Positions 1 through 64,000 of a stretch of 64,000 nucleotides of DNA are shown in pieces; the stretch's first letter is position 1; the number at the start of each line of letters is the position of its first letter. Position numbers and translations under genes: made by a program. A model generated the notes under the pieces. That model was not told where the DNA came from and searched no databases. It saw only the letters and a program-made list of their open reading frames with translations. Source of the stretch: Acidipropionibacterium jensenii DSM 20535 (GTDB taxonomy: Bacteria > Actinomycetota > Actinomycetes > Propionibacteriales > Propionibacteriaceae); assembly GCF_000425285.1 (NCBI RefSeq), contig NZ_AUDD01000008.1, positions 62,001 to 126,000 on the forward strand, given 5' to 3'.

Positions 1-2
1 TC

Positions 3-668
3 CTGCGGCCGGGCAGCAACGACGCACCCCTCATCTACGACGTCGAGCGGATGCGCGACGGGCGGACCTTCAGCACCCGGCTGGTACGGGCCCGCCAGCA
101 CGGTCAGGTGATCTTCACCTCGAACCTGTCCTTCAAGAGTGTCGAGGACGGTCTGGACCACTCCGACGCGATGCCCCACGGCCTGCCCGATCCCGAGTCC
201 TGCCCGCCCCTGGCGGAGGCTCTGGAGGACAGACTCGGGCAGGCGCTGCCCTCGATCTGGCGGGCCGACGCCCTGGACGTGCGCTACATCGCCCAGCCCG
301 AGATCACCACCCACAACCACGCCACCCATATGCGCCTGTGGGTGCGGACCACCGGTGCCCTGCCGGAGGACCCGGTGGTCCATCAGGCGATCCTGGCCTA
401 TCTGTCGGACATCAGCCTGCTGGCCGTGGCGGTGCTGCCCCATGAGGCGGCGCTGCGATCCGGCAAGTCGATCGCCCCCGCCTCGGTCGATCACGGGATG
501 TGGTTCCACCGTCCGGCCAGGGCCGACGAGTGGCTCTTCTACGACGAGGTCTCGCCCAGCGCCTCCGACGCCCTGGGCTTCTCGACGGGCCGGCTCATGC
601 AGGACGGCAGGATCGTGGCCTCCTGCTCCCAGGAGGGACTGCTGCGACTCGTCGATCCCGAGCGCTGA
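3..668 (+). CDS. tesB: Acyl-CoA thioesterase II (TesB-like), 5' end outside window
   Basis: This is the C-terminal about 220 residues of a TesB-type double-hotdog acyl-CoA thioesterase, which hydrolyses acyl-CoA to free fatty acid and CoA in the cytosol. The reading frame is open from base 3, so the ATG at 51 is internal and the true start lies upstream of the window. The visible part begins with a TesB-like stretch (LRPGSNDAPLIYDVERMRDG) and ends with the family-typical tail around SCSQEGLLRLVD. The second hotdog domain fills most of the fragment. It converges on the sigma factor gene, with a strong hairpin between them. Family assignment is by recognition of conserved segments; the substrate is not evident. 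Confidence 0.85.
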   Translation: MRPGSNDAPLIYDVERMRDGRTFSTRLVRARQHGQVIFTSNLSFKSVEDGLDHSDAMPHGLPDPESCPPLAEALEDRLGQALPSIWRADALDVRYIAQPEITTHNHATHMRLWVRTTGALPEDPVVHQAILAYLSDISLLAVAVLPHEAALRSGKSIAPASVDHGMWFHRPARADEWLFYDEVSPSASDALGFSTGRLMQDGRIVASCSQEGLLRLVDPER

Positions 669-713
669 CACTCGTCGCCCGTGACGCGGATGCGGCCCCG
701 GTTCGGACGTGAC

Positions 714-747
714 GCGGCGCCCCGGCCTGGTGAGGCCGGGGCGCCGC
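714..747. terminator. Bidirectional hairpin terminator between tesB and sigB-like gene
   Basis: A perfect 15-bp GC-rich stem (714-728 pairing with 733-747) with a GGTG loop sits between two convergent stop codons. There is no clear T-run, as is common in high-GC actinobacteria. It could serve both genes. Confidence 0.7.
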
Positions 748-780
748 TGGGGACGATCTGTCGAACGGGATGACCCGCCC

Positions 781-1719
781 TCAGGCGGCCATCACCGCCT
801 CGTTGCGCTCGCGCATCGTCGTGAGCGCGGCCCGCTCGATCTGGCGGACCCGCTCGGCGGTGATCCCCCAGACCTTGCCGATGTCGGCGAGCTTGGCCTG
901 ACGTCCGTCGACCAGCCCGTACCGGCGGCGCACCACGTCGGCGGAGCGCTCGTCGAGATCCTCGAGGAGCCCCTCCAGACGGCTGCGGTCCTCGGCGTCC
1001 AGAACGATGTCGTCGGGTCCCGGCGCGGTCTCGCGGGCGATGAGATCGCCGAGGCTGGTGTCGCCGTCATCCTCGACAGGGGCGTCGAGACTGACGTGGT
1101 CGCGGCCGAACCGGATGAGCTCGACGATCCGCTCCTCGGTGAGGCCCAGCTCGCCGGCGATCTCGAAGATCTCGGGCTCCCGACCCAGCTGGCGCTCGAG
1201 GTTGCGGCGGGCCGCAGAGACCTGGTTGACCTGCTCGGCGACATGGACCGGCAGGCGGACGATGCGTCCCTGCTGGGCGATGCCGCGGCTGATCGCCTGA
1301 CGGACCCACCAGGTCGCATAGGTGGAGAACTTGAAGCCCTTGGCGTAGTCGAACTTCTCGACGGCCCGGATCAGGCCGGTGTTGCCCTCCTGGACCAGAT
1401 CCAGCAGGGGCATCTGGGAGCGGCCGTACTTGCGGGCCACCGAGACCACCAGACGAAGATTGGCGCGAACGAAGTGGGCCATCGCCCGGTCCCCGTCGGC
1501 GGCGATGTCCTCCAGTTCCTCCTGGCTGGCTTTGAGACGGTTCTTGGCATCGCCGGCGAGGATTGCACGGGCGAAGACGCCCACCTCGATACGACGTGCC
1601 AGTGCGACCTCCTCGGCCGCGTTGAGCAAAGGCGTCCGAGCGATCCCCTCCAAGTAGAGACCAACTGCGTCCTTGCCATCGATGCCATCGGTGGTACGAA
1701 CTCGAGACTTGGTGTCCAT
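781..1719 (-). CDS. sigB: Group 2 sigma-70 factor (SigB/HrdD-like)
   Basis: 312-residue RNA polymerase sigma factor of the sigma-70 family that lacks the long N-terminal extension of the primary factor. Region 1.2 (DAVGLYLEGIARTPLLNAAEE) is followed by region 2 with the core-binding and -10 recognition segment ([19 protein letters not shown]), then region 3, and a region 4.2 helix-turn-helix ending WGITAERVRQIERAALTTMR. In actinobacteria such a factor near sigA is a stress or stationary-phase principal-like sigma (SigB of mycobacteria and corynebacteria). The ATG is preceded by an AAAGGCGGGG Shine-Dalgarno element. It is divergent from sigA across 277 bp, and a 9-bp-arm inverted repeat overlaps its likely promoter. 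Confidence 0.9.
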   Translation of the reverse strand: MDTKSRVRTTDGIDGKDAVGLYLEGIARTPLLNAAEEVALARRIEVGVFARAILAGDAKNRLKASQEELEDIAADGDRAMAHFVRANLRLVVSVARKYGRSQMPLLDLVQEGNTGLIRAVEKFDYAKGFKFSTYATWWVRQAISRGIAQQGRIVRLPVHVAEQVNQVSAARRNLERQLGREPEIFEIAGELGLTEERIVELIRFGRDHVSLDAPVEDDGDTSLGDLIARETAPGPDDIVLDAEDRSRLEGLLEDLDERSADVVRRRYGLVDGRQAKLADIGKVWGITAERVRQIERAALTTMRERNEAVMAA

Positions 1720-1748
1720 GTGCCCCGCCTTTCAACGTGAGAGCACCT

Positions 1749-1777
1749 ATGACAACGCCTTTCGGTGCCGTTGTCAT
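1749..1777 (-). promoter_or_regulatory. Inverted repeat overlapping putative sigB promoter
   Basis: ATGACAACG (1749-1757) and CGTTGTCAT (1769-1777) form a perfect 9-bp inverted repeat separated by 11 bases. Its distal edge is 30 bases upstream of the sigma factor ATG. On the minus strand TGACAA and TCATAG lie 18 bases apart within it, a plausible -35/-10 pair, so the repeat could be an operator over the promoter. Function is inferred from position only. Confidence 0.4.
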
Positions 1778-1894
1778 TCCCCGAACCGGTATTGACGCCC
1801 GCGGTTGGGGTGCGTGCTACCAGGATCAGACCGTGGTCGTAGCCCTTCACCGGCCTGCTGGTCCCACTGGCAGAAGAAAACCCTGAGCCGCAGT

Positions 1895-1923
1895 TTGGTT
1901 CCGGTCCGGGCCGGTGTCACAAT
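1895..1923 (+). promoter_or_regulatory. Putative sigA promoter
   Basis: TTGGTT (1895-1900) and CACAAT (1918-1923) are separated by 17 bases, a reasonable sigma-70-type promoter for the downstream primary sigma factor. It would give a leader of about 65 nt before the GTG start. No experimental support. Confidence 0.4.
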
Positions 1924-1995
1924 GGACCTCGGCTCTTGACGGCTCCCGGCTGTCCTGTGCCCTTCAAAGGTTTCTGCCTTGGTGAGAGGATCCCC

Positions 1996-3606
<1,611 letters not shown>

Positions 3607-3700
3607 GCCTGTGGAGCACCGTCCGGGCCGGCGGGACGAGGTCCGGACGGGGTGCGCCACCGGGGACAACGCCGGACCGGGATCGTGGGAGAACAACGAG

Positions 3701-4780
3701 ATGAGTGAGACGAGCGGGCCGGCCTTCGGCTGGCGAGGACTGGGACTGGACGTCTCGCGCCACTTCTTCGGTGTCGACGACGTCGAACTGGTCATCGACC
3801 TGATGGCCGAGATGGACCTCAATGTGCTCCACCTGCACCTGTCGGACGACCAGGGCTGGCGGATCGAGATCCCGGGCTGGCCGGAACTGACCGAGCGGTC
3901 GTCGGGAAGCGCGGTCGGCGGGGATCCCGGTGGCTACTACACCCTGGCCGACTGGTCGCGGATCTGCGAGTACGCCGGCCGGCACGGGATCACCGTTGTT
4001 CCCGAGTCGGATCTGCCCGGACACACCACCGCCGCCCTGCACGCGCTGCCCGGCCTCAACCCGGACGGACGGACCCCCGATCTCCACACCGGGATCGAGG
4101 TGGGATTCTCCACCCTGTCCACCGACGCTCCGCTGACCGATCGCTACATCGATGAGGTCCTCACCCAGCTGGCCGGACTCGGCTCGGGCTGGGTCCACAT
4201 CGGCGGCGACGAGTCCAAGGTGACCCCTCACGACCAGTACCGCGCACTGGTGCGACGAGCCGTCGACGCGGTCCATCGCGCCGGATCGCGGGTGGTCGCC
4301 TGGCAGGAGGCCGCCGACCTGCTGGATCCCGGCGACGTCATCCAGGTCTGGGACCGCGGTATCGGCTGGCAGGGAGTGCTGGACGCCGCGAGTCGCGGCG
4401 TCGGGGTGCTGCTGTCTCCGGGGGACCGCGCCTATCTGGACATGAAGTACGATCCGGACACCGCTCTGGGGCTCACCTGGGCCGGAACCATCGAGCTGCG
4501 CGACGCCCTGGAGTGGGATCCCCGTCAGTACATCCCCGGGCTGGACCCGGCCGCGGTGGTCGGCGTCGAGGCATTCCTGTGGAGCGAGACGCTGCGCACC
4601 CGCGACGACCTCAGCTACATGCTGCTGCCGCGCCTGGCGGCCTTCTCGCAGGTCGCCACCCGAGGATCGGGGATCGGGCAGTGGCAGGAGTTCCGGTCGG
4701 CGGTGGGCCGGCAGGCGCAGGGATGGGCCGAGCGCGGACTGCGCTGGCACCGTTCCGCCGGGGTCGACTGGCCCGACTGA
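3701..4780 (+). CDS. Beta-N-acetylhexosaminidase (GH20), catalytic domain only
   Basis: Glycoside hydrolase family 20 enzyme that removes terminal N-acetylhexosamine from glycans, probably cell-wall or chitin fragments. The protein (359 aa) begins directly with the catalytic barrel (WRGLGLDVSRHFFGVDDVELV, LHLHLSDDQGWRIEIPGW) and carries the HIGGDE motif whose Asp-Glu pair provides substrate-assisted catalysis. The usual N-terminal GH20b domain is absent, and no signal peptide is visible, so it is predicted to be cytoplasmic. ATG 3701 is favoured by GGGAGAA eight to fourteen bases upstream; the frame is open to 3611. It follows sigA on the same strand by 94 bases without an obvious terminator. 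The exact substrate is not determined. Confidence 0.85.
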   Translation: MSETSGPAFGWRGLGLDVSRHFFGVDDVELVIDLMAEMDLNVLHLHLSDDQGWRIEIPGWPELTERSSGSAVGGDPGGYYTLADWSRICEYAGRHGITVVPESDLPGHTTAALHALPGLNPDGRTPDLHTGIEVGFSTLSTDAPLTDRYIDEVLTQLAGLGSGWVHIGGDESKVTPHDQYRALVRRAVDAVHRAGSRVVAWQEAADLLDPGDVIQVWDRGIGWQGVLDAASRGVGVLLSPGDRAYLDMKYDPDTALGLTWAGTIELRDALEWDPRQYIPGLDPAAVVGVEAFLWSETLRTRDDLSYMLLPRLAAFSQVATRGSGIGQWQEFRSAVGRQAQGWAERGLRWHRSAGVDWPD

Positions 4781-4824
4781 GGCACGATCGGCCGCGATCC
4801 CTCCCCAGGCAACCCCCGCACCGG

Positions 4825-4830
4825 TAGGCT
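4825..4830 (+). promoter_or_regulatory. -10 element for leaderless GNAT gene
   Basis: TAGGCT ends 6 nt before the ATG at 4837 with no Shine-Dalgarno sequence between, so transcription should begin at or next to the start codon. Confidence 0.5.
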
Positions 4831-4836
4831 CTGCCC

Positions 4837-5391
4837 ATGGCAACGTCGCTCAGCAATGGTGCACACGAGGATGCCCACCACCAGGGTCCCGGACGGTTCG
4901 CGGTCCGTCGGGCGGCCCGCAAGGATCTCGTCGAGGCCGCCGCGGTCCAGGCGCTCTGCCTGCGTGAGATCGGCGAGTCGGTCATTCCCCCGGAGGCCCT
5001 GGAGGAGCTCACCGGGCCCGAGACGATCCATGCGACGGTGGAGTCCTGGCAGCAGTTGATGGACGCCGGAGCCTCCTTCTGGGTCATCGACGACCTGCTC
5101 GACATGCGCATCGTGGGCGTCGCCCTCACCCAGACCAGCACCGATCCCGACGCACCGACCCCCTTGGAGCTGTCCACCCTCCACGTGATGCCGGAGGCGC
5201 GGACCTGCGGGGCCTCGGACGCTCTCATCGCCGCCGCGATCGGCGACCGGCCGGCGCACTTCTGGGTGTTCAAGGACAATCTGCGGGCTCAGCACTTCCT
5301 GCGACGACACGGCTTCGAGGTGGAACCCGGATCCACCGACAACTCACTGGGCGGGGTGCTGCTGGAACGGATGGTGCGCGGCGAGGCATGA
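4837..5391 (+). CDS. GNAT-family N-acetyltransferase
   Basis: 184-residue protein with the GNAT fold, using acetyl-CoA to acetylate an unknown amine. The C-terminal half has the expected pattern: a beta-4 strand (LELSTLHVMPEAR) leading to a degenerate acetyl-CoA loop (RTCGASDALIAAAIG), then the Asn-containing helix (VFKDNLRAQHFLRRHGFEV) typical of motif B. The first 20 residues look unstructured. The gene appears leaderless. It is convergent with a small DUF7455 gene across a strong hairpin. The substrate cannot be inferred from sequence or neighbours. Confidence 0.8.
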   Translation: MATSLSNGAHEDAHHQGPGRFAVRRAARKDLVEAAAVQALCLREIGESVIPPEALEELTGPETIHATVESWQQLMDAGASFWVIDDLLDMRIVGVALTQTSTDPDAPTPLELSTLHVMPEARTCGASDALIAAAIGDRPAHFWVFKDNLRAQHFLRRHGFEVEPGSTDNSLGGVLLERMVRGEA

Positions 5392-5400
5392 CACACGACA

Positions 5401-5436
5401 GGAGCCCCCGGACACACCGTGGTGTCCGGGGGCTCC
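5401..5436. terminator. Bidirectional hairpin terminator
   Basis: A perfect 15-bp stem (5401-5415 with 5422-5436) and a 6-base loop separate the convergent GNAT and DUF7455 genes. Confidence 0.8.
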
Positions 5437-5450
5437 TGTTCGTCGGGTCG

Positions 5451-5648
5451 TCAGCTCAGACGGCCGGTCTCGTCGTGGATGGACAGCGCCACCTGCTTCA
5501 GCTTGTCCTGGTGGGCCTTGGCGTGATGGGCGCAGAACAGCAGCTCGCCGCCGTTGTGGAGGGTCACCCGGAAGTACGCCTGCGCGCCGCAGCGGTCGCA
5601 GCGATCTGCCGCGGTCAGCGCGCGGTCCTCGATCATCGTGGTTCCCAT
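5451..5648 (-). CDS. Small zinc-ribbon-like protein (DUF7455 family)
   Basis: 65-residue protein with a paired-cysteine knuckle (CDRCGAQAYFRVTL) and a second His/Cys group (LLFCAHHAKAH), suggesting one bound zinc. The sequence matches the short actinobacterial family often found near sigma factor genes; its biochemical role is unknown to me. The ATG at 5648 is chosen because CAGAGGAGG lies just upstream and the protein begins in the conserved MGTTMIEDRALTAADRCDRC region; the ORF could extend to 5735 but that part is not conserved in character. It lies between sigA and parE, as in other actinobacteria (recalled synteny). Confidence 0.75.
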   Translation of the reverse strand: MGTTMIEDRALTAADRCDRCGAQAYFRVTLHNGGELLFCAHHAKAHQDKLKQVALSIHDETGRLS

Positions 5649-5863
5649 GACAACCTCCTCTGATTGGATGCGGCTCCCGATCGGGAGCCCTGGGCGCGGG
5701 GCCACCGGAGCGACCCCGCGAGTCATCTGTGGCAACGCACCGCCGGTCCGTTGTGTTCCCTATCGTAACGACCGGCACCACAACGATGTGTCGACGACCG
5801 GTTTGCGACCGCTGACAGGGGTGCGAGCGGGGTCGGCGTCGTGGAACTGTCGGAGCCGACCGG

Positions 5864-5869
5864 TAATGT
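5864..5869 (+). promoter_or_regulatory. -10 element for leaderless parE
   Basis: TAATGT ends 7 nt before the GTG at 5877. A weak -35 (TGGAAC, 5842-5847) lies 16 bases upstream. No Shine-Dalgarno is present, which supports GTG 5877 over the upstream ATG at 5841. Confidence 0.55.
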
Positions 5870-5876
5870 CCCTGTC

Positions 5877-8045
5877 GTGACCACAGCTCAGCAATCCAGC
5901 ACCGCGAAGCAGTCCGGCAGTGCGACGCAACCCGACTCCCTGCGGCGCTCGGCCGTCGAGGAGGCGGGCCGCGAGTACGGGGCGAGGAGCATCCTCGTGC
6001 TGGAGGGGCTGGAGGCGGTGCGCAAGCGTCCTGCGATGTACATCGGGTCCACCGACACCCGAGGACTGATGCACTGCCTGTGGGAGATCTTCGACAACGG
6101 CGTCGACGAGGCACTGGCCGGGTTCGGCCGACTCATCACGGTGGCCCTGGAGGCAGACGGGTCCATCCACGTCACCGACCGGGGGCGAGGCATTCCGGTC
6201 GACACCGAACCCCGCACCGGCCTGTCCGGCGTCGAGGTGGTCTACACCAAGCTCCATGCCGGCGGAAAATTCGGTGGTGGGGCGTACAAGGTCTCCGGAG
6301 GTCTGCACGGAGTGGGCGCCTCGGTGGTCAACGCGCTGTCCACCCGGCTCGACGTCGAGGTGGACCGCAAGGGGACCACCTGGGGGATGAGCTTCCGACG
6401 CGGGGTGCCCGGGCGTTTCGAGGGGGACGGCCCGGATGCCGCATTCACCCCCGGATCGGGAGTCGACAAGCTGCGCAGGGCCAAGCGGGGGGTCACCGGC
6501 ACCAGGGTGCGGTACTGGCCCGACCGCCAGATCTTCCTTCCCGAGGCCGAACTGTCCTGGCGCAAGCTCGTCGACCGGGCCCGGCAGACCGCATTCCTGG
6601 TCCCCGGACTGGAGATCCAGATCGCCGACCGCCGCGGCGTCCAGATCTCCCCGGAGACCGGCGAGCCGATCGACGAGGTCACCGAGTCGCTGCGATTCGA
6701 CGGCGGCATCTCCGAGTTCGCCGACTTCCTGGCGAGCGGCCGTCCGGTCACCGAGGTGCTCCGCCTGCAGGGCCACGACAGTTTCACCGAGACGGTTCCC
6801 GAACTCGATGCCAACGGCGCAATGGTCCCCACCGATGTGGAGCGGCGGTTGGACGTGGACATCGCGGTGCGCTGGGGCGACGGCTACGACACCGTCGAGA
6901 AGTCCTTCGTCAACATCATCGCCACCCCCAAGGGGGGCACCCATGTCCAGGGGTTCGAGCACGGCCTGGTGAAGGCCTTCACCGGCGCCCTTGAGGGCAC
7001 CCGGCTGCTGCGCACCTCGGAGGAGATCGTCAAGGACGACGTCCTGGAGGGGCTCACCGCGGTGGTCACCGTCAAGCTCGCCGAACCCCAGTTCGAGGGC
7101 CAGACCAAGGAGGTGCTGGGAACCCCACCGGTGAGACGACTGGTCTCCAGGATCGTGGAGTCCGAGATGACCGACTTCCTCACCTCCACCAAGGCCGCGG
7201 TCAAACCGGTGGCCAGGGCCCTCATGGAGAAGGTCGTCAATGCCTCCCGGACCAGAGTCGCGGCACGGGCCCACAAGGAGAATCAGCGCCGCAAGAACGC
7301 CCTGGAGTCCTCCCACCTGCCCCCCAAGCTCAAGGACTGCCGCTCCTCGGACCCGGACCGCACGGAACTGTTCATCGTCGAGGGGGACTCGGCACTGGGC
7401 ACCGCCAATGTGGCCCGCAACTCGGAGCACCAGGCCCTGCTGCCGATCCGCGGCAAGATCCTCAACGTCCAGAAGGCCGATCTGGGGGCGATGCTGCGCA
7501 ACGCCGAGTGCGCCTCCATCATCCAAGTGGTCGGGGCCGGCTCCGGAAAGACCTTCGACATCGACCAGGCCCGCTACGGCAAGGTGATCTTCATGGCCGA
7601 TGCCGACTCCGACGGGGCCCACATCCGCACCCTGCTCGCCACCCTGTTCTTCAAGTACATGAGGCCGATGATCGAGTCCGGACGGGTGTACTCCGCCGTG
7701 CCACCGCTGCACCGGTTCGAACTCATCAACCCCAAGCGGGGGATGGACAAGTACCTGTACACCTACTCGGACGCCGAGTACCAGCGCACCCTGGCCAGCC
7801 TCACCAAGAAGGGGATCCGGTTCAAGGAGCCGCAGCGGTACAAGGGGCTGGGCGAGATGGATGCCTCCCAGCTCAAGGAGACCACGATGGATCCCCACCA
7901 CCGCACCCTGCGGCGGATCACCATCGACGACGCGGAGGAGGCCGAGCACACCTTCAAGGTGTTGATGGGCAGCGACGTGGCCCCCCGCAAGGAGTTCATC
8001 GTCCAGGGGGCCTACCGGCTCGATCAGGAGCGGATCGACGCCTGA
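5877..8045 (+). CDS. parE: Type II DNA topoisomerase subunit B (ParE/GyrB-like)
   Basis: ATPase subunit of a type IIA topoisomerase, partner of the ParC-like subunit encoded at 11591-14206 on the other strand. The 722-residue protein has an N-terminal GHKL ATPase (VRKRPAMYIGSTDTRGL, EIFDNGVDEAL, HVTDRGRGIPVD, GGLHGVGASVVNALS), a transducer domain, then the TOPRIM domain with EGDSALGTA and DADSDGAHIRT metal-binding acidic residues, and the C-terminal YKGLGEMDASQL segment. It has no insertion of the E. coli GyrB type. Because it pairs with a second A subunit, topoisomerase IV (decatenation) is the likely role, though a gyrase paralogue cannot be excluded. The start is set by a leaderless promoter at GTG 5877. 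Confidence 0.92.
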   Translation: MTTAQQSSTAKQSGSATQPDSLRRSAVEEAGREYGARSILVLEGLEAVRKRPAMYIGSTDTRGLMHCLWEIFDNGVDEALAGFGRLITVALEADGSIHVTDRGRGIPVDTEPRTGLSGVEVVYTKLHAGGKFGGGAYKVSGGLHGVGASVVNALSTRLDVEVDRKGTTWGMSFRRGVPGRFEGDGPDAAFTPGSGVDKLRRAKRGVTGTRVRYWPDRQIFLPEAELSWRKLVDRARQTAFLVPGLEIQIADRRGVQISPETGEPIDEVTESLRFDGGISEFADFLASGRPVTEVLRLQGHDSFTETVPELDANGAMVPTDVERRLDVDIAVRWGDGYDTVEKSFVNIIATPKGGTHVQGFEHGLVKAFTGALEGTRLLRTSEEIVKDDVLEGLTAVVTVKLAEPQFEGQTKEVLGTPPVRRLVSRIVESEMTDFLTSTKAAVKPVARALMEKVVNASRTRVAARAHKENQRRKNALESSHLPPKLKDCRSSDPDRTELFIVEGDSALGTANVARNSEHQALLPIRGKILNVQKADLGAMLRNAECASIIQVVGAGSGKTFDIDQARYGKVIFMADADSDGAHIRTLLATLFFKYMRPMIESGRVYSAVPPLHRFELINPKRGMDKYLYTYSDAEYQRTLASLTKKGIRFKEPQRYKGLGEMDASQLKETTMDPHHRTLRRITIDDAEEAEHTFKVLMGSDVAPRKEFIVQGAYRLDQERIDA

Positions 8046-8100
8046 CCACAGGCGGTGCACCCTGGCCCTACCAGTGATGGAGGCGGGCCGCCAACTCCGG

Positions 8101-8106
8101 TAGCGT
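8101..8106 (+). promoter_or_regulatory. -10 element for leaderless MFS gene
   Basis: TAGCGT ends 8 nt before the ATG at 8115, with no Shine-Dalgarno; this decides the start over the upstream open frame at 8055. Confidence 0.5.
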
Positions 8107-8114
8107 TCGGGGCC

Positions 8115-9503
8115 ATGAGCTCTCAGCGCGGGGACGCCGGATCACAGGTCGGCGATCGGCCGGTGTCGTCGCACCACGACGAGGTGCGTGCCAGACGCCG
8201 CAGGATGCTCGGCTGGGCGATGTGGGATCCCGGCACCCAGCCCTACGCCTCGGTGATCACCACCTTCGTCTTCAGCGTCTACATCGTCAGCGACTCCTTC
8301 GGTCCCAGGGACCTCACCAGCACCGCACTGTCGTGGACGATGGCGCTGGCAGGACTGATGATCGCCCTGCTCGCCCCGGTGGTCGGCCAGTGGGCCGGCC
8401 GGGCCGGACGACGGATCGGCGTCCTGAGATGGCTCACCTGGGCGCTGGCGGTCTTCGCCGGGTGCCTCTTCCTCGTCGAGGCGAGGGCTTCCTACCTCAC
8501 CCTGGGCCTGATTCTGCTCGGAGTGGGCACGATCATCAGCGATGTCGCCAGCTCCATCTACAACGGGCTGCTCGACGAGGTCGCCGAACCCTCCAAGGTG
8601 GGACGCATCTCCGGGCTGGGCTGGGGAATGGGATATGTGGGGGGAATCATCGCCCTGCTGGTGATCTACATCGGTTGGATCAAGCCGACCATCGGCTGGT
8701 TCGGGGTGACCTCGACCAATGGCATGAACATCCGGGTGTCGATGCTGTTCTGCGCTGTGTGGATCCTGTTGCTCACCCTGCCCACCTTCCTCATCCTGCG
8801 CGACCCCCCACGGGTCGAGCCGGTCGCCGGCTCCCCGCGCAGCCTTCGGGACGCCTACGTCGAACTCGGCCACTCGGTCTCCCGACTGTGGCGCAGCCAC
8901 CGGTCGATCGTCCTCTTCCTGATCGCCTCGGCACTGTTCCGGGACGGGCTCAACGGCGTCTTCCAGTTCGGCGGGGTGATCGCCAAGCAGACCTTCGGTT
9001 TCACCTCGGCCGGGGTGCTGGTGTTCGGGATCGCCGCGAACCTGGTCGCCGGGGTGGCCACCATCGCCTTCGGGCTGCTCGACGACAAGATCGGACCCCG
9101 CCGGGTCATCGTCTGGTCCCTGGTCGCGCTCATCGTCGCTGCTGTGGCGGTGTTCATCCTCCACGACGGCGGCCAGATCGTCTTCTGGGTGCTGGGGATG
9201 GCGATGTGCGCCTTCGTCGGACCTGCCCAGTCGGCCTCCCGCAGCTACCTGGCCCGGGTCTGCCCGCCGGGCATGGAGGGTGAGGTCTTCGGCCTCTACG
9301 CCACCACCGGCAAGGCGGTGTCGTTCCTCGCCCCGCTGCTGTTCGGCGCCTTCATCGCCATCGGGCACGCCGCGCGCGGCGGCGACTCGAACCAGTACTG
9401 GGGGATCCTCGGCATCGCGGTGGTGCTGGTGGCCGGTCTGGTGGCGATGATCCCGGTCGCCGACGCCGTCAGACCAGACGTCGAGCACTCCGGGAAGGAG
9501 TGA
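8115..9503 (+). CDS. MFS transporter of the UMF1/Atg22-like family
   Basis: 462-residue integral membrane protein with about 12 predicted hydrophobic helices and a hydrophilic N-terminus. The opening segment (MLGWAMWDPGTQPYASVITTFVFSVYI, here described not quoted in full) is characteristic of the UMF1 family related to fungal Atg22 vacuolar effluxers. An internal charged loop (RSLRDAYVELGHSVSRLWRS) separates the two halves. Bacterial members are generally annotated as permeases of unknown substrate. It follows parE by 69 bases but has its own leaderless -10. A 16-bp perfect hairpin closes it. The substrate is unknown. Confidence 0.8.
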   Translation: MSSQRGDAGSQVGDRPVSSHHDEVRARRRRMLGWAMWDPGTQPYASVITTFVFSVYIVSDSFGPRDLTSTALSWTMALAGLMIALLAPVVGQWAGRAGRRIGVLRWLTWALAVFAGCLFLVEARASYLTLGLILLGVGTIISDVASSIYNGLLDEVAEPSKVGRISGLGWGMGYVGGIIALLVIYIGWIKPTIGWFGVTSTNGMNIRVSMLFCAVWILLLTLPTFLILRDPPRVEPVAGSPRSLRDAYVELGHSVSRLWRSHRSIVLFLIASALFRDGLNGVFQFGGVIAKQTFGFTSAGVLVFGIAANLVAGVATIAFGLLDDKIGPRRVIVWSLVALIVAAVAVFILHDGGQIVFWVLGMAMCAFVGPAQSASRSYLARVCPPGMEGEVFGLYATTGKAVSFLAPLLFGAFIAIGHAARGGDSNQYWGILGIAVVLVAGLVAMIPVADAVRPDVEHSGKE

Positions 9504-9550
9504 GTCCCGGGACTTCCCTGCGGGGCTCCTTGGCACCGGGAGGTGACGCA

Positions 9551-9586
9551 CGATGCCCCCGGAACCGATCGGTTCCGGGGGCATCG
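9551..9586. terminator. Perfect palindromic terminator
   Basis: A perfect 36-base palindrome (16-bp stem plus a self-complementary GATC loop) lies between the convergent MFS and Gln-rich membrane protein genes and can act in both directions. Confidence 0.8.
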
Positions 9587-9609
9587 TGTGCTGGGTCAGA
9601 GCGGCAGGA

Positions 9610-11001
9610 TCAGGAGGCCGGCCAGCTGGCGACCGGCTTGTCAGCGCTGAAGTCCACGGTGGGTCGGGTGCTGGAGGTCCCGGCCGAACCGCTGGCCTGA
9701 CCGGTGGACCCGCTGGAGCTGCGGGTCTTCGCGGTCACCTTGACGTACAGGTACAGCGAGCCGCTGGCCTGCATCGTTCCGGGGGCGAGCCTCGGCACCA
9801 GGGTGTCGATGTTGGAGGCCTGGGTGGTGGAGTACTGCACCGAGTTCTCCACGATGGAGCTTCCGGAGGTGGTGGTGCTCGGGGAGTAGAACGGGCACCC
9901 GGTCGGCCGGATCTTCTTCGAGGCCAGGCAGGCATTGAGACTCTCCTTGACCAGGGAGCGGTAGGTGCTCAGTCCCTTGGCCGTGAGCGCCGGAGCCATG
10001 TCATAGGTGGAGACGTAGCTGGACGGCTCCTTGACGTAGAGGGTCGAGTCGTCGTCGCCGTACTGGATGTAGTCATTGCCCGACTGGAAGGTGTAGCCGC
10101 CGGGGAACAGGGCGATCCTGGAGGCCGAGACCGGCATGTCGTTGATGGTGATCTCGTCGCCACCGATCCGGCTCAGATCCACATTCGCGGCGGCCTGCGA
10201 CATCTGCCAGTGGCCGCCCTTGTCCGTGCGGGACAGCCGCAGGGTGCTGGTCATCGACTCGCTGCCGATGTCATAGGACACATTGACCGAGGAGCTGAAG
10301 TCGGAGTCAGAGGTCGCATCGACGGTGAGGTTCTTGATCGGGTTCTGCTTCTGGGCGGCCTTCATCACCTCGGCGGTGAGGTACTTCGAGGAGCCCGAGG
10401 GGCTGCTGCGGCCGTAGCTGAGGGCCCGCTTGGGATCGCCCTTCATGACGGCGTCGAAGTAGTCCTGGACGGCGGCCTTCGGGTCGTCGATGGTCTTGAT
10501 CGGTTGGGAGCCGGAGTCCGTGCTCGCCGAGGAGGTTGACCCGCCCTGAGCCTGCTCGCCACCGTCCTTGTTCCGGTTCACCAGGAAGAAGGCCAGTCCG
10601 ACCGCGGCCACCAGGACGACGGCCACGATGGCGATCCCAATCCCGATCCCCTTGCGGGAGCCATGGGGGCCGGTGGGGCCACCACCGCCCTGTCCGGGCT
10701 GCTGGGCCCAGGGCTGCTGGCCGCTCCAGTTCCCGGAGTTGGGAGAGTTGGGGTCCGAGCCGGAGGCCGGCCAGGTCTGGGTCGAACCGTCATAGGGAGC
10801 CTGCTGGCCCCAGTTCTGCTGGGGCGGCTGGTTGGCCGACCCCCAGTTCTGCGGGGACTGCGGACCCTGGGGCGGCTGGTTGGCCGATCCCCAGTTCTGC
10901 GGCGGGTGCTGCGGATCCCGCTGCTGGCCGCCCTGGCCCCAGTTCTGCTGGCCGGAGTTCGGGTCCCACGGGGAGCTTGGCCCCTGATTGTTGCTCGTCA
11001 T
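9610..11001 (-). CDS. Gln/Asn/Pro-rich single-TM exported protein, function unknown
   Basis: 463-residue protein not assigned to a family. Residues 1 to about 110 are a low-complexity Gln/Asn/Pro/Gly/Trp tail with repeats such as PQNWGSANQPPQ. A charged stretch (GSRKG) precedes one transmembrane helix (about residues 119-140, IGIAIVAVVLVAAVGLAFFLV). The remaining about 320 residues are Ser/Thr-rich and presumably extracellular, starting with a DDPKAAVQDYFDAVMKGDPKRAL segment like the NTF2-like or lipoprotein-type domains of other actinobacterial surface proteins; two cysteines (NACLASKKIRPTGC) could form a disulfide. Topology is therefore a cytoplasmic disordered tail with an external domain. 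The ATG has a strong AGGAGGAGAG ribosome site. It is followed by its own terminator and preceded by carbonic anhydrase on the same strand. Confidence 0.75.
   Translation of the reverse strand: MTSNNQGPSSPWDPNSGQQNWGQGGQQRDPQHPPQNWGSANQPPQGPQSPQNWGSANQPPQQNWGQQAPYDGSTQTWPASGSDPNSPNSGNWSGQQPWAQQPGQGGGGPTGPHGSRKGIGIGIAIVAVVLVAAVGLAFFLVNRNKDGGEQAQGGSTSSASTDSGSQPIKTIDDPKAAVQDYFDAVMKGDPKRALSYGRSSPSGSSKYLTAEVMKAAQKQNPIKNLTVDATSDSDFSSSVNVSYDIGSESMTSTLRLSRTDKGGHWQMSQAAANVDLSRIGGDEITINDMPVSASRIALFPGGYTFQSGNDYIQYGDDDSTLYVKEPSSYVSTYDMAPALTAKGLSTYRSLVKESLNACLASKKIRPTGCPFYSPSTTTSGSSIVENSVQYSTTQASNIDTLVPRLAPGTMQASGSLYLYVKVTAKTRSSSGSTGQASGSAGTSSTRPTVDFSADKPVASWPAS
10819..10902 (-). repeat. Two 36-bp direct repeats in the Gln-rich N-terminal tail
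   Basis: Two copies of a 36-base unit (10819-10854 and 10867-10902, one mismatch, 48-base period) encode the repeated PQNWGSANQPPQ segment. Shorter degenerate QNWG units lie on either side. Confidence 0.85.
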
Positions 11002-11020
11002 CTCTCCTCCTGTGCTGGGG

Positions 11021-11506
11021 TCAGTTGACCTGGGTGATGGCGCCTGTGTCGACGTCGTACATGAACCCTGCGGTCTCGGCGGAGATCAGTGGGTTCGACC
11101 GCAGCTGATCGACGTCGAAATGGAGGGCGGTGAGCTGGTCGGTGGTGGCGCCGATCCGCATGCCGTGGACGTTCGTCCCGTCGGCAGCCTCGATCGCCCC
11201 GGCAATCTGAGTGTCATCCCCTGACGCCATCGCACATCTGGTATGGGCGATCACCATGATCCGGGTCACCCCGAGAAGATGGACCCCGACCACCAGGGCG
11301 GTGAGCACGTCGGGAGTCACTCGACCACCGGCCGTACGCAGCACTTTCGCATCTCCGACCTTGAGGTCGAGCATTGCCAGAGGATCCAGCCTCGAGTCCA
11401 TACAGGTGACCACGGCCACCCCTCGCGCGGCTCTTCCCGGGACGCCCTTCTCCGTGAAACCGGCGCTGTAACGCGCATTGCCCTCGAGGAGATCGGTGAA
11501 TGCCAT
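11021..11506 (-). CDS. Beta-class carbonic anhydrase
   Basis: 161-residue enzyme that interconverts CO2 and bicarbonate in the cytosol, supplying bicarbonate for carboxylases. The zinc site is complete: Cys35 and the Asp37-Arg39 dyad in TCMDSRLD, and His88 and Cys91 in AHTRC. The protein is of the small single-domain type found in mycobacteria. The ATG at 11506 is chosen because a TAGTGT -10 lies 7 nt upstream, giving a leaderless mRNA; an in-frame start at 11551 would put 15 non-conserved residues in front. It lies 84 bases downstream of parC on the same strand but has its own promoter. Confidence 0.9.
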   Translation of the reverse strand: MAFTDLLEGNARYSAGFTEKGVPGRAARGVAVVTCMDSRLDPLAMLDLKVGDAKVLRTAGGRVTPDVLTALVVGVHLLGVTRIMVIAHTRCAMASGDDTQIAGAIEAADGTNVHGMRIGATTDQLTALHFDVDQLRSNPLISAETAGFMYDVDTGAITQVN

Positions 11507-11513
11507 GGGCCAG

Positions 11514-11519
11514 ACACTA
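11514..11519 (-). promoter_or_regulatory. -10 element for leaderless carbonic anhydrase gene
   Basis: Minus-strand TAGTGT ends 7 nt before the ATG at 11506; no ribosome site is present. Confidence 0.5.
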
Positions 11520-11590
11520 CCGAAGTCAGGGCCACTGTCACGCCGTGACATGGTGCGGCTGGACCGTTGACAGGGCCGCCGGGACCGCGA

Positions 11591-14206
11591 TCAGTCGAAC
11601 AACTCGGGCTGCCCGGAATCGGTCCCCGAGCCGTCCTCGCGATTCCGACGGTCCGGTCCGGGCCTGGACTCGGGATCGGTGCCTGCGGTCCCCTCAGACT
11701 GCGACGGCCCCCCGGAGACGGGGGCCGCGGAGGCCGGAGGAGCGGTGCTGGGGGAAACGGGGCACTCGACGTCTGAGGCCGGGCCATGACGTCTACTGGC
11801 CACCGCAACCACCGGCGCAGCGGTGCGGTCACCCGACCCGTCACGGCGTCCCCGCTCGGTGGGCAACTCGACCGGACTGCCGTCGGAGGTGCAGGCGACC
11901 GCCGGCTCGGACCCGACCCAGGCCAGCGCTAGGACGGTCTCGGAGGACAGGAAGCGGTGGCAGCGCACCCCGGCCGTGCCCCGGCCCTTGGCGGGGTACT
12001 CAGACAGGTCCGTGACCTTCACCGAGGTGGCGGGCCCGTCGAGCTGGTCGGCGGCGGCCGCCGCCACCGTCACCACCACGGCGTGGCGGGGAGCCACCGC
12101 CCCGAAGAAGATCACCGGACAGGAGGCCCGGATGCCGGCGATCCCCGATCCCTTCCGACCCTGGGGGCGCACCAGGCCGGCGCGGTAGTGCAGCAGGTGG
12201 GCATCGGAGGTGACGAAGCACAGCTGCGCCTCCGGGTCCTCGCACTCGGCGACGCCGACCACCTCGTCACCGTCCTTGAGGGTGATGACCTCCCACGAGT
12301 CGCCAGTGGGCAGCTCGGGGTTGACCCGCTTGACCAGACCGTTGCGGGTTCCCAGGGCCAGGGAGGGCCCGTCCCCCGTCAGGCTGGTGACGCCGATCAC
12401 GCGTTCCTTGGCCGCCAGATCCACCAGCTCGTCCACCGGGCTGCCCCCGGCCAGGGACGGTGCCGTGGCGGTGGCCGGCAGGCTCACTAGGTCGATGGTG
12501 CGGGCGCGGATCAACCGTCCCGCGGAAGTGAGGATCCCGAACTCGCCCCGGGTACTGCTGAGGGCGGTCGAGGCGATGGTGTCGTGGCGGGCGCGCGGAC
12601 CCTGCCAGGCCAGCGGTTCATCGGTGTCGACGCGGGCCAGTCGTCCGGTGGACGACAGCAGCACCCAGCTGGGGGAGTCGGGCACCTCGAGGGGCTCCTC
12701 GGCACCGGCCGCCGATCCCGCCGAGCCGAGCAGGACGGTGCGCCGCGGGGTGCCGAAGGTCTTGGAGACCGCCGCCAGCTCGCGGGAGACCACCTTGCGG
12801 AGCTGGCGGTCGTCGGTGGCGATGACGGTGAGCTTGTCGATCTCGGCCAGCAGGTCGTCGCGCTCGGACTCCAGCTCGATGGTGGAGTAGCGGGTGAGAC
12901 GCCGCAGCTGCATGTCGAGGATGTAGTTGGCCTGGATCTCGTCGAGATCGAAGGCCTCGATCAGCCGGGTGCGGGCCTCGGAGGCATCCTGGGAGGACCG
13001 GATGATGGCGATGACGTCGTCGATGTCGACGATCGCAGTGAGCAGCCCCTCGACCAGGTGGAGCCGGTCCTTGGCCTTGTGCAGCCGGAATGTCGTGCGC
13101 CGGAGGGTGACCTCCAGGCGGTGCTCGAGGTAGATGTGCAGCAGGTCCAGCAGCCCGAGGGTCCGCGGCTGCCCCTGGACCAGGGCCACCGCGTTGACCG
13201 CGAAGGTGTCCTCGAGCTTGGTGAGCCGGTAGAGCCGTGACAGCATCGCCTCGGCGTTGATCCCGTTCTTGACCTCGATGACCAGACGGGTGCCGTTGGC
13301 CAGGTCGGTGAGGTCCTTGACGTCGGCGATGCCGGAGATTCGCTTGGACTGCACCAGGGTCTTTATCTGGTCGATGATCTTCTCCGGACCGACCATGTAG
13401 GGCAGCTCGGTGACGACGATCCCCATCCGTCGCGGGGAGACCCGTTCGATTGAGGTGGTGGCGCGGATCCGGAAGGTGCCCCGGCCGGTGGCGTAGGCGT
13501 CGCGGATCCCGTCGAGGCCCACGATCCGTCCGCCGGTGGGCATGTCGGGCCCCGGGATGAACCGCATCATGGTGTCCAGATCGGCATCCGGGTGGACCAG
13601 CAGGTGGCGCAGTGCCGCCACCACCTCGACGAGGTTGTGGGTCGGGATGTTGGTGGCCATCCCCACCGCGATCCCCGAGGCGCCGTTGACGAGCAGGTTC
13701 GGGAAGGCCGACGGCAGCACACCCGGCTCGGTCTCCTTGCCGTCGTAGTTCGGCACGAAGTCGACGGTGTCCTCGTCGAGTCCCTCGATCATCGCCTGGG
13801 CCGAGGGGGCCATCCGGCACTCGGTGTACCTCATCGCCGCCGGCCCGGCGTCCAGGGCGCCGAAGTTTCCGTGCCCGTCGACCAGCGGCAGTCGCATCGC
13901 CCACGGCTGGGCCATTCTCACCAGGGCGTCGTAGATGGCCGAGTCGCCGTGCGGGTGCAGCTGGCCCATCACCTGGCCGACCACTCTGGCGGACTTGACG
14001 TGCGGCCGGTCGGGGCGCACCCCCATGTCGCCCATGCTGTAGAGGATCCGACGCTGCACCGGTTTGAGCCCGTCCCGGGCGTCGGGCAGGGCGCGCGAGT
14101 AGATCACCGAGTAGGCGTACTCGAGGTAGCTGTTCTCCATCTCGCTGGAGACGTCCACGTCGATGATGTTCTCGGTGAAGTCGTCATCCACGGTCGACCT
14201 GGCCAT
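11591..14206 (-). CDS. parC: Type II DNA topoisomerase subunit A (ParC/GyrA-like)
   Basis: 871-residue DNA breakage-reunion subunit partnering ParE. The winged-helix domain contains the quinolone-determining segment (VMGQLHPHGDSAIYDALVRM) and the catalytic Arg126-Tyr127 pair in AAMRYTE. The tower and coiled coil follow, then a C-terminal beta-pinwheel with several degenerate blades. I do not see a clear GyrA box (QRRGGKG-type), which agrees with topoisomerase IV rather than gyrase. The last about 100 residues are a disordered Pro/Ser/Arg/Asp-rich tail ending QPELFD, reminiscent of a sliding-clamp binding motif. An AGGGA element 5 bases before the ATG is a modest ribosome site. It points toward parE across three other genes. 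Confidence 0.92.
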   Translation of the reverse strand: MARSTVDDDFTENIIDVDVSSEMENSYLEYAYSVIYSRALPDARDGLKPVQRRILYSMGDMGVRPDRPHVKSARVVGQVMGQLHPHGDSAIYDALVRMAQPWAMRLPLVDGHGNFGALDAGPAAMRYTECRMAPSAQAMIEGLDEDTVDFVPNYDGKETEPGVLPSAFPNLLVNGASGIAVGMATNIPTHNLVEVVAALRHLLVHPDADLDTMMRFIPGPDMPTGGRIVGLDGIRDAYATGRGTFRIRATTSIERVSPRRMGIVVTELPYMVGPEKIIDQIKTLVQSKRISGIADVKDLTDLANGTRLVIEVKNGINAEAMLSRLYRLTKLEDTFAVNAVALVQGQPRTLGLLDLLHIYLEHRLEVTLRRTTFRLHKAKDRLHLVEGLLTAIVDIDDVIAIIRSSQDASEARTRLIEAFDLDEIQANYILDMQLRRLTRYSTIELESERDDLLAEIDKLTVIATDDRQLRKVVSRELAAVSKTFGTPRRTVLLGSAGSAAGAEEPLEVPDSPSWVLLSSTGRLARVDTDEPLAWQGPRARHDTIASTALSSTRGEFGILTSAGRLIRARTIDLVSLPATATAPSLAGGSPVDELVDLAAKERVIGVTSLTGDGPSLALGTRNGLVKRVNPELPTGDSWEVITLKDGDEVVGVAECEDPEAQLCFVTSDAHLLHYRAGLVRPQGRKGSGIAGIRASCPVIFFGAVAPRHAVVVTVAAAAADQLDGPATSVKVTDLSEYPAKGRGTAGVRCHRFLSSETVLALAWVGSEPAVACTSDGSPVELPTERGRRDGSGDRTAAPVVAVASRRHGPASDVECPVSPSTAPPASAAPVSGGPSQSEGTAGTDPESRPGPDRRNREDGSGTDSGQPELFD

Positions 14207-14339
14207 CGATTCCCTGTACTCCTCACGTCCCTGACATCGTCACATCGCTCGTACGGTCCGGCGGGTGGCGGCACCAGTGTGCGCCCGTCCCCGCTCCAGG
14301 GCCAGCTGAGGGGCCCCACCACGCTACCGGATCGAGGCC

Positions 14340-15425
14340 TCAGTCGCTCTGCCGACCCTCCGCGGCGTCGTCCTCGCAGCGGCTGGTCCTGGCGAGAGCC
14401 TCACGCAGCCGGGGATACAACTGGTCTCCGTCGGCGGCCCTCACCAGCGGCGCCGACCCGTGGCCCCAGCCGGACCGTGACCAGCGCTCCAGGGCGGTTG
14501 CCGCCCCGTGCGCCAGCACCTGCTGGGCCGGCGACAGCTCGCGGATCGCGATGGCCCGGACATGTCCGGGCCGCCCCTCGTCGAGCTCGGTGTACAGGTC
14601 GACGTCGTGCTGGCCGTCGTCGCCGACCAGCACCCACCGGATGTGCGGGAAGTCCCGGGCGAGCTCGCGCAGTGCGGCCCTCTTGTGCTCGGGTCCGGAG
14701 CGGAACCAGCCGGTGTTGGTGGGCCCCCAGTCGGTGAGCAGCAGAGGACCGGTCGGGTACCCGTGGCGGGCCAGGAACCGGGTGAGGAAGGGATAGGTGT
14801 TCCAGGCCCCGGTCGAGACGTAGACCACCGGTGCGCTCGGGTGCTCGGCGAGCAGCCGCTGGTACATCCTCGCCATTCCCGGCACCGACTGTCGGGCCTG
14901 CTCGGTGCGGACGAAGGAGTTCCAGGCCGCGATGAGGGACCGAGGCAGGAAGGTGGCGATCACCGTGTCGTCGACGTCGGAGATGATCCCGAAGGTCTCC
15001 TCGGGGGCCACCACCAGGACCCGGGCCCGCGCCGAGCAGGAGTCGGGGCCGTCGAGCCTCAACTCGTGCCATCCCGGTGCCAGGCCAGGGTTGGCGACCC
15101 GCAGGTCGATGTAGCCGTTCCGATCGGCGTGCAGGGCCATCCTCTCCCCGGCCAGGATGAGGGACACCTCGGCGCCGGGAGCCGGAACCTGGAGGAAGTT
15201 GCGCCAGCCGCGCTGACCCAGGAAGTCCTCGGCGACCCGGCCCAGCACGGTGCGTCCCAACGGAGGGGCCGTCACCACCCGGGCGAGGATCCGGATCCCG
15301 GTCTGGGAGCCGTAACCGAAGTACGGGATCACCTTGGTGATCCAGCCGCGCCGACCCACGATCCGGTTCAGGCGACGAGTGAGGGCCTCTTCCACCCGGG
15401 CACCGATGAAAGGGCGGTTCGTCAT
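14340..15425 (-). CDS. App1-family phosphatase (DUF2183)
   Basis: 361-residue cytosolic protein of the APP1 family, named for a yeast actin-patch phosphatidate phosphatase. The HAD-like DxDxT motif is present in GIISDVDDTVIATFLP. An N-terminal beta-sandwich-like region (about residues 40-140) precedes the catalytic part, and conserved segments VVYVSTGAWNTYPFLTRFL and VLVGDDGQHDVDLYTE follow. In yeast the enzyme dephosphorylates phosphatidic acid; the bacterial substrate is unknown. ATG 15425 is supported by a TAGGGT -10 seven nucleotides upstream (leaderless). The frame is open to 15647 but that part is an arginine-rich translation lacking conservation. Confidence 0.85.
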   Translation of the reverse strand: MTNRPFIGARVEEALTRRLNRIVGRRGWITKVIPYFGYGSQTGIRILARVVTAPPLGRTVLGRVAEDFLGQRGWRNFLQVPAPGAEVSLILAGERMALHADRNGYIDLRVANPGLAPGWHELRLDGPDSCSARARVLVVAPEETFGIISDVDDTVIATFLPRSLIAAWNSFVRTEQARQSVPGMARMYQRLLAEHPSAPVVYVSTGAWNTYPFLTRFLARHGYPTGPLLLTDWGPTNTGWFRSGPEHKRAALRELARDFPHIRWVLVGDDGQHDVDLYTELDEGRPGHVRAIAIRELSPAQQVLAHGAATALERWSRSGWGHGSAPLVRAADGDQLYPRLREALARTSRCEDDAAEGRQSD

Positions 15426-15432
15426 GATGCCG

Positions 15433-15438
15433 ACCCTA
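15433..15438 (-). promoter_or_regulatory. -10 element for leaderless App1 gene
   Basis: Minus-strand TAGGGT ends 7 nt before the ATG at 15425; no Shine-Dalgarno. Confidence 0.5.
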
Positions 15439-15559
15439 GTGCAGGACACCCCCCATTCCTCCGGCTCCTGAGCACACGCCCGAGAATCCACCGGCGTCCC
15501 GGTGGCATAGTGGTCCCGATCGTCCCGCATCCATGCGGGCCTGAGAAGGAGTCGAGCTC

Positions 15560-16792
15560 GTGCCCGTACCCGTGTCCACCTCCGGATCCGTGCCCGCCAC
15601 CTGTTGGCCCGACGAGTTCCTGCTGCCGCGCCACGGCGCCACGACACTGGCCCAGCTGGTCCCGGCGATCGGCTCCCACCTGACCTCCGGCCGCGCAGAT
15701 CCCGGATCTGCCGATCCTGACACCGCTGGCATGGAGCTGTTCGACCAGGATCCCTTCGGCCTGCCTGAGGCCCGCCGCTACGTCGTCCTGCTGGTCGACG
15801 GAATGGGGGAGCAGCTGCTGGACCGGCATCGCCGGCTGGCCCCCCAGCTCGACTCCCTGGAGCGCTGCCCGGTGCCGGTCACCTGTGCGGTCCCCTCGAC
15901 CACCGCGACCTCGCTGAGCTGTCTGGGAACCGGCAGCCAGCCCGGGTGCCACGGGATCATGGGATACACCTTCCGCTCCCCGGTGGGTGGCCGGATGATG
16001 AACGCCCTGAGCTGGCAGGGCGGTGACGATCCCGCGGTCGTCCAGCCCCACCGCACCGCCTTCCAGCGACTGGCCGGTGCCGGCGTGGCGGTGACCTCGG
16101 TGGGTCCCCGCCGATTCGAGGGGTCCGGCCTGACCCGGGCCTCGCTGCGCGGGCCGCAGTTCCTGGGAGTCGACGACGAGGAGGACATCGATCTGCGGGT
16201 GGAGCTCGCCGGCCAGGGATCGGGAACCGGCGAGAGGTCCCTGTGCTACGTCTACGAACGGTCGCTGGATCATGTCGGCCACGGCCGGGGGTGCGAGTCA
16301 TCGGCCTGGAGTCGTCGTCTCAGCTGGGTCGATGAACTGGTCCAGGCGCTGTGCGAGGGGCTGGAACCGGGCACCGTGCTGGTGGTCACCGCCGACCACG
16401 GGATGATCGACGTCCCCGCCGCGCACCGTCTGGTGGTGGAGGACGAGCCCCAGCTGACGGCCGAGGTCGACGACATCGGGGGAGAGCCGCGATTCCGCCA
16501 GATCTACACGCGAAACCCCCTGGAGGTGGCCCGGAGCTGGACCGAGATCCTGGCGGACCGGGGCGTGGTCCTCACCGCGGACCGGGCGATCGAGCAGGGC
16601 CTGTTCGGCGCCTGGGACCCGACCCTGCGCAACCGGGTCGGCGACGTCCTGGTCGCGATGAGGAGTGACTGGGCGGTGATGACCCGGCGAGCCCCCCAGG
16701 AGCTGGGACTGGTGGGCATGCACGGCTCACTCAGCCGCGCGGAGATGGCCATCCCGATGAGATGGCAGATGGTTGGCACGCCGACCTGGTGA
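15560..16792 (+). CDS. Alkaline-phosphatase-superfamily phosphodiesterase/pyrophosphatase
   Basis: 410-residue member of the nucleotide pyrophosphatase/phosphodiesterase branch of the alkaline phosphatase superfamily. Metal-binding and nucleophile segments are visible: VVLLVDGMGEQLL near residue 75 gives the first Asp, VPSTTATSLSCLGTG provides the Thr nucleophile, YERSLDHVGH and VTADHGMIDVP supply later Asp and His ligands. The likely reaction is hydrolysis of a phosphodiester or pyrophosphate; the substrate is unknown. There is no signal peptide. It starts with GTG behind an AGAAGGAG ribosome site. It is divergent from the App1 gene (134 bp) and convergent with sepH. Confidence 0.8.
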   Translation: MPVPVSTSGSVPATCWPDEFLLPRHGATTLAQLVPAIGSHLTSGRADPGSADPDTAGMELFDQDPFGLPEARRYVVLLVDGMGEQLLDRHRRLAPQLDSLERCPVPVTCAVPSTTATSLSCLGTGSQPGCHGIMGYTFRSPVGGRMMNALSWQGGDDPAVVQPHRTAFQRLAGAGVAVTSVGPRRFEGSGLTRASLRGPQFLGVDDEEDIDLRVELAGQGSGTGERSLCYVYERSLDHVGHGRGCESSAWSRRLSWVDELVQALCEGLEPGTVLVVTADHGMIDVPAAHRLVVEDEPQLTAEVDDIGGEPRFRQIYTRNPLEVARSWTEILADRGVVLTADRAIEQGLFGAWDPTLRNRVGDVLVAMRSDWAVMTRRAPQELGLVGMHGSLSRAEMAIPMRWQMVGTPTW

Positions 16793-16849
16793 GGACCTGC
16801 CCGGCTGCTGTCGACCGGACGGCCGGTTCACAGGTGAGGGGTGGCTGGG

Positions 16850-18070
16850 TCACAGATGAGGAGTGGGGCCACCGAACATGATCTCGTCCCAACTGGGCAC
16901 CGATGCCCTCTTGCTGTGACCTCCGCGGCGGCCACGGCGTCCCCCGGGCTTCGTCGACCTGCCCCCGGACCCCTCCTCGAGCTGCGACTCCTGCTGTTCG
17001 GAGTCGGAGTGCTCGTCGCCGGAGGGCTCGGCACCGGCGCCCCGGCCGTTGCCCGGCCTGCCCGTGTCGGCGGGTTCCCTGCTCGACGGTTCTGTGCTCG
17101 ACTGCTCCCTGCTCGAGGAGCCCGGGTCCGACGAGCCGGTACCGGACTGGTCGTCGGGGCGATCGTCACCCGCGTCGCCGGTGCCCTGTGTCGTCTGGAC
17201 ACCGGCCGCCTCCGCGCCGGTGTCGGCCACCGGGGGCGAGTCGAGACCCTCGTAGACGTTGACCGAGTCCTCCTGGAATCCGGCCAGCACCTCGTAGAGG
17301 GTGTCCATCTGGTGGTCGGTGCTCGGAACGAAGTCGTAGACGCCGTTGGTGGCGGTCATTCCTGGCAGTGTCGGCAGCTCGACCTGCGGTTCGGGGGCGG
17401 GATCGCGGTGCCGGTCGCCGCGGCCCGCGGCAGATGTCTCACCGGAGCTCGCCTGTTCGGTGCTGCCCGGCGCAGCGGCCGGCGACCCGGCGACCCGCTC
17501 GGTGGCGGCGCGGGTGGTGCGGCGGTTGCCGGGGCGCCGGCGGGGTCGGTCGCTGACGGCGCGGACGATCGCGAGCTCATCGTTGAGATCGATGGTGGGC
17601 TCCTGGTCGGGATCCTCGGGATCCTGGTCGGGATCGACCAGGGCGGTGCGGTCGTCCACCAGCCAGCGCGCACCGGCGTCCTGCGGGGTGGAGTAGCGGC
17701 CGCGCAGATCGAACTTGAAGGTGGCCTGCCCCTCTCCGGGGCCGGGCTCACCCTGCCAGGTGGCCAGCAGCGCCCAGGTGCGGTCGGGATGGCGCCAGCA
17801 GCGCCAGGAGAGCACACTCTGGTCCAGGTCGTGGGACCGGCACACCTGCTCGACGACCGAACCCAGCGAACGGTGCGATCCGGGATCCGCGTGCCGTCTC
17901 ACCGGGGCGCCCATGGCGGTCTCGACGATGTGGGCGAGCTCGGCGATCACCGGGACGGCGAAGGGTTCCACCTGCTCAGTGGGCACGCCCGCCTCGGCGG
18001 CGACGTCGTCCACGCTGGCCCCGGAGCGGATCCTCGACTGGATCTCCCGGGGGCTCAGTGCGCTGTCCAT
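16850..18070 (-). CDS. sepH: Septation protein SepH (DUF3071), short N-terminus
   Basis: 406-residue cell-division protein of the SepH family, which in Streptomyces stimulates FtsZ assembly. The helix-turn-helix of DUF3071 is present (ALSPREIQSRIRSGASVDDVA), as is the central WRCWRHPDRTWALLATW segment and the family-typical C-terminal tail (PSWDEIMFGGPTPHL). A long Ser/Glu/Asp/Gly-rich linker joins them. The known proteins have about 50 residues before the helix-turn-helix that are missing here, and no upstream in-frame start exists. The ATG lies behind GGGAAGGACTGAGG. It is transcribed away from the conserved DUF4193-dut block, consistent with its usual genomic position. Confidence 0.85.
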   Translation of the reverse strand: MDSALSPREIQSRIRSGASVDDVAAEAGVPTEQVEPFAVPVIAELAHIVETAMGAPVRRHADPGSHRSLGSVVEQVCRSHDLDQSVLSWRCWRHPDRTWALLATWQGEPGPGEGQATFKFDLRGRYSTPQDAGARWLVDDRTALVDPDQDPEDPDQEPTIDLNDELAIVRAVSDRPRRRPGNRRTTRAATERVAGSPAAAPGSTEQASSGETSAAGRGDRHRDPAPEPQVELPTLPGMTATNGVYDFVPSTDHQMDTLYEVLAGFQEDSVNVYEGLDSPPVADTGAEAAGVQTTQGTGDAGDDRPDDQSGTGSSDPGSSSREQSSTEPSSREPADTGRPGNGRGAGAEPSGDEHSDSEQQESQLEEGSGGRSTKPGGRRGRRGGHSKRASVPSWDEIMFGGPTPHL

Positions 18071-18377
18071 CCTCAGTCCTTCCCTCCCGGGGGAGCCGTG
18101 TCCCGGGGGTTCCTGCTTGTCGACACGTGCTCTGCGGGCACTCTACCGGCGCGCCACCGGTCGGGCACCTTTTCCCGGGCTGCTCCGCACTGGTCGAGGG
18201 TTGATTCCCGGTCCCTGCAACGGCCCCCGGGACCGGGGAGAACCACGGTGGTCGGGGACCATGCTGCACAGTGTGATACACATGGGGCCGAACATCGACC
18301 GGTGGACACCTCGATACAGCCCATTGCGTGCTGTCGCACCGATCACAAGGCACCCAGTTCGCTACGGGAGGGCAACT
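18071..18377. other. Divergent intergenic region sepH / DUF4193
   Basis: This 307-bp gap carries the promoters of two divergent genes. A minus-strand TAGAGT (18140-18145) is a candidate -10 for sepH with a leader of about 65 nt. GC-rich inverted repeats occur at 18087-18110. Around 18268-18284 the sequence is comparatively AT-rich (TGTGATACACATG, with small TGTG/CACA arms) and may bind a regulator or belong to a DUF4193 promoter. I see no small gene in it. Confidence 0.4.
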
Positions 18378-18674
18378 ATGGCGACAGATTATGACGCCCC
18401 GCGCAAGACCGATGACGATCCCAATGAGGACTCCATCGAGGAACTCAAGAATCGCCGCAACGACTCGAACTCCGGAAAGGTCGATGAGGACGAGACCGAG
18501 GCGGCCGAGGCCTTCGAGCTTCCCGGAGCCGACCTCTCCCACGAGGAGCTCACCGTGCGGGTGCTTCCCCGGCAGTCCGGGGAGTTCACCTGCGCCTCCT
18601 GCTTCCTGGTGAAGGGACGTTCCCAGCTGGCAGAGGTCCGCGACGGGCTGTCCTACTGCGTCGACTGCGTCTGA
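18378..18674 (+). CDS. DUF4193 protein
   Basis: 98-residue acidic protein of the actinobacterial DUF4193 family, function unknown. The N-terminal half is highly charged (MATDYDAPRKTDDDPNEDSI then EELKNRRND). The C-terminal half has two CxxC pairs (FTCASCFLVKG and YCVDCV), a zinc-ribbon-like arrangement. The ATG follows a clear GGGAGG element. The gene is adjacent to dut and SepH in many actinobacteria, and DUF4193 is the counterpart of a small protein next to dut in mycobacteria (recalled). Confidence 0.85.
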   Translation: MATDYDAPRKTDDDPNEDSIEELKNRRNDSNSGKVDEDETEAAEAFELPGADLSHEELTVRVLPRQSGEFTCASCFLVKGRSQLAEVRDGLSYCVDCV

Positions 18675-18714
18675 CCCGGTCCGCCCCGGCGGGGTGGGCG
18701 CAGTGGTCGGAGAG

Positions 18715-18975
18715 TCAGTGGGAGACGCTGCGGTTCAGCTGCTGGCGTCGGATAGCCCGGCTCACGAGCAGCTGGCTGGCGGCGACGCCGATCCCGCTGG
18801 CCACCATCCAGCTGAGTGCCTTGCCGGTCGAGACCTCCAGATCCTCGGAAACCGGGGGCTCGTCATCACCGGTGACGGTGCGCCACAGCAGCGACACCGC
18901 CTTCTGGGCGGCCAGGGTGGTGACAGCGCCGGCGAGCCCGGCGTAGATCTTCCAGAACAGCGTGTCAGAACTCAT
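18715..18975 (-). CDS. DUF4235 small membrane protein
   Basis: 86-residue protein with two hydrophobic segments (about residues 9-24 and 55-70) and a basic C-terminus (SRAIRRQQLNRSVSH), typical of DUF4235. Both termini are probably on the same membrane face. Function is unknown. The start is fixed by a leaderless promoter (TAGGAT at 18982-18987, 6 nt before ATG). It is convergent with the DUF4193 gene, only 40 bases apart. Confidence 0.8.
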   Translation of the reverse strand: MSSDTLFWKIYAGLAGAVTTLAAQKAVSLLWRTVTGDDEPPVSEDLEVSTGKALSWMVASGIGVAASQLLVSRAIRRQQLNRSVSH

Positions 18976-18981
18976 GGGGCC

Positions 18982-18987
18982 ATCCTA
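18982..18987 (-). promoter_or_regulatory. -10 element for leaderless DUF4235 gene
   Basis: Minus-strand TAGGAT ends 6 nt before the ATG at 18975; no ribosome site. Confidence 0.5.
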
Positions 18988-19107
18988 TGGGGGTCCACGT
19001 GCCACCATGGTCATCGTCGGGCTGCTCACCAGTTCCCGAGTGTCCTTGCCTTCACCGTCGACCCGAACTCCGGACAGGGAGGTGCGGAGGCCTGAGCCTC
19101 CCCCGTG

Positions 19108-19638
19108 ATGTCTTCTCACTACACAGAACGCCTGTCGATGTCCTGGCCGTGGTGGCTCATCGCCGGTCTCTTCGCGGTCTCCATCGCGATTGCGGTGGCG
19201 GCCTGGACCCCTCCCGTGGTCGGCCTGGTGGCCGCCGTCATCATCCTCGCCGTGACGCTGTGGGCCGGGCTGGCCGCCGGGGCGACCCGGATCCGCGCCG
19301 ATGACCAGGCCGTCACGGTGGGCGGCAGTCGCATCGAGTGGCGGTGGATCGACCGGGTGCGGGCCTGCGACACCCAGACCATGGCCACGGTGACGCACAG
19401 CCGCCACCAGATCGACGCCTTCATCGTCACCCGCCCCTGGATCTCCACCGGAGTCGTGCTGCGACTGGCCGACCCGGCCGATCCCCATCCCGCCTGGATC
19501 CTGTCCACCCGACACCCCCAGGAGCTCGCGGCGGTCGTTCAGGACCATCTGCACCAGGCCGATCGGCCGGCGGTCGCACACCCCGGCCCGACCGGATCGA
19601 CGCTGAAGGAGACACCGTGGCCGACCAGATCGACATGA
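19108..19638 (+). CDS. DUF3093 membrane protein
   Basis: 176-residue protein with two adjacent N-terminal transmembrane helices (about residues 12-32 and 36-56) followed by a soluble PH-like domain (ADDQAVTVGGSRIEWRWID, then STRHPQELAAVVQDHL), the arrangement of DUF3093. Function is unknown. It sits directly before dut with a 22-base overlap, so the two are probably translationally coupled. GTG 19105 immediately before the ATG is an alternative start. No convincing ribosome site is seen for either. Confidence 0.8.
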   Translation: MSSHYTERLSMSWPWWLIAGLFAVSIAIAVAAWTPPVVGLVAAVIILAVTLWAGLAAGATRIRADDQAVTVGGSRIEWRWIDRVRACDTQTMATVTHSRHQIDAFIVTRPWISTGVVLRLADPADPHPAWILSTRHPQELAAVVQDHLHQADRPAVAHPGPTGSTLKETPWPTRST

Positions 19639-20078
19639 CCCCCGAGATCGAGATCGCGACCACCGTGGCGGCGGGAGCCACCGCCCCGCACTACGCGATG
19701 CCCGGGGACGCCGGCGCCGACCTGTCGACCACCGTCGAGGTCGATCTGGCCCCGGGCCGGCGGCTCATGGTGCCCACCGGGGTTCGGGTTGCCATCCCCG
19801 ACGGGTACGTCGGGTTCATCAACCCGCGCTCCGGACTGGCGGCGCGCACCGGACTCAGCATCGTCAACACCCCCGGCACCATCGACTCCGGGTACCGCGG
19901 GGAGCTGCGGATCCTGCTCATCAACACCGATCCCAGCCATCCGATCCACCTGGACGCCGGGGACCGGATCGCCCAGCTCGTCATCATCCCGGTGGTCCGG
20001 GCCCGGTTCGTTCCGGTGGAGGAGCTTCCGCCGTCATCCCGGGGGGAGTCCGGGTACGGGTCCACCGGTGTGGCATGA
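19617..20078 (+). CDS. dut: Deoxyuridine 5'-triphosphate nucleotidohydrolase (dUTPase)
   Basis: Hydrolyses dUTP to dUMP and pyrophosphate, keeping uracil out of DNA and supplying thymidylate synthesis. All five trimeric dUTPase motifs are present: GDAGADLS (1), NPRSGLAARTGL (2), TPGTIDSGYRGEL (3), GDRIAQLVI (4), and the C-terminal SSRGESGYGSTGV (5). Length (153 aa) is normal. The GTG start overlaps the end of the DUF3093 gene and follows AAGGAG. Homotrimer expected. Confidence 0.95.
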   Translation: MADQIDMTPEIEIATTVAAGATAPHYAMPGDAGADLSTTVEVDLAPGRRLMVPTGVRVAIPDGYVGFINPRSGLAARTGLSIVNTPGTIDSGYRGELRILLINTDPSHPIHLDAGDRIAQLVIIPVVRARFVPVEELPPSSRGESGYGSTGVA

Positions 20079-20153
20079 CTCTGCCGAGCCGTGGATAGAC
20101 TGCGGTGACGCTCTGGGCGTCGTCGGGGTTAATCGTCACGGAAGGACCTGGTT

Positions 20154-20984
20154 GTGATCTTCGGTCGCAGGAAGAACAAGGACAAGGACGTCGACAAGGA
20201 GGCCGAGGTCGCGACCGAGCAGGTCGATGCCGCCGAGACCCCCGAGGACACCGCGTCCACCGAGGACACACCGGACTCCGTGGCCGCTGAGACTCAGGAG
20301 GACTCCGACGCCGAGGACGTAGCGAAGACCGAGGACGACGAGACCGCCGATGGGGACACCGAGGAGGACGGCACCGACCAGGACGGGGATGACGGCATCT
20401 ACCGCATCAACCTGGAGCGCGAGGACGGTCCCTTCGACATCGACCAGGTCGACCTCGACGCCGACGACATCAAGCGGATCGACTTCGGATCGCTGATCGT
20501 CACCCCCTTCGAGGACATGCAGATGCAGATCCAGATCGACCAGGACAGCGGTGAGGTCCAGAGTCTGCTGGTCGTGCGCGGAAACAACGCCCTGGAGGTG
20601 GCCCTGTTCGCCGCCCCCTCCACCGGCGAGATGATCAGCCAGGTCCACCGGGAGATGATCCAGGGAACCGAGGCCCAGAACGGCCAGGCGGTCGTCAACC
20701 AGGGACCGCTGGGAGCCGAGCTGCACCGGGTGGTGCCGATGACCGGACCCGACGGGGATCAGGGATTCCACGTGTCGCGCAGCTGGCTGACCCAGGGCCC
20801 CCGTTGGCTGCTGCGCGGCGTCCTGATGGGCGACTGCGCGGTGGGCGAGGAGCTGGACGCCACCGGCCAGCTGCTCCTGGAGTTCTTCTGCAACCTGGTG
20901 GTCCGCCGTGACGAGCTGCCCCGGGTGCCCGGCGACGTCATTCCGCTCAAGGTGCCCGACGAGCTGCGCGCCGAGGAGTCCTGA
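20154..20984 (+). CDS. DUF3710 protein
   Basis: 276-residue protein: a basic start (MIFGRRKNKDKDVDKE), about 75 residues of acidic Glu/Asp/Thr low complexity, then the conserved DUF3710 domain of about 190 residues. The function of this actinobacterial family is unknown to me. It starts with GTG behind GGAAGG and ends in a TGATG overlap with the OB-fold gene, so the pair is translationally coupled. The order dut-DUF3710-OB-fold is a recognised actinobacterial arrangement. Confidence 0.85.
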   Translation: MIFGRRKNKDKDVDKEAEVATEQVDAAETPEDTASTEDTPDSVAAETQEDSDAEDVAKTEDDETADGDTEEDGTDQDGDDGIYRINLEREDGPFDIDQVDLDADDIKRIDFGSLIVTPFEDMQMQIQIDQDSGEVQSLLVVRGNNALEVALFAAPSTGEMISQVHREMIQGTEAQNGQAVVNQGPLGAELHRVVPMTGPDGDQGFHVSRSWLTQGPRWLLRGVLMGDCAVGEELDATGQLLLEFFCNLVVRRDELPRVPGDVIPLKVPDELRAEES

Positions 20985-21376
20985 TGGCCCGGCCCGCCCG
21001 CAGACCCGGAGCACGCCCCGGGGTGCTGCGCCGGGTCCTGTACCGGGTCGCGGCCTCCAACGACGACCTGGCCGACGACGAGCTGCGCAAGGAGTCCCAG
21101 AACGCCGGGGCGAGCACCATCGCCAACGCCCAGCCCCGCACCCGGGTGCGGATCCAGGGCAGGATCGAGGTCCTCACCCTCAACCCGAACGGCACCAACC
21201 GCTGGCTGGAGGCCGAACTCAATGACGGCACCGGCTCGGTCCACCTGGTGTGGATGGGGAGACGCCGGATACCCGGGCTGCGCGCCGGCCGCAGACTCGC
21301 CGTCGACGGCCTGATCGCCATCCACGACGGACAGTGGACCATCTACAACCCCAGGTACCAGCTGCTGAGCGACTAG
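20984..21376 (+). CDS. OB-fold nucleic-acid-binding protein
   Basis: 130-residue protein with an OB-fold segment from about residue 52 (RVRIQGRIEVLTLNPNGTNR, then WLEAELNDGTGSVHLVWMGR, LRAGRRLAVDGLI), as in tRNA/ssDNA-binding proteins. The N-terminal 40 residues are basic. The target is unknown. In mycobacteria a DUF3159 membrane protein gene follows this one before the potassium genes (recalled); it is absent here. Confidence 0.8.
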   Translation: MARPARRPGARPGVLRRVLYRVAASNDDLADDELRKESQNAGASTIANAQPRTRVRIQGRIEVLTLNPNGTNRWLEAELNDGTGSVHLVWMGRRRIPGLRAGRRLAVDGLIAIHDGQWTIYNPRYQLLSD

Positions 21377-21425
21377 CGGCGCGTGCCCCCGGACCCTCGC
21401 CCGGCCTGGCACCTACTACCGGCAG

Positions 21426-22088
21426 CTACTCCTTGGGGGCCAGCAGCTGGACGAGGTCCGACTCGTAGTTCGGCGAGACGATGAACAGCAGCTCGTCACC
21501 GGCCTCCAGAGCGCCGTCGCGCTCGGGGACCCGGCCCTGACCGTCCCTGATGACCGCCACCAGCACCCCGTCGCCGGGCAGCTGGATGTCGCGGACCCGC
21601 TCGCCGACCCGAGGACTCGTGTCGGGGAGGGTGAGCTCGACGAGGTTGGCGCGGCCCTTCTGGAAGGTGAACAGCCGCACCAGGTCGCCGACCGTCACCG
21701 CCTCCTCGACCAGTGCCGCCATCAGCCGCGGCGTGGAGACCGCGACGTCGACCCCCCACACCTCGTCGAACATCCACTCATTGCTCGGGTGGTTGACCCG
21801 GGCCACCGTGCGCGGCACCCCGAACTCCGTCTTGGCGAGCAGGGAGTGCACCAGATTGGCCTTGTCGTCGCCGGTCGCCGAGATCGAGACGTCGCAGTGG
21901 TCCAGCCGGGCCTCATCCAGGGAGTCCAGCTCGCAGGCGTCGGCGCACAACCACTCGGCCTCCGGCACGGTGTCGGGGTTCATGGCGTGGGGATTGCGGT
22001 CGATGAGAAGGATCTCGTGCCCGTGGGCGATGAGCTCACGGGCGATGGACCGGCCGACATTGCCGGCCCCGACGATGGCGATGCGCAA
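21426..22088 (-). CDS. TrkA/RCK-family K+ transport regulator (CeoC-like)
   Basis: 220-residue cytosolic protein with an N-terminal Rossmann RCK_N domain (IVGAGNVGRSIARELIAHGH, acidic end IDRNP at beta-2) and a C-terminal RCK_C domain (about residues 140-220, LPDTSPRVGERVRDIQLPGD). Such subunits bind NAD(H) or ATP/ADP and gate a potassium channel or transporter. It is the downstream member of a pair of RCK genes separated by 30 bases, beside a divergent KimA-type importer. It corresponds to CeoC of mycobacteria by position (recalled). Confidence 0.85.
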   Translation of the reverse strand: MRIAIVGAGNVGRSIARELIAHGHEILLIDRNPHAMNPDTVPEAEWLCADACELDSLDEARLDHCDVSISATGDDKANLVHSLLAKTEFGVPRTVARVNHPSNEWMFDEVWGVDVAVSTPRLMAALVEEAVTVGDLVRLFTFQKGRANLVELTLPDTSPRVGERVRDIQLPGDGVLVAVIRDGQGRVPERDGALEAGDELLFIVSPNYESDLVQLLAPKE

Positions 22089-22118
22089 TTTGAGTTGCCT
22101 TTCAGAGGTGGGAGCGGC

Positions 22119-22781
22119 TCAGCGGCGGGCCGGGGGAGCGGCGAGCAGGCGCTCGACCTCGGGCACCCGCTCGACCTCGACGGCCGCGTAGACGACGTCG
22201 CCGTCCTGGAGCAGGGTGGAGGGGGAGGGCACGATGCCGGTCCCGAAGCGCTGCAGGAAGGGCAGCGGGGTGTGGATCTGGTCCTGGATCGCACTGATCT
22301 TCATCCCCACCCAGGCCGCGTGGGTGTTCACCCGGATCAACCGGGCCTGACCCGAGGGATCGCGCCAGGCCGGCTCGGAGCCCTCCGGCATCATGGAGCG
22401 CAACACCTGGTCGGCGGCCCACCGCACGGTGGCCACGGTCGGAATCCCGAGTCTCTCGTAGACCTCGGCGCGACCCTGGTCGTAGATCCGGGCCACCACG
22501 TTGTCGATGCCGAACTCCTCGTGGACCACCCGGGCGGCCAGCACATTGGAGTTGTCACCGCTGGACACCGCGGCGAAACCGTCCGCATTGCGGATATCGG
22601 CCTTCTCCAGAACGGTGCGGTCAAAACCCACCCCGCGCACCGTGATGCCGCGGAACTCCGGGCCGAGACGACGGAACGACTCCGCCTCCTGGTCGATGAC
22701 CGCCACACTGTGGCCGCGCTTCTCCAGAGACCTGGCCAGGCTCGAACCGACCCGACCGCATCCCATGATGACGATGTGCAC
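22119..22781 (-). CDS. TrkA/RCK-family K+ transport regulator (CeoB-like)
   Basis: 220-residue paralogue of the neighbouring RCK protein: GxGxxG nucleotide site (IVIMGCGRVGSSLARSLEKR) with IDQE at the end of beta-2, followed by an RCK_C domain (HAAWVGMKISAIQDQ to AAVEVERVPEVERL). It starts with GTG behind a GGGAGGG ribosome site. The two RCK proteins probably assemble together. No TrkH/TrkG/KtrB pore subunit is encoded in the window; the only potassium transporter nearby is the divergent KimA-like gene. Confidence 0.85.
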   Translation of the reverse strand: MHIVIMGCGRVGSSLARSLEKRGHSVAVIDQEAESFRRLGPEFRGITVRGVGFDRTVLEKADIRNADGFAAVSSGDNSNVLAARVVHEEFGIDNVVARIYDQGRAEVYERLGIPTVATVRWAADQVLRSMMPEGSEPAWRDPSGQARLIRVNTHAAWVGMKISAIQDQIHTPLPFLQRFGTGIVPSPSTLLQDGDVVYAAVEVERVPEVERLLAAPPARR

Positions 22782-22871
22782 GTGACCCTCCCGTCACTCT
22801 CAGGGTGTCATTCTGCCCTGTCGGGGCCGCGGTGTCGCACCGCCCGTCTTCTGCACCGCGGCGCTCAGACG

Positions 22872-22877
22872 TAGAGT
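22872..22877 (+). promoter_or_regulatory. -10 element for leaderless kimA-like gene
   Basis: TAGAGT ends 8 nt before the GTG at 22886. No riboswitch leader is possible, in contrast to Bacillus kimA. Confidence 0.5.
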
Positions 22878-22885
22878 GACCGCTC

Positions 22886-24916
22886 GTGAATGTAACGCAG
22901 GCTGTGAAGAGACTGCTCATCGGGCGCAAGCTCGAGAGCAGCGAACTGGGCCAGACGCTGCTGCCCAAGCGCATCGCGCTGCCCGTGTTCGCCTCTGACG
23001 CGCTGTCGAGCGTTGCCTACGCTCCCGACGAGATCCTCATCACCCTGTCCCTGGCGGGGGCGGCCGGGTTCGCCTTCTCCTGGAAGATCGGCATCGCGGT
23101 CGCCTGCGTGATGCTCGTCGTGGTGATGTCCTACCGACAGACCGTGCACGCCTACCCGTCGGGAGGCGGGGACTACGAGGTCGCCACCGACAACCTCGGC
23201 CCCAATGCCGGCCTCGTGGTGGCCAGCGCCCTGCTGGTCGACTACCTGCTGACGGTGGCGGTGTCGGTCTCCTCGGGAGTCCAGAACGCCGAGGCGATGA
23301 TCCCGGCCATCCACGGCCACGAAGGACTGGTAGCGGCCGGGGTGATCGTGGTTCTCACCGGCCTGAACCTGCGCGGCACCCGCGAGTCGGGAACCTTCTT
23401 CGCGATCCCGGTCTACGCCTTCATGATCAGCGTCGGCGCGATGGTGGCCTGGGGACTGGTCCGGATCTTCCTGATGGGTCAGGACCTGCGCGCCGCCACC
23501 GCCGGACTCCAGGTGGAGGGATCGGCCAAGTACACCTCGATGATGGGCCTGGCGATGGTGGCCCTGATGGCGCGCACCTTCTCCTCGGGATGTGCCGCCC
23601 TGACCGGAGTCGAGGCGATCTCCAACGGCGTCCCCTCCTTCCGGGAGCCCAAGTCCCGCAACGCCGCGGCGACCCTGGCCCTGCTGGGCGGGATCGCCGT
23701 GTCGATGCTGATGGGGATCATCGTGCTGGCCCGGGTGACCGGGGTCCAGATGTTCGACGGGACCGGCGGCGGGTCCCGGATCATCGGTCCCGACGGTCAT
23801 CCGCTGGCCGCCCAGACCACCGTGGTCGGCCAGCTGGCCCGCACCGTCTTCTTCGACACCTTCCGGCCCGGCTTTTACATCATGATCATCTGCACGATGC
23901 TCATCCTGTTCCTGGCCGCGAACACCGCCTTCAACGGCTTCCCGGTGCTCGGCTCGATCCTGGCCAAGGACGGCTTCCTGCCCCGCCAGCTGCACACCCG
24001 CGGAGACCGGCTCGCCTACTCCAACGGCATCATCACCCTGGCCGTCGGCGCCGCCGTGCTGGTACTGGCCTTCAACGCCTCGGTGACCGCCCTCATCCAG
24101 CTCTACGTGGTCGGGGTGTTCATCTCCTTCACGGTGAGCCAGACCGGCATGCTGCGGCACTGGACGCGCCTGCTGCGCTCCGACCAGAGGGCTCCCAAGG
24201 AGCAGCGGCGCACCTGGCAGCGCTCCCGGGTGATCAACGGGGTCGGCCTGGTGATGACCGGGATCGTCCTCATCATCATCCTGGCCTCGAAGTTCACCCA
24301 CGGCGCCTACCTGGCCCTCATCGCGATGGTGGGAGCCTTCGCCCTGATGAAGTCGATCCGACGCCACTACGACAAGGTCCATGCGGAGCTGGAGCTGTCG
24401 GACTCCTCGGACCGGGCGCTGCCCTCGAGGGTGCACGCGGTGGTGATGGTCGCCGACCTCAACAAGCCGACCATGCGGGCCCTGCAGTTCGCCAAGGCCA
24501 CCGTGCCGACCTTCCTGGAGGCCGTCACGGTCGACGTCGACCCCGACGCCACCGAGAAGGTCCTGCAGACCTGGGAGTCCGAGGACGTCGACGTCCCCCT
24601 GAAGGTCATCGCCTCGCCCTTCCGCGAGGTGACCAACCCCTTCGTCGAGCACATTCGGCGGATCCGCAGCGAGAACCCCCGCGACATGGTCGAGGTGTTC
24701 ATCCCGGAGTACGTGGTCGGCCACTGGTGGGAGCGGGCGCTGCACAACCAGACTGGTGTGATGATCCGGGCCCGACTGCACTTCATGCCCGGCGTGCTGA
24801 TCTCCACGGTGCCCTACCAGCTCAGCTCCTCCCGCTACGCCGAGCGGCGCTGGCGCCGTGACGATCCGCGCTCCTGGCGCGACTCGCGGCGGTCGGTGAG
24901 CTCGACTCGAGGCTGA
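22886..24916 (+). CDS. kimA: KimA-type potassium importer (APC superfamily)
   Basis: 676-residue membrane protein closely resembling Bacillus KimA, a proton-coupled high-affinity K+ symporter. Signature segments match the family as I recall it: ALPVFASDALSSVAYAPDEI, SYRQTVHAYPSGGGDYEV, FSSGCAALTGVEAISNGVPS, AANTAFNGFPVLGSILAKDG. About 12 transmembrane helices occupy residues 25-490. The C-terminal about 180 residues form a soluble universal-stress-like domain (LPSRVHAVVMVADLNKPTMR to HFMPGVLISTVPYQ), which in KimA binds the inhibitor c-di-AMP. The gene is leaderless with GTG start and is divergent from the RCK pair. A generic amino-acid permease annotation is the alternative, but the specific motifs favour KimA. 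Confidence 0.82.
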   Translation: MNVTQAVKRLLIGRKLESSELGQTLLPKRIALPVFASDALSSVAYAPDEILITLSLAGAAGFAFSWKIGIAVACVMLVVVMSYRQTVHAYPSGGGDYEVATDNLGPNAGLVVASALLVDYLLTVAVSVSSGVQNAEAMIPAIHGHEGLVAAGVIVVLTGLNLRGTRESGTFFAIPVYAFMISVGAMVAWGLVRIFLMGQDLRAATAGLQVEGSAKYTSMMGLAMVALMARTFSSGCAALTGVEAISNGVPSFREPKSRNAAATLALLGGIAVSMLMGIIVLARVTGVQMFDGTGGGSRIIGPDGHPLAAQTTVVGQLARTVFFDTFRPGFYIMIICTMLILFLAANTAFNGFPVLGSILAKDGFLPRQLHTRGDRLAYSNGIITLAVGAAVLVLAFNASVTALIQLYVVGVFISFTVSQTGMLRHWTRLLRSDQRAPKEQRRTWQRSRVINGVGLVMTGIVLIIILASKFTHGAYLALIAMVGAFALMKSIRRHYDKVHAELELSDSSDRALPSRVHAVVMVADLNKPTMRALQFAKATVPTFLEAVTVDVDPDATEKVLQTWESEDVDVPLKVIASPFREVTNPFVEHIRRIRSENPRDMVEVFIPEYVVGHWWERALHNQTGVMIRARLHFMPGVLISTVPYQLSSSRYAERRWRRDDPRSWRDSRRSVSSTRG

Positions 24917-25010
24917 CCGGCCCTCGGGGGTGCGGTACGGCTCCCGGAGCAGACCGGGCAGACTGGGACGGCGACGGATCGACACGGACCCGTCGAGATG
25001 TGGAGGACCG

Positions 25011-26186
25011 ATGACACAGCAGCACGAGGGCGCCGTCCTGGAGCTGGACCTGGGCCCGATCGCCCACGGCGGGTTCTGCGTGGCCCGCTCCGAGGGCCGG
25101 GTGGTCTTCGTGCGCGGCGGGCTGCCAGGGGAGAAGGTCCGGGCGAGGGTGCTGGACGACTCGAAGGCCTCCCACTGGTTCGCCGCCACCCGTGAGGTGC
25201 TGGTCGCCGACGAGCACCGCGTCGACCCGGTCTGCCCGGTGGCCGGGGTGTGCGGCGGGTGCGACTTCCAGCACGTCCAGATCGACTTCCAGCGGGAGCT
25301 CAAGCGTCGGGTGGTCGCCGAGCAGCTGCAGCGGATCGCCGGCATCGACTGGGAGGGTGCGGTCGAACCCGCCGACGCCGACGAGGACGGGCTGGGCTGG
25401 CGCACCCGGATGCACTACCGGACCCGTGACGGCGTCCCGGCGCTGCGCGCCTTCCGGTCCCACGACCTGGTGGCGGTGCCGGCCGAGGGATGCCCGATCT
25501 CCCATCCGAGCGGCCGGGCGGCCGCCCGCGATGCCGCCGCCGGCGCCGAGGAGGTCCAGGTGGTCGTCTCGGGCACCGGCGCCGACCGGACGAGGGTCTC
25601 GGTGCTGGCCGACGGGGTCCTGGTCGAGGGACCGGCCACCGTCACCGAGAGCTGCGGGCCGCTGCAGTGGAAGGTCGATGCCGGCGGATTCTGGCAGGTC
25701 CATCCCCGGGCCGCCAAGGTGCTCACCGCGGCCGTCCTCGACGGACTGCAACCGCGCCAGGGGGAGAAGGCCCTGGACCTGTACTGCGGGGTGGGACTGT
25801 TCGCCGGGGTCCTGGCCCGGGCCGGTGCGCGTGTCGAGGGTGTCGAGATCTCCCGGCGCGCGGTGACCCTGGCCCGACGCAATGTCACCGGGCGGTTCAT
25901 CGTCGGGCGCACCGAGCGCTCGATGAGGCAGCTGTCCTCGCGCGCCGACCTGGTCGTGCTGGACCCGCCGCGCAAGGGGGCCGGCCGCAAGGTGGTGGCC
26001 GAGATCCTCACCCGTCGTCCCCGGGCGGTGGCCCACGTCGCCTGCGACCCCGCCTCGCTGGCCCGGGACCTGTCACTGTTCGCCGAGGGGGGCTACCGGC
26101 CGGCCTCGATCAGGGCCTTCGACCTGTTCCCGATGACCCATCACGTCGAGTGCGTGGCGATCCTGGTTCCCGCCACCGAGGACTGA
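25011..26186 (+). CDS. TrmA/RumA-type RNA (uracil-5-)-methyltransferase
   Basis: 391-residue SAM-dependent methyltransferase that makes 5-methyluridine in rRNA or tRNA. An N-terminal TRAM domain (about residues 5-58, AVLELDLGPIAHGGFCVAR) binds RNA. A cysteine cluster (CPVAGVCGGCDFQH, with a later Cys at EGCPIS) fits the [4Fe-4S] site of RumA/RlmD enzymes. The Rossmann motif is ALDLYCGVGLFAGVLA, and the catalytic cysteine is in VAHVACDPASLARDL, with the terminal HHVECVA glutamate. The ATG lies 4 bases after GGAGG. The adjacent potassium gene order is conserved in actinobacteria. The exact target uridine is not determined. Confidence 0.88.
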   Translation: MTQQHEGAVLELDLGPIAHGGFCVARSEGRVVFVRGGLPGEKVRARVLDDSKASHWFAATREVLVADEHRVDPVCPVAGVCGGCDFQHVQIDFQRELKRRVVAEQLQRIAGIDWEGAVEPADADEDGLGWRTRMHYRTRDGVPALRAFRSHDLVAVPAEGCPISHPSGRAAARDAAAGAEEVQVVVSGTGADRTRVSVLADGVLVEGPATVTESCGPLQWKVDAGGFWQVHPRAAKVLTAAVLDGLQPRQGEKALDLYCGVGLFAGVLARAGARVEGVEISRRAVTLARRNVTGRFIVGRTERSMRQLSSRADLVVLDPPRKGAGRKVVAEILTRRPRAVAHVACDPASLARDLSLFAEGGYRPASIRAFDLFPMTHHVECVAILVPATED

Positions 26187-26224
26187 GCCGCGGGACCGGC
26201 CCGGCACGCCGTTCCAGGGTGGTA

Positions 26225-26238
26225 TCTTGACGTCAAGA
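26225..26238. promoter_or_regulatory. Perfect palindrome over putative acnA -10
   Basis: TCTTGACGTCAAGA is a perfect 14-base palindrome 108 bases before acnA. A TATCTT hexamer (26223-26228), a good -10 candidate, overlaps its left arm. A dimeric repressor bound here would block the promoter. The regulator is not identified. Confidence 0.5.
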
Positions 26239-26346
26239 GAAATGCCATGAGCCGTGTCGTCTCAGCCGTTCTGGACCGGACAGGTCCGGACGGGGCCATG
26301 ATGGGTTCTGGACCGATCCAGCCCGCTACAGCTTGGAGTTCAACCG

Positions 26347-29028
<2,682 letters not shown>

Positions 29029-29042
29029 GCACTGCTGGTTGA

Positions 29043-29084
29043 GCACCGCGGCCCCGACGGAGTGATCCGTCGGGGCCGCGGTGC
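29043..29084 (+). terminator. acnA terminator hairpin
   Basis: A perfect 19-bp stem (29043-29061 with 29066-29084) and GTGA loop lie 15 bases after the acnA stop codon and isolate acnA from dxs. Confidence 0.8.
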
Positions 29085-29123
29085 CTCCGGCGATGTCGGG
29101 GGCCGGCGGTTTCCCCCGGGCAA

Positions 29124-29129
29124 TAAGAT
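29124..29129 (+). promoter_or_regulatory. -10 element for leaderless dxs
   Basis: TAAGAT ends 7 nt before the ATG at 29137, right after the acnA terminator; no ribosome site. Confidence 0.6.
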
Positions 29130-29136
29130 CTCTGCC

Positions 29137-31143
29137 ATGGCCCTGCTCGACTCGATTCACGGTCCGGCTGATCTACGACAGCTCAGCGACCGTCAGACAC
29201 GCGATCTCGCCGACGAGATCCGACAGTTCCTCATAGAGCATGTCAACCGCACCGGCGGCCACCTCGGCCCGAATCTCGGTGTGGTCGAGCTCACCCTGGC
29301 CATTCACCGGGTGTTCTGCTCCCCCCGGGACCCGATCATCTTCGACACCGGTCACCAGAGTTACGTCCACAAGATCATCACCGGTCGCAGCGGACTGTTC
29401 GACACCCTGCGCCAGGAGGACGGCCTGTCGGGATATCCCAGCCGCGCCGAGTCGCCGCACGACTGGGTGGAGAACTCCCACGCCTCGACCTCGCTGTCAT
29501 GGGCCGAGGGAATGGCCGAGGGGATCCGGCTGACCGGCGGCGACCGGACCGTGGTAGCGGTGATCGGCGACGGGGCACTCACCGGTGGGATGGCCTGGGA
29601 GGCGCTGAACTCGATCGCCGCCCAGCAGGACCTGCAGCTGGTCATCGTCGTCAACGACAACGGCCGCTCCTACTACCCGACGGTCGGCGGGCTGGCCAAC
29701 CAGCTGTCGGCGATCCGCACCGACCCGCGCTACGAGGAGACCCTCGACCGGATCAAGCAGATGGTGACCGACAAGCCCCTGGGGCGTCAGGTCTACGGCC
29801 TGATGCACGGCGTCAAGACCGGCATGAAGGACGCCCTGATCGGCAGCCACGGGATCTTCTCGGATCTGGGCATCAAGTACCTGGGACCGGTCGACGGGCA
29901 CGACGTCGACGCTCTGGAACGAGCCCTGGAACTGGCCAAGCGGTACCGCCAGCCGGTCATCGTCCACGCGATCACCTCCAAGGGGAAGGGCTACCCGGCC
30001 GCCGAGCACGACCAGGAGGACCACTTCCACACCGTCGGCGCGGTCGACCCGGTCACCGGCCGGCCGCACGGCGTCAGCGCCGAGGACTCCTGGACCGCGA
30101 CCTTCGCCCAGACCATGGTGAGCATCGGCAGGGCCCACCCCGAGGTCGTCGCGATGACCGCCGCGATGCTCCACCCGGTCGGTCTGGCTCCCTTCGCCGA
30201 GCGCTTCCCCGACCGGATCTTCGACGTCGGGATCGCCGAGCAGCACGCCATCACCTCGGCGTCGGGACTGTCGGCGGTCGGCCTGCACCCGGTGGTGGCG
30301 CTCTACTCCACCTTCCTCAACCGCGGCTTCGACCAGCTGTTGATGGATGCCGGACTGCATCACCAGGGGGTCACCGTGGTGCTGGACCGGGCCGGTGTGA
30401 CCGGTTCGGACGGGGCCAGCCACAACGGGATGTGGGACACCTCGATCTGCGGGATCGTCCCCGGGATGCGGCTGTCGTGTCCCAGGGATCGTCACCATCT
30501 GGAGTCGCTGCTGTGGCAGGCGGTGGGGATCGAGGACGGCCCCACCGTGATCCGCTACTCCAAGGATCGGATGCCCGCCGAGATCCCGGTGCTGCGCAGC
30601 ACCGGGGACCTGGACGTGCTGTGGCAGACCTCCCCGTCCGGGCCGGTCGACGTCCTGCTGGTGTGCCACGGTCAGATGTGCTCGGCCACCCTGGCGGCCG
30701 CCGAGCTGCTCGCCGGTGACCTGGGTCTGGACGGCGCCGGGATCGCGGTGGTGAGTCCCCGCTGGGCGCTGCCGGTCGACGAGGAGCTGCTGGCGATGGC
30801 GTCGCGGGCGCGCGCCGTGGTGAGTGTGGAGGACGGGCTGGTGGTCGGCGGTCTGGGGGCGCGGCTGTCCGGTGAGCTGCACGCCCGGGGGGTGTGGACT
30901 CCGGTGCTGGAGCTGGGCATCCCCTCGCAGTACCTGCCGCACGCCTCCCGGTCCAGCCTGCTGCACCGGATCGGGCTGGACGCCGCCGGGATCGCCGGGC
31001 GGGTCCGCCAGATGGTCGACGGTCTGGGCGAGGTGACCAGGCCGCGGCTAGTACAGCAGGCGACTGAGTTCCCCGCAGACCAGGTTGCGCTGCCAGGCAC
31101 GCGCCCCCAGATCGGCCAGGAAGGCGTCGACGCCGCGCGGTGA
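29137..31143 (+). CDS. dxs: 1-deoxy-D-xylulose-5-phosphate synthase
   Basis: 668-residue thiamine-diphosphate enzyme that condenses pyruvate and glyceraldehyde-3-phosphate, the first step of the MEP isoprenoid pathway. The TPP motif is VAVIGDGALTGGMAWEALNS with the distant Asn in VVNDNGRSY; GPVDGHDVDAL and DVGIAEQHAITSASGLS mark the transketolase-like domains. The final about 30 residues (VTRPRLVQQATEFPAD onward) run 96 bases into the opposite-strand RNase D gene and look like a non-conserved extension. The start is fixed by a leaderless promoter; the ORF is open to 29062 but that part lies in the acnA terminator. Confidence 0.95.
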   Translation: MALLDSIHGPADLRQLSDRQTRDLADEIRQFLIEHVNRTGGHLGPNLGVVELTLAIHRVFCSPRDPIIFDTGHQSYVHKIITGRSGLFDTLRQEDGLSGYPSRAESPHDWVENSHASTSLSWAEGMAEGIRLTGGDRTVVAVIGDGALTGGMAWEALNSIAAQQDLQLVIVVNDNGRSYYPTVGGLANQLSAIRTDPRYEETLDRIKQMVTDKPLGRQVYGLMHGVKTGMKDALIGSHGIFSDLGIKYLGPVDGHDVDALERALELAKRYRQPVIVHAITSKGKGYPAAEHDQEDHFHTVGAVDPVTGRPHGVSAEDSWTATFAQTMVSIGRAHPEVVAMTAAMLHPVGLAPFAERFPDRIFDVGIAEQHAITSASGLSAVGLHPVVALYSTFLNRGFDQLLMDAGLHHQGVTVVLDRAGVTGSDGASHNGMWDTSICGIVPGMRLSCPRDRHHLESLLWQAVGIEDGPTVIRYSKDRMPAEIPVLRSTGDLDVLWQTSPSGPVDVLLVCHGQMCSATLAAAELLAGDLGLDGAGIAVVSPRWALPVDEELLAMASRARAVVSVEDGLVVGGLGARLSGELHARGVWTPVLELGIPSQYLPHASRSSLLHRIGLDAAGIAGRVRQMVDGLGEVTRPRLVQQATEFPADQVALPGTRPQIGQEGVDAAR

Positions 31144-32310
31144 CAGGTCGGTCGGCGGTTGCCAGGCGAGTCGTCGCAGCCAGTCGGGAGAGATGAGGTT
31201 CTCCGGCGGCATGGCGAGGTCGGCGGCCCGCTGGTTCATCGCCGGGCGCACCGCCTCCCAGCGGGCCGCGGCCTCGGGATGGTGGTTCGCCCAGCTGCGC
31301 GGCGGTGGCGGACCGTCGGGCGGCAGGCGCCGGGGAGGGTAGTCCTGCGGGCTGGTGGCCACCGCGGCCTCCACGGCCCGTCGCCAGTCGTCGGTGTAGC
31401 GTCGGGCCCGACCGCGACGGAATCCGGAGGAGTGTCCGAGCTCCTCGGCGGTGAGGGTGACCCGGTCGCCGGTGTGGGTGCCCAGGGCGGAGATCGCCCG
31501 GTCGTTGACGATCCGTCCCGGAGCGATGTCGGTGCGCCTGGCGATGTCGTTGCGGGCCCACCACAGGTCCTTGACGACCTCCAGACCGGCCCGGGTCCGC
31601 ACGTCGTGCAGGCCGGTGGTCCGTCTCCAACGCTGCGGGTCCGGGTCCGGCAGGTCGTCCGGAAGCTCGGCGCCGATCTGGACCAGGTGGTCGAACTCCT
31701 CGTCCGCCCAGTCCAGCTTGCCGGCCTGCCGCAGGTCGGCAATGAGGAGGTCGCGCAGCGGGATGAGCAGTTCGACGTCCAGTGCGGCGTAGACCATCCA
31801 GTCGGCCGGCAGGGGGCGGGTGGACCAGTCGGCGGCGGAGTGCTCCTTGAGCAGGTGGACCCCGAAGTAGTGCTCCACCATCGGTCCCAGGCCGACCCGT
31901 GGCAGCCCGAGCAGTCGGCCGGCCAGTTCGGAGTCGAACAGCCGGGAGGGTCTCAGCCCCTCCATCGCCAGGCAGGGCATGTCCTGGGTGGCGGCGTGCA
32001 GGATCCACTCGGTTCCCGACAGGGCCTCCGCCAGGGGGCCCAGCCCCGATCCGGTGCCGTGGTGGTCCAGGGCGGCGGGATCGACGAGGTGGCTTCCCGA
32101 TCCGGTGCGGCGCAGCTGGATGAGGTAGGCGCGGGTGTTGTAGCGGTAGCCGTGGGCGCGCTCTGTGTCGATGGCCACCGGTCCGGTGCCGGCGGCCAGC
32201 CGTTCGGCGGTGCGTAGCAGCGCCTCGGGGGTGTCGACCAGGGGCGGGACGCCCTCGGCAGGGAAGTTGAGGACCGGCAGCTCGGGGCCGTCGGGGTCGG
32301 TGTCGCTCAT
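31048..32310 (-). CDS. rnd: Ribonuclease D-like 3'-5' exonuclease with HRDC domain
   Basis: 420-residue DEDD-family exoribonuclease, probably trimming tRNA or other structured RNA 3' ends. Exo I is VAIDTERAHGYRYNTRAYLIQL, Exo II is LHAATQDMPCLAM, and Exo III is YAALDVELLIPL, preserving the acidic metal ligands. An HRDC domain follows (about residues 215-295), then an extension of Pro/Arg-rich character. The ATG overlaps the DUF3000 stop codon (ATGA), implying translational coupling. Its 3' end overlaps dxs by 96 bases on the other strand. The DXS-RNase D-DUF3000 neighbourhood is conserved in actinobacteria. Confidence 0.9.
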   Translation of the reverse strand: MSDTDPDGPELPVLNFPAEGVPPLVDTPEALLRTAERLAAGTGPVAIDTERAHGYRYNTRAYLIQLRRTGSGSHLVDPAALDHHGTGSGLGPLAEALSGTEWILHAATQDMPCLAMEGLRPSRLFDSELAGRLLGLPRVGLGPMVEHYFGVHLLKEHSAADWSTRPLPADWMVYAALDVELLIPLRDLLIADLRQAGKLDWADEEFDHLVQIGAELPDDLPDPDPQRWRRTTGLHDVRTRAGLEVVKDLWWARNDIARRTDIAPGRIVNDRAISALGTHTGDRVTLTAEELGHSSGFRRGRARRYTDDWRRAVEAAVATSPQDYPPRRLPPDGPPPPRSWANHHPEAAARWEAVRPAMNQRAADLAMPPENLISPDWLRRLAWQPPTDLSPRGVDAFLADLGARAWQRNLVCGELSRLLY

Positions 32311-32903
32311 GCGTCGGCCTCCCACCGGCGGTGTCGTCTGAGCATGACCACTCCCGGGTCGGCCGGCGGAAGCCCGCAGATGTGGCACAACAGATCCTGC
32401 CAGGCCGCCAGGTGGGCGTCGAGCTGGGTCGCGTCGTCGACGAGGGGGGTCCAGGATGCGCGCAGTTCGATGCGGCTCTCCTGGGGCTTGTCGTCCAGGC
32501 CGCCGAAGGATCTGCTCACCACCGAGGTGGCGGTGCCCGCCAGGCAGGTGTAAGGGGCCTTGAGGTTGTCCAGGGCGTCGGTCAGCCAGGACCGGGCCAC
32601 CCCCGACAGCAGGGGATCGGTGGCCATCTCCAGGTCGACCTCGGCCCGCGCGACGGTCACCAGCCGGGTGGTGCCCTGCCATGCCTCCGGGGCCTCGGGG
32701 TCATGGAGAATGATGAGACGGCCCTGTCCCAGGGTCCGGTCCCCCTCACAGACGGTGGCGTCCAGGGCCATCGCGTCCGGGGCGATCCGATGGGGCGCGG
32801 GAATCTCGGAGACGGTGAACTCGTCGCGCCACACGTGGTCGAGGATGTGAGCCCTCACTGCGGGAAAACCGTCGGGAAGATCGATCGGAGTGGGGTTGTT
32901 CAC
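32307..32903 (-). CDS. DUF3000 protein
   Basis: 198-residue cytosolic protein of the actinobacterial DUF3000 family, function unknown. A conserved segment RAEVDLEMATDPLLSGVARS is followed by a region of about 60 residues and a C-terminal HICGLPPADPGVVMLRRHR. It is the first gene of a two-gene operon with RNase D. The GTG start is leaderless, with TAGCCT six nucleotides upstream. Confidence 0.8.
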   Translation of the reverse strand: MNNPTPIDLPDGFPAVRAHILDHVWRDEFTVSEIPAPHRIAPDAMALDATVCEGDRTLGQGRLIILHDPEAPEAWQGTTRLVTVARAEVDLEMATDPLLSGVARSWLTDALDNLKAPYTCLAGTATSVVSRSFGGLDDKPQESRIELRASWTPLVDDATQLDAHLAAWQDLLCHICGLPPADPGVVMLRRHRRWEADA

Positions 32904-32909
32904 ACCAGG

Positions 32910-32915
32910 AGGCTA
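32910..32915 (-). promoter_or_regulatory. -10 element for leaderless DUF3000-rnd operon
   Basis: Minus-strand TAGCCT ends 6 nt before the GTG at 32903. Confidence 0.5.
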
Positions 32916-32968
32916 ACCGTGGGAGGTTCCCCGGTGCCACCGGGCGCGCCGCCCGGGCGGCGAGTCCC

Positions 32969-33400
32969 TCACCGCCCGGTGGGTTCCAGGGTGAGGCAGA
33001 CCGAGTTGATGCAGTACCGCAGATCGGTCGGGGTGTCATACCCCTCGCCCGAGAAGACGTGTCCCAGGTGGGAGTCGCAGGCGGCGCAGCGCACCTCGGT
33101 GCGCGGCATCCCGGGCAGCGAGGTGTCGGTGATGTAACGCACCCGGTCCTCGGCCAGCGGCGAGAAGAAGCTCGGCCATCCGCAGTGGGACTCGAACTTC
33201 TCGGTGGAGCGGAACAGTTCGGCCCCGCAGGCCCGGCAGCGGTAGACCCCCTCGGTGGTGGTGCTGGTGTACTCGCCGGTGAAGGGGGCCTCGGTGGCCG
33301 CCTCGCGCAGCACCTTGAACTCCTGGTCGGTGAGTCGTTGACGCCACTGGTCGGGGGTCATCTGCACCCGGGGGGTGTCGTGGTGGTTCGTGCTGGTCAT
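32969..33400 (-). CDS. msrB: Peptide-methionine (R)-S-oxide reductase MsrB
   Basis: 143-residue repair enzyme reducing methionine-R-sulfoxide in proteins. The two zinc CxxC pairs are Cys55/Cys58 (YRCRACGAEL) and Cys105/Cys108 (VRCAACDSHLGHVF). The catalytic cysteine is Cys130 in RYCINS. GWPSFF (around residues 74-79) is the substrate-pocket signature. The ATG at 33400 has GAGGAGG just upstream; the ORF could begin at 33481 but that extension is not conserved. It is separate from any msrA gene in the window. Confidence 0.93.
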   Translation of the reverse strand: MTSTNHHDTPRVQMTPDQWRQRLTDQEFKVLREAATEAPFTGEYTSTTTEGVYRCRACGAELFRSTEKFESHCGWPSFFSPLAEDRVRYITDTSLPGMPRTEVRCAACDSHLGHVFSGEGYDTPTDLRYCINSVCLTLEPTGR

Positions 33401-33517
33401 CGGGTCCTCCTCGGCCGATCGGACGCCGGTCGGTGAGCCTGTGCCCGCCGGTTCTGGCCGATCGTGGTCAGGTGAGGTCAACGCGGTGCGGTGACCCGAT
33501 GTTCCCGGTCTCGCCGG

Positions 33518-34267
33518 TCAGTCCCCGCCGGGGTCCTCGGCCACCGACCCCATCGCCGCCGAGCAGTAGCGCTCGAAGGCCCACTGGGCCAGCAGCACGT
33601 CGTCGCCGATCGGGGCCGAGACCACCTCGGCCCCGGCCTCCAGGGCCGCCAGGTCGTGCTCGTGGGACTCGGGGCTGATGCTCACCCACAGGCTGCCGAC
33701 CGCGACGTGACGGCGTCCCTCCCGGCGCAGCGAGTGCACCACCTCGGCGACGTGCAGGGCCCCGCTGGAACCACTGGCCTGCCGGACCGGGATGTGGTGG
33801 TGCTGGGACCACATCCGCGACATCCGCGACAGCATGGTGGACCCGCGCCGGTCCCCGGCGTCGGGGGAGGACAGCACCAGGGCGTCGATCTCCTGGGTGT
33901 GGGCGCGGTGGGTGGCCATCCGCATCCGGTCGTCGATGACGCCGAGCAGGGCGGGGGCCGGCCCGAGGGGCCGGGAGATCCGGACCGCCAGGTCCGGATG
34001 GGAGGCGCTCAGCAGTTCGGCGAGGGCCCGGACGGACTCCGGAGGCTCCTTGAGGTGGGTGAGATCCACCGGCACCAGCACGACCTCACTCCAGTCGGGC
34101 TTGGGTTCGGGGGGTGTGGCGGGGGCCGTCTGGGACCCGGCGAAGGAGATCGCGGTCTCGACGTGCGGGTGCTCTCGTGCCAGACGCTGACGCAGCCGGT
34201 GCGCAGCGATGGTCGCCTGCCCGGTCGCAGCCAGCGGCATCACGAGAAGGAGCACCGGTGCCGTCAC
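33518..34267 (-). CDS. CbiX/sirohydrochlorin-chelatase-like protein
   Basis: 249-residue protein with two tandem alpha/beta halves like the two-domain CbiX/CbiK chelatase superfamily: VLLLVMPLAATGQATIAAHR at the start, VVLVPVDLTHLKEPPESVRA in the first domain, and HVAVGSLWVSISPESHEHDL in the second. The histidine of the LVGHGS-type active site is not visible at the expected place (LVMPLA), so metal insertion is doubtful. GTG 34267 is preceded by GGGAGGGG. No siroheme or cobalamin genes are nearby. The assignment is moderate; a distant chelatase relative is the best guess. Confidence 0.5.
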   Translation of the reverse strand: MTAPVLLLVMPLAATGQATIAAHRLRQRLAREHPHVETAISFAGSQTAPATPPEPKPDWSEVVLVPVDLTHLKEPPESVRALAELLSASHPDLAVRISRPLGPAPALLGVIDDRMRMATHRAHTQEIDALVLSSPDAGDRRGSTMLSRMSRMWSQHHHIPVRQASGSSGALHVAEVVHSLRREGRRHVAVGSLWVSISPESHEHDLAALEAGAEVVSAPIGDDVLLAQWAFERYCSAAMGSVAEDPGGD

Positions 34268-34363
34268 GGTAGGACCCCTCCCGTCGTCTGTGTCCGCAAC
34301 ATTCTCGCATCGACGCACCGGGTCGCGGGGGCCGGGCACCGGAATCTGGCCGAAAGACAAGAA

Positions 34364-34395
34364 AAGGGCCGATCGGCTGGTGCCGACCGGCCCTT
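34364..34395 (-). terminator. Rho-independent terminator of tRNA cluster
   Basis: A 14-bp stem with one mismatch and a 4-base loop, followed on the minus strand by TTTTCTTGTCTTT, sits just after the tRNA-Val(GAC) gene. It is the clearest U-tract terminator in the window. Confidence 0.85.
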
Positions 34396-34402
34396 CGTCC
34401 GG

Positions 34403-34477
34403 TGGTGGGCGATGCCAGGTTTGAACTGGCGACCTCTTCCGTGTCAGGGAAGCGCGCTACCGCTGCGCCAACCGCCC
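34403..34477 (-). tRNA. tRNA-Val (GAC)
   Basis: Cloverleaf on the minus strand: 7-bp acceptor GGGCGGT/ATCGCCC, D-arm with GCGCAGCGGTAGCGC, anticodon stem CTTCC/GGAAG with loop CTGACAC (anticodon GAC), T-arm with GTTCAAAC. CCA is encoded. Last gene of the Gly-Cys-Val cluster. Confidence 0.95.
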
Positions 34478-34478
34478 G

Positions 34479-34549
34479 AGGTGGAGACGGGATTTGAACC
34501 CGTGTAGACGGATTTGCAGTCCGTTGCCTCGCCTCTCGGCCACTCCACC
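34479..34549 (-). tRNA. tRNA-Cys (GCA)
   Basis: Minus-strand 71-nt cloverleaf: acceptor GGTGGAG/CTCCACC, anticodon stem ACGGA/TCCGT with loop CTGCAAA (anticodon GCA), discriminator U as expected for tRNA-Cys. CCA is not encoded. It is one base from the Val tRNA. Confidence 0.95.
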
Positions 34550-34586
34550 AAGATCGTCTTGGATGAGGTCCGAATGACCTTCTCCG

Positions 34587-34659
34587 AGCGGACGACGGGA
34601 CTCGAACCCGCGACCCTCACCTTGGCAAGGTGATGCTCTACCAACTGAGCCACGTCCGC
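34587..34659 (-). tRNA. tRNA-Gly (GCC)
   Basis: Minus-strand cloverleaf: acceptor GCGGACG/CGTCCGC, D-arm GCTCAGTTGGTAGAGC, anticodon stem TCACC/GGTGA with loop TTGCCAA (anticodon GCC), T-arm with GTTCGAGT. First gene of the cluster. CCA is not encoded. Confidence 0.95.
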
Positions 34660-34699
34660 ATGTTTCCGGTCGGCGATCCGCCCGGCGACGGGAAGAAAC

Positions 34700-34727
34700 A
34701 GTATCCCACGGCGGCTGGGGGCGCAAA
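34700..34727 (-). promoter_or_regulatory. Putative promoter of Gly-Cys-Val tRNA cluster
   Basis: Minus-strand TTTGCG (34722-34727) and GATACT (34700-34705) are 16 bases apart, about 40 bases before tRNA-Gly. Confidence 0.45.
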
Positions 34728-34797
34728 TCTCCTCGCGCCGTCCCCGGGGGAGGGCACCCAGCCCGACGATGCGGATGCGATCGGGGTGCGGGTCCGG

Positions 34798-34827
34798 TTG
34801 GACATGACGGCAGAGGTCTGGCATAGT
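34798..34827 (+). promoter_or_regulatory. Putative promoter of tRNA-Val(CAC)
   Basis: TTGGAC (34798-34803) and CATAGT (34822-34827) are 18 bases apart and 11 bases upstream of the tRNA. Confidence 0.5.
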
Positions 34828-34838
34828 CTTCCTCCGCT

Positions 34839-34913
34839 GGGCGGTTGGCGCAGTGGTAGCGCGCTTCGTTCACACCGAAGAGGTCGCGGGTTCGAAACCC
34901 GCATCGCCCACCA
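34839..34913 (+). tRNA. tRNA-Val (CAC)
   Basis: Plus-strand 75-nt cloverleaf with encoded CCA: acceptor GGGCGGT/ATCGCCC, anticodon stem CTTCG/CGAAG with loop TTCACAC (anticodon CAC), T-arm with GTTCGAAA. The acceptor arm is identical to that of the nearby Val(GAC) tRNA. Confidence 0.95.
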
Positions 34914-34969
34914 GGAACCCCTGTTCGATCAGGGGGCCACAGCAGAACCGCGGAGCACGATGCTCCACC

Positions 34970-35000
34970 ACGAGGAGCGCCCGATCAGGGCGCTCCTCGT
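34970..35000. terminator. Bidirectional terminator, tRNA-Val / GH32 gene
   Basis: A perfect 13-bp stem (34970-34982 with 34988-35000) and 5-base loop separate the convergent tRNA and the GH32 gene. A smaller CCCCTG/CAGGGG hairpin lies at 34917-34934 just after the tRNA. Confidence 0.75.
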
Positions 35001-35086
35001 GCATGTTCGGGGTGACCTCGTGCTGTGCGTGCTGTGCCTTCGACCCGGACGGCTCACCGCGGGTCCGCACCCGAGTACCGCCTGGT

Positions 35087-36466
35087 CTACCGGTGGCCCG
35101 GGACGGCCTCGGTGGTGACGGTGCGCCCCAGCTGCCAGACAAGAGCCCGGGCGGGGGCCTGGATGGTCCACGGCGGCACCTGAGTGGGGTAGACCCGGGT
35201 CGTGACCGACCGACCGGCACTGGTGAAGATCTCCACCACGGACCCGTCGACCAGCACCCTCACCGCCGGACGATCGGCCAAGTCGTCGAAGGCCCCGGTC
35301 GCCACGGCGCAGCCGCCGTCGGCGCGGGGATCCGCGCTGGCCCTGCTGCGATCCACCGAGACGGTGTTCGCATCGGCATCCAGGGCGATGTCCAGGTGCT
35401 CGGTCTCGCAGAAGCGCAACCGGACCGTCCCGGTCTGCGCGGCGGGCAGGACGATCTCTCACTGCGCCCCGACGGTGGCCCCCTGCGCCGCGACGGGTGC
35501 ACCGAGGCGCAGGGAGTCGAGTGTCGGGTGCGGCTCGCAGCACAGCCTGCCGTGGTCGAGCCAGGTCCGTCGGGGCAGCGAGATCGCCCCGGACCAGCCG
35601 GCCTGCCTGATCCACCCGGTGGCCCGACCCTCGGTGATCCAGCCGAACAGGACCGGCCCCCAGGGACTGTCCCTCATCACCGATGCGGCGTAGAAGTTCG
35701 GCCCGTCGTCGACCCTGAGCGGGTGCACAGGCCCGCCGAGGGACAGAGCGAGCACCTGGCCCGGCCCGCCGGCCTGCGACCAGGAGCAGACCAGCGCCAC
35801 CTCGGACCCGTCGACCGGCAGGATCTGCGGGCACTCCCACCCCTCGCCGGTGTCCTCCCCGGCCACGACAGTCCGCGGAAGGGATGCAAGGTCGTCGACG
35901 TGGCGCCACTCCAGACCGTCGGCCGACCGGTAGTGGCGGATCGCAGCGACCTGACCGGTCCTCCCGGTCCTCGCCGAGCCGACCGCCATGGACCAGCCGT
36001 CCTCATCCCGCCACACGAATGGGTCGCGGAACATCGTCACCGACTCCTCGGGTGCCGGATCCTCAACCACTCGAACCGGCGCGCCGAAGCTGGCACCACC
36101 GTCGTCGGACTGGGCCAGGAGCACCGTCTGGAGGGGATCGCCGGCCACCGCCCCGGAGTAGTAGGCGCGAATCGCCGGCCCTGCGCACACCGTGTTCCCA
36201 GACCAGACGCCGTCGGTGTCGGGGCCCCCGGGCAGCGGGGCGATCGCCGGCCGGTGAAGAGTCCAGTGCACCAGATCGGGGCTGGTGGCATGTCCCCACT
36301 CGACGGGGATATCCAGGTCCACCCGTGGACGCGACTGGAAGTACAGGTGGGTCGTCCGGCCGTCGTGGATCGGACCGTTGGGGTCGTTGAGATAGCCGCG
36401 GGGAGGGCAGATGTGGAACTGAGGACGGTGATGGTCGGCGGGGCGGTTCACGCTGCGGGACTCCAT
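35087..36466 (-). pseudogene. GH32 beta-fructosidase interrupted by an in-frame TGA
   Basis: The frame encodes a glycoside hydrolase family 32 enzyme (sucrose, sucrose-6-phosphate or fructan hydrolysis), about 458 residues, without a signal peptide. Catalytic residues are intact: the nucleophile Asp in YLNDPNG, the transition-state Asp in MFRDPFVW, and the acid/base Glu in WECPQI. A TGA at 35459-35461 stops translation after the five-bladed propeller. The same frame continues without other stops into the C-terminal beta-sandwich (VRLRFCETEHLDIALDADAN, VRVLVDGSVVEIFTSAGRS). The change is one codon, for example CGA to TGA. It may be a recent nonsense mutation, a sequence error, or an enzyme still partly active. 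The start is uncertain: ATG 36466, GTG 36451 (behind GGAG) or GTG 36499. Confidence 0.85.
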
Positions 36467-36500
36467 TCCGGTCAGGGGGCAAGGGTCGTGGTAGTGCACC

Positions 36501-36530
36501 GCGGCGGCCTCCCGTCGGGGAGGCCGCCGC
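36501..36530 (-). terminator. pgm terminator hairpin
   Basis: A perfect 13-bp stem with GTCG loop lies downstream of pgm and just before the GH32 gene on the same strand, so the two are separately transcribed. Confidence 0.75.
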
Positions 36531-36569
36531 GCAGCCCGGGCCGAGGAGTCGGTCCTCAGCAGGGCCGGA

Positions 36570-38198
36570 TCACCTCAACGCCTCGTCGACGACCTCCTTG
36601 GCCTGGGCCTGCACCTGGGCCAGATGGTCGGCGCTGAGCAGCGACTCGGCGTAGATCTTGTACTTGCTCTCGGTGCCCGAGGGCCGGGCCGCGAACCAGG
36701 CGTGCTCGGTGATCACCTTGATGCCGCCGATCGGGGCGCCGTTGCCGGGAGCCTCGGTGAGGACCTTCTCGACCTTCTCCCCGGCCACCGTGTCGGCCGA
36801 CACGTCGGAGGGCGACAGAGCCTTGAGGCGGGCCTTCTGCTCTCGGGTGGCGTCCGAGTCGATCCGGGCGTAGTAGGACTTGCCGAACCGGTCCTCGATG
36901 TCGGCGTAGTGCTCGGAGGGGGAGCGCCCGGTGACCGCCTTGATCTCGCTGGCGAGCAGCGCCAGCAGCAGGCCGTCCTTGTCGGTGGTCCAGGTGTGGC
37001 CGGCCAGGTCCAGGAAGGACGCCCCGGCCGACTCCTCTCCGCCGAACCCGATCTCACCGGTCATCAGGCCGGGCACGAACCACTTGAACCCGACCGGCAC
37101 CTCGACCAGAGTCCGGCCGAGCTCGCCGACGACCCGGTCGATGAGGGAGGAGGACACCAGGGTCTTGCCGACCCCGGCGTCGGGGGACCAGCCCGGACGG
37201 TGCGCGTACAGGTACTGGATGGCCACCGCCAGGTAGGCGTTGGGGTTCATCAGGCCCGCGTCGGGGGTGACGATCCCGTGCCGGTCCGAGTCGGCGTCGT
37301 TGCCGGTGGCGATGTCGTAGTCGTCCTTGTGCGCGATGAGCGAGGCCATCGCGTTGGGGGAGGAGCAGTCCATCCGGATCTTGCCGTCGGTGTCCAGGGT
37401 CATGAACCGCCAGGTCGGGTCGACCGTCGGGTTGACGACGCTCAGGTCCAGTCCCAGGTGCTCGGAGATGTACTGCCAGTACTGCACCGAGGCGCCGCCC
37501 AGCGGATCGGCGCCGATGTGGACCCCGGCGCGGGCGATCGCATCGATGTCGATGGCGTTGCGCAGGTCCTCGCAGTAGGCCGTCCGGTAGTCGTGGCGGA
37601 TGACATCGCCCTCGACCTGGTCGTAGGGCCTGCGGTGGATCCCCGAGGGGTCGGCCAGCAGCTGGTTGGCCCGCGAGGCGATCCAGCTCGTCGCGTCGGT
37701 GTCGGCCGGGCCGCCGTGCGGCGGGTTGTACTTGAAGCCGCCGTCGCGGGGCGGGTTGTGCGAGGGGGTGACGACGATGCCGTCGGCCCGGGGACCCTCA
37801 TGGTCGCGGTTGTAGACGATGATCGCCCGGCTCACCGCCGGCGTCGGCGTCCACTCGTCCTCGTGCTCGGCCATCACCGTGACGTCGTTGGCGCGCAGCA
37901 CCTCGATGGCGGTGCGCCAGGCCGGTCCGGACAGCGCGTGGGTGTCCTTGCCGATGAACAGCGGTCCGGTGATCCCCTGGGAGGCGCGGTACTCGACGAT
38001 CGCCTGGCTGGTCGCGGCGATGTGGGCGTCGTTGAAGGCGCCGTCGAGGGAGGAACCGCGGTGACCGGAGGTGCCGAAGACCACCTGCTGATCGGGATTG
38101 TCGGGATCGGGCTTGATGTCGTAGTAGGCCGAGACGACCGCGTCGACGTCGATGAGATCTTGTTCCTGGGCCGGCTGCCCAGCGCGTGGATGAGCCAT
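36570..38198 (-). CDS. pgm: Phosphoglucomutase (alpha-D-glucose-phosphate specific)
   Basis: 542-residue enzyme interconverting glucose-1-phosphate and glucose-6-phosphate, linking sugar uptake to glycogen and trehalose. The active-site serine loop is VTPSHNPPRDGGFKYNPPHG, the metal-binding loop is GNDADSDRHGIV, the sugar-binding loop is GFGGEESAG, and the phosphate-binding loop is ARPSGTESKYKIY. All four family landmarks are in the usual order. The start is ATG 38198, seven nt after CAGGAT, a near-match to the leaderless -10 pattern. Its position beside GH65, beta-PGM and the glg genes fits its role. Confidence 0.96.
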   Translation of the reverse strand: MAHPRAGQPAQEQDLIDVDAVVSAYYDIKPDPDNPDQQVVFGTSGHRGSSLDGAFNDAHIAATSQAIVEYRASQGITGPLFIGKDTHALSGPAWRTAIEVLRANDVTVMAEHEDEWTPTPAVSRAIIVYNRDHEGPRADGIVVTPSHNPPRDGGFKYNPPHGGPADTDATSWIASRANQLLADPSGIHRRPYDQVEGDVIRHDYRTAYCEDLRNAIDIDAIARAGVHIGADPLGGASVQYWQYISEHLGLDLSVVNPTVDPTWRFMTLDTDGKIRMDCSSPNAMASLIAHKDDYDIATGNDADSDRHGIVTPDAGLMNPNAYLAVAIQYLYAHRPGWSPDAGVGKTLVSSSLIDRVVGELGRTLVEVPVGFKWFVPGLMTGEIGFGGEESAGASFLDLAGHTWTTDKDGLLLALLASEIKAVTGRSPSEHYADIEDRFGKSYYARIDSDATREQKARLKALSPSDVSADTVAGEKVEKVLTEAPGNGAPIGGIKVITEHAWFAARPSGTESKYKIYAESLLSADHLAQVQAQAKEVVDEALR

Positions 38199-38309
38199 GG
38201 CCCACATCCTGCCACCAGGACGCCCCTGTGCGTGGGGGCGACTGCAGGACGGCTCGAGGTCGGACGGGCCCTGTCCCGAGTCCTTGAGGGTTCTGCTTGA
38301 ATGAGGGAC

Positions 38310-39233
38310 ATGTCAGCACAGTCGTTCAATCGTCCCGGAGCCGTGGACCTGTCAGACCTGGCAGCCAGGGCCCACACCAGCACCACCGCAGCACCTTCAG
38401 GTCCGGGAGGCGCCAGCTGGGTCGCGACGGTCAGCGACGAGCAGGGCTTCAACGACTACATCCAGAAGTCCATGCAGCACCCGGTTCTGCTGGAGTTCAC
38501 CTCCGTCAAGGCCAACACCCAGGCGATGGACGCCGATCTGGACCGGATCACCAACGAGGCCGCCGGACGCTGGATCCTGGTGCGCATCGACGTCGACGCC
38601 GCTCCCCAGCTCGCCCAGGCCCTCAACGTCCAGGCCCTGCCCACGATCCTGCCGGTGGTGGCCGGTCAGCCGATCGCCCAGCCGATTCAGGGAACCCTGT
38701 CGGCCGACCAGATCACCCAGCTCACCGACCAGGTGACGAAGGTGGCGGTGGCCAACGGCATCGCCGGCAGTGCCGCACCGGTCTCCCAGGCACCCGCCTC
38801 CGCACCCGACGACGCGGCGGCACCCGACCCCCGCACCGCGGCCGCCGAGGCGCTGGTGCAGCAGGGCCGCTACGCTGATGCGGTGGCGGCCTACGACGAG
38901 TTGCTCGCCAAGACCCCCAATGACCCGGTGCTCACCGCAGGAAAGGTCGGAGCCGCCACCCTGCAGCGTCTGGACGGCAAGGACCCGGCGGCCCTGGTGG
39001 CCGCCGCCGATGCCGCGCCCGGCGATCTGGACGCCCAGCTGGCCGCCGCCGATGCCGAGTTGATGGGCGGGGATCCCGGCAAGGCCTTCAACCGGATCCT
39101 CGCGGTGATCAGGACCACTCGCGACGAGGACCGGGACCGGGCAAGGGTCCGTCTCCTGGAGCTCTTCTCGATGGTCGGGGAGGATCCCGCGGTGGCCCAG
39201 GCCCGCCGTTCGCTGGCCGCAGCACTGTTCTGA
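38310..39233 (+). CDS. Thioredoxin-fold/TPR protein without CxxC (CnoX/YbbN-like)
   Basis: 307-residue cytosolic protein. Residues about 45-140 are a thioredoxin fold (HPVLLEFTSVKANTQAMDAD, then LNVQALPTILPVVAGQP with the cis-Pro), but the CxxC pair is replaced by SVKAN, so it cannot be a disulfide reductase. After an Ala/Pro-rich linker, the C-terminal about 110 residues form TPR-like helices (AEALVQQGRYADAVAAYDEL, GDLDAQLAAADAELMGGDPG). E. coli CnoX has this layout and acts as a holdase that transfers clients to GroEL and DnaK; whether that applies here is inference. ATG 38310 is chosen; ATG 38301 is an alternative. Confidence 0.8.
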   Translation: MSAQSFNRPGAVDLSDLAARAHTSTTAAPSGPGGASWVATVSDEQGFNDYIQKSMQHPVLLEFTSVKANTQAMDADLDRITNEAAGRWILVRIDVDAAPQLAQALNVQALPTILPVVAGQPIAQPIQGTLSADQITQLTDQVTKVAVANGIAGSAAPVSQAPASAPDDAAAPDPRTAAAEALVQQGRYADAVAAYDELLAKTPNDPVLTAGKVGAATLQRLDGKDPAALVAAADAAPGDLDAQLAAADAELMGGDPGKAFNRILAVIRTTRDEDRDRARVRLLELFSMVGEDPAVAQARRSLAAALF

Positions 39234-39293
39234 GCGCCGGGTCGCTCTGCTGTGGGCGTGACTCTGCAGTCGCAGACGACCTGGTCACGCCCA

Positions 39294-39299
39294 TAGCAT
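39294..39299 (+). promoter_or_regulatory. -10 element for leaderless beta-PGM gene
   Basis: TAGCAT ends 6 nt before the ATG at 39306, no ribosome site. Confidence 0.5.
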
Positions 39300-39305
39300 G
39301 GCCCC

Positions 39306-40019
39306 ATGGACTGGACCGATTACTCGGGTGCCCTCTTTGATCTGGACGGCGTCCTCACCCCGACCGCTGTGATCCACCGGAAGGCCTGGAGTGAGATGTT
39401 CAACTCCTTCCTGGCCGAACACCCCGGCGCCAGGGCCTACACCGATGAGGACTACTTCCAGTTCGTCGACGGCAAACCCCGCTACGACGGGGTTCGTGCG
39501 GTGCTCGCCGACCGCGGCATCGCGATCGACGAGGGCAGCCCCGACGACCCGCCCCAGGCCCAGACCATCTGCGGGCTGGGCAACCGGAAGAACGACGCCT
39601 TCGTCGAGATCCTGTCCCGCGACGGCATCGGCCCCTACCAGGGCTCCCAGCGACTGGTCGACTGGTTGGCGGCCCAGCGCATCGAGATGGGGGTGGTCTC
39701 CTCCTCCCTCAACGCCGAGGCGGTGCTGAGGGCCTCGGGCCTGCGCAGCCGGTTCGATGTCGTCGTCGACGGTGTGGTGGCCGCCGCCGAGGGTCTGGCG
39801 GGCAAGCCCGCCCCCGACACCTATCTGCGCGGGGCGCAACTGCTGGGTCTGGAACCGTCGCGCTGCGTGGTCTTCGAGGACGCCGTCTCGGGGGTGGCGG
39901 CCGGTGCTGCCGGGCACTTCGGTCTGGTGGTCGGGGTCGACCGGGGGGTCGGCCGGGACCGGCTGCTCGCCTCGGGGGCCGACATCGTGGTGGACGATCT
40001 GAAGGAGGTCATCAAGTGA
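39306..40019 (+). CDS. pgmB: Beta-phosphoglucomutase-like HAD hydrolase
   Basis: 237-residue HAD-superfamily subclass IA protein. The nucleophile Asp12 and general acid Asp14 are in LFDLDGVLTPTA, the helical cap covers about residues 20-95, motif II is VVSSSLNAEAV, and the Lys/Asp motifs are KPAPDTYLRGAQ and VVFEDAVSGVAAG. Beta-PGM converts beta-glucose-1-phosphate to glucose-6-phosphate. This is exactly the product of the GH65 phosphorylase whose GTG start overlaps its stop codon (GTGA), so the two genes form a coupled operon, as with Rv3400-Rv3401 in mycobacteria (recalled). Confidence 0.87.
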   Translation: MDWTDYSGALFDLDGVLTPTAVIHRKAWSEMFNSFLAEHPGARAYTDEDYFQFVDGKPRYDGVRAVLADRGIAIDEGSPDDPPQAQTICGLGNRKNDAFVEILSRDGIGPYQGSQRLVDWLAAQRIEMGVVSSSLNAEAVLRASGLRSRFDVVVDGVVAAAEGLAGKPAPDTYLRGAQLLGLEPSRCVVFEDAVSGVAAGAAGHFGLVVGVDRGVGRDRLLASGADIVVDDLKEVIK

Positions 40020-42598
40020 ATCCCGACGGCGCACAGCATCTGGCAGATCCGAGACGACTGAGGTTCCACGACGACCCGATCGACCGTTTCCGCTTCCCCG
40101 ACGACCAGTGGGCCCTGGTGGAGACCCAGCCCAGCACCGAGGACCTCGGCAAGACCGAGACCCTCTTCTCGGTCGGCAACGGATACCTGGGCATGCGCGG
40201 CAACCCGTCCGAGGGACGTGACACCCACACGCACGGCACTTTCATCAACGGATTCCATGAGGTCTGGGACATCCACCACGCGGAGAACGCCTACGGCTTC
40301 GCCCGCACCGGCCAGACCATCGTCAACGTGCCCGACTCCAAGCTCATGAAGCTCTACGTCGACGACGAGCCCCTGCTGCTGTCGGCCAATGAGCTGCAGT
40401 CCTACAAGCGCTGGCTGGACTTCCGCGAGGGGGTGCTGCGCCGTGAACTGGTATGGCGGACACCCGCCGGCAAGCTGGTCCGGGTGGCGACCTCCCGGAT
40501 GGTCTCCTTCACCCAGCGGCACCTCGCCCTGATGAGCATCGAGGTCACCATGCTCGAGGGCGACGCCCCGGTGGTGATCAGCTCCCAGATCCTCAACCGT
40601 CAGGACGGCCAGGACGAGTACCACGTCCCCGGCGCCTCCCTGGGGGAGGGCCTGGACAACGATCCGAGGAAGGCCCAGCGGCTCGGCGACCGGGTCCTGG
40701 AGCCCCAGCTGCACTGGCACTCCGACCGCAGGATGATCCTCGGCTTCCGCACCGCCCGCTCCCGGATGACCCTGGCGGTCGGCGCCGACCACTTCATCGA
40801 CACCGAGAACGCCTACGACGAGATCATCGACACCACCTCCGAGATGGGCAAGAAGGTCTACCAGATCGAGGCGAAGCAGGGTCAGCCGATCCGGATCCAG
40901 AAGTCGGTCGCCTACCACACCTCCCGCGGGGTGCCGGTCACCGAACTCTTCGACCGGGTGCGACGCACCCTGGACCGGGTCCGGGACCGGGGCACCGAGT
41001 GCTACTACGACTCCCAGCGGGAGTGGTTGAAGGACTACTGGGACACCGCCGACGTGCGGATCAAGGGGGCGCCGACCGGCGTCCAGCAGGCCGTCCGCTG
41101 GAACCTCTTCCAGATCGCCCAGGCCGCCGCCCGGGCCGATCAGCGCGGCATCCCCGCCAAGGGGGTGACGGGCTCGGGGTACGAGGGCCACTACTTCTGG
41201 GACACCGAGGTCTACGTCATCCCGATGCTCACCTTCACCCATCCCCGGCTCGCCGAGAATGCGCTGCGGTTCAGGGTCAACACGCTGGCCCAGGCCCAGT
41301 CGCGGGCCGCCGAGCTGTCGGAGCAGGGGGCGCTGTTCCCGTGGCGGACGATCACCGGCGAGGAGGCCTCGGCCTACTACGCCGCCGGCACCGCCCAGTA
41401 CCACATCAACGCCGACATCGCCCACGCCCTGATGACCTACGCGTGGGCCACCCGGGACAAGAACTTCCTCTTCCACGACGCCGCCCCGGTGATGATCGAG
41501 ACCGCCCGGATGTGGGCCGATCTGGGATTCTGGCGGGTCAACGGGGGACGCCAGTTCCACATCCACGGGGTCACCGGGCCCGATGAGTACACCACGGTGG
41601 TGAACAACAACTTCTACACCAACGTGATGGCCCGGGCGAACCTCTTCGACGCCGCCGCGCTGATGCGCAGGATGGCCGAGGAGGACCCGCTGTGGTTCGA
41701 GCACCTGTGCGCCGAGCGTCATCTCAGCGTCGATGAGATCGGGGCCTGGGAGGAGTGCGCCGAGGGGATGGTGATCCCCTTCGACGAGACCTTCGGCATC
41801 CATCCCCAGGACGACCAGTTCCTGGAGCGGGAGTTGTGGGACCTGGCCAACACCCCCGCCTCCAAGCGGCCCCTGCTGCTCCACTACCACCCGCTGGTGA
41901 TCTACCGCTTCCAGGTGCTCAAGCAGGCCGACGTGGTGCTGGCGATGTTCCTCCAGGGTCAGGACTTCACCCAGGCGGTCAAGCTCGCCGACTTCGAGTA
42001 CTACGACCCGATCACCACCGGTGACTCCAGCCTGTCCTCCCTGGTCCAGTCGATCATCGCCGCGGAGGTGGGCCACCAGGAGATGGCCATGGAGTACTTC
42101 CGCGAGGGCCTGTACTGCGACCTGTCGGACTCCCACGGCAACTCCTCGGATGGCGTCCACGTCGCCTCCACGGGAGGGATCTGGGGGTGCCTGGTCAACG
42201 GCTTCGGCGGGATGCGCTACTACAAGGGCAGGCTGAGTTTCGATCCCCGGCTGCCCGCCGACTGGACCTCGATCCGCTACCACCTGGTGCTGTCGGGCAA
42301 GGTGCTGGAGGTCGAGCTGCAGCGCGACGAGATCATCTTCACCCTCACCTCGGGCCGCGAGCTGGACGTCACCGTGCGCGGTGAGCAGATCCATCTCGGC
42401 GACCAGCCGGTCCATGTGCCGCTGGCCGACCAGGGGCCGCTGCGTCCCATTCTCAACGGGAGCTTCCCGGTAGCCGGCCTGCGCCGGGCCGACGGATCCC
42501 TGGTGACAGCCGAGGTGCCCGACGCCGTCCCGGAGGCGGTGCCCTCCCCGCGGTCCTCGACCCCGGCGATGAGCCTGGCCGATCCGCACGCCACCTGA
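40016..42598 (+). CDS. GH65 disaccharide phosphorylase (maltose/trehalose/kojibiose type)
   Basis: 860-residue glycoside hydrolase family 65 protein. The N-terminal beta-sandwich carries NGYLGMRGNPSEGRDTHTHG, and the (alpha/alpha)6 barrel contains the general-acid Glu524 in HGVTGPDEYTTVVNNNFYTN. Family members phosphorolyse an alpha-glucoside to beta-glucose-1-phosphate. The disaccharide cannot be told from sequence alone; trehalose, maltose and kojibiose are candidates. The last about 60 residues are a Pro/Ala-rich extension (VPDAVPEAVPSPRSS). The gene is translationally coupled to beta-PGM, which uses its product. A 22-bp hairpin ends the operon. Confidence 0.88.
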   Translation: MNPDGAQHLADPRRLRFHDDPIDRFRFPDDQWALVETQPSTEDLGKTETLFSVGNGYLGMRGNPSEGRDTHTHGTFINGFHEVWDIHHAENAYGFARTGQTIVNVPDSKLMKLYVDDEPLLLSANELQSYKRWLDFREGVLRRELVWRTPAGKLVRVATSRMVSFTQRHLALMSIEVTMLEGDAPVVISSQILNRQDGQDEYHVPGASLGEGLDNDPRKAQRLGDRVLEPQLHWHSDRRMILGFRTARSRMTLAVGADHFIDTENAYDEIIDTTSEMGKKVYQIEAKQGQPIRIQKSVAYHTSRGVPVTELFDRVRRTLDRVRDRGTECYYDSQREWLKDYWDTADVRIKGAPTGVQQAVRWNLFQIAQAAARADQRGIPAKGVTGSGYEGHYFWDTEVYVIPMLTFTHPRLAENALRFRVNTLAQAQSRAAELSEQGALFPWRTITGEEASAYYAAGTAQYHINADIAHALMTYAWATRDKNFLFHDAAPVMIETARMWADLGFWRVNGGRQFHIHGVTGPDEYTTVVNNNFYTNVMARANLFDAAALMRRMAEEDPLWFEHLCAERHLSVDEIGAWEECAEGMVIPFDETFGIHPQDDQFLERELWDLANTPASKRPLLLHYHPLVIYRFQVLKQADVVLAMFLQGQDFTQAVKLADFEYYDPITTGDSSLSSLVQSIIAAEVGHQEMAMEYFREGLYCDLSDSHGNSSDGVHVASTGGIWGCLVNGFGGMRYYKGRLSFDPRLPADWTSIRYHLVLSGKVLEVELQRDEIIFTLTSGRELDVTVRGEQIHLGDQPVHVPLADQGPLRPILNGSFPVAGLRRADGSLVTAEVPDAVPEAVPSPRSSTPAMSLADPHAT

Positions 42599-42612
42599 GC
42601 CGTCCAGGACCG

Positions 42613-42660
42613 GAACGCCGTGATGGCCGCGACCCGGTGGTCGCGGCCATCACGGCGTTC
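42613..42660. terminator. Terminator between GH65 operon and PTS gene
   Basis: A perfect 22-bp stem (42613-42634 with 42639-42660) with a CGGT loop closes two convergent transcription units. Confidence 0.85.
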
Positions 42661-42759
42661 AGTCGGTCCAGTTAGTGCTGTCAGTTCAGACAGTGCCGCC
42701 AGTCCCGACGGGGCCCTCGGGGTGCCGGGGGACCGTCGGCCCCCAGCACCCCGCAGCCC

Positions 42760-44869
42760 TCAGCTGGTGGTGACCGAGATCACCTCGGTGGAGGTGTCGA
42801 CATGGTCGGCGGGGATCCCCGTCACCTTGGCGAAGGCGAACCCGTTGGTCACCAGCACCGGGGTGATGTTGGAGTACCCGGCGTCGGCGATGACCTTCTT
42901 GTCGAAGACCACCAGGGGCTGGCCGGCGGTGACGGTGTCACCGGCGCTGACCTTGACGTCGAATCCCTTGCCGCCCAGTTCGACGGTGTCGACGCCGACA
43001 TGGATGAGCAGTTCGACGCCGTTGTCCAGCTTCAGCCCGAAGGCGTGGCCGGAGTCGGGGGCGGTCACCACGGTGCCGTCGGCCGGCGCGTAGACGGTGT
43101 CTCCCTCGGGTTCGATCGCGATGCCCTGGCCCACAACACCGGTGGAGAACACCGGATCGGGGATCTCGGTGATCGGCAGTGCCCGGCCCCACCAGTGGAG
43201 AGGTGATCGCGAAGGTCCGTGACCCGGCCTCAGAAGCCGCACCGGAGGAGGCGGCCGCCTCGCCGGAGGCTGCCGGGGCACTCCCAGGTCCCGTCACGTC
43301 GGTGGACACCGGGGTGGCCGTGCTGCCGACCGCGGCGGTGGCTGGGGCACTCACCGGAGCCGTGCTGGCCGGGGCGCTGTCGGCGGCCGCGGCGGCATTC
43401 TTGGTGGCCAGTGCCTCGGCCTTCTGCTCGGCGGTCCGGTAGTCGCGGATGATCACCATCGCCATCGAGGCGAAGAAGGCCGCACCGATCGCGATGCAGT
43501 ACAGCGGGATCTTGTTGAAGGCCGGGATGGTGAGCAGGGAGGTGAAGACGAAGGCGCTGGTGTGCAGCCCGCCGCCGATCCCGATGATCACTCCGCCCAG
43601 CAGGCAGCCGACCAGCATCGACGGGTAGACCCGCTTGTAGCGCAGATGGATGCCGTAGAGGGAGGGTTCGGAGATGCCGCCGACCAGGCCGGCGACCAGG
43701 GCTCCGGTGGCCGTCTGGCGCATCGTCGGATCCTTGTCCCTGACCGCCAGCACCAGGACACCGGCGGTGGCGCCGAAGCAGGCGAAGTTCCAGGCGCCCA
43801 TCGGGCCCTGGATGAAGTCGTACCCGAGGGTCTGGATGTTGAGCAGCATGATGGCGTTGATCGGCCAGTGCAGGCCCAGCGGCACCATGAAGGGATAGAC
43901 CAGCGGGATGACGATGGCGAAGATGAAGGGTGACAGGTTGTTCACCGCGCTGAGGCCCTTGGCCAGGTAGGCGCCGGCGTAGACGCCGATCGGTCCGATG
44001 ATGAAGGCGGTCAGCGGGAGCATGATGAGCATCGCCAGAAAGGGCACGAAGATCAGCTGGAGGTTCTCCGGCACGATCCTCTTCAGCCCCTTCCACAGCG
44101 GCCCCAGCACCGCCGCCATCAGGAGCGGCGGGAAGACCTGGGATCCGTAGTCGAAGATCGTCAGCGGGGCTCCGAAGACGTGGACCACGCTGACGGTGGA
44201 GCCGGCGATGGTTGCCGACTCCGCGACACTCTTGAGGGCCGAGAACCCCGGCAGCATGACGATCGCCATGATCGCGAAGCCGACCCAGGGGTCGGCGCCG
44301 ACCTTCTTGGAGGCGTTGTAGGCCACCATCAGCGGAAGGAAGTAGAAGACCGTCTTCCAGGTGAGGTTGATGAACTGCCAGGAGGGGGACAGTGGGACCC
44401 GCGGGTCGGCCCAGTTGCCGATCACACCGGTGGTCGCCATCAGCGACATGAAGGTGATGAACAGCGAGGCGCCGAGCAGGGCTCCGATGATCGGACGGAA
44501 GGAGTCCGAGAGGAACTCGAAGAAGCTGTCGAGCCAGCTGAACTTCCCGCGTGGGCCTCCGGACCGTGCGGCGGCCTTGATCGCCGCATCGGTCTTGGCC
44601 CCCGATCCCGCCGACGATCCGCCGGTCATCTCCGGCAGGTCCATGATCTCGTTGAAGACGGTGGTGACGGCACCCCCGATGACCACCTGGTAGCGGTCCC
44701 CGCTCTGGGGGACCGCCCCCATCACGCCGGGGATCTGCTCGACGGTCGGGGTGTTGACCACCGACCCGTCGACGAGCTGGAACCGCAGGCGGGTGGCGCA
44801 GTGGGTGAGGCTGGCGATATTGCCCGGCCCACCCACCGCCTTCACTATCTCAGCTGCTGGTGAGGACAT
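42760..44869 (-). pseudogene. PTS EIIBCA of the beta-glucoside/sucrose type, frameshifted between EIIC and EIIA
   Basis: Sugar-specific phosphotransferase permease. EIIB (residues 1-85) has the phospho-Cys24 in LTHCATRLRF. EIIC follows with about ten transmembrane helices (SFRPIIGALLGASLFITF to IAIGAAFFASMAMVIIRDYR), then an Ala/Ser/Thr linker. The EIIA domain (VFSTGVVGQGIAIEPEGDTV, phospho-His in LLIHVGVDTV, end HVDTSTEVISVTTS) is in another frame. A run of four Gs on the coding strand (43187-43190) carries one base too many: removing it restores SPLVGRALPITEI. As read, translation yields an EIIBC protein with about 80 spurious residues ending at 42938, without EIIA. The sugar is unknown. 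The ATG follows AAGGAAGG. It may be a real mutation, a homopolymer error, or phase variation. Confidence 0.85.
43187..43190 (-). other. G4 homopolymer at frameshift site in PTS gene
   Basis: On the coding strand CTGGTGGGGCCGGGCA should read with three Gs to join the EIIC-linker frame to the EIIA frame; it has four. This is the only sequence change needed to restore a continuous EIIBCA reading frame. Confidence 0.8.
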
Positions 44870-44903
44870 GACGATGGCCTTCCTTGGACGTGGTCTTCAC
44901 AAC

Positions 44904-44928
44904 GCCTCGGTCGAGGCATTGCCGGCAA
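44904..44928. promoter_or_regulatory. Two palindromes upstream of the PTS gene
   Basis: GCCTCGGTCGAGGC (44904-44917, 6-bp arms) and TTGCCGGCAA (44919-44928, perfect) lie 35-60 bases before the PTS start in an otherwise AT-richer stretch. They may be operators or part of an RNA leader; no regulator gene is adjacent. Confidence 0.35.
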
Positions 44929-44973
44929 GCTTAATGTCTGCGCACGTCAACATCGCCAGGTCAGGCGGTGTGT

Positions 44974-46932
44974 TCACTGCTGGGCGGGCCGGTCCTCCTC
45001 GGACTGAGACTCGTCCTGGTCGTCGGCGGACAGCGCGTCCTGGTCCTGGTACTTCAGCCACACCGTGCCCATCGGCGGCACCACCAGGGTGGCGCTGGCG
45101 GGGAAGTCCCCGAAGGGTTCCTCGGAGGCGACGATCTGGCCGAGATTGCCGTACTGGCCGGTCCCGTCGTAGCGCTTGATGTCGGTGTTGAGGATCTCCT
45201 TCCAGACCCCTGGGAACGGAAGCCCGGTCTCGTGGTTGGTCTGGGGGTTGGGGGAGAAGTTGGTGAAGCAGGCGATGACGTGGCCGTCCTTGTCGCGCCG
45301 CAGCCAGGAGAACATGTTCTCCTGGGCGTCGTTGGCGTCCAGCCAGGCGAATCCCTCCGGGTCGTAGTCGAGCTGCCACAGCTCGGGATGGGCCCGGTAG
45401 ATCAGGTTGAGATCGCGGAACAGCCGCTTGAGTCCGCCGTGGCCCCACATGTCGGCGACGTACCACTCCAGGCTCACCGACTCGTCGAACTCGTGACGCT
45501 GGCCGAACTCCTGACCCATGAAGATGAGCTGCTTGCCCGGGAAGGCCCACATGTAGGAGTAGAAGGCGCGCAGGGTGGCGAACTGCTGCCAGTCGTCGCC
45601 CTGGATCTTGTTGATCATCGCCTCCTTGCCGTGCACCACCTCGTCGTGGCTGATCGGCAGGATGAAGTTCTCCGAGTACTGGTAGACCATCGCGAAGGTC
45701 ATCTCATTGTGGTGGTACTGCCGGTGGAAGGGGTTGAGTCCCAGGTATCCCAGGGAATCGTTCATCCACCCCATGTTCCACTTGAACCCGAAGCCGAGCC
45801 CTCCCTCGTTGACCGGCTTGGTGACACCGGCGAAGCTGGTCGACTCCTCGGCGATCATCAGGATTCCGGGGTGGCGCCGGTACAGGTGGGAGTTGACGTA
45901 ACGCAGGAAGTCGATGGCGTCCAGGTTCTCCCGGCCGCCGAACTTGTTGGGCACCCACTGGCCCTCGGGGCGCGAGTAGTCCAGGTAGAGCATCGAGGCG
46001 ACGGCGTCGACCCGCAGGCCGTCGACGTGGAACTCGGAGACCCAGTAGAGGGCGTTGGAGATGAGGAAGGACTTCACCTCGTTGCGCCCGTAGTTGAAGA
46101 TGTAGGTGCCCCAGTCCAGGTGCTCCCCCTGCCGGGGGTCGGCGTGCTCGTAGAGGGCGGTGCCGTCGAACCGTCCCAGCGCCCAGTCGTCCTTGGGGAA
46201 GTGGCCGGGCACCCAGTCCATGATGACCCCGATGCCGGCCTGGTGGAGCTGGTCGATGAGGTAGCGCAGGTCGTCGGGGTTCCCGTACCGGCTGGTGGGG
46301 GAGTAGTAGCCGGTCACCTGGTATCCCCACGAGGGTGCGAAGGGGTGCTCCGACAGGGGCATGAACTCGACGTGGGTGTACCCCTGCCACTGCAGGTAGG
46401 AGATGAGGTCATCGGCCAGGTCGCGGTAGCTCAGCCCCTTGCGCCAGCCGCCGAGATGCATCTCGTAGATGCTCATCGGCTCCTGGTAGGCCTTCGAGGC
46501 GGTGCGCCGGTCGATCCAGTCGTCGTCCTCCCAGGTGTAGTCGGACTCCCAGACGATCGAGGCGTTGCCGGGGGCCTGCTCGGAGTAGCGGGCCATCGGG
46601 TCGACCTTCTCGTGCCAGGTGCCCCACTGGTCGAGGATCCGGTACTTGTACCTGACCCCGGCGCCGACCCCCTCGATGAAGGTCGCCCACACCCCGGAAC
46701 CGGGGATGAGGTGCAGGTCGTCGCCGTTCCACCAGTTGAAGTCGGCGACCACCTGGACCGCCTTGGCGTTGGGAGCCCACACCGCGAACCGGGTTCCGGT
46801 GATCGGTCCGCGCTCGTCATCGTCGACCGTGACGATGTGGGAGCCGAGCCGCTTCCAGGCTTCGGTGTCCCCGCCCGAGTGGAATCCCTCGAGGTCCCAT
46901 CCGGTCAGTCCTCCAGCGGTGTCGTGAGCCAT
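44974..46932 (-). CDS. glgB: 1,4-alpha-glucan branching enzyme GlgB
   Basis: 652-residue GH13 enzyme that makes alpha-1,6 branches in glycogen. An N-terminal CBM48 (about residues 35-125, RFAVWAPNAKAVQVVADFN) precedes the barrel. The nucleophile is Asp309 in DGLRVDAVASM, the acid/base is Glu362 in MIAEEST, and the third carboxylate is in PISHDEVVHGK. The C-terminal beta domain ends in an acidic tail (SADDQDESQSEEDRPAQQ). ATG 46932 is set by GGAAGGA; the open frame continues upstream through glgE but is an out-of-frame reading there. It lies 155 bases downstream of glgE on the same strand, matching the GlgE pathway in which GlgE extends and GlgB branches the glucan. Confidence 0.95.
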   Translation of the reverse strand: MAHDTAGGLTGWDLEGFHSGGDTEAWKRLGSHIVTVDDDERGPITGTRFAVWAPNAKAVQVVADFNWWNGDDLHLIPGSGVWATFIEGVGAGVRYKYRILDQWGTWHEKVDPMARYSEQAPGNASIVWESDYTWEDDDWIDRRTASKAYQEPMSIYEMHLGGWRKGLSYRDLADDLISYLQWQGYTHVEFMPLSEHPFAPSWGYQVTGYYSPTSRYGNPDDLRYLIDQLHQAGIGVIMDWVPGHFPKDDWALGRFDGTALYEHADPRQGEHLDWGTYIFNYGRNEVKSFLISNALYWVSEFHVDGLRVDAVASMLYLDYSRPEGQWVPNKFGGRENLDAIDFLRYVNSHLYRRHPGILMIAEESTSFAGVTKPVNEGGLGFGFKWNMGWMNDSLGYLGLNPFHRQYHHNEMTFAMVYQYSENFILPISHDEVVHGKEAMINKIQGDDWQQFATLRAFYSYMWAFPGKQLIFMGQEFGQRHEFDESVSLEWYVADMWGHGGLKRLFRDLNLIYRAHPELWQLDYDPEGFAWLDANDAQENMFSWLRRDKDGHVIACFTNFSPNPQTNHETGLPFPGVWKEILNTDIKRYDGTGQYGNLGQIVASEEPFGDFPASATLVVPPMGTVWLKYQDQDALSADDQDESQSEEDRPAQQ

Positions 46933-47087
46933 CTGCGTGGTCCTTCCCTTGCGGTGTCCTGATCGGGCGTCATCGCCGACTCGGAACTGATCGTGGTTGT
47001 CCCACCGTATGCCCTGAAGGGGATCCGGGCGGGGGTTTGCAGGAGTGCGGTCGGGATCTGTGCTGCTGGACGTCAGCGCTGGAGGTG

Positions 47088-49250
<2,163 letters not shown>

Positions 49251-49434
49251 GGAACTCTCCTGGCTGGGATCGACGCTGATTTTCCTCCGGACGGCGTCCA
49301 CGCTACCGGGATGCCCCGACGCTGTCAGGTGGGCGCTGACGGATCGTCGATCGGAACGGTCCCGGCGGGTTCCCGCGCGCCCCTGGGCGGGAGCCCGCCC
49401 GTGGGCGATCGCGCACCATTCGCGCGCGGTCGTA

Positions 49435-49440
49435 TAGGGT
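49435..49440 (+). promoter_or_regulatory. -10 element for leaderless glgP
   Basis: TAGGGT ends 7 nt before GTG 49448, selecting this start over the in-frame GTG at 49439 which overlaps the -10 itself. Confidence 0.55.
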
Positions 49441-49447
49441 GCGCGTC

Positions 49448-52000
49448 GTGCGTGCTATTCGACGATTCATCGTCCAACCCGTGCTTCCGGAACCCCTCAA
49501 GCCACTGAGCAGGCTGGCCACCAATCTGCGGTGGAGCTGGAACCTGGACACCCGAGCCCTTTTCGGCGACATCGATCCGGCATTGTGGGAGGAGGTCGAC
49601 CACGACCCGTTCAAGCTGCTGGCGCGGACTCCCAGCGACCGGCTCGACATCCTGGCCCACGACAAGCGCTTCCTGCGCCGCCTGGAGCTGACGGTCGCCG
49701 ACCTCGACGAGTACCTCACCGGTGATCTGTGGTTCCAGAAGTGGGCCAAGGAACACCCCGAGGCACCGCGCACGATCGGATACTTCTCCGCCGAGTTCGG
49801 CATCACCAAGGTGCTGCCGCAGTATTCCGGCGGCCTGGGAATCCTGGCCGGCGACCACCTCAAGGCGGCCTCCGACAACGGCGTCCCGATCATCGGCGTC
49901 GGACTGTTCTATCGGCACGGCTACTTCCGCCAGTCCCTCAACGCCTCGGGCTGGCAGCAGGAGCGCTACCCGGTGCTGGACGCCAACGAGATGCCGGTGA
50001 CCCAGCTGCGCGACGGAGACGACCCGGTGCTCATCCCGGTCCAGATCTTCGGCAACGAGGTCAAGGCCCAGGTCTGGGTGGTCCAGGTCGGTCGCGTCCC
50101 TCTGCTGATGCTCGACACCGACATCGACGCCAACCCCGGCCCGATGCGCGAGATCACCGACCAGCTGTACGGCGGGGACGCCGAGCACCGGCTCGTCCAG
50201 GAGGTGCTGCTGGGAGTCGGCGGGATGCGGGCCCTGCGCGAGTACTGCCGGGTCAGCGGCCACGCCGTCCCGGAGGTCTACCACGCCAACGAGGGTCACG
50301 CCGGATTCCTCGGCCTGGAGCGGATCCGCGAGTACATGGAGACCGGTGACGACTTCGACACCGCTCTGGAGCGCACCCGCGCCGGCAACGTCTTCACCAC
50401 CCACACCCCGGTTCCGGCCGGCATCGACCGGTTCCCGATCGACCGGGTCCGCGACCAGTTCAGCGGCTTCGGCCCGCTGCCGATCGACCGGGTGCTCGAC
50501 CTGGGTCGGGAGACCTATCAGGGCGGAGACCCCGGCATCTACAACATGGCGGTGCTCGGATTCCGCGCCGGGCAGCGCGCCAACGGCGTCTCGGAGCTTC
50601 ACGGTGAGGTCTCCCGTGAGATGTTCCACGGCCTGTGGCCGGGATTCGCCGCCGCCGAGGTGCCGATCGGATCGGTCACCAACGGCGTCCATCACCTCAC
50701 CTGGATCCACCCGGAACTGCTCAACCTGATGCAGCCGGTGGTCGGCGACTCCGGACCGCAGATCCACGACGGCTGCGACTGGACCGCCCTCAACCGGGTC
50801 GGCGATCAGACCCTGTGGAGCGCCAAGCGGCACATGCGCACCGCGATGATCGAGATGGCCCGCAAGCGGCTGCACGCCAGCTGCCGGTCCCGGGGAATCT
50901 CCTCGGACTGGGTGGACGACGCCCTGGACCCCAATGTGCTGACCTTCGGGTTCGCCCGTCGCGGCGCCTCCTACAAGCGCCTCACCCTGATGCTGTCGGA
51001 TCCCGAGCGACTCAAGAGGCTGCTCAACGACCCGGCCACCCCCATCCAGATCGTCATCGCCGGCAAGGCTCACCCGGCCGACAATGTCGGCAAGGGCCTC
51101 ATCCAGCAGATGGTCCAGTTCGCCGACCAGGAGGATGTCCGCGGCAAGATCGTCTTCCTGCCCGACTACGACATCTCCCTGGCCCGTCCGCTCTACCCGG
51201 GCTGCGATGTCTGGATGAACAACCCGCTGCGTCCCCTGGAGGCCTGTGGCACCTCCGGCATGAAGGCCGCTCTCAACGGTGCGGCGAACCTGTCGGTGCG
51301 CGACGGATGGTGGGACGAGTGGTACGACCCGCGGTTCGGCTGGGAGATCCCCTCGGCCGAGGGGATCAGCGATCCCACCGCCCGTGACGCCCAGGAGGCC
51401 GAGTCCCTCTACGACATCATCGAGAACGAGATCGTCCCGAAGTTCTACAACCGCGACTCCCACGGGCTGCCGACCGCATGGTTGAAGATGATGCGCGACA
51501 CCGTCCAGATCCTCGGGCCGAAGATCCTGGCCTCCCGGATGGTCAGCGACTACGTCGAGAAGCTGTACACCCCGGCCGCCGTGTCGTCGCGTCAGGTGGA
51601 GGGACAGGCCGCCGCCGATCTGGCCGCCTGGAAGCGCAAGGTGCGCGCCGCCTGGCCGAAGGTCCAGGTGCGCCGGGTGGAGTCCAGCCTCAGCGACCGG
51701 GTCGCGATGGGCGCCGAGGTGCCATTCGCCGCCTGGGTCGACCTGGACGGGCTGAATGCCGAGGACGTCGGGGTCCAGGTGGTCCTGGGTCAGGTGGACG
51801 CCGATGACTGGCTGCACGACCTGGAGATCGTCCCGATGACCCTGGACGGCACCAATGAGCGGGGAATCTCCCACTTCTCCGCCACCGTCAAGGCCAAGGA
51901 TCCCGGTTCCTGGGGGTGGACGGTGCGCGCGGTTCCGAAGAACCCGCTGCTGGCCGGCGACGTGGAGATGGGTCTGGCCGCGGTCGCTCCGGGGGAGTGA
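49448..52000 (+). CDS. glgP: Alpha-glucan phosphorylase (DUF3417 type)
   Basis: 850-residue PLP-dependent glycogen phosphorylase of the short GT35 branch, releasing glucose-1-phosphate from alpha-1,4-glucan. An N-terminal DUF3417 domain (about residues 12-110, LATNLRWSWNLDTRALF) precedes the phosphorylase core (TIGYFSAEFGITKVLPQYSG, VYHANEGHAGFLGLERIREY). The PLP lysine is Lys606 in TSGMKAALNGAANLSVRDGW. The C-terminal about 130 residues are an extra domain seen in actinobacterial homologues. It is divergent from glgE (about 200 bp) and convergent with glgX. Glucose-1-phosphate formed here feeds Pgm. Confidence 0.93.
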   Translation: MRAIRRFIVQPVLPEPLKPLSRLATNLRWSWNLDTRALFGDIDPALWEEVDHDPFKLLARTPSDRLDILAHDKRFLRRLELTVADLDEYLTGDLWFQKWAKEHPEAPRTIGYFSAEFGITKVLPQYSGGLGILAGDHLKAASDNGVPIIGVGLFYRHGYFRQSLNASGWQQERYPVLDANEMPVTQLRDGDDPVLIPVQIFGNEVKAQVWVVQVGRVPLLMLDTDIDANPGPMREITDQLYGGDAEHRLVQEVLLGVGGMRALREYCRVSGHAVPEVYHANEGHAGFLGLERIREYMETGDDFDTALERTRAGNVFTTHTPVPAGIDRFPIDRVRDQFSGFGPLPIDRVLDLGRETYQGGDPGIYNMAVLGFRAGQRANGVSELHGEVSREMFHGLWPGFAAAEVPIGSVTNGVHHLTWIHPELLNLMQPVVGDSGPQIHDGCDWTALNRVGDQTLWSAKRHMRTAMIEMARKRLHASCRSRGISSDWVDDALDPNVLTFGFARRGASYKRLTLMLSDPERLKRLLNDPATPIQIVIAGKAHPADNVGKGLIQQMVQFADQEDVRGKIVFLPDYDISLARPLYPGCDVWMNNPLRPLEACGTSGMKAALNGAANLSVRDGWWDEWYDPRFGWEIPSAEGISDPTARDAQEAESLYDIIENEIVPKFYNRDSHGLPTAWLKMMRDTVQILGPKILASRMVSDYVEKLYTPAAVSSRQVEGQAAADLAAWKRKVRAAWPKVQVRRVESSLSDRVAMGAEVPFAAWVDLDGLNAEDVGVQVVLGQVDADDWLHDLEIVPMTLDGTNERGISHFSATVKAKDPGSWGWTVRAVPKNPLLAGDVEMGLAAVAPGE

Positions 52001-52038
52001 CTCGCTGTCTGAGCACCATCTGACAGCGCACCATCAGG

Positions 52039-52096
52039 AAAGAGGTCTGGTCGAGTTCGGGGCACTACAAGCACCCGAACTCGACCAGACCTCTTT
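52039..52096. terminator. Very strong bidirectional terminator, glgP / glgX
   Basis: A perfect 23-bp stem (52039-52061 with 52074-52096) and 12-base loop, with T-rich flank CTCTTTTGTG on the plus side and the complementary A-rich flank on the other. Confidence 0.9.
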
Positions 52097-52162
52097 TGTG
52101 TCTGGACGCGTCCTGCGTCCGGACGCGAGGGCCGACCCGCCATGGGCCGGACCTCCCGGCCC

Positions 52163-54358
52163 TTACTCGGCGGTGGCCGGGGAGATGGCGGCCCAGTCGG
52201 GACCCATCTGGGCCGAGGTGAGGTGATCGGCCTCATCGGCCTGCGTCGCGGGCTCCGGAACGGCGGTCAGATCGCCCTCCAGAATGATCACTGAGCGCGG
52301 CGGCAGGACCAGCGAGCTGGACGCGGCCAACGGACCCTCGGGCACCTCGTCGGGCTCGGCGGTGTGGGCCACCATGGTCCACGAGCCGCACCAGTGCGCC
52401 GAGGGCAGCACGACGTCGATCGGGTCGGCGCCGCGGTTGTACCAGACCAGCATCGCCTCGTGCTCGTCGGAGGTGTAGCGCCCCAGCACCGTGCGGCCCC
52501 CGTCGTGCCAGTCCTCGGCGGCCATCTCGCCGCCCTGGCCCGAGAGCCAGGTGAGCTCGACGCGGCCGGTCGGTTCGCCGTCGGCGTCCAGCACCTCCTC
52601 GCGCTGCCGGTAGGTCGTCGGCCGCAGGGTGGGGTGGTCGGCGCGCAGCTGCGACAGGGTGGTCATGAGATCGGTGAGATCGGTCCACGACTTCGCCTCC
52701 TCCCAGTCCACCCAGGAGATCGGGGAGTCCTGGCAGTAGGCGTTGTTGTTGCCCTGCTGGGTGCGGCCCAGCTCATCGCCGGCGACGATCATCGGGACAC
52801 CGGCCGAGGTCATCAGGGTGGCCAGGAAGTTGCGGATCTGGCGATGCCTCAGGGCATTGACGGCAGGGTCCTCGGACTCGCCCTCCCAGCCGCAGTTCCA
52901 CGACCGGTTGTCATTGGAGCCGTCGTGGTTGTCCTCGCGGTTGGCTTGGTTCTGCTTCATGTTGTAGGTGACCAGGTCGCGCAGCGTGAAGCCGTCATGG
53001 GCGTCCACGAAGTTGATCGAGGCGCCGGGGAAGCCGTAGAGATCGTCAGATCCCGACAGCCGGGTGGCCAGCTCGTGGACCCCCTCGGTGGCGCCGCGCC
53101 AGAAGTCGCGCACGTAGTTGCGGTACCGGTCGTTCCAACAGCTCCAGTCGTCTCCCCAGCGGCCCACCTGGTAGCCGTAGGGGCCGAGGTCCCAGGGCTC
53201 TGCGATGTGCTTGACCTGGCTGAGCACCGGGTCCTCGCGGATGAGCTTCTTGAAGGGGTGGTTCTGGTCGACGCCGTGGTCGGCGTCGCGGATCAGGGTG
53301 GTCGCCAGATCGTAGCGGAAGCCGTCGACCCCCATCTCGGTGACCCAGTAGCGCAGTGAGTCGGCGATCATCTCCAGGACGCCCGGATTGGCGGTGTTGA
53401 CCGAGTTCCCGCAACCGGTGACGTCGTAGTCGTTGCGGTGGTCATTGGTGAGCCGGTAGTAGGTGTTGTGGTCGATGCCGCGGAAACACAGCGTCGGGCC
53501 CTCGTGGCCGCCCTCCCCGGTGTGGTTGTAGACGACGTCGAGGAGAACCTCGATGCCGGCGCGGTGGAACTGGGTCACCATCTCCTTGAACTCGCGGACC
53601 TGCTCGCCGGTGGTGCCGACCGAGCAGTAGGCGGCGTGCGGCGCGAAGAAGCCCAGGGAGTTGTAGCCCCAGTAGTTCTTCAGACCCTTGCCGACGATGA
53701 AGGGCTCGGAGACGAAGTGGTGAATGGGCAGCAGCTCGATGGTGTTGACGCCGATGCTGGTGAGGTGCTCGATGACCGCCGGGTAGGACAGTCCGGCGTA
53801 GCTGCCCCGCAGATGCTCGGGCACCAGCGGGTGCAGCCGGGTGTAGCCCTTGACGTGCGTCTCGTAGATGACGCACTCCTCGATCGGACGTCGACGGGCG
53901 ATCGGCTCGGGGGCCGGGGTGGACCTCACGACCACCGACATCGGAACCGCCGAGGCGGAGTCGCGGGTGTCGGGGGTGTAGTTGGACTCCTCGGTGTGGT
54001 CCAGGATCGGCCCGGAGTAGTCGACCCCGGCGGTGATGGCCCGGGCGTAGGGATCCATCAGCAGTTTGGCCGGGTTGAACCGCATGCCGGCGCCGGGATC
54101 CCAGGGGCCGTGCACCCGGAAGCCGTAGAGCTGTCCCTCGGTGATGTGGTCGACGAAGACGACCCACACACCGTCGGAACCCATCTCCATGTGCACATTG
54201 CGCTGACTGCGGTCGGTGTTCACCAGGGCCAGTTCGACCTGGCTGGCGCGGGGAGCCCACAACCCGAACCGGCAACCGCCGTTCATCAGCTGGGCCCCCA
54301 GCACACTGGAATCAGTGGGAGAGGGCACGGGCAATGTCTCGGCAAGAGCTTGAACCAT
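52163..54358 (-). CDS. glgX: Glycogen debranching enzyme GlgX (isoamylase type)
   Basis: 731-residue GH13_11 enzyme hydrolysing alpha-1,6 branches left by phosphorylase. An N-terminal CBM48 (CRFGLWAPRASQVELALVNT) leads to the barrel with ECVIYETHVKGYTRLHP and DVVYNHTGEG. The nucleophile is Asp350 in DGFRYDLATTLIRD, the acid/base Glu387 in HIAEPWDLGPYGYQVG, and the third carboxylate in NFVDAHDGFTLRDL. A putative promoter (minus TACGAT, 54409-54414, with TGAAAC 17 bases upstream) would give a leader of about 45 nt. It works with glgP, which it faces. Confidence 0.95.
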   Translation of the reverse strand: MVQALAETLPVPSPTDSSVLGAQLMNGGCRFGLWAPRASQVELALVNTDRSQRNVHMEMGSDGVWVVFVDHITEGQLYGFRVHGPWDPGAGMRFNPAKLLMDPYARAITAGVDYSGPILDHTEESNYTPDTRDSASAVPMSVVVRSTPAPEPIARRRPIEECVIYETHVKGYTRLHPLVPEHLRGSYAGLSYPAVIEHLTSIGVNTIELLPIHHFVSEPFIVGKGLKNYWGYNSLGFFAPHAAYCSVGTTGEQVREFKEMVTQFHRAGIEVLLDVVYNHTGEGGHEGPTLCFRGIDHNTYYRLTNDHRNDYDVTGCGNSVNTANPGVLEMIADSLRYWVTEMGVDGFRYDLATTLIRDADHGVDQNHPFKKLIREDPVLSQVKHIAEPWDLGPYGYQVGRWGDDWSCWNDRYRNYVRDFWRGATEGVHELATRLSGSDDLYGFPGASINFVDAHDGFTLRDLVTYNMKQNQANREDNHDGSNDNRSWNCGWEGESEDPAVNALRHRQIRNFLATLMTSAGVPMIVAGDELGRTQQGNNNAYCQDSPISWVDWEEAKSWTDLTDLMTTLSQLRADHPTLRPTTYRQREEVLDADGEPTGRVELTWLSGQGGEMAAEDWHDGGRTVLGRYTSDEHEAMLVWYNRGADPIDVVLPSAHWCGSWTMVAHTAEPDEVPEGPLAASSSLVLPPRSVIILEGDLTAVPEPATQADEADHLTSAQMGPDWAAISPATAE

Positions 54359-54546
54359 GAAATTGAGGACCTACCTGCTCGCGGATGCCGCCGGTGAGAC
54401 GACAGGAAATCGTAGCCCGGCTCGCACTAGGGTTTCACTCAGATGGGGATATTCCCCGTCAAGCGGATTCATTCGCCATGTCGTACGCCGCACGCTAGGC
54501 GGCTGGTGACGAAGGTTCCGGGCCCCTCGGCCGAGGTGTCGGGCGG

Positions 54547-54552
54547 TACCCT
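54547..54552 (+). promoter_or_regulatory. -10 element for leaderless iscS
   Basis: TACCCT ends 6 nt before GTG 54559; no ribosome site. Confidence 0.5.
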
Positions 54553-54558
54553 GCCGCG

Positions 54559-55770
54559 GTGAGCGCAATGACCAGCACATCGGGACCCTCCGGCGGGCCG
54601 GGACGCAGCGGGGACCGGACCCACGAGGGGTGTCGGGACGGGGGGCGGACGGCTGCGCCGGCCTCCCGCAGCTACCTGGACCATGCCGCGACCAGCCCGT
54701 TGAGACCCGGCGCGCTGGCGGCGGTGGTCGCCACCGGAGCGGTCGCCAACCCGGCCGCCGTGCACACCGCGGGACGTCGCGCTCGAGCCATGCTGGACGA
54801 TGCCAGGGAGCAGATCGCCTCCCTGCTGGGAGTTCGGCCCCTGGAGATCGTCCTCACCTCCGGGGGGACGGAGGCCGACACCCTGGCACTGCTGGGGGCC
54901 GGCGGTGCGGGAACGGTCGGGATCTCGGCGGTGGAGCACGCGGCGATCGCCGGTCTGACCGCCCCCGGGCTGATGGGCGAGCGGGCCCGGGTGCTCCCGG
55001 TCGACGCCGACGGCGTGGTCGATCCGTCGTCGATCGCGGCTCTGGACGCACCTGGACTGGTGAGTGTGATGACGGCCAACAACGAGACCGGCACCCTGGA
55101 GCCGGTCGCCGAGTGCGCCCGGCAGGCCCACCGGGCCGGCGCCCTGTTCCACACCGATGCCGTCCAGGCCCTGGGGCATCTGCCGGTCGAGCTCGCCGAG
55201 TGGGATGTCGACCTGGCCTCCTTCTCGGCCCACAAACTCGGGGGACCGGTCGGGATCGGGGCCCTGTGGGTCCGTCGCGGGGTCACGGTGGCACCGGTCG
55301 CCGCCGGTGGTCGTCAGGAGGCCGGGCTGCGGTCCGGCACTCAGATGGTCGCTCTGGCCAGGGGTTTCGCGGCGGCTCTTGACGAGGCCGTCGCCGAGAT
55401 GGGCCGGCGCACCGAGCTGTGGGGCAGGCTGCGGTCCCGGCTGGTGGAGGCGGCTGGTGCGATCGAGGGGGTCCGGGTCGACGGCGGGGACCGGGTGAGT
55501 GCGGCGGTCTGCCATCTCAGCGTGGCCGGGGCCCGGGGGGAGAATCTGCAGCTGCTGCTGGATGCCCGGGGGATCGACTGCTCCACCGGGTCGGCCTGCC
55601 ATGCCGGGGTGGCCGCTCCGAGCGAGGTGATGCTGGCGATGGGGCGCTCCCGCCAGCAGGCCTCCTCCTGCCTGCGGTTCTCCTTCGGGCCGGAGACCAC
55701 GGTGGCCGAGATCGACAGGCTGGCCGCCCTGCTTCCCGAGGTCGTCACGCAGGCGCGTGCGGTGCGTTGA
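54559..55770 (+). CDS. iscS: Cysteine desulfurase (NifS/IscS)
   Basis: 403-residue PLP enzyme that takes sulfur from cysteine as a protein persulfide. The cofactor lysine is Lys226 in SFSAHKLGGPVG, the conserved VMTANNETGTLEP loop binds PLP, and the sulfur-carrying cysteine is Cys347 in STGSACHAG. The first about 37 residues are Gly/Arg/Ser-rich and non-conserved before YLDHAATSPLRPGAL, so ATG 54568 is an alternative start. mnmA follows by 59 bases, so the sulfur very likely goes to tRNA 2-thiouridine. The pair is conserved in actinobacteria. Confidence 0.94.
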   Translation: MSAMTSTSGPSGGPGRSGDRTHEGCRDGGRTAAPASRSYLDHAATSPLRPGALAAVVATGAVANPAAVHTAGRRARAMLDDAREQIASLLGVRPLEIVLTSGGTEADTLALLGAGGAGTVGISAVEHAAIAGLTAPGLMGERARVLPVDADGVVDPSSIAALDAPGLVSVMTANNETGTLEPVAECARQAHRAGALFHTDAVQALGHLPVELAEWDVDLASFSAHKLGGPVGIGALWVRRGVTVAPVAAGGRQEAGLRSGTQMVALARGFAAALDEAVAEMGRRTELWGRLRSRLVEAAGAIEGVRVDGGDRVSAAVCHLSVAGARGENLQLLLDARGIDCSTGSACHAGVAAPSEVMLAMGRSRQQASSCLRFSFGPETTVAEIDRLAALLPEVVTQARAVR

Positions 55771-55829
55771 GTGCAGGCGCGCTGCGGCGGGGCGCGGGTA
55801 GCATGGGCCGCCGTTGAAAGGGGACCGAC

Positions 55830-56936
55830 ATGAGAGTTCTGGCCGCAATGTCGGGAGGAGTCGACTCCGCGGTGGCCGCCGCCCGGCTGGTCGCCGCCGG
55901 TCACGACGTCACCGGCGTCCATCTCGCCCTGTCGCGCACCCCACTGGCCTACCGCGAGGGGTCGCGGGGCTGCTGCTCCCTCGAGGACTCCTTCGACGCC
56001 CGGCGGGCCGCCGACCGGATCGGCATCCCCTTCTACGTGTGGGACTTCTCGGAGCGGTTCGCCGAGGAGGTGATCCACCCCTTCATCGACGAGTACCGGG
56101 CGGGTCGCACCCCCAACCCGTGCCTGCGCTGCAACGAGCGGATCAAGTTCGCCGCCGTCCTGGAGCGGGGCCTGGATCTCGGCTTCGACGCGGTGGCGAC
56201 CGGCCACTACGCCCGGCTGGAGACCCGCGAGGGGATCACCAGGATGCGCCGTGCGGTCGACCCCGGCAAGGACCAGTCCTATGTGCTGGGGGTGCTCAAC
56301 CAGGAGCAGCTGTCCCACTGCCTGTTCCCGTTGGGCGACTCCTACAAGACCGAGGTGCGCGCCGAGGCCGCCCGACTGGGGTTGACGGTCGCCGACAAGC
56401 CGGACTCCTACGACATCTGCTTCATCCCCGACGGGGACACCGCCGGATGGCTCTCGGACCAGCTGGGCGAGCACACCGGTGAGTTCCGCGACGAGACCGG
56501 GGATGTGGTCGGCCACCATGACGGCTACCACCACTTCACCATCGGTCAGCGACGCGGCCTGCACCTGGGAACCCCTGCCTCCGACGGCCGGCCACGCTAT
56601 GTGCTGGACATCGAACCGGTCTCCAACACCGTGGTGGTCGGCCCCTCCGAGGACCTGGAGGTGCATCGACTGGAGGCCATCCGGCCGGTCTGGTGCTCCG
56701 ACACCCCCGGAACCGACTCCTGGGTCGGGCAGGTCCAGGTCCGCGCCCACGGCACCCCCGTGGAGGCCCGCGTCCAGCGGGTCGACGGCGGAGTGCGGAT
56801 GACCCTGCGGACGCCACTGAAGGGAGTGGCGCCCGGCCAGGCGGCGGTGCTCTACGACGGCGACCTGGTGGTCGGATCGGCGACCATCTGCGGCACGGAC
56901 CGGGCCGGCACCGACATCGTCGGGGCCACCCGGTGA
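55830..56936 (+). CDS. mnmA: tRNA-specific 2-thiouridylase MnmA
   Basis: 368-residue enzyme thiolating U34 of tRNA-Lys, Glu and Gln. The PP-loop is [14 protein letters not shown], the first catalytic cysteine is in [14 protein letters not shown] and the second in [15 protein letters not shown]-terminal beta-barrel ([15 protein letters not shown] onward) contacts tRNA. The ATG follows AAAGGGG. An upstream TAGCAT (55800-55805) may be a separate promoter. Its stop overlaps the GTG of the MetE-like gene. Confidence 0.96.
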
Positions 56937-57961
56937 GGGCCACCGCGCTGGGCTCCCTGCCCGGTCGGGACTTCCGCGGGGCGCTCGCCTCGATGGCCGA
57001 GTACTTCCCCGATCTGATCCCGCTGCCCGAACTGCCCGATCGGGGTCCCGGGGCAGGGATCCTCGGGCGCGGGACAGCCCAGCTGGAGTCCATCCCGACC
57101 GACCTGGGCCCGGCCGGCTGGCGGCTGGCCGACGCCGACGACCGGGCCGCCCGGTCGGCGCGTGCCGGCTGGCGCAGGGATCTCGACGATCTGGAGGAGA
57201 CCCTGGCCGGGGAGTCCGCCACCGTCAAGATCGGCATCTGCGGGCCCCTCACGCTGGCCGCCGGGGTGCACCTGCGCCACGGCGAGGCGGTCCTCGACGA
57301 CCCCGGCGCGCTGCGCGACGTCGGCCAGTCGTTGGCCGACGGCCTGGCCGCACAGCAGGCCGAACTGAGCCGCAGGATGCCCGCCGTGGACTGGGTCTGG
57401 CAGCTCGACGAGCCGGCCGCACCGGCCGTGCTCGCCGGACGCGTCGCCACCCAGTCGGGACTCCATCGCTATCCCGCGATGGCCCCGCACACCGCCACCG
57501 GTCTCATCGGCCCGGTCGTCAACGCCCTCCGGACGGCCGGAGCCGCCCGGGCGGCCCTGCACTGCTGCGCTCCCGGACTGCCCTGGGACCTGCTGGAACG
57601 GATCGACATCGACGACCTGCTGGTCGATCGCGACGCACTGGGCCACCAGGATCTCGACCACTGCGCCGAATGGCTGGAGTCGGTCCCCCGGACCGGCAGC
57701 GCTGAGCCGGGGGAGTACCGGAGGCTGGGTCTCGGCCTGGTCCCGACCAGTGCACCGGACCGGGTGATCTCGGCCGACCAGATCCTCGACCGGCTGGTCG
57801 AGGTGAGCCGACGCATCGGGGTGGACCGACGTCTGGTCCTGAGCGGGTGCATCCTCACCCCGGCCTGCGGACTGGCGTCCTGGTCCCAACCGTCCGCCGC
57901 GCGCCAGTGCGAGCAACTCGCCCGCGCCGCACAGCTGGCCGAGGAGGCGCTGCGCGACTGA
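56933..57961 (+). CDS. MetE/UROD-fold methionine synthase-like protein
   Basis: 342-residue protein related to the C-terminal catalytic half of cobalamin-independent methionine synthase. Zinc-site residues are visible: His and Cys in [12 protein letters not shown], and a Cys in [22 protein letters not shown] matches the QxDEP substrate loop of the family. The folate-binding N-terminal half of MetE is absent, so it may use another methyl donor; the reaction is unknown. The GTG start overlaps the mnmA stop (GTGA). In mycobacteria the same gene follows mnmA in order (recalled). Confidence 0.82.
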
Positions 57962-57980
57962 CCGGGCGGACCACGATGGC

Positions 57981-57986
57981 TACCAT
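57981..57986 (+). promoter_or_regulatory. -10 element for leaderless small membrane protein gene
   Basis: TACCAT ends 6 nt before GTG 57993. Confidence 0.45.
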
Positions 57987-57992
57987 GGCCGG

Positions 57993-58199
57993 GTGGGCAT
58001 CTTCACCGACCTGAACCTCAACGGACGCGCACCGGTGCGCGTCCAGCCGAAGATCGGCGAATGGGGGCCCAGGGGGGTTCCCTCCACCCGCGCCAAGAAG
58101 GTTCAGCGGATCATCGCACCGATCGTCTTCGTCCTGGTGCTGGCCGGACTGGCCGCGCTGTTCTACTTCTTCTATCGGATCCTCATTCCGCAGGGCTGA
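57993..58199 (+). CDS. Small single-TM protein, function unknown
   Basis: 68-residue protein with a basic N-terminal part (PSTRAKKVQRIIAP) and one transmembrane helix (about residues 41-63, APIVFVLVLAGLAALFYFFY), ending RILIPQG. The N-terminus is predicted inside. Coding is supported by the leaderless promoter, actinobacterial codon bias and a classical topology. I do not recognise the family. Confidence 0.65.
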   Translation: MGIFTDLNLNGRAPVRVQPKIGEWGPRGVPSTRAKKVQRIIAPIVFVLVLAGLAALFYFFYRILIPQG

Positions 58200-58237
58200 T
58201 TCCGCGGGGCTGAGCGCGGCCGGCCAGGCCCGCTCGG

Positions 58238-58243
58238 TATACT
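58238..58243 (+). promoter_or_regulatory. -10 element of thi operon
   Basis: TATACT, the best -10 hexamer in the window, lies 13 bases before the riboswitch. No clear -35 is seen. Confidence 0.55.
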
Positions 58244-58255
58244 CACAGGCTGAAA

Positions 58256-58336
58256 GACACGGGGTGCCTCCCATCGTGGGGCTGAGATAACACCCGCCGA
58301 ACCTGATCTCATTTGCATGAGCGGAGGGATGTCACG
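58256..58336 (+). ncRNA. TPP riboswitch (THI element)
   Basis: The thi-box consensus elements are in order: ACGGGGTGCC (58259-58268), GCTGAGAT (58281-58288), ACACCCGCCGAACCTGATC (58290-58308) and GCGGAGGGAT (58321-58330). A CTCAT/ATGAG stem (58308-58321) forms the terminal helix; its loop (TTGC) departs from the common AATGC. The 3' element GGAGGG doubles as a Shine-Dalgarno sequence, so TPP binding should hide it and repress translation of the thi genes. Confidence 0.93.
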
Positions 58337-58360
58337 ATGCGTCGGCGCATGCAATGGTGA
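58337..58360 (+). CDS. Seven-codon leader ORF (MRRRMQW) coupling the riboswitch to thiZ
   Basis: ATG 58337 lies 8 bases after the riboswitch GGAGGG, the ideal spacing, and encodes only MRRRMQW before TGA 58358-58360. That stop overlaps both candidate starts of the ABC ATPase gene (ATG 58354, GTG 58357), which has no ribosome site of its own. Ribosomes could therefore reach the operon by termination-reinitiation. A small ATGCG/CGCAT hairpin (58337-58350) spans the ORF. Translation is inferred from spacing only. Confidence 0.5.
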   Translation: MRRRMQW

Positions 58361-59199
58361 ACGCTCCGGTGAGCGGTGCGCGGGCCGGCCGGCCGGCCAT
58401 CCGGATCGACGATGCAAGCTACCGATACCCCCACTCGAGTCATCCGGTGCTGGCCCATCTGAGTCTGACCGCCGCGGTGGGGGAGCACATCGCCCTGGTC
58501 GGCCGCTCGGGGTGCGGCAAGTCCACCCTGCTGAGGCTGATCGCCGGCCTGGCCGAACCCGTCACCGGGACCATCGAGGTGCTGGGCCACCGCGACCCCC
58601 ACGACAGACTGGACGGCTGCGCCATGATGCCGCAGAACGATCTGCTGCTGCCCTGGCTGAGGCTGGTCGACAATGTCGCCATCGGACTGCGCAACAAGGG
58701 GGTGGCGCGCCGTGAGGCGCGCACCCGCGCACTGGCGGTGCTGGACCAGTGGGGACTGGCCGAATGGTCCCGGTCCCGGCCCGACAAGCTGTCGGGGGGA
58801 ATGCGCCAACGCGCCGCCCTGGCCCGTGCCCTGCTGGCCGACAAGCCCGTGCTGCTGGCCGACGAGCCGCTGGGATCCCTGGACGCCATCACCCGTGCGG
58901 ACGGCCAGCGGTGGCTTCGCCGCGCCGTCCTGGCGGCCGGCGCCACGCTGATCCTGGTGACCCACGACGTCGAGGAGGCGCTGCTGCTGTCCCGGCGGGT
59001 CATCCTGCTCGGACCCGCAGGACCGCGACCGGCCGCCGCCCAGGGATCCTGGCCGGGCTGGTTCGACGATGACCGCCGTCGCGAGCAGATCCTGGCCGAT
59101 CCCCGGTTCGCCGCCGCCCGGACCGCCGTCCTGGAGGCCCTCGGCGACTCCGCGGAGGCCTCTGCGGGGTCCGGCCCGGTGCCGGGGGAATCCCGATGA
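58354..59199 (+). CDS. thiZ: ABC transporter ATPase, thiamine/HMP precursor uptake (ThiZ)
   Basis: 281-residue ATP-binding subunit. Walker A is GRSGCGKSTLLRL, the Q-loop MMPQNDLLLPW, the signature LSGGMRQRAALARAL, Walker B VLLADEPLGSLD, and the switch histidine is in VTHDVEEALL. It belongs to the NitT/TauT/ThiZ group. Placement directly behind a TPP riboswitch and before a permease and an NMT1-like binding protein indicates uptake of thiamine or its pyrimidine precursor. Its start is ATG 58354 or GTG 58357, neither with a ribosome site. The end overlaps the permease start (ATGA). Confidence 0.88.
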   Translation: MVNAPVSGARAGRPAIRIDDASYRYPHSSHPVLAHLSLTAAVGEHIALVGRSGCGKSTLLRLIAGLAEPVTGTIEVLGHRDPHDRLDGCAMMPQNDLLLPWLRLVDNVAIGLRNKGVARREARTRALAVLDQWGLAEWSRSRPDKLSGGMRQRAALARALLADKPVLLADEPLGSLDAITRADGQRWLRRAVLAAGATLILVTHDVEEALLLSRRVILLGPAGPRPAAAQGSWPGWFDDDRRREQILADPRFAAARTAVLEALGDSAEASAGSGPVPGESR

Positions 59200-59966
59200 G
59201 GCACCTGATGGCCCGGGTGCTGCCAGCCGCACTCACCGTGCTGCTCGTGCTGGCCGGCTGGATCGGCCTCACCGCCTCCGGACAGGTGGCCGACTACGTC
59301 ATCCCCTCCCCGGGCTCGGTGCTGGCCTCCCTGATGACGAACTGGCCCGACACCCTGGGCCGGGCCACCATGGTCACCGCCGCCGAGACCCTGGCCGGGG
59401 TCGGCGCGGGGGTGGCGGTCGCCGTCGCGATGGTTGTCCTGACCGGCTGCCTGCCCCTGGTCGGGCGCTCCCTGACGCCGTTGCTGGTCGCCTCCCAGGC
59501 CATCCCGACGATCGTCATCGGGCCGCTGCTCACCATCGCCCTGGGGTACGGGATGTCCCCGAAGATCATCGTGGTCGCACTGCTGTGCTTCTTCCCGGTG
59601 GCTCTCAACCTGATGGCCGGGATCGGTTCTGTGGACCCCCGACTCATCGACGCCATGCGCACCCTGAACGCCGGGCGCAGCGCGCTGTTCTGGCGGGTCC
59701 GCCTGCCCCACGCCGCACCCCGCGGATTCGCCGGCCTGCGGGTCTCGGTGACCTTCGCCCCGGTCGCCGCCGTGTTCGCCGAGTACACCGGTTCCACCGA
59801 CGGCATCGGCTATCTCATGCTCCAGGCCATCCCGCGTCTGGCGACCGACTTCGTCTTCGCCCAGGTGGTGGTGCTCACCGCCCTGTCCGGCCTGTTGCTG
59901 GGCGCCGCAACCCTGCTGGAGCGCCTCATCTGCCCCTGGATCACCCCCGAACGAGGAGAATCATGA
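59196..59966 (+). CDS. thiX: ABC transporter permease (ThiX)
   Basis: 256-residue permease with about six transmembrane helices, of the SsuC/TauC-like BPD family. The EAA loop that docks the ATPase is DAMRTLNAGRSALFWRVRLP. The first helix starts at about residue 8 (LPAALTVLLVLAGWIGL). The stop overlaps the start of thiY. With thiZ and thiY it forms one importer. Confidence 0.88.
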   Translation: MRHLMARVLPAALTVLLVLAGWIGLTASGQVADYVIPSPGSVLASLMTNWPDTLGRATMVTAAETLAGVGAGVAVAVAMVVLTGCLPLVGRSLTPLLVASQAIPTIVIGPLLTIALGYGMSPKIIVVALLCFFPVALNLMAGIGSVDPRLIDAMRTLNAGRSALFWRVRLPHAAPRGFAGLRVSVTFAPVAAVFAEYTGSTDGIGYLMLQAIPRLATDFVFAQVVVLTALSGLLLGAATLLERLICPWITPERGES

Positions 59967-61006
59967 CAGCTGTCCACAACCCCACCCTCAACACACCGAT
60001 CAGTCGCCGTCGACTGGGCGGCCTGTTCTGCGGCGCACTGGCCGCCGCAGGCCTGGCCGGATGCGGGCGCACCGAGGCCCGGTCGGCGTCCTCCCCGTCG
60101 GCGAGCTCGAAGCTGAGCCTGCTGCTGGACTGGAACCCGAACCCGGACCACGTCACCCTCTACACCGCCGTGCACACCGGGGCCTTCACCAAGGAGGGGA
60201 TCGAGGTCGGCATCCAGAACCCGGCCAACACCGCCGACGCCGCCAAGCAGGTCTCCCTGGGCCAGGTCGACCTGGCCGTCAGCTACGAGCCCGACACCCT
60301 CATCGCGGTCGGCCAGGGGCTCGACGTCATCTCGGTGGCCGCCCTCATCCCGGTCAGTCTCACCTCCCTGATCGCCAAGAAGTCGCGGGGGATCACCGCC
60401 GGGGCACAGCTCAAGGGCCGGACGGTCGGACTGTCCGGGCTGGCCTCCCAACGGCCCAGCGTGGAGTACATCGCGCGCCGCTCCGGGGTCGATCCGGCCA
60501 CCATCACGATGCCGAACATCCAGCAGAGCCTCAGCCAGGCCCTGCTCACCGACAAGGTGGACGCCATCTACGGCGGTTTCCGCAACATCGAGGGAATCGA
60601 GCTCGCCGAGAAGGTGCCGGTCGACGTCATGCCGGCCACCGAGCTCGGACTTCCCGACTACGCCGAACTGGTGATCATCGCCAGCCGTCGGCGGCTGGCG
60701 CAGGAGAAGGGGTACGCCGAGAAGGTGCGGGCCTTCCTGCGGGGACTGGCCGCCGGTCAGAGCGCCGCCCAGAAGGACCACAGCACAGCCGCCGAGGCGA
60801 TGACCGCCCCGACCAGGGGCTCCTACCAGCCGCAGATGGTCGCCAAGATGGTCGACGCCACCGTCGGGCTGCTGGGAACCGGACCGTTCGGAGTCCAGAA
60901 GCCGGCCGACTGGGCGGCCTTCGCCACCTGGATGCACCGCAACGGGCTGCTCGACAAGGCCCTGGACGGAGCCTCGGGCACCACCAACGACTACCTGCCC
61001 GCCTGA
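59963..61006 (+). CDS. thiY: Substrate-binding lipoprotein, NMT1/Thi5-like (ThiY)
   Basis: 347-residue periplasmic-type binding protein of the NMT1/Thi5 family. The signal peptide has a twin-arginine motif (SRRRLGG) and a lipobox (LAGC, Cys about residue 34), so it is a probable Tat-exported lipoprotein. The mature part begins with LSLLLDWNPNPDHVTLYTAV and has QVDLAVSYEPDTLIAVGQG and LPDYAELVIIASRR segments expected for a pyrimidine-binding ThiY. The ligand is likely HMP or a derivative, supported by the riboswitch. Confidence 0.88.
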   Translation: MTAVHNPTLNTPISRRRLGGLFCGALAAAGLAGCGRTEARSASSPSASSKLSLLLDWNPNPDHVTLYTAVHTGAFTKEGIEVGIQNPANTADAAKQVSLGQVDLAVSYEPDTLIAVGQGLDVISVAALIPVSLTSLIAKKSRGITAGAQLKGRTVGLSGLASQRPSVEYIARRSGVDPATITMPNIQQSLSQALLTDKVDAIYGGFRNIEGIELAEKVPVDVMPATELGLPDYAELVIIASRRRLAQEKGYAEKVRAFLRGLAAGQSAAQKDHSTAAEAMTAPTRGSYQPQMVAKMVDATVGLLGTGPFGVQKPADWAAFATWMHRNGLLDKALDGASGTTNDYLPA

Positions 61007-61034
61007 CCCGGCGCGCTGACGTCCCGGCCCGGGC

Positions 61035-61562
61035 TCACAGCACCAGGTGGACGCCCCACCTGGTGGCCAGGGCCAGGGCCAGGCAGCGCACGAAGAAGCC
61101 CACCGTCACCCACACCGAGAAGGACCAGAACCGCATCCTCGTGGTGGCCGAGTAGATGACCACCAGGTAGACCGGCGGGATGCCGGTGATCGCCGAGAAG
61201 ACCAGGATCGGCATCCCCCAGCGGGGGTTCTCCACCATCCGGGCGACCCGCCCGTTCCACCGGCGCCATCTCTCCCGGCGGGAACCGGGGGGTGGGGCGG
61301 TCTTCTCCCGAGGGGCGAACCAGCTCAGCTGGCGACCCTTGCGGACGGCCAGGAACATGATCTGCTTGCCGACGCCGTGGCCCAGGGCCAGGCCGATGGA
61401 GACCTCCAGAGGTCCCAGCAGACCGCTGGCCAGGGACCCCACGATGAAGATCTCGGAGTTGAGGACCGGCACGAGGCTGGAGGCGATGCCGAAGCCGAAT
61501 GCCGAGAGGACCTCGTACCAGAACCGCAGGCTGGTCCACGCCGCGGCCTCAAGGGCAACCAC
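61035..61562 (-). CDS. VTT/DedA-like small membrane protein
   Basis: 175-residue integral membrane protein with about five hydrophobic segments (for example FGFGIASSLVPVLNSEIFIV, YLVVIYSATTRMRFWSFSVW, VGFFVRCLALALATRWGV). The layout resembles VTT-domain (SNARE-associated) proteins of the YqaA subgroup; the assignment is tentative. A basic loop (PPPGSRRERWRRWNGR) is cytoplasmic. GTG 61562 lies 8 bases after GGGGCG and 13 bases after the ACT gene stop, so the two genes are likely cotranscribed. Confidence 0.6.
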   Translation of the reverse strand: MVALEAAAWTSLRFWYEVLSAFGFGIASSLVPVLNSEIFIVGSLASGLLGPLEVSIGLALGHGVGKQIMFLAVRKGRQLSWFAPREKTAPPPGSRRERWRRWNGRVARMVENPRWGMPILVFSAITGIPPVYLVVIYSATTRMRFWSFSVWVTVGFFVRCLALALATRWGVHLVL

Positions 61563-61575
61563 GAATCGCCCCGGA

Positions 61576-62193
61576 TCAGTTCGCGAGTGCGGCCAAGTGC
61601 TGCAGCCGGTTGAGCTCGGAGGCCAGGAACTCCGGGCCCCCCTGACGTCCCAGCACCAGACTGCGTCCACCCGACAGCGGGGCGACCGCCACCACGGTGT
61701 CGCCCCAGCCGGCCATCCAGCCCTCGTCCAGATCGGTCGAGTGGGTGGCGTCCAGCGGATTGAGCCGGTCCACCGCCTCAGGGGTGAACTCGGGGGCCAG
61801 GGCGGTGGAGGTGAGCACGGAGCGATCCGGGCTGAACAGGGCCGCCCACTGGCAGTGGAAGACCACCGGGGTGGCCTCGGTGAGGATCTCGGCGCCATGG
61901 GCCGGATCCTCGGCCATCCGGTTGAGAGTGGCGATGTCGGACTCGATGCCCCAGTTCTCCGGGTAGCGCGACAGCCACAGCACCTTCACCCCGTCGAGCA
62001 TGTCGCAGGCCGACACCAGGGTGTCGGGAAGGGTGCTCGGGGGCAGGGTCAGGATGAAGTCGTCGATGGCGTAGCCGGGGCCCTTCTCCACGATCTCGAC
62101 CGCGGAGATGTCAGCGTCGACCGTCCCCATCGCAGTGGCGACGAACCCCAGTGAACCCGGGGTGTCGGGAAGTTGAACGCGAAGCATGAGCAC
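61576..62193 (-). CDS. ACT-domain protein
   Basis: 205-residue protein with an N-terminal ACT domain (residues 1-75, MLRVQLPDTPGSLGFVATAM) that usually binds an amino acid, followed by a GAF-like or unknown C-terminal region of about 130 residues. In mycobacteria an ACT protein (Rv3013) also sits divergent from gatC (recalled). GTG 62193 is chosen because GGGGAG lies 8 bases upstream; ATG 62187 is an alternative. The regulated partner is unknown. Confidence 0.8.
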   Translation of the reverse strand: MLMLRVQLPDTPGSLGFVATAMGTVDADISAVEIVEKGPGYAIDDFILTLPPSTLPDTLVSACDMLDGVKVLWLSRYPENWGIESDIATLNRMAEDPAHGAEILTEATPVVFHCQWAALFSPDRSVLTSTALAPEFTPEAVDRLNPLDATHSTDLDEGWMAGWGDTVVAVAPLSGGRSLVLGRQGGPEFLASELNRLQHLAALAN

Positions 62194-62261
62194 GCTTCAT
62201 TCTCCCCCCGGCGGTCGACGGTCCAAAATGTGCGACCTGTGAGAGCGTCGCGGACAGGCCC

Positions 62262-62267
62262 TAGGAT
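62262..62267 (+). promoter_or_regulatory. Putative -10 of gatCA operon
   Basis: TAGGAT lies about 104 bases before gatC, in the 178-bp divergent gap between the ACT gene and gatC. It would give a leader of about 95 nt; no conserved leader RNA is recognised. Confidence 0.35.
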
Positions 62268-62370
62268 GGGCCAGCAGGGCTGTGGACACTCATCGGGCCG
62301 CGCCACTGGCGCCGCCCCTTGTCCCATTGCCCGCGTCATGTTCTCTGCCCCGTCCCCCAGGAGGATCATC

Positions 62371-62673
62371 GTGGCTCTCACGCCGGATGACGTCACCCGT
62401 CTGGCCGGCCTGGCACGCATTGAGCTGACCGCCGATGAGACCGCCACGCTGGCACCCCAGCTTGAGGTCATTCTCGACGCCGTCGCCAGCGTGTCGAAGG
62501 TTGCCACCGCCGAGGTGCCGCCCACCTCTCACGCACTGCCCTTGGTCAATGCCTTCCGACCGGATGAGGTGAAACCCTCGATGCCGGCCGAGGAGGCGCT
62601 GGCGATGGCTCCGCGCGCCGAGCAGAACCGGTTCAGGGTGCCGAGGATTCTCGACCAGGAGGCCCAGGGATGA
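62371..62673 (+). CDS. gatC: Asp/Glu-tRNA amidotransferase subunit C
   Basis: 100-residue structural subunit of GatCAB, which converts Glu-tRNA(Gln) and Asp-tRNA(Asn) to the amides. The N-terminal helix [20 protein letters not shown] and the C-terminal [11 protein letters not shown] are diagnostic. GTG 62371 lies 4 bases after AGGAGGA. The stop overlaps gatA (ATGA). Confidence 0.93.
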
Positions 62674-64000
62674 GCGACACAGGGATGAGTGAGACGGGGA
62701 TGACCTCGGCGGTCACCACCGGCGACGCCGAGATTCTCACCGCCAGCGCCTGCGACCTGGTCGCCGCGATGGAGGCGGGGGAGCTGAGCTCGGCCCAGAT
62801 CACCCGCGCCTGTCTGGACCGCATCGAGCAGGTCGACGGTCAGGTCAACGCCTTCCTCGCCGTCGACGCCGACCGGGCGATGGACCAGGCCGAGGGGATC
62901 GACAGAAGGCGGGCAGCCGGTGAGAAGCTCGGCCCGCTGGCCGGCGTCCCGCTGGCCGTCAAGGACCTGTTCTGCTACCGCGGGATGGCCACCACGGCCG
63001 GCTCGCGAATCCTCGAGGACTGGATCTCCCCGTACACCTCCACGGTGGTCCAGCGATGCCTGGACGCCGGGATGGTCGTGCTCGGCAAGACCAACCTGGA
63101 CGAGTTCGCGATGGGTTCCTCCACCGAGACCTCGGCCTTCGGCCCCACCCACAACCCGTGGGCCCTGGACCGGATCCCCGGCGGTTCGGGCGGTGGATCG
63201 GCGGCCGCCCTGGCGGCCTTCGAGGCTCCCCTGGCGCTGGGCACCGACACCGGAGGGTCGATCCGGTTGCCCGCCTCGGTGACCGGCACGGTCGGCGTCA
63301 AGCCCACCTACGGCGGCACCTCGCGGTACGGGGTGATCGCGATGGCCAGTTCCCTGGACCAGCCCGGACCCTGCGCCCGCACCGTGACCGACGCCGCCCT
63401 GCTGCACCGGGTGATCGCCGGTCACGACCCGATGGATCAGACCTCGATCCCCCGCGATGTTCCCCCGGTGGTCGAGGCCGCCCGGGGCGCCGACCTGTTG
63501 GGGATGCGTCTGGGAGTGGTCGCCGAGCTGTCGGGCGACGGCTACGCCCCCGGCGTCTCCCAGCGGTTCGGCGAGGCGGTTGCCGCCCTCCAGGAGGCCG
63601 GCGCCGAGATCGTCGAGATCTCCTGCCCGCACTTCAAGCACGCCCTGGGCGCCTACTACCTCATCCAGCCCGCCGAGGTGTCGAGCAACCTGGCCCGCTA
63701 CGACGCGATGCGCTACGGACTGCGTCTGGACGACGACGGCAACCACTCCGCAGAGCAGGTGATGACGATCAGCCGCGGCGCCGGGTTCGGCGCCGAGGCC
63801 AAGAGGCGGATCATCCTGGGCACCTACGCCCTGTCTAGCGGCTACTACGACGCCTACTACGGTTCGGCCCAGAAGGTCCGCACGCTCATCGCCCGGGACT
63901 TCGAGCACGCCTGGGACAGCTGCGACGCCCTCATCTCACCGACCACCCCGACCACCGCCTTCCGGATCGGGGAGCGCACCAACGACCCGCTGGCGATGTA
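62670..64000 (+). CDS. gatA: Asp/Glu-tRNA amidotransferase subunit A, 3' end outside window
   Basis: First 443 residues of the amidase subunit, open to the window end. The Lys-cis-Ser-Ser triad is Lys98 (AVKDLF), Ser173 ([10 protein letters not shown]) and Ser197 ([10 protein letters not shown]), with the canonical spacing. It generates ammonia from glutamine and passes it to GatB. Three in-frame ATGs (62670, 62685, 62700) lie in a 15-base tandem repeat encoding [10 protein letters not shown]; the first overlaps the gatC stop and is chosen. Confidence 0.94.

What the first reader, a model, noticed from the sequence alone, without database searches (positions are those of the whole stretch)
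58256..58400. TPP riboswitch whose ribosome site drives a seven-codon ORF overlapping the thi operon start
The GGAGGG at the 3' end of the riboswitch is 8 nt from ATG 58337 (MRRRMQW-stop). The ORF stop TGA overlaps ATG/GTG of the ABC ATPase, which has no ribosome site of its own and would be 25 nt too far from GGAGGG. This suggests riboswitch control passed on by translational reinitiation, with possible extra control by three consecutive Arg codons or the overlapping ATGCG/CGCAT hairpin.
Basis: partly seen in the sequence, partly recalled or inferred. Interest (0 to 1): 0.65.

Follow-up and report, generated by a model that had tools for sequence, protein, structure and literature searches.

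The report
Vitamin B1 switch with relay mini-gene
In three related bacteria, an RNA switch that senses vitamin B1 seems not to turn its transporter gene on directly: it appears to control a 6-7 codon mini-gene whose end overlaps the transporter gene's start, so that the ribosome is handed on from one to the other.

Summary
A TPP riboswitch (RF00059, 58250-58346, 57.0 bits, cut-off 54.3) carries GGAGGG at 58323-58328, 8 nt before ATG 58337 of MRRRMQW-stop (58337-58360). The TGA overlaps the ABC ATPase start (GTGA, 58357-58360). The ATPase frame has no start nearer than 25 nt to that SD and no SD of its own in the window (-1.7 kcal/mol; uORF -10.0).

Of 5 genomes held for the genus, 3 have this ATPase, and all 3 have the layout (MMRRRAR-stop with ATGA in the other two). 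In four genomes of two other genera the same aptamer SD starts the ATPase directly and in frame; frame offsets (36, 36 versus 35, 35, 59 nt) fit one ancestral frameshift. Other 4-nt-overlap leader ORFs behind TPP aptamers were found, but there the main gene has its own SD.

Most likely: TPP hides the uORF's SD, and the ATPase is made by termination-reinitiation, as published for the M. tuberculosis ppe2 B12 riboswitch. Arg-codon sensing and the hairpin are not supported. No expression data. New variant of a known kind.

The parts
58250..58346 (+). TPP riboswitch aptamer (RF00059)
   Evidence: cmscan 57.0 bits, gathering 54.3; the last positions of the model are unpaired
58255..58259 (+). 5' strand of helix P1; pairs with 58330-58334 (outermost pair non-standard)
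   Evidence: structure line of the cmscan alignment
58302..58305 (+). CCTG, 5' strand of the aptamer helix that pairs with GAGG 58324-58327 inside the SD (one non-standard pair)
   Evidence: structure line of the cmscan alignment
58323..58328 (+). GGAGGG Shine-Dalgarno sequence embedded in the aptamer
   Evidence: sequence; hybrid energy -10.0 kcal/mol for the stretch before ATG 58337
58337..58360 (+). short upstream ORF, MRRRMQW-stop
   Evidence: sequence; counterparts of 7 or 6 codons (ATG at 5 and 8 nt) in G002 and G001 (L120, L121)
58357..58360 (+). GTGA: stop of the uORF overlapping the GTG start of the ABC ATPase; counterpart of ATGA in both congeners
   Evidence: sequence
58354..59199 (+). 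ABC transporter ATPase (ThiZ-like); true start ATG 58354 or GTG 58357
   Evidence: ABC_tran PF00005, E 6.1e-29; ORF
59196..59966 (+). ABC permease (ThiX-like), 4-nt ATGA overlap with the ATPase, own SD
   Evidence: PF00528, E 3e-23; SD -8.6 kcal/mol
59963..61006 (+). NMT1/THI5-like substrate-binding protein (ThiY-like), 4-nt ATGA overlap with the permease, own SD
   Evidence: PF09084, E 2.6e-47; SD -8.7 kcal/mol

Best explanation
A translational OFF riboswitch acts through a relay ORF. When TPP is bound, the 3' part of the aptamer (helix with 58302-58305 and P1) holds the GGAGGG closed and the 30S subunit cannot bind. When TPP is scarce, ribosomes initiate at ATG 58337, translate seven codons, stop at TGA 58358, and reinitiate without dissociating at the overlapping GTG 58357 (or ATG 58354) to make the ABC ATPase. 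In the window the next two cistrons are joined by further 4-nt overlaps, so one regulated initiation event could feed the whole transporter operon (those two also have SDs of their own). Shown here: the anatomy, its presence in three genomes of the genus, and the lack of another start near the SD. Inferred: TPP binding, translation of the uORF, and reinitiation. Also inferred: the uORF arose when a frameshift split the poorly conserved 5' end of an originally directly controlled gene.
For: The SD lies in the aptamer. Hybrid energy is -10.0 for the uORF against -1.7 for the ATPase start in the window and in G001 and -5.0 in G002; random window positions have median -3.3 and 25th percentile -5.9; the permease and binding-protein starts have -8.6 and -8.7. 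The first ATG/GTG/TTG of the ATPase frame is 25 nt from the SD in all three genomes; read by eye, no ATT/ATC/ATA/CTG lies nearer either. uORF and 4-nt overlap are present in 3 of 3 genus members with the ATPase, the other two being 67-70% identical to the window's ATPase. The offset from the SD-spaced start to a conserved Pro-Ala-Ile is 35, 35 and 59 nt (all 2 mod 3) against 36 and 36 in the direct genes of G082 and G086. The three uORF genes form a clade (96/98), and the other 10 genes in that 13-row tree are direct. The same kind of relay, with reporter evidence, is published for ppe2 of M. tuberculosis (PMC11260477; outline, passages, section 20). Overlap coupling in bacteria is established (PMC6728339, passages).
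Against: No expression, ribosome-profiling or mutational data. In PMC6728339 most groups have an SD before the second gene in about half or more of overlapping pairs, and removing it clearly lowered reinitiation in 4 of 5 E. coli pairs; here there is none in the window, so efficiency may be low. G002's -5.0 is better than the random median. Between G001 and G002 the uORF has 1 change in 23 nt against 29 in 183 nt of the ATPase start region, too little to prove constraint. A 4-nt overlap by itself is common after a 1-nt frameshift (21 of 45). Only three genomes, all one genus, show this exact form. Energy folding of the leaders did not recover the aptamer (by eye).
Confidence: 0.75

Rival explanations
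1. Direct, SD-poor initiation: 30S subunits land at or near the aptamer SD and start at 58354/58357 themselves, the uORF being a by-product of a frameshift.
For: The spacing of 25-28 nt may allow a standby-type or sliding path (recalled idea, not tested); actinobacteria translate many SD-less starts (recalled); the G002 start has a middling hybrid energy of -5.0.
Against: The SD is at usable spacing to another ATG in all 3 genomes, so most ribosomes should start there; ATPase start hybrid energy -1.7 in two of three.
Confidence: 0.13
2. A separate promoter or a processed, leaderless mRNA starts at the ATPase, so neither uORF nor riboswitch matters for part of its expression.
For: Leaderless mRNAs are frequent in actinobacteria (recalled).
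Against: No promoter-like site in 58100-58450, though the scan covers only one promoter type and also found none for the riboswitch itself; the aptamer is kept next to the gene in all three genomes.
Confidence: 0.05
3. Ribosomal frameshifting or stop suppression fuses the uORF peptide to the ATPase.
For: A minor fused product was reported for uPPE2-PPE2 in M. tuberculosis (PMC11260477, passages).
Against: No slippery run before the stop, read by eye; the bases before the stop are not conserved between window and congeners.
Confidence: 0.04
4. The uORF is a sensor leader peptide, for example for charged tRNA-Arg, or its hairpin regulates.
For: Three Arg codons are conserved in all three genomes; a stem forms in the local fold of the window.
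Against: Usual Arg codons, Pfam matches do not point to arginine, no terminator, fold no better than shuffles and sequence not conserved.
Confidence: 0.03

Closest known systems
ppe2 B12 riboswitch with uPPE2 of Mycobacterium tuberculosis (PMC11260477; outline with abstract, passages and section 20 read)
   Same: Riboswitch controls the SD of a uORF; main gene lacks an SD; stop and start overlap as AUGA; uORF translation is essential for the main gene, mainly by termination-reinitiation (shown there).
   Different: B12 instead of TPP; the uORF is far longer than 7 codons (6.3 kDa with its FLAG tag); the SD is masked by a separate anti-initiation-region stem, not by the aptamer's own conserved helix; here no experiments.
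Direct-occlusion riboswitches ('Group 1: Direct occlusion', a section of the review PMC10907184; passages read)
   Same: The SD is part of the ligand-binding fold; 58 of 159 classified TPP loci here have a main-frame start 4-13 nt from the aptamer SD.
   Different: In those the SD serves the regulated gene itself, not a relay ORF.
Termination-reinitiation at overlapping genes (PMC6728339; passages read)
   Same: Stop/start overlap coupling two cistrons.
   Different: There the pairs are ordinary genes and the second start typically has an SD; here the first cistron has seven codons and stands behind a riboswitch.
ThiXYZ-type transporters for thiamin pyrimidine precursors (name and substrate recalled)
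   Same: ATPase, permease and NMT1/THI5-like binding protein behind a TPP riboswitch.
   Different: Only the relay ORF in front.
Eukaryotic TPP riboswitches that act through uORFs by alternative splicing (recalled; PMC5882874 on fungi seen in the search listing only)
   Same: TPP switch and a uORF.
   Different: Splicing-based and repressive (recalled); no kinship in mechanism.

Membership tests
TPP riboswitch RF00059 | Covariance model score over the curated cut-off | tested here: met
   57.0 against 54.3 bits, full-length match; G002 61.9, G001 61.5
TPP riboswitch RF00059 | Binds TPP and changes expression | not testable with these tools
   needs in-line probing or reporters
Direct-occlusion riboswitch | SD is base-paired within the ligand-binding fold | tested here: met
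   GAGG of the SD is the 3' strand of an aptamer helix in the model structure; energy folding of the leader alone did not recover the aptamer fold (by eye), so this rests on the family model
Riboswitch-uORF relay as in ppe2 | SD in the switch correctly spaced to a uORF start | tested here: met
   8 nt in window; ATGs at 5 and 8 nt in G001 and G002
Riboswitch-uORF relay as in ppe2 | Main gene without its own SD | tested here: met
   window -1.7 and G001 -1.7 kcal/mol, weaker than the random median -3.3; G002 -5.0, between the 25th percentile (-5.9) and the median, so less clear there
Riboswitch-uORF relay as in ppe2 | NUGA overlap of stop and start | tested here: met
   GTGA in window, ATGA in G001 and G002
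Riboswitch-uORF relay as in ppe2 | Main gene lost when the uORF is not translated | not testable with these tools
   needs reporter mutants
ThiXYZ transporter | ATPase, permease and NMT1/THI5-like binding protein in one operon | tested here: met
   PF00005, PF00528, PF09084 in the window
ThiXYZ transporter | Transports a thiamin pyrimidine precursor | not testable with these tools
   needs uptake assays
Leader-peptide attenuator | Intrinsic terminator or exclusive stems governed by a stalled ribosome | tested here: not met
   no terminator in 58100-58450; local fold z 0.53 and stem sequence not conserved

The most novel reading that the evidence does not exclude
Aptamer-embedded SDs cannot move, so when the frame of the gene behind them is broken, lineages repeatedly keep the broken 5' end as a minimal relay ORF and pass riboswitch control on by 4-nt-overlap reinitiation. 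On this reading riboswitch-to-uORF relays are a recurrent class: the window's genus, Patulibacter minatonensis before a ThiY-like gene, one other genome of the family (G014) before a cytosine/thiamine-type permease, and perhaps a Thermomicrobium/HR28 pair. The 6-7 codon form here would be the smallest of these.
Probability: 0.3. Interest if true: 0.6.

Novelty: new variant of a known kind. Interest (0 to 1): 0.42.

Why it matters
If true, it would be a bacterial TPP riboswitch that acts through a relay ORF; the listings of my searches of an open-access library (some listings capped, subscription papers mostly not held) showed none. It gives a minimal natural case for asking how few codons a ribosome needs before it can reinitiate, and shows how a frameshift could turn direct riboswitch control into coupled control without losing regulation. 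It also warns annotators: a gene whose start lies 25 nt from the only SD is not necessarily mis-annotated.

Tried and rejected
Mis-called ATPase start: rejected, since the ATPase frame has no start nearer than 25 nt to the SD, and in G001 and G002 the next one (106 nt) cuts into the conserved region. Sequencing error: rejected, since three diverged genomes share the same frame offset. Arg attenuation and hairpin: rejected. Free-energy folding of the 190-nt leaders did not recover the aptamer (by eye) and was not used to judge SD exposure.

Weaker parallels examined. L320/L323 (Thermomicrobium sp. and HR28): leader ORFs of 47 and 49 codons with a GTGA overlap, but 62% identical (29 of 47) against 95% (254 of 267) for the ATPase, and with GGAGG before the main start. 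L232: uORF of 20 codons; GGAGG of the main start lies in the loop of a possible CCGGGC/GCCCGG hairpin (by eye). L316: uORF of 15 codons; GAGGG before the main start (by eye). L348: MSELCL-stop with GTGA overlap before a dehydrogenase-like gene (by eye), but a later ATG with an SD is as likely. L315/L047: SD-spaced ATG out of frame with the ATPase and no overlap, possibly a MAG error. A class-wide pattern for ATGA behind a TPP-like 3' end matched 48 of 394 genomes, many matches not riboswitches (the backwards control matched in 8 genomes by my count of the rows); by eye, not by script, only L348 looked like a new short relay ORF. That pattern does not find GTGA overlaps: it missed the window's own genome.

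Survey limits: of 180 RF00059 loci given to, 8 were missed by the regular expression, 13 were duplicates and 159 were classified. The main frame was chosen by codon-position G+C, and 'direct' means any main-frame ATG/GTG/TTG at 4-13 nt, so single errors are likely. Sampling follows high-scoring aptamers, because the tool lists only the best matches. In one search, aptamers were sought only within 350 nt upstream by a regular expression. L258 (G086) did not reach the Rfam cut-off; its aptamer is inferred from sequence. The 2-nt deletions carry no information on overlaps, since the frame forbids them.

Full report
What is there. The window holds a TPP riboswitch aptamer at 58250-58346 (57.0 bits, gathering 54.3), followed by an ABC ATPase (58354-59199), a permease (59196-59966) and an NMT1/THI5-like binding protein (59963-61006). 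That is the gene set of a transporter for a thiamin pyrimidine precursor (ThiXYZ; name and substrate recalled). The ATPase/permease and permease/binding-protein junctions are both 4-nt ATGA overlaps. The same genome has four other TPP aptamers; in one of them a GTG 8 nt from the aptamer SD opens a long frame (L001).

The junction. In the model structure, GAGG of GGAGGG (58323-58328) is the 3' strand of an aptamer helix with CCTG 58302-58305, and TGTC 58330-58333 closes P1. The SD is therefore part of the ligand-binding fold. The SD is 8 nt from ATG 58337, which opens a seven-codon ORF ending in TGA 58358-58360. The ATPase starts at GTG 58357 (4-nt GTGA overlap) or ATG 58354. Its start region pairs poorly with the anti-SD (-1.7 kcal/mol) against -10.0 for the uORF, -8.6 and -8.7 for the two downstream genes, and a median of -3.3 for 2000 random window positions. 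In G001 the ATPase start also has -1.7; in G002 it has -5.0, better than the random median though short of the 25th percentile of -5.9 (anti-SD letters from memory). The first ATG, GTG or TTG of the ATPase frame is 25 nt from the SD in all three genomes and, read by eye, no ATT, ATC, ATA or CTG lies nearer.

Conservation in the genus. Of 5 genomes held for the genus, 3 have this ATPase at E <= 1e-50. G002 and G001 read GGAGGGATGTCATGATGCGGCGGCGCGCCCGATGAGC and GGAGGGATGTCATGATGCGCCGGCGCGCCCGATGAAC, that is, MMRRRAR-stop or MRRRAR-stop, with ATGA overlapping the ATPase start. Their ATPase/permease junction is an ATGA overlap too; the binding protein was not checked there. The window differs by one codon in the uORF and by a longer ATPase N-terminus, and the lengths keep both frames. 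All three loci reach the Rfam cut-off. In the uORF, G001 and G002 differ at 1 of 23 positions, against 29 of 183 in the following ATPase region. With so few letters this is compatible with constraint but does not prove it.

Other genera. In the family, 8 of 197 genomes have the ATPase at E <= 1e-50. Besides the three, G081, G082, G086 (one genus) and G042 (another) have a TPP aptamer directly before it, and there the SD-spaced ATG (6 to 9 nt) is the ATPase start itself; the G086 aptamer missed the Rfam cut-off. For G005 no aptamer was found within 350 nt upstream. Of the 52 loci given to, 16 showed an aptamer upstream: the 7 just named, 7 more that are direct (6 distinct sequences: L284/L040, L279, L283, L054, L067, L099), and L047 and L053, which are neither. 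A tree of 13 such ATPases puts the three uORF genes in one clade (96/98). Its order relative to G042 and to the G081/G082/G086 clade (82/91) is not resolved, but all 10 other genes are direct, so one gain of the uORF in this genus is the simplest reading. From the SD-spaced ATG to a conserved Pro-Ala-Ile there are 36 nt in G082 and G086, 35 in G001 and G002, and 59 in the window. The genus is shifted by the same frame throughout. The simplest history is one frameshift in the variable 5' end of a directly controlled gene, after which the old start became a relay ORF and the ATPase starts at its stop. This history is inferred.

How often elsewhere. Of 180 RF00059 loci were missed by the expression and 13 were duplicates; 159 were classified automatically. 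58 are direct. 86 have no start within 4-13 nt of the aptamer SD; many of these have a separate SD (by eye). 7 have a start there without such coupling. 1 had no main gene. 7 have a short ORF with a 4-nt overlap to the main gene. These seven form four groups: the three genus members; L232 (G014, same family, before a PF02133 permease); L316 (Patulibacter minatonensis, before a PF09084 binding protein); and the related pair L320/L323. In Patulibacter americanus (L324) the homologous gene is direct and in frame, again pointing to a frame break in one species. In L232, L316 and L320/L323 the main start has its own SD (by eye), so of these only the window's genus seems to depend on the aptamer SD alone.

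Chance. Deleting 1 nt after the start of 45 direct genes gives a stop within 25 codons with a 4-nt overlap in 4 of 45, and an overlap anywhere within 300 nt in 21 of 45 (the 2-nt deletions gave 0 of 45, but they cannot give this overlap by construction). The overlap alone is thus weak evidence. Persistence of the whole layout in three diverged genomes, without another start near the SD, is the stronger point.

Mechanism. TPP-bound aptamer: SD closed, no initiation. TPP-free: initiation at 58337, seven codons, stop, reinitiation at 58357 (or 58354), then further overlapping cistrons. Published support for each kind of step: SD inside the ligand-binding fold as a mode of control (PMC10907184, passages), overlap reinitiation (PMC6728339, passages), and the complete relay in the B12 riboswitch of M. 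tuberculosis ppe2, where uORF translation was essential for the main gene and proceeded mainly by termination-reinitiation, with a minor fused product (PMC11260477, abstract, passages and section 20). The passages of PMC6728339 also speak against high efficiency here, since removal of the second SD lowered reinitiation in 4 of 5 E. coli pairs.

What was not supported. The Arg codons are the usual ones, no terminator was found, the small hairpin forms in the local fold but does not beat shuffles (z 0.53; 0.89 and 0.98 for the congeners' stretches) and its sequence is not conserved, and by eye there is no slippery sequence for frameshifting.

Novelty. The listings of searches of the open library for riboswitch or TPP riboswitch with uORF, reinitiation, upstream open reading frame, Shine-Dalgarno, actinobacteria or leader peptide showed the M. 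tuberculosis B12 work and fungal TPP papers, but no bacterial TPP riboswitch with a relay ORF. Some listings were capped (20 of 292), I read only the papers named above and PMC6429828 (passages), and subscription papers are mostly not held, so this is no proof of absence. I rate it a new variant of a known kind: known switch, known coupling, new combination, and a very short relay.

Noticed in passing
L316 around 1586-1645 (Patulibacter minatonensis) and L324 (P. americanus, minus strand): A TPP aptamer SD serves a 15-codon ORF (MERSDGPLSTRGTGR) with ATGA overlap to a ThiY-like gene in one species, while the congener reads straight into the gene in frame.
   Followed up: partly
L232, 131-194 (G014): 20-codon ORF behind a TPP aptamer, ATGA overlap with a PF02133-type permease; the permease SD sits in the loop of a possible CCGGGC/GCCCGG hairpin that uORF translation would open.
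   Followed up: partly
L320 and L323 (Thermomicrobium sp., Bacterium HR28): 47- and 49-codon leader ORFs between TPP aptamer and ABC ATPase with GTGA overlap; frame kept through a 6-nt indel, but only 62% identical against 95% for the ATPase.
   Followed up: partly
L348 around 1520-1575 (G609): TPP-like leader followed by MSELCL-stop with GTGA overlap before a dehydrogenase-like gene; a later ATG with its own SD is an alternative start.
   Followed up: partly
family-wide TPP loci (sequences): By eye, two leader types: aptamer 3' end CGAAGGGATGTC with the gene start 6-11 nt on, and CGTAGGGAGTCGGGA with a separate SD and hairpin, the two differing already in the aptamer's last bases.
   Followed up: no
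L002 near 1592 (same genome): An ATG-TGA start-stop pair lies 15 nt behind the aptamer SD; an ATG with a strong SD follows about 100 nt further on.
   Followed up: no
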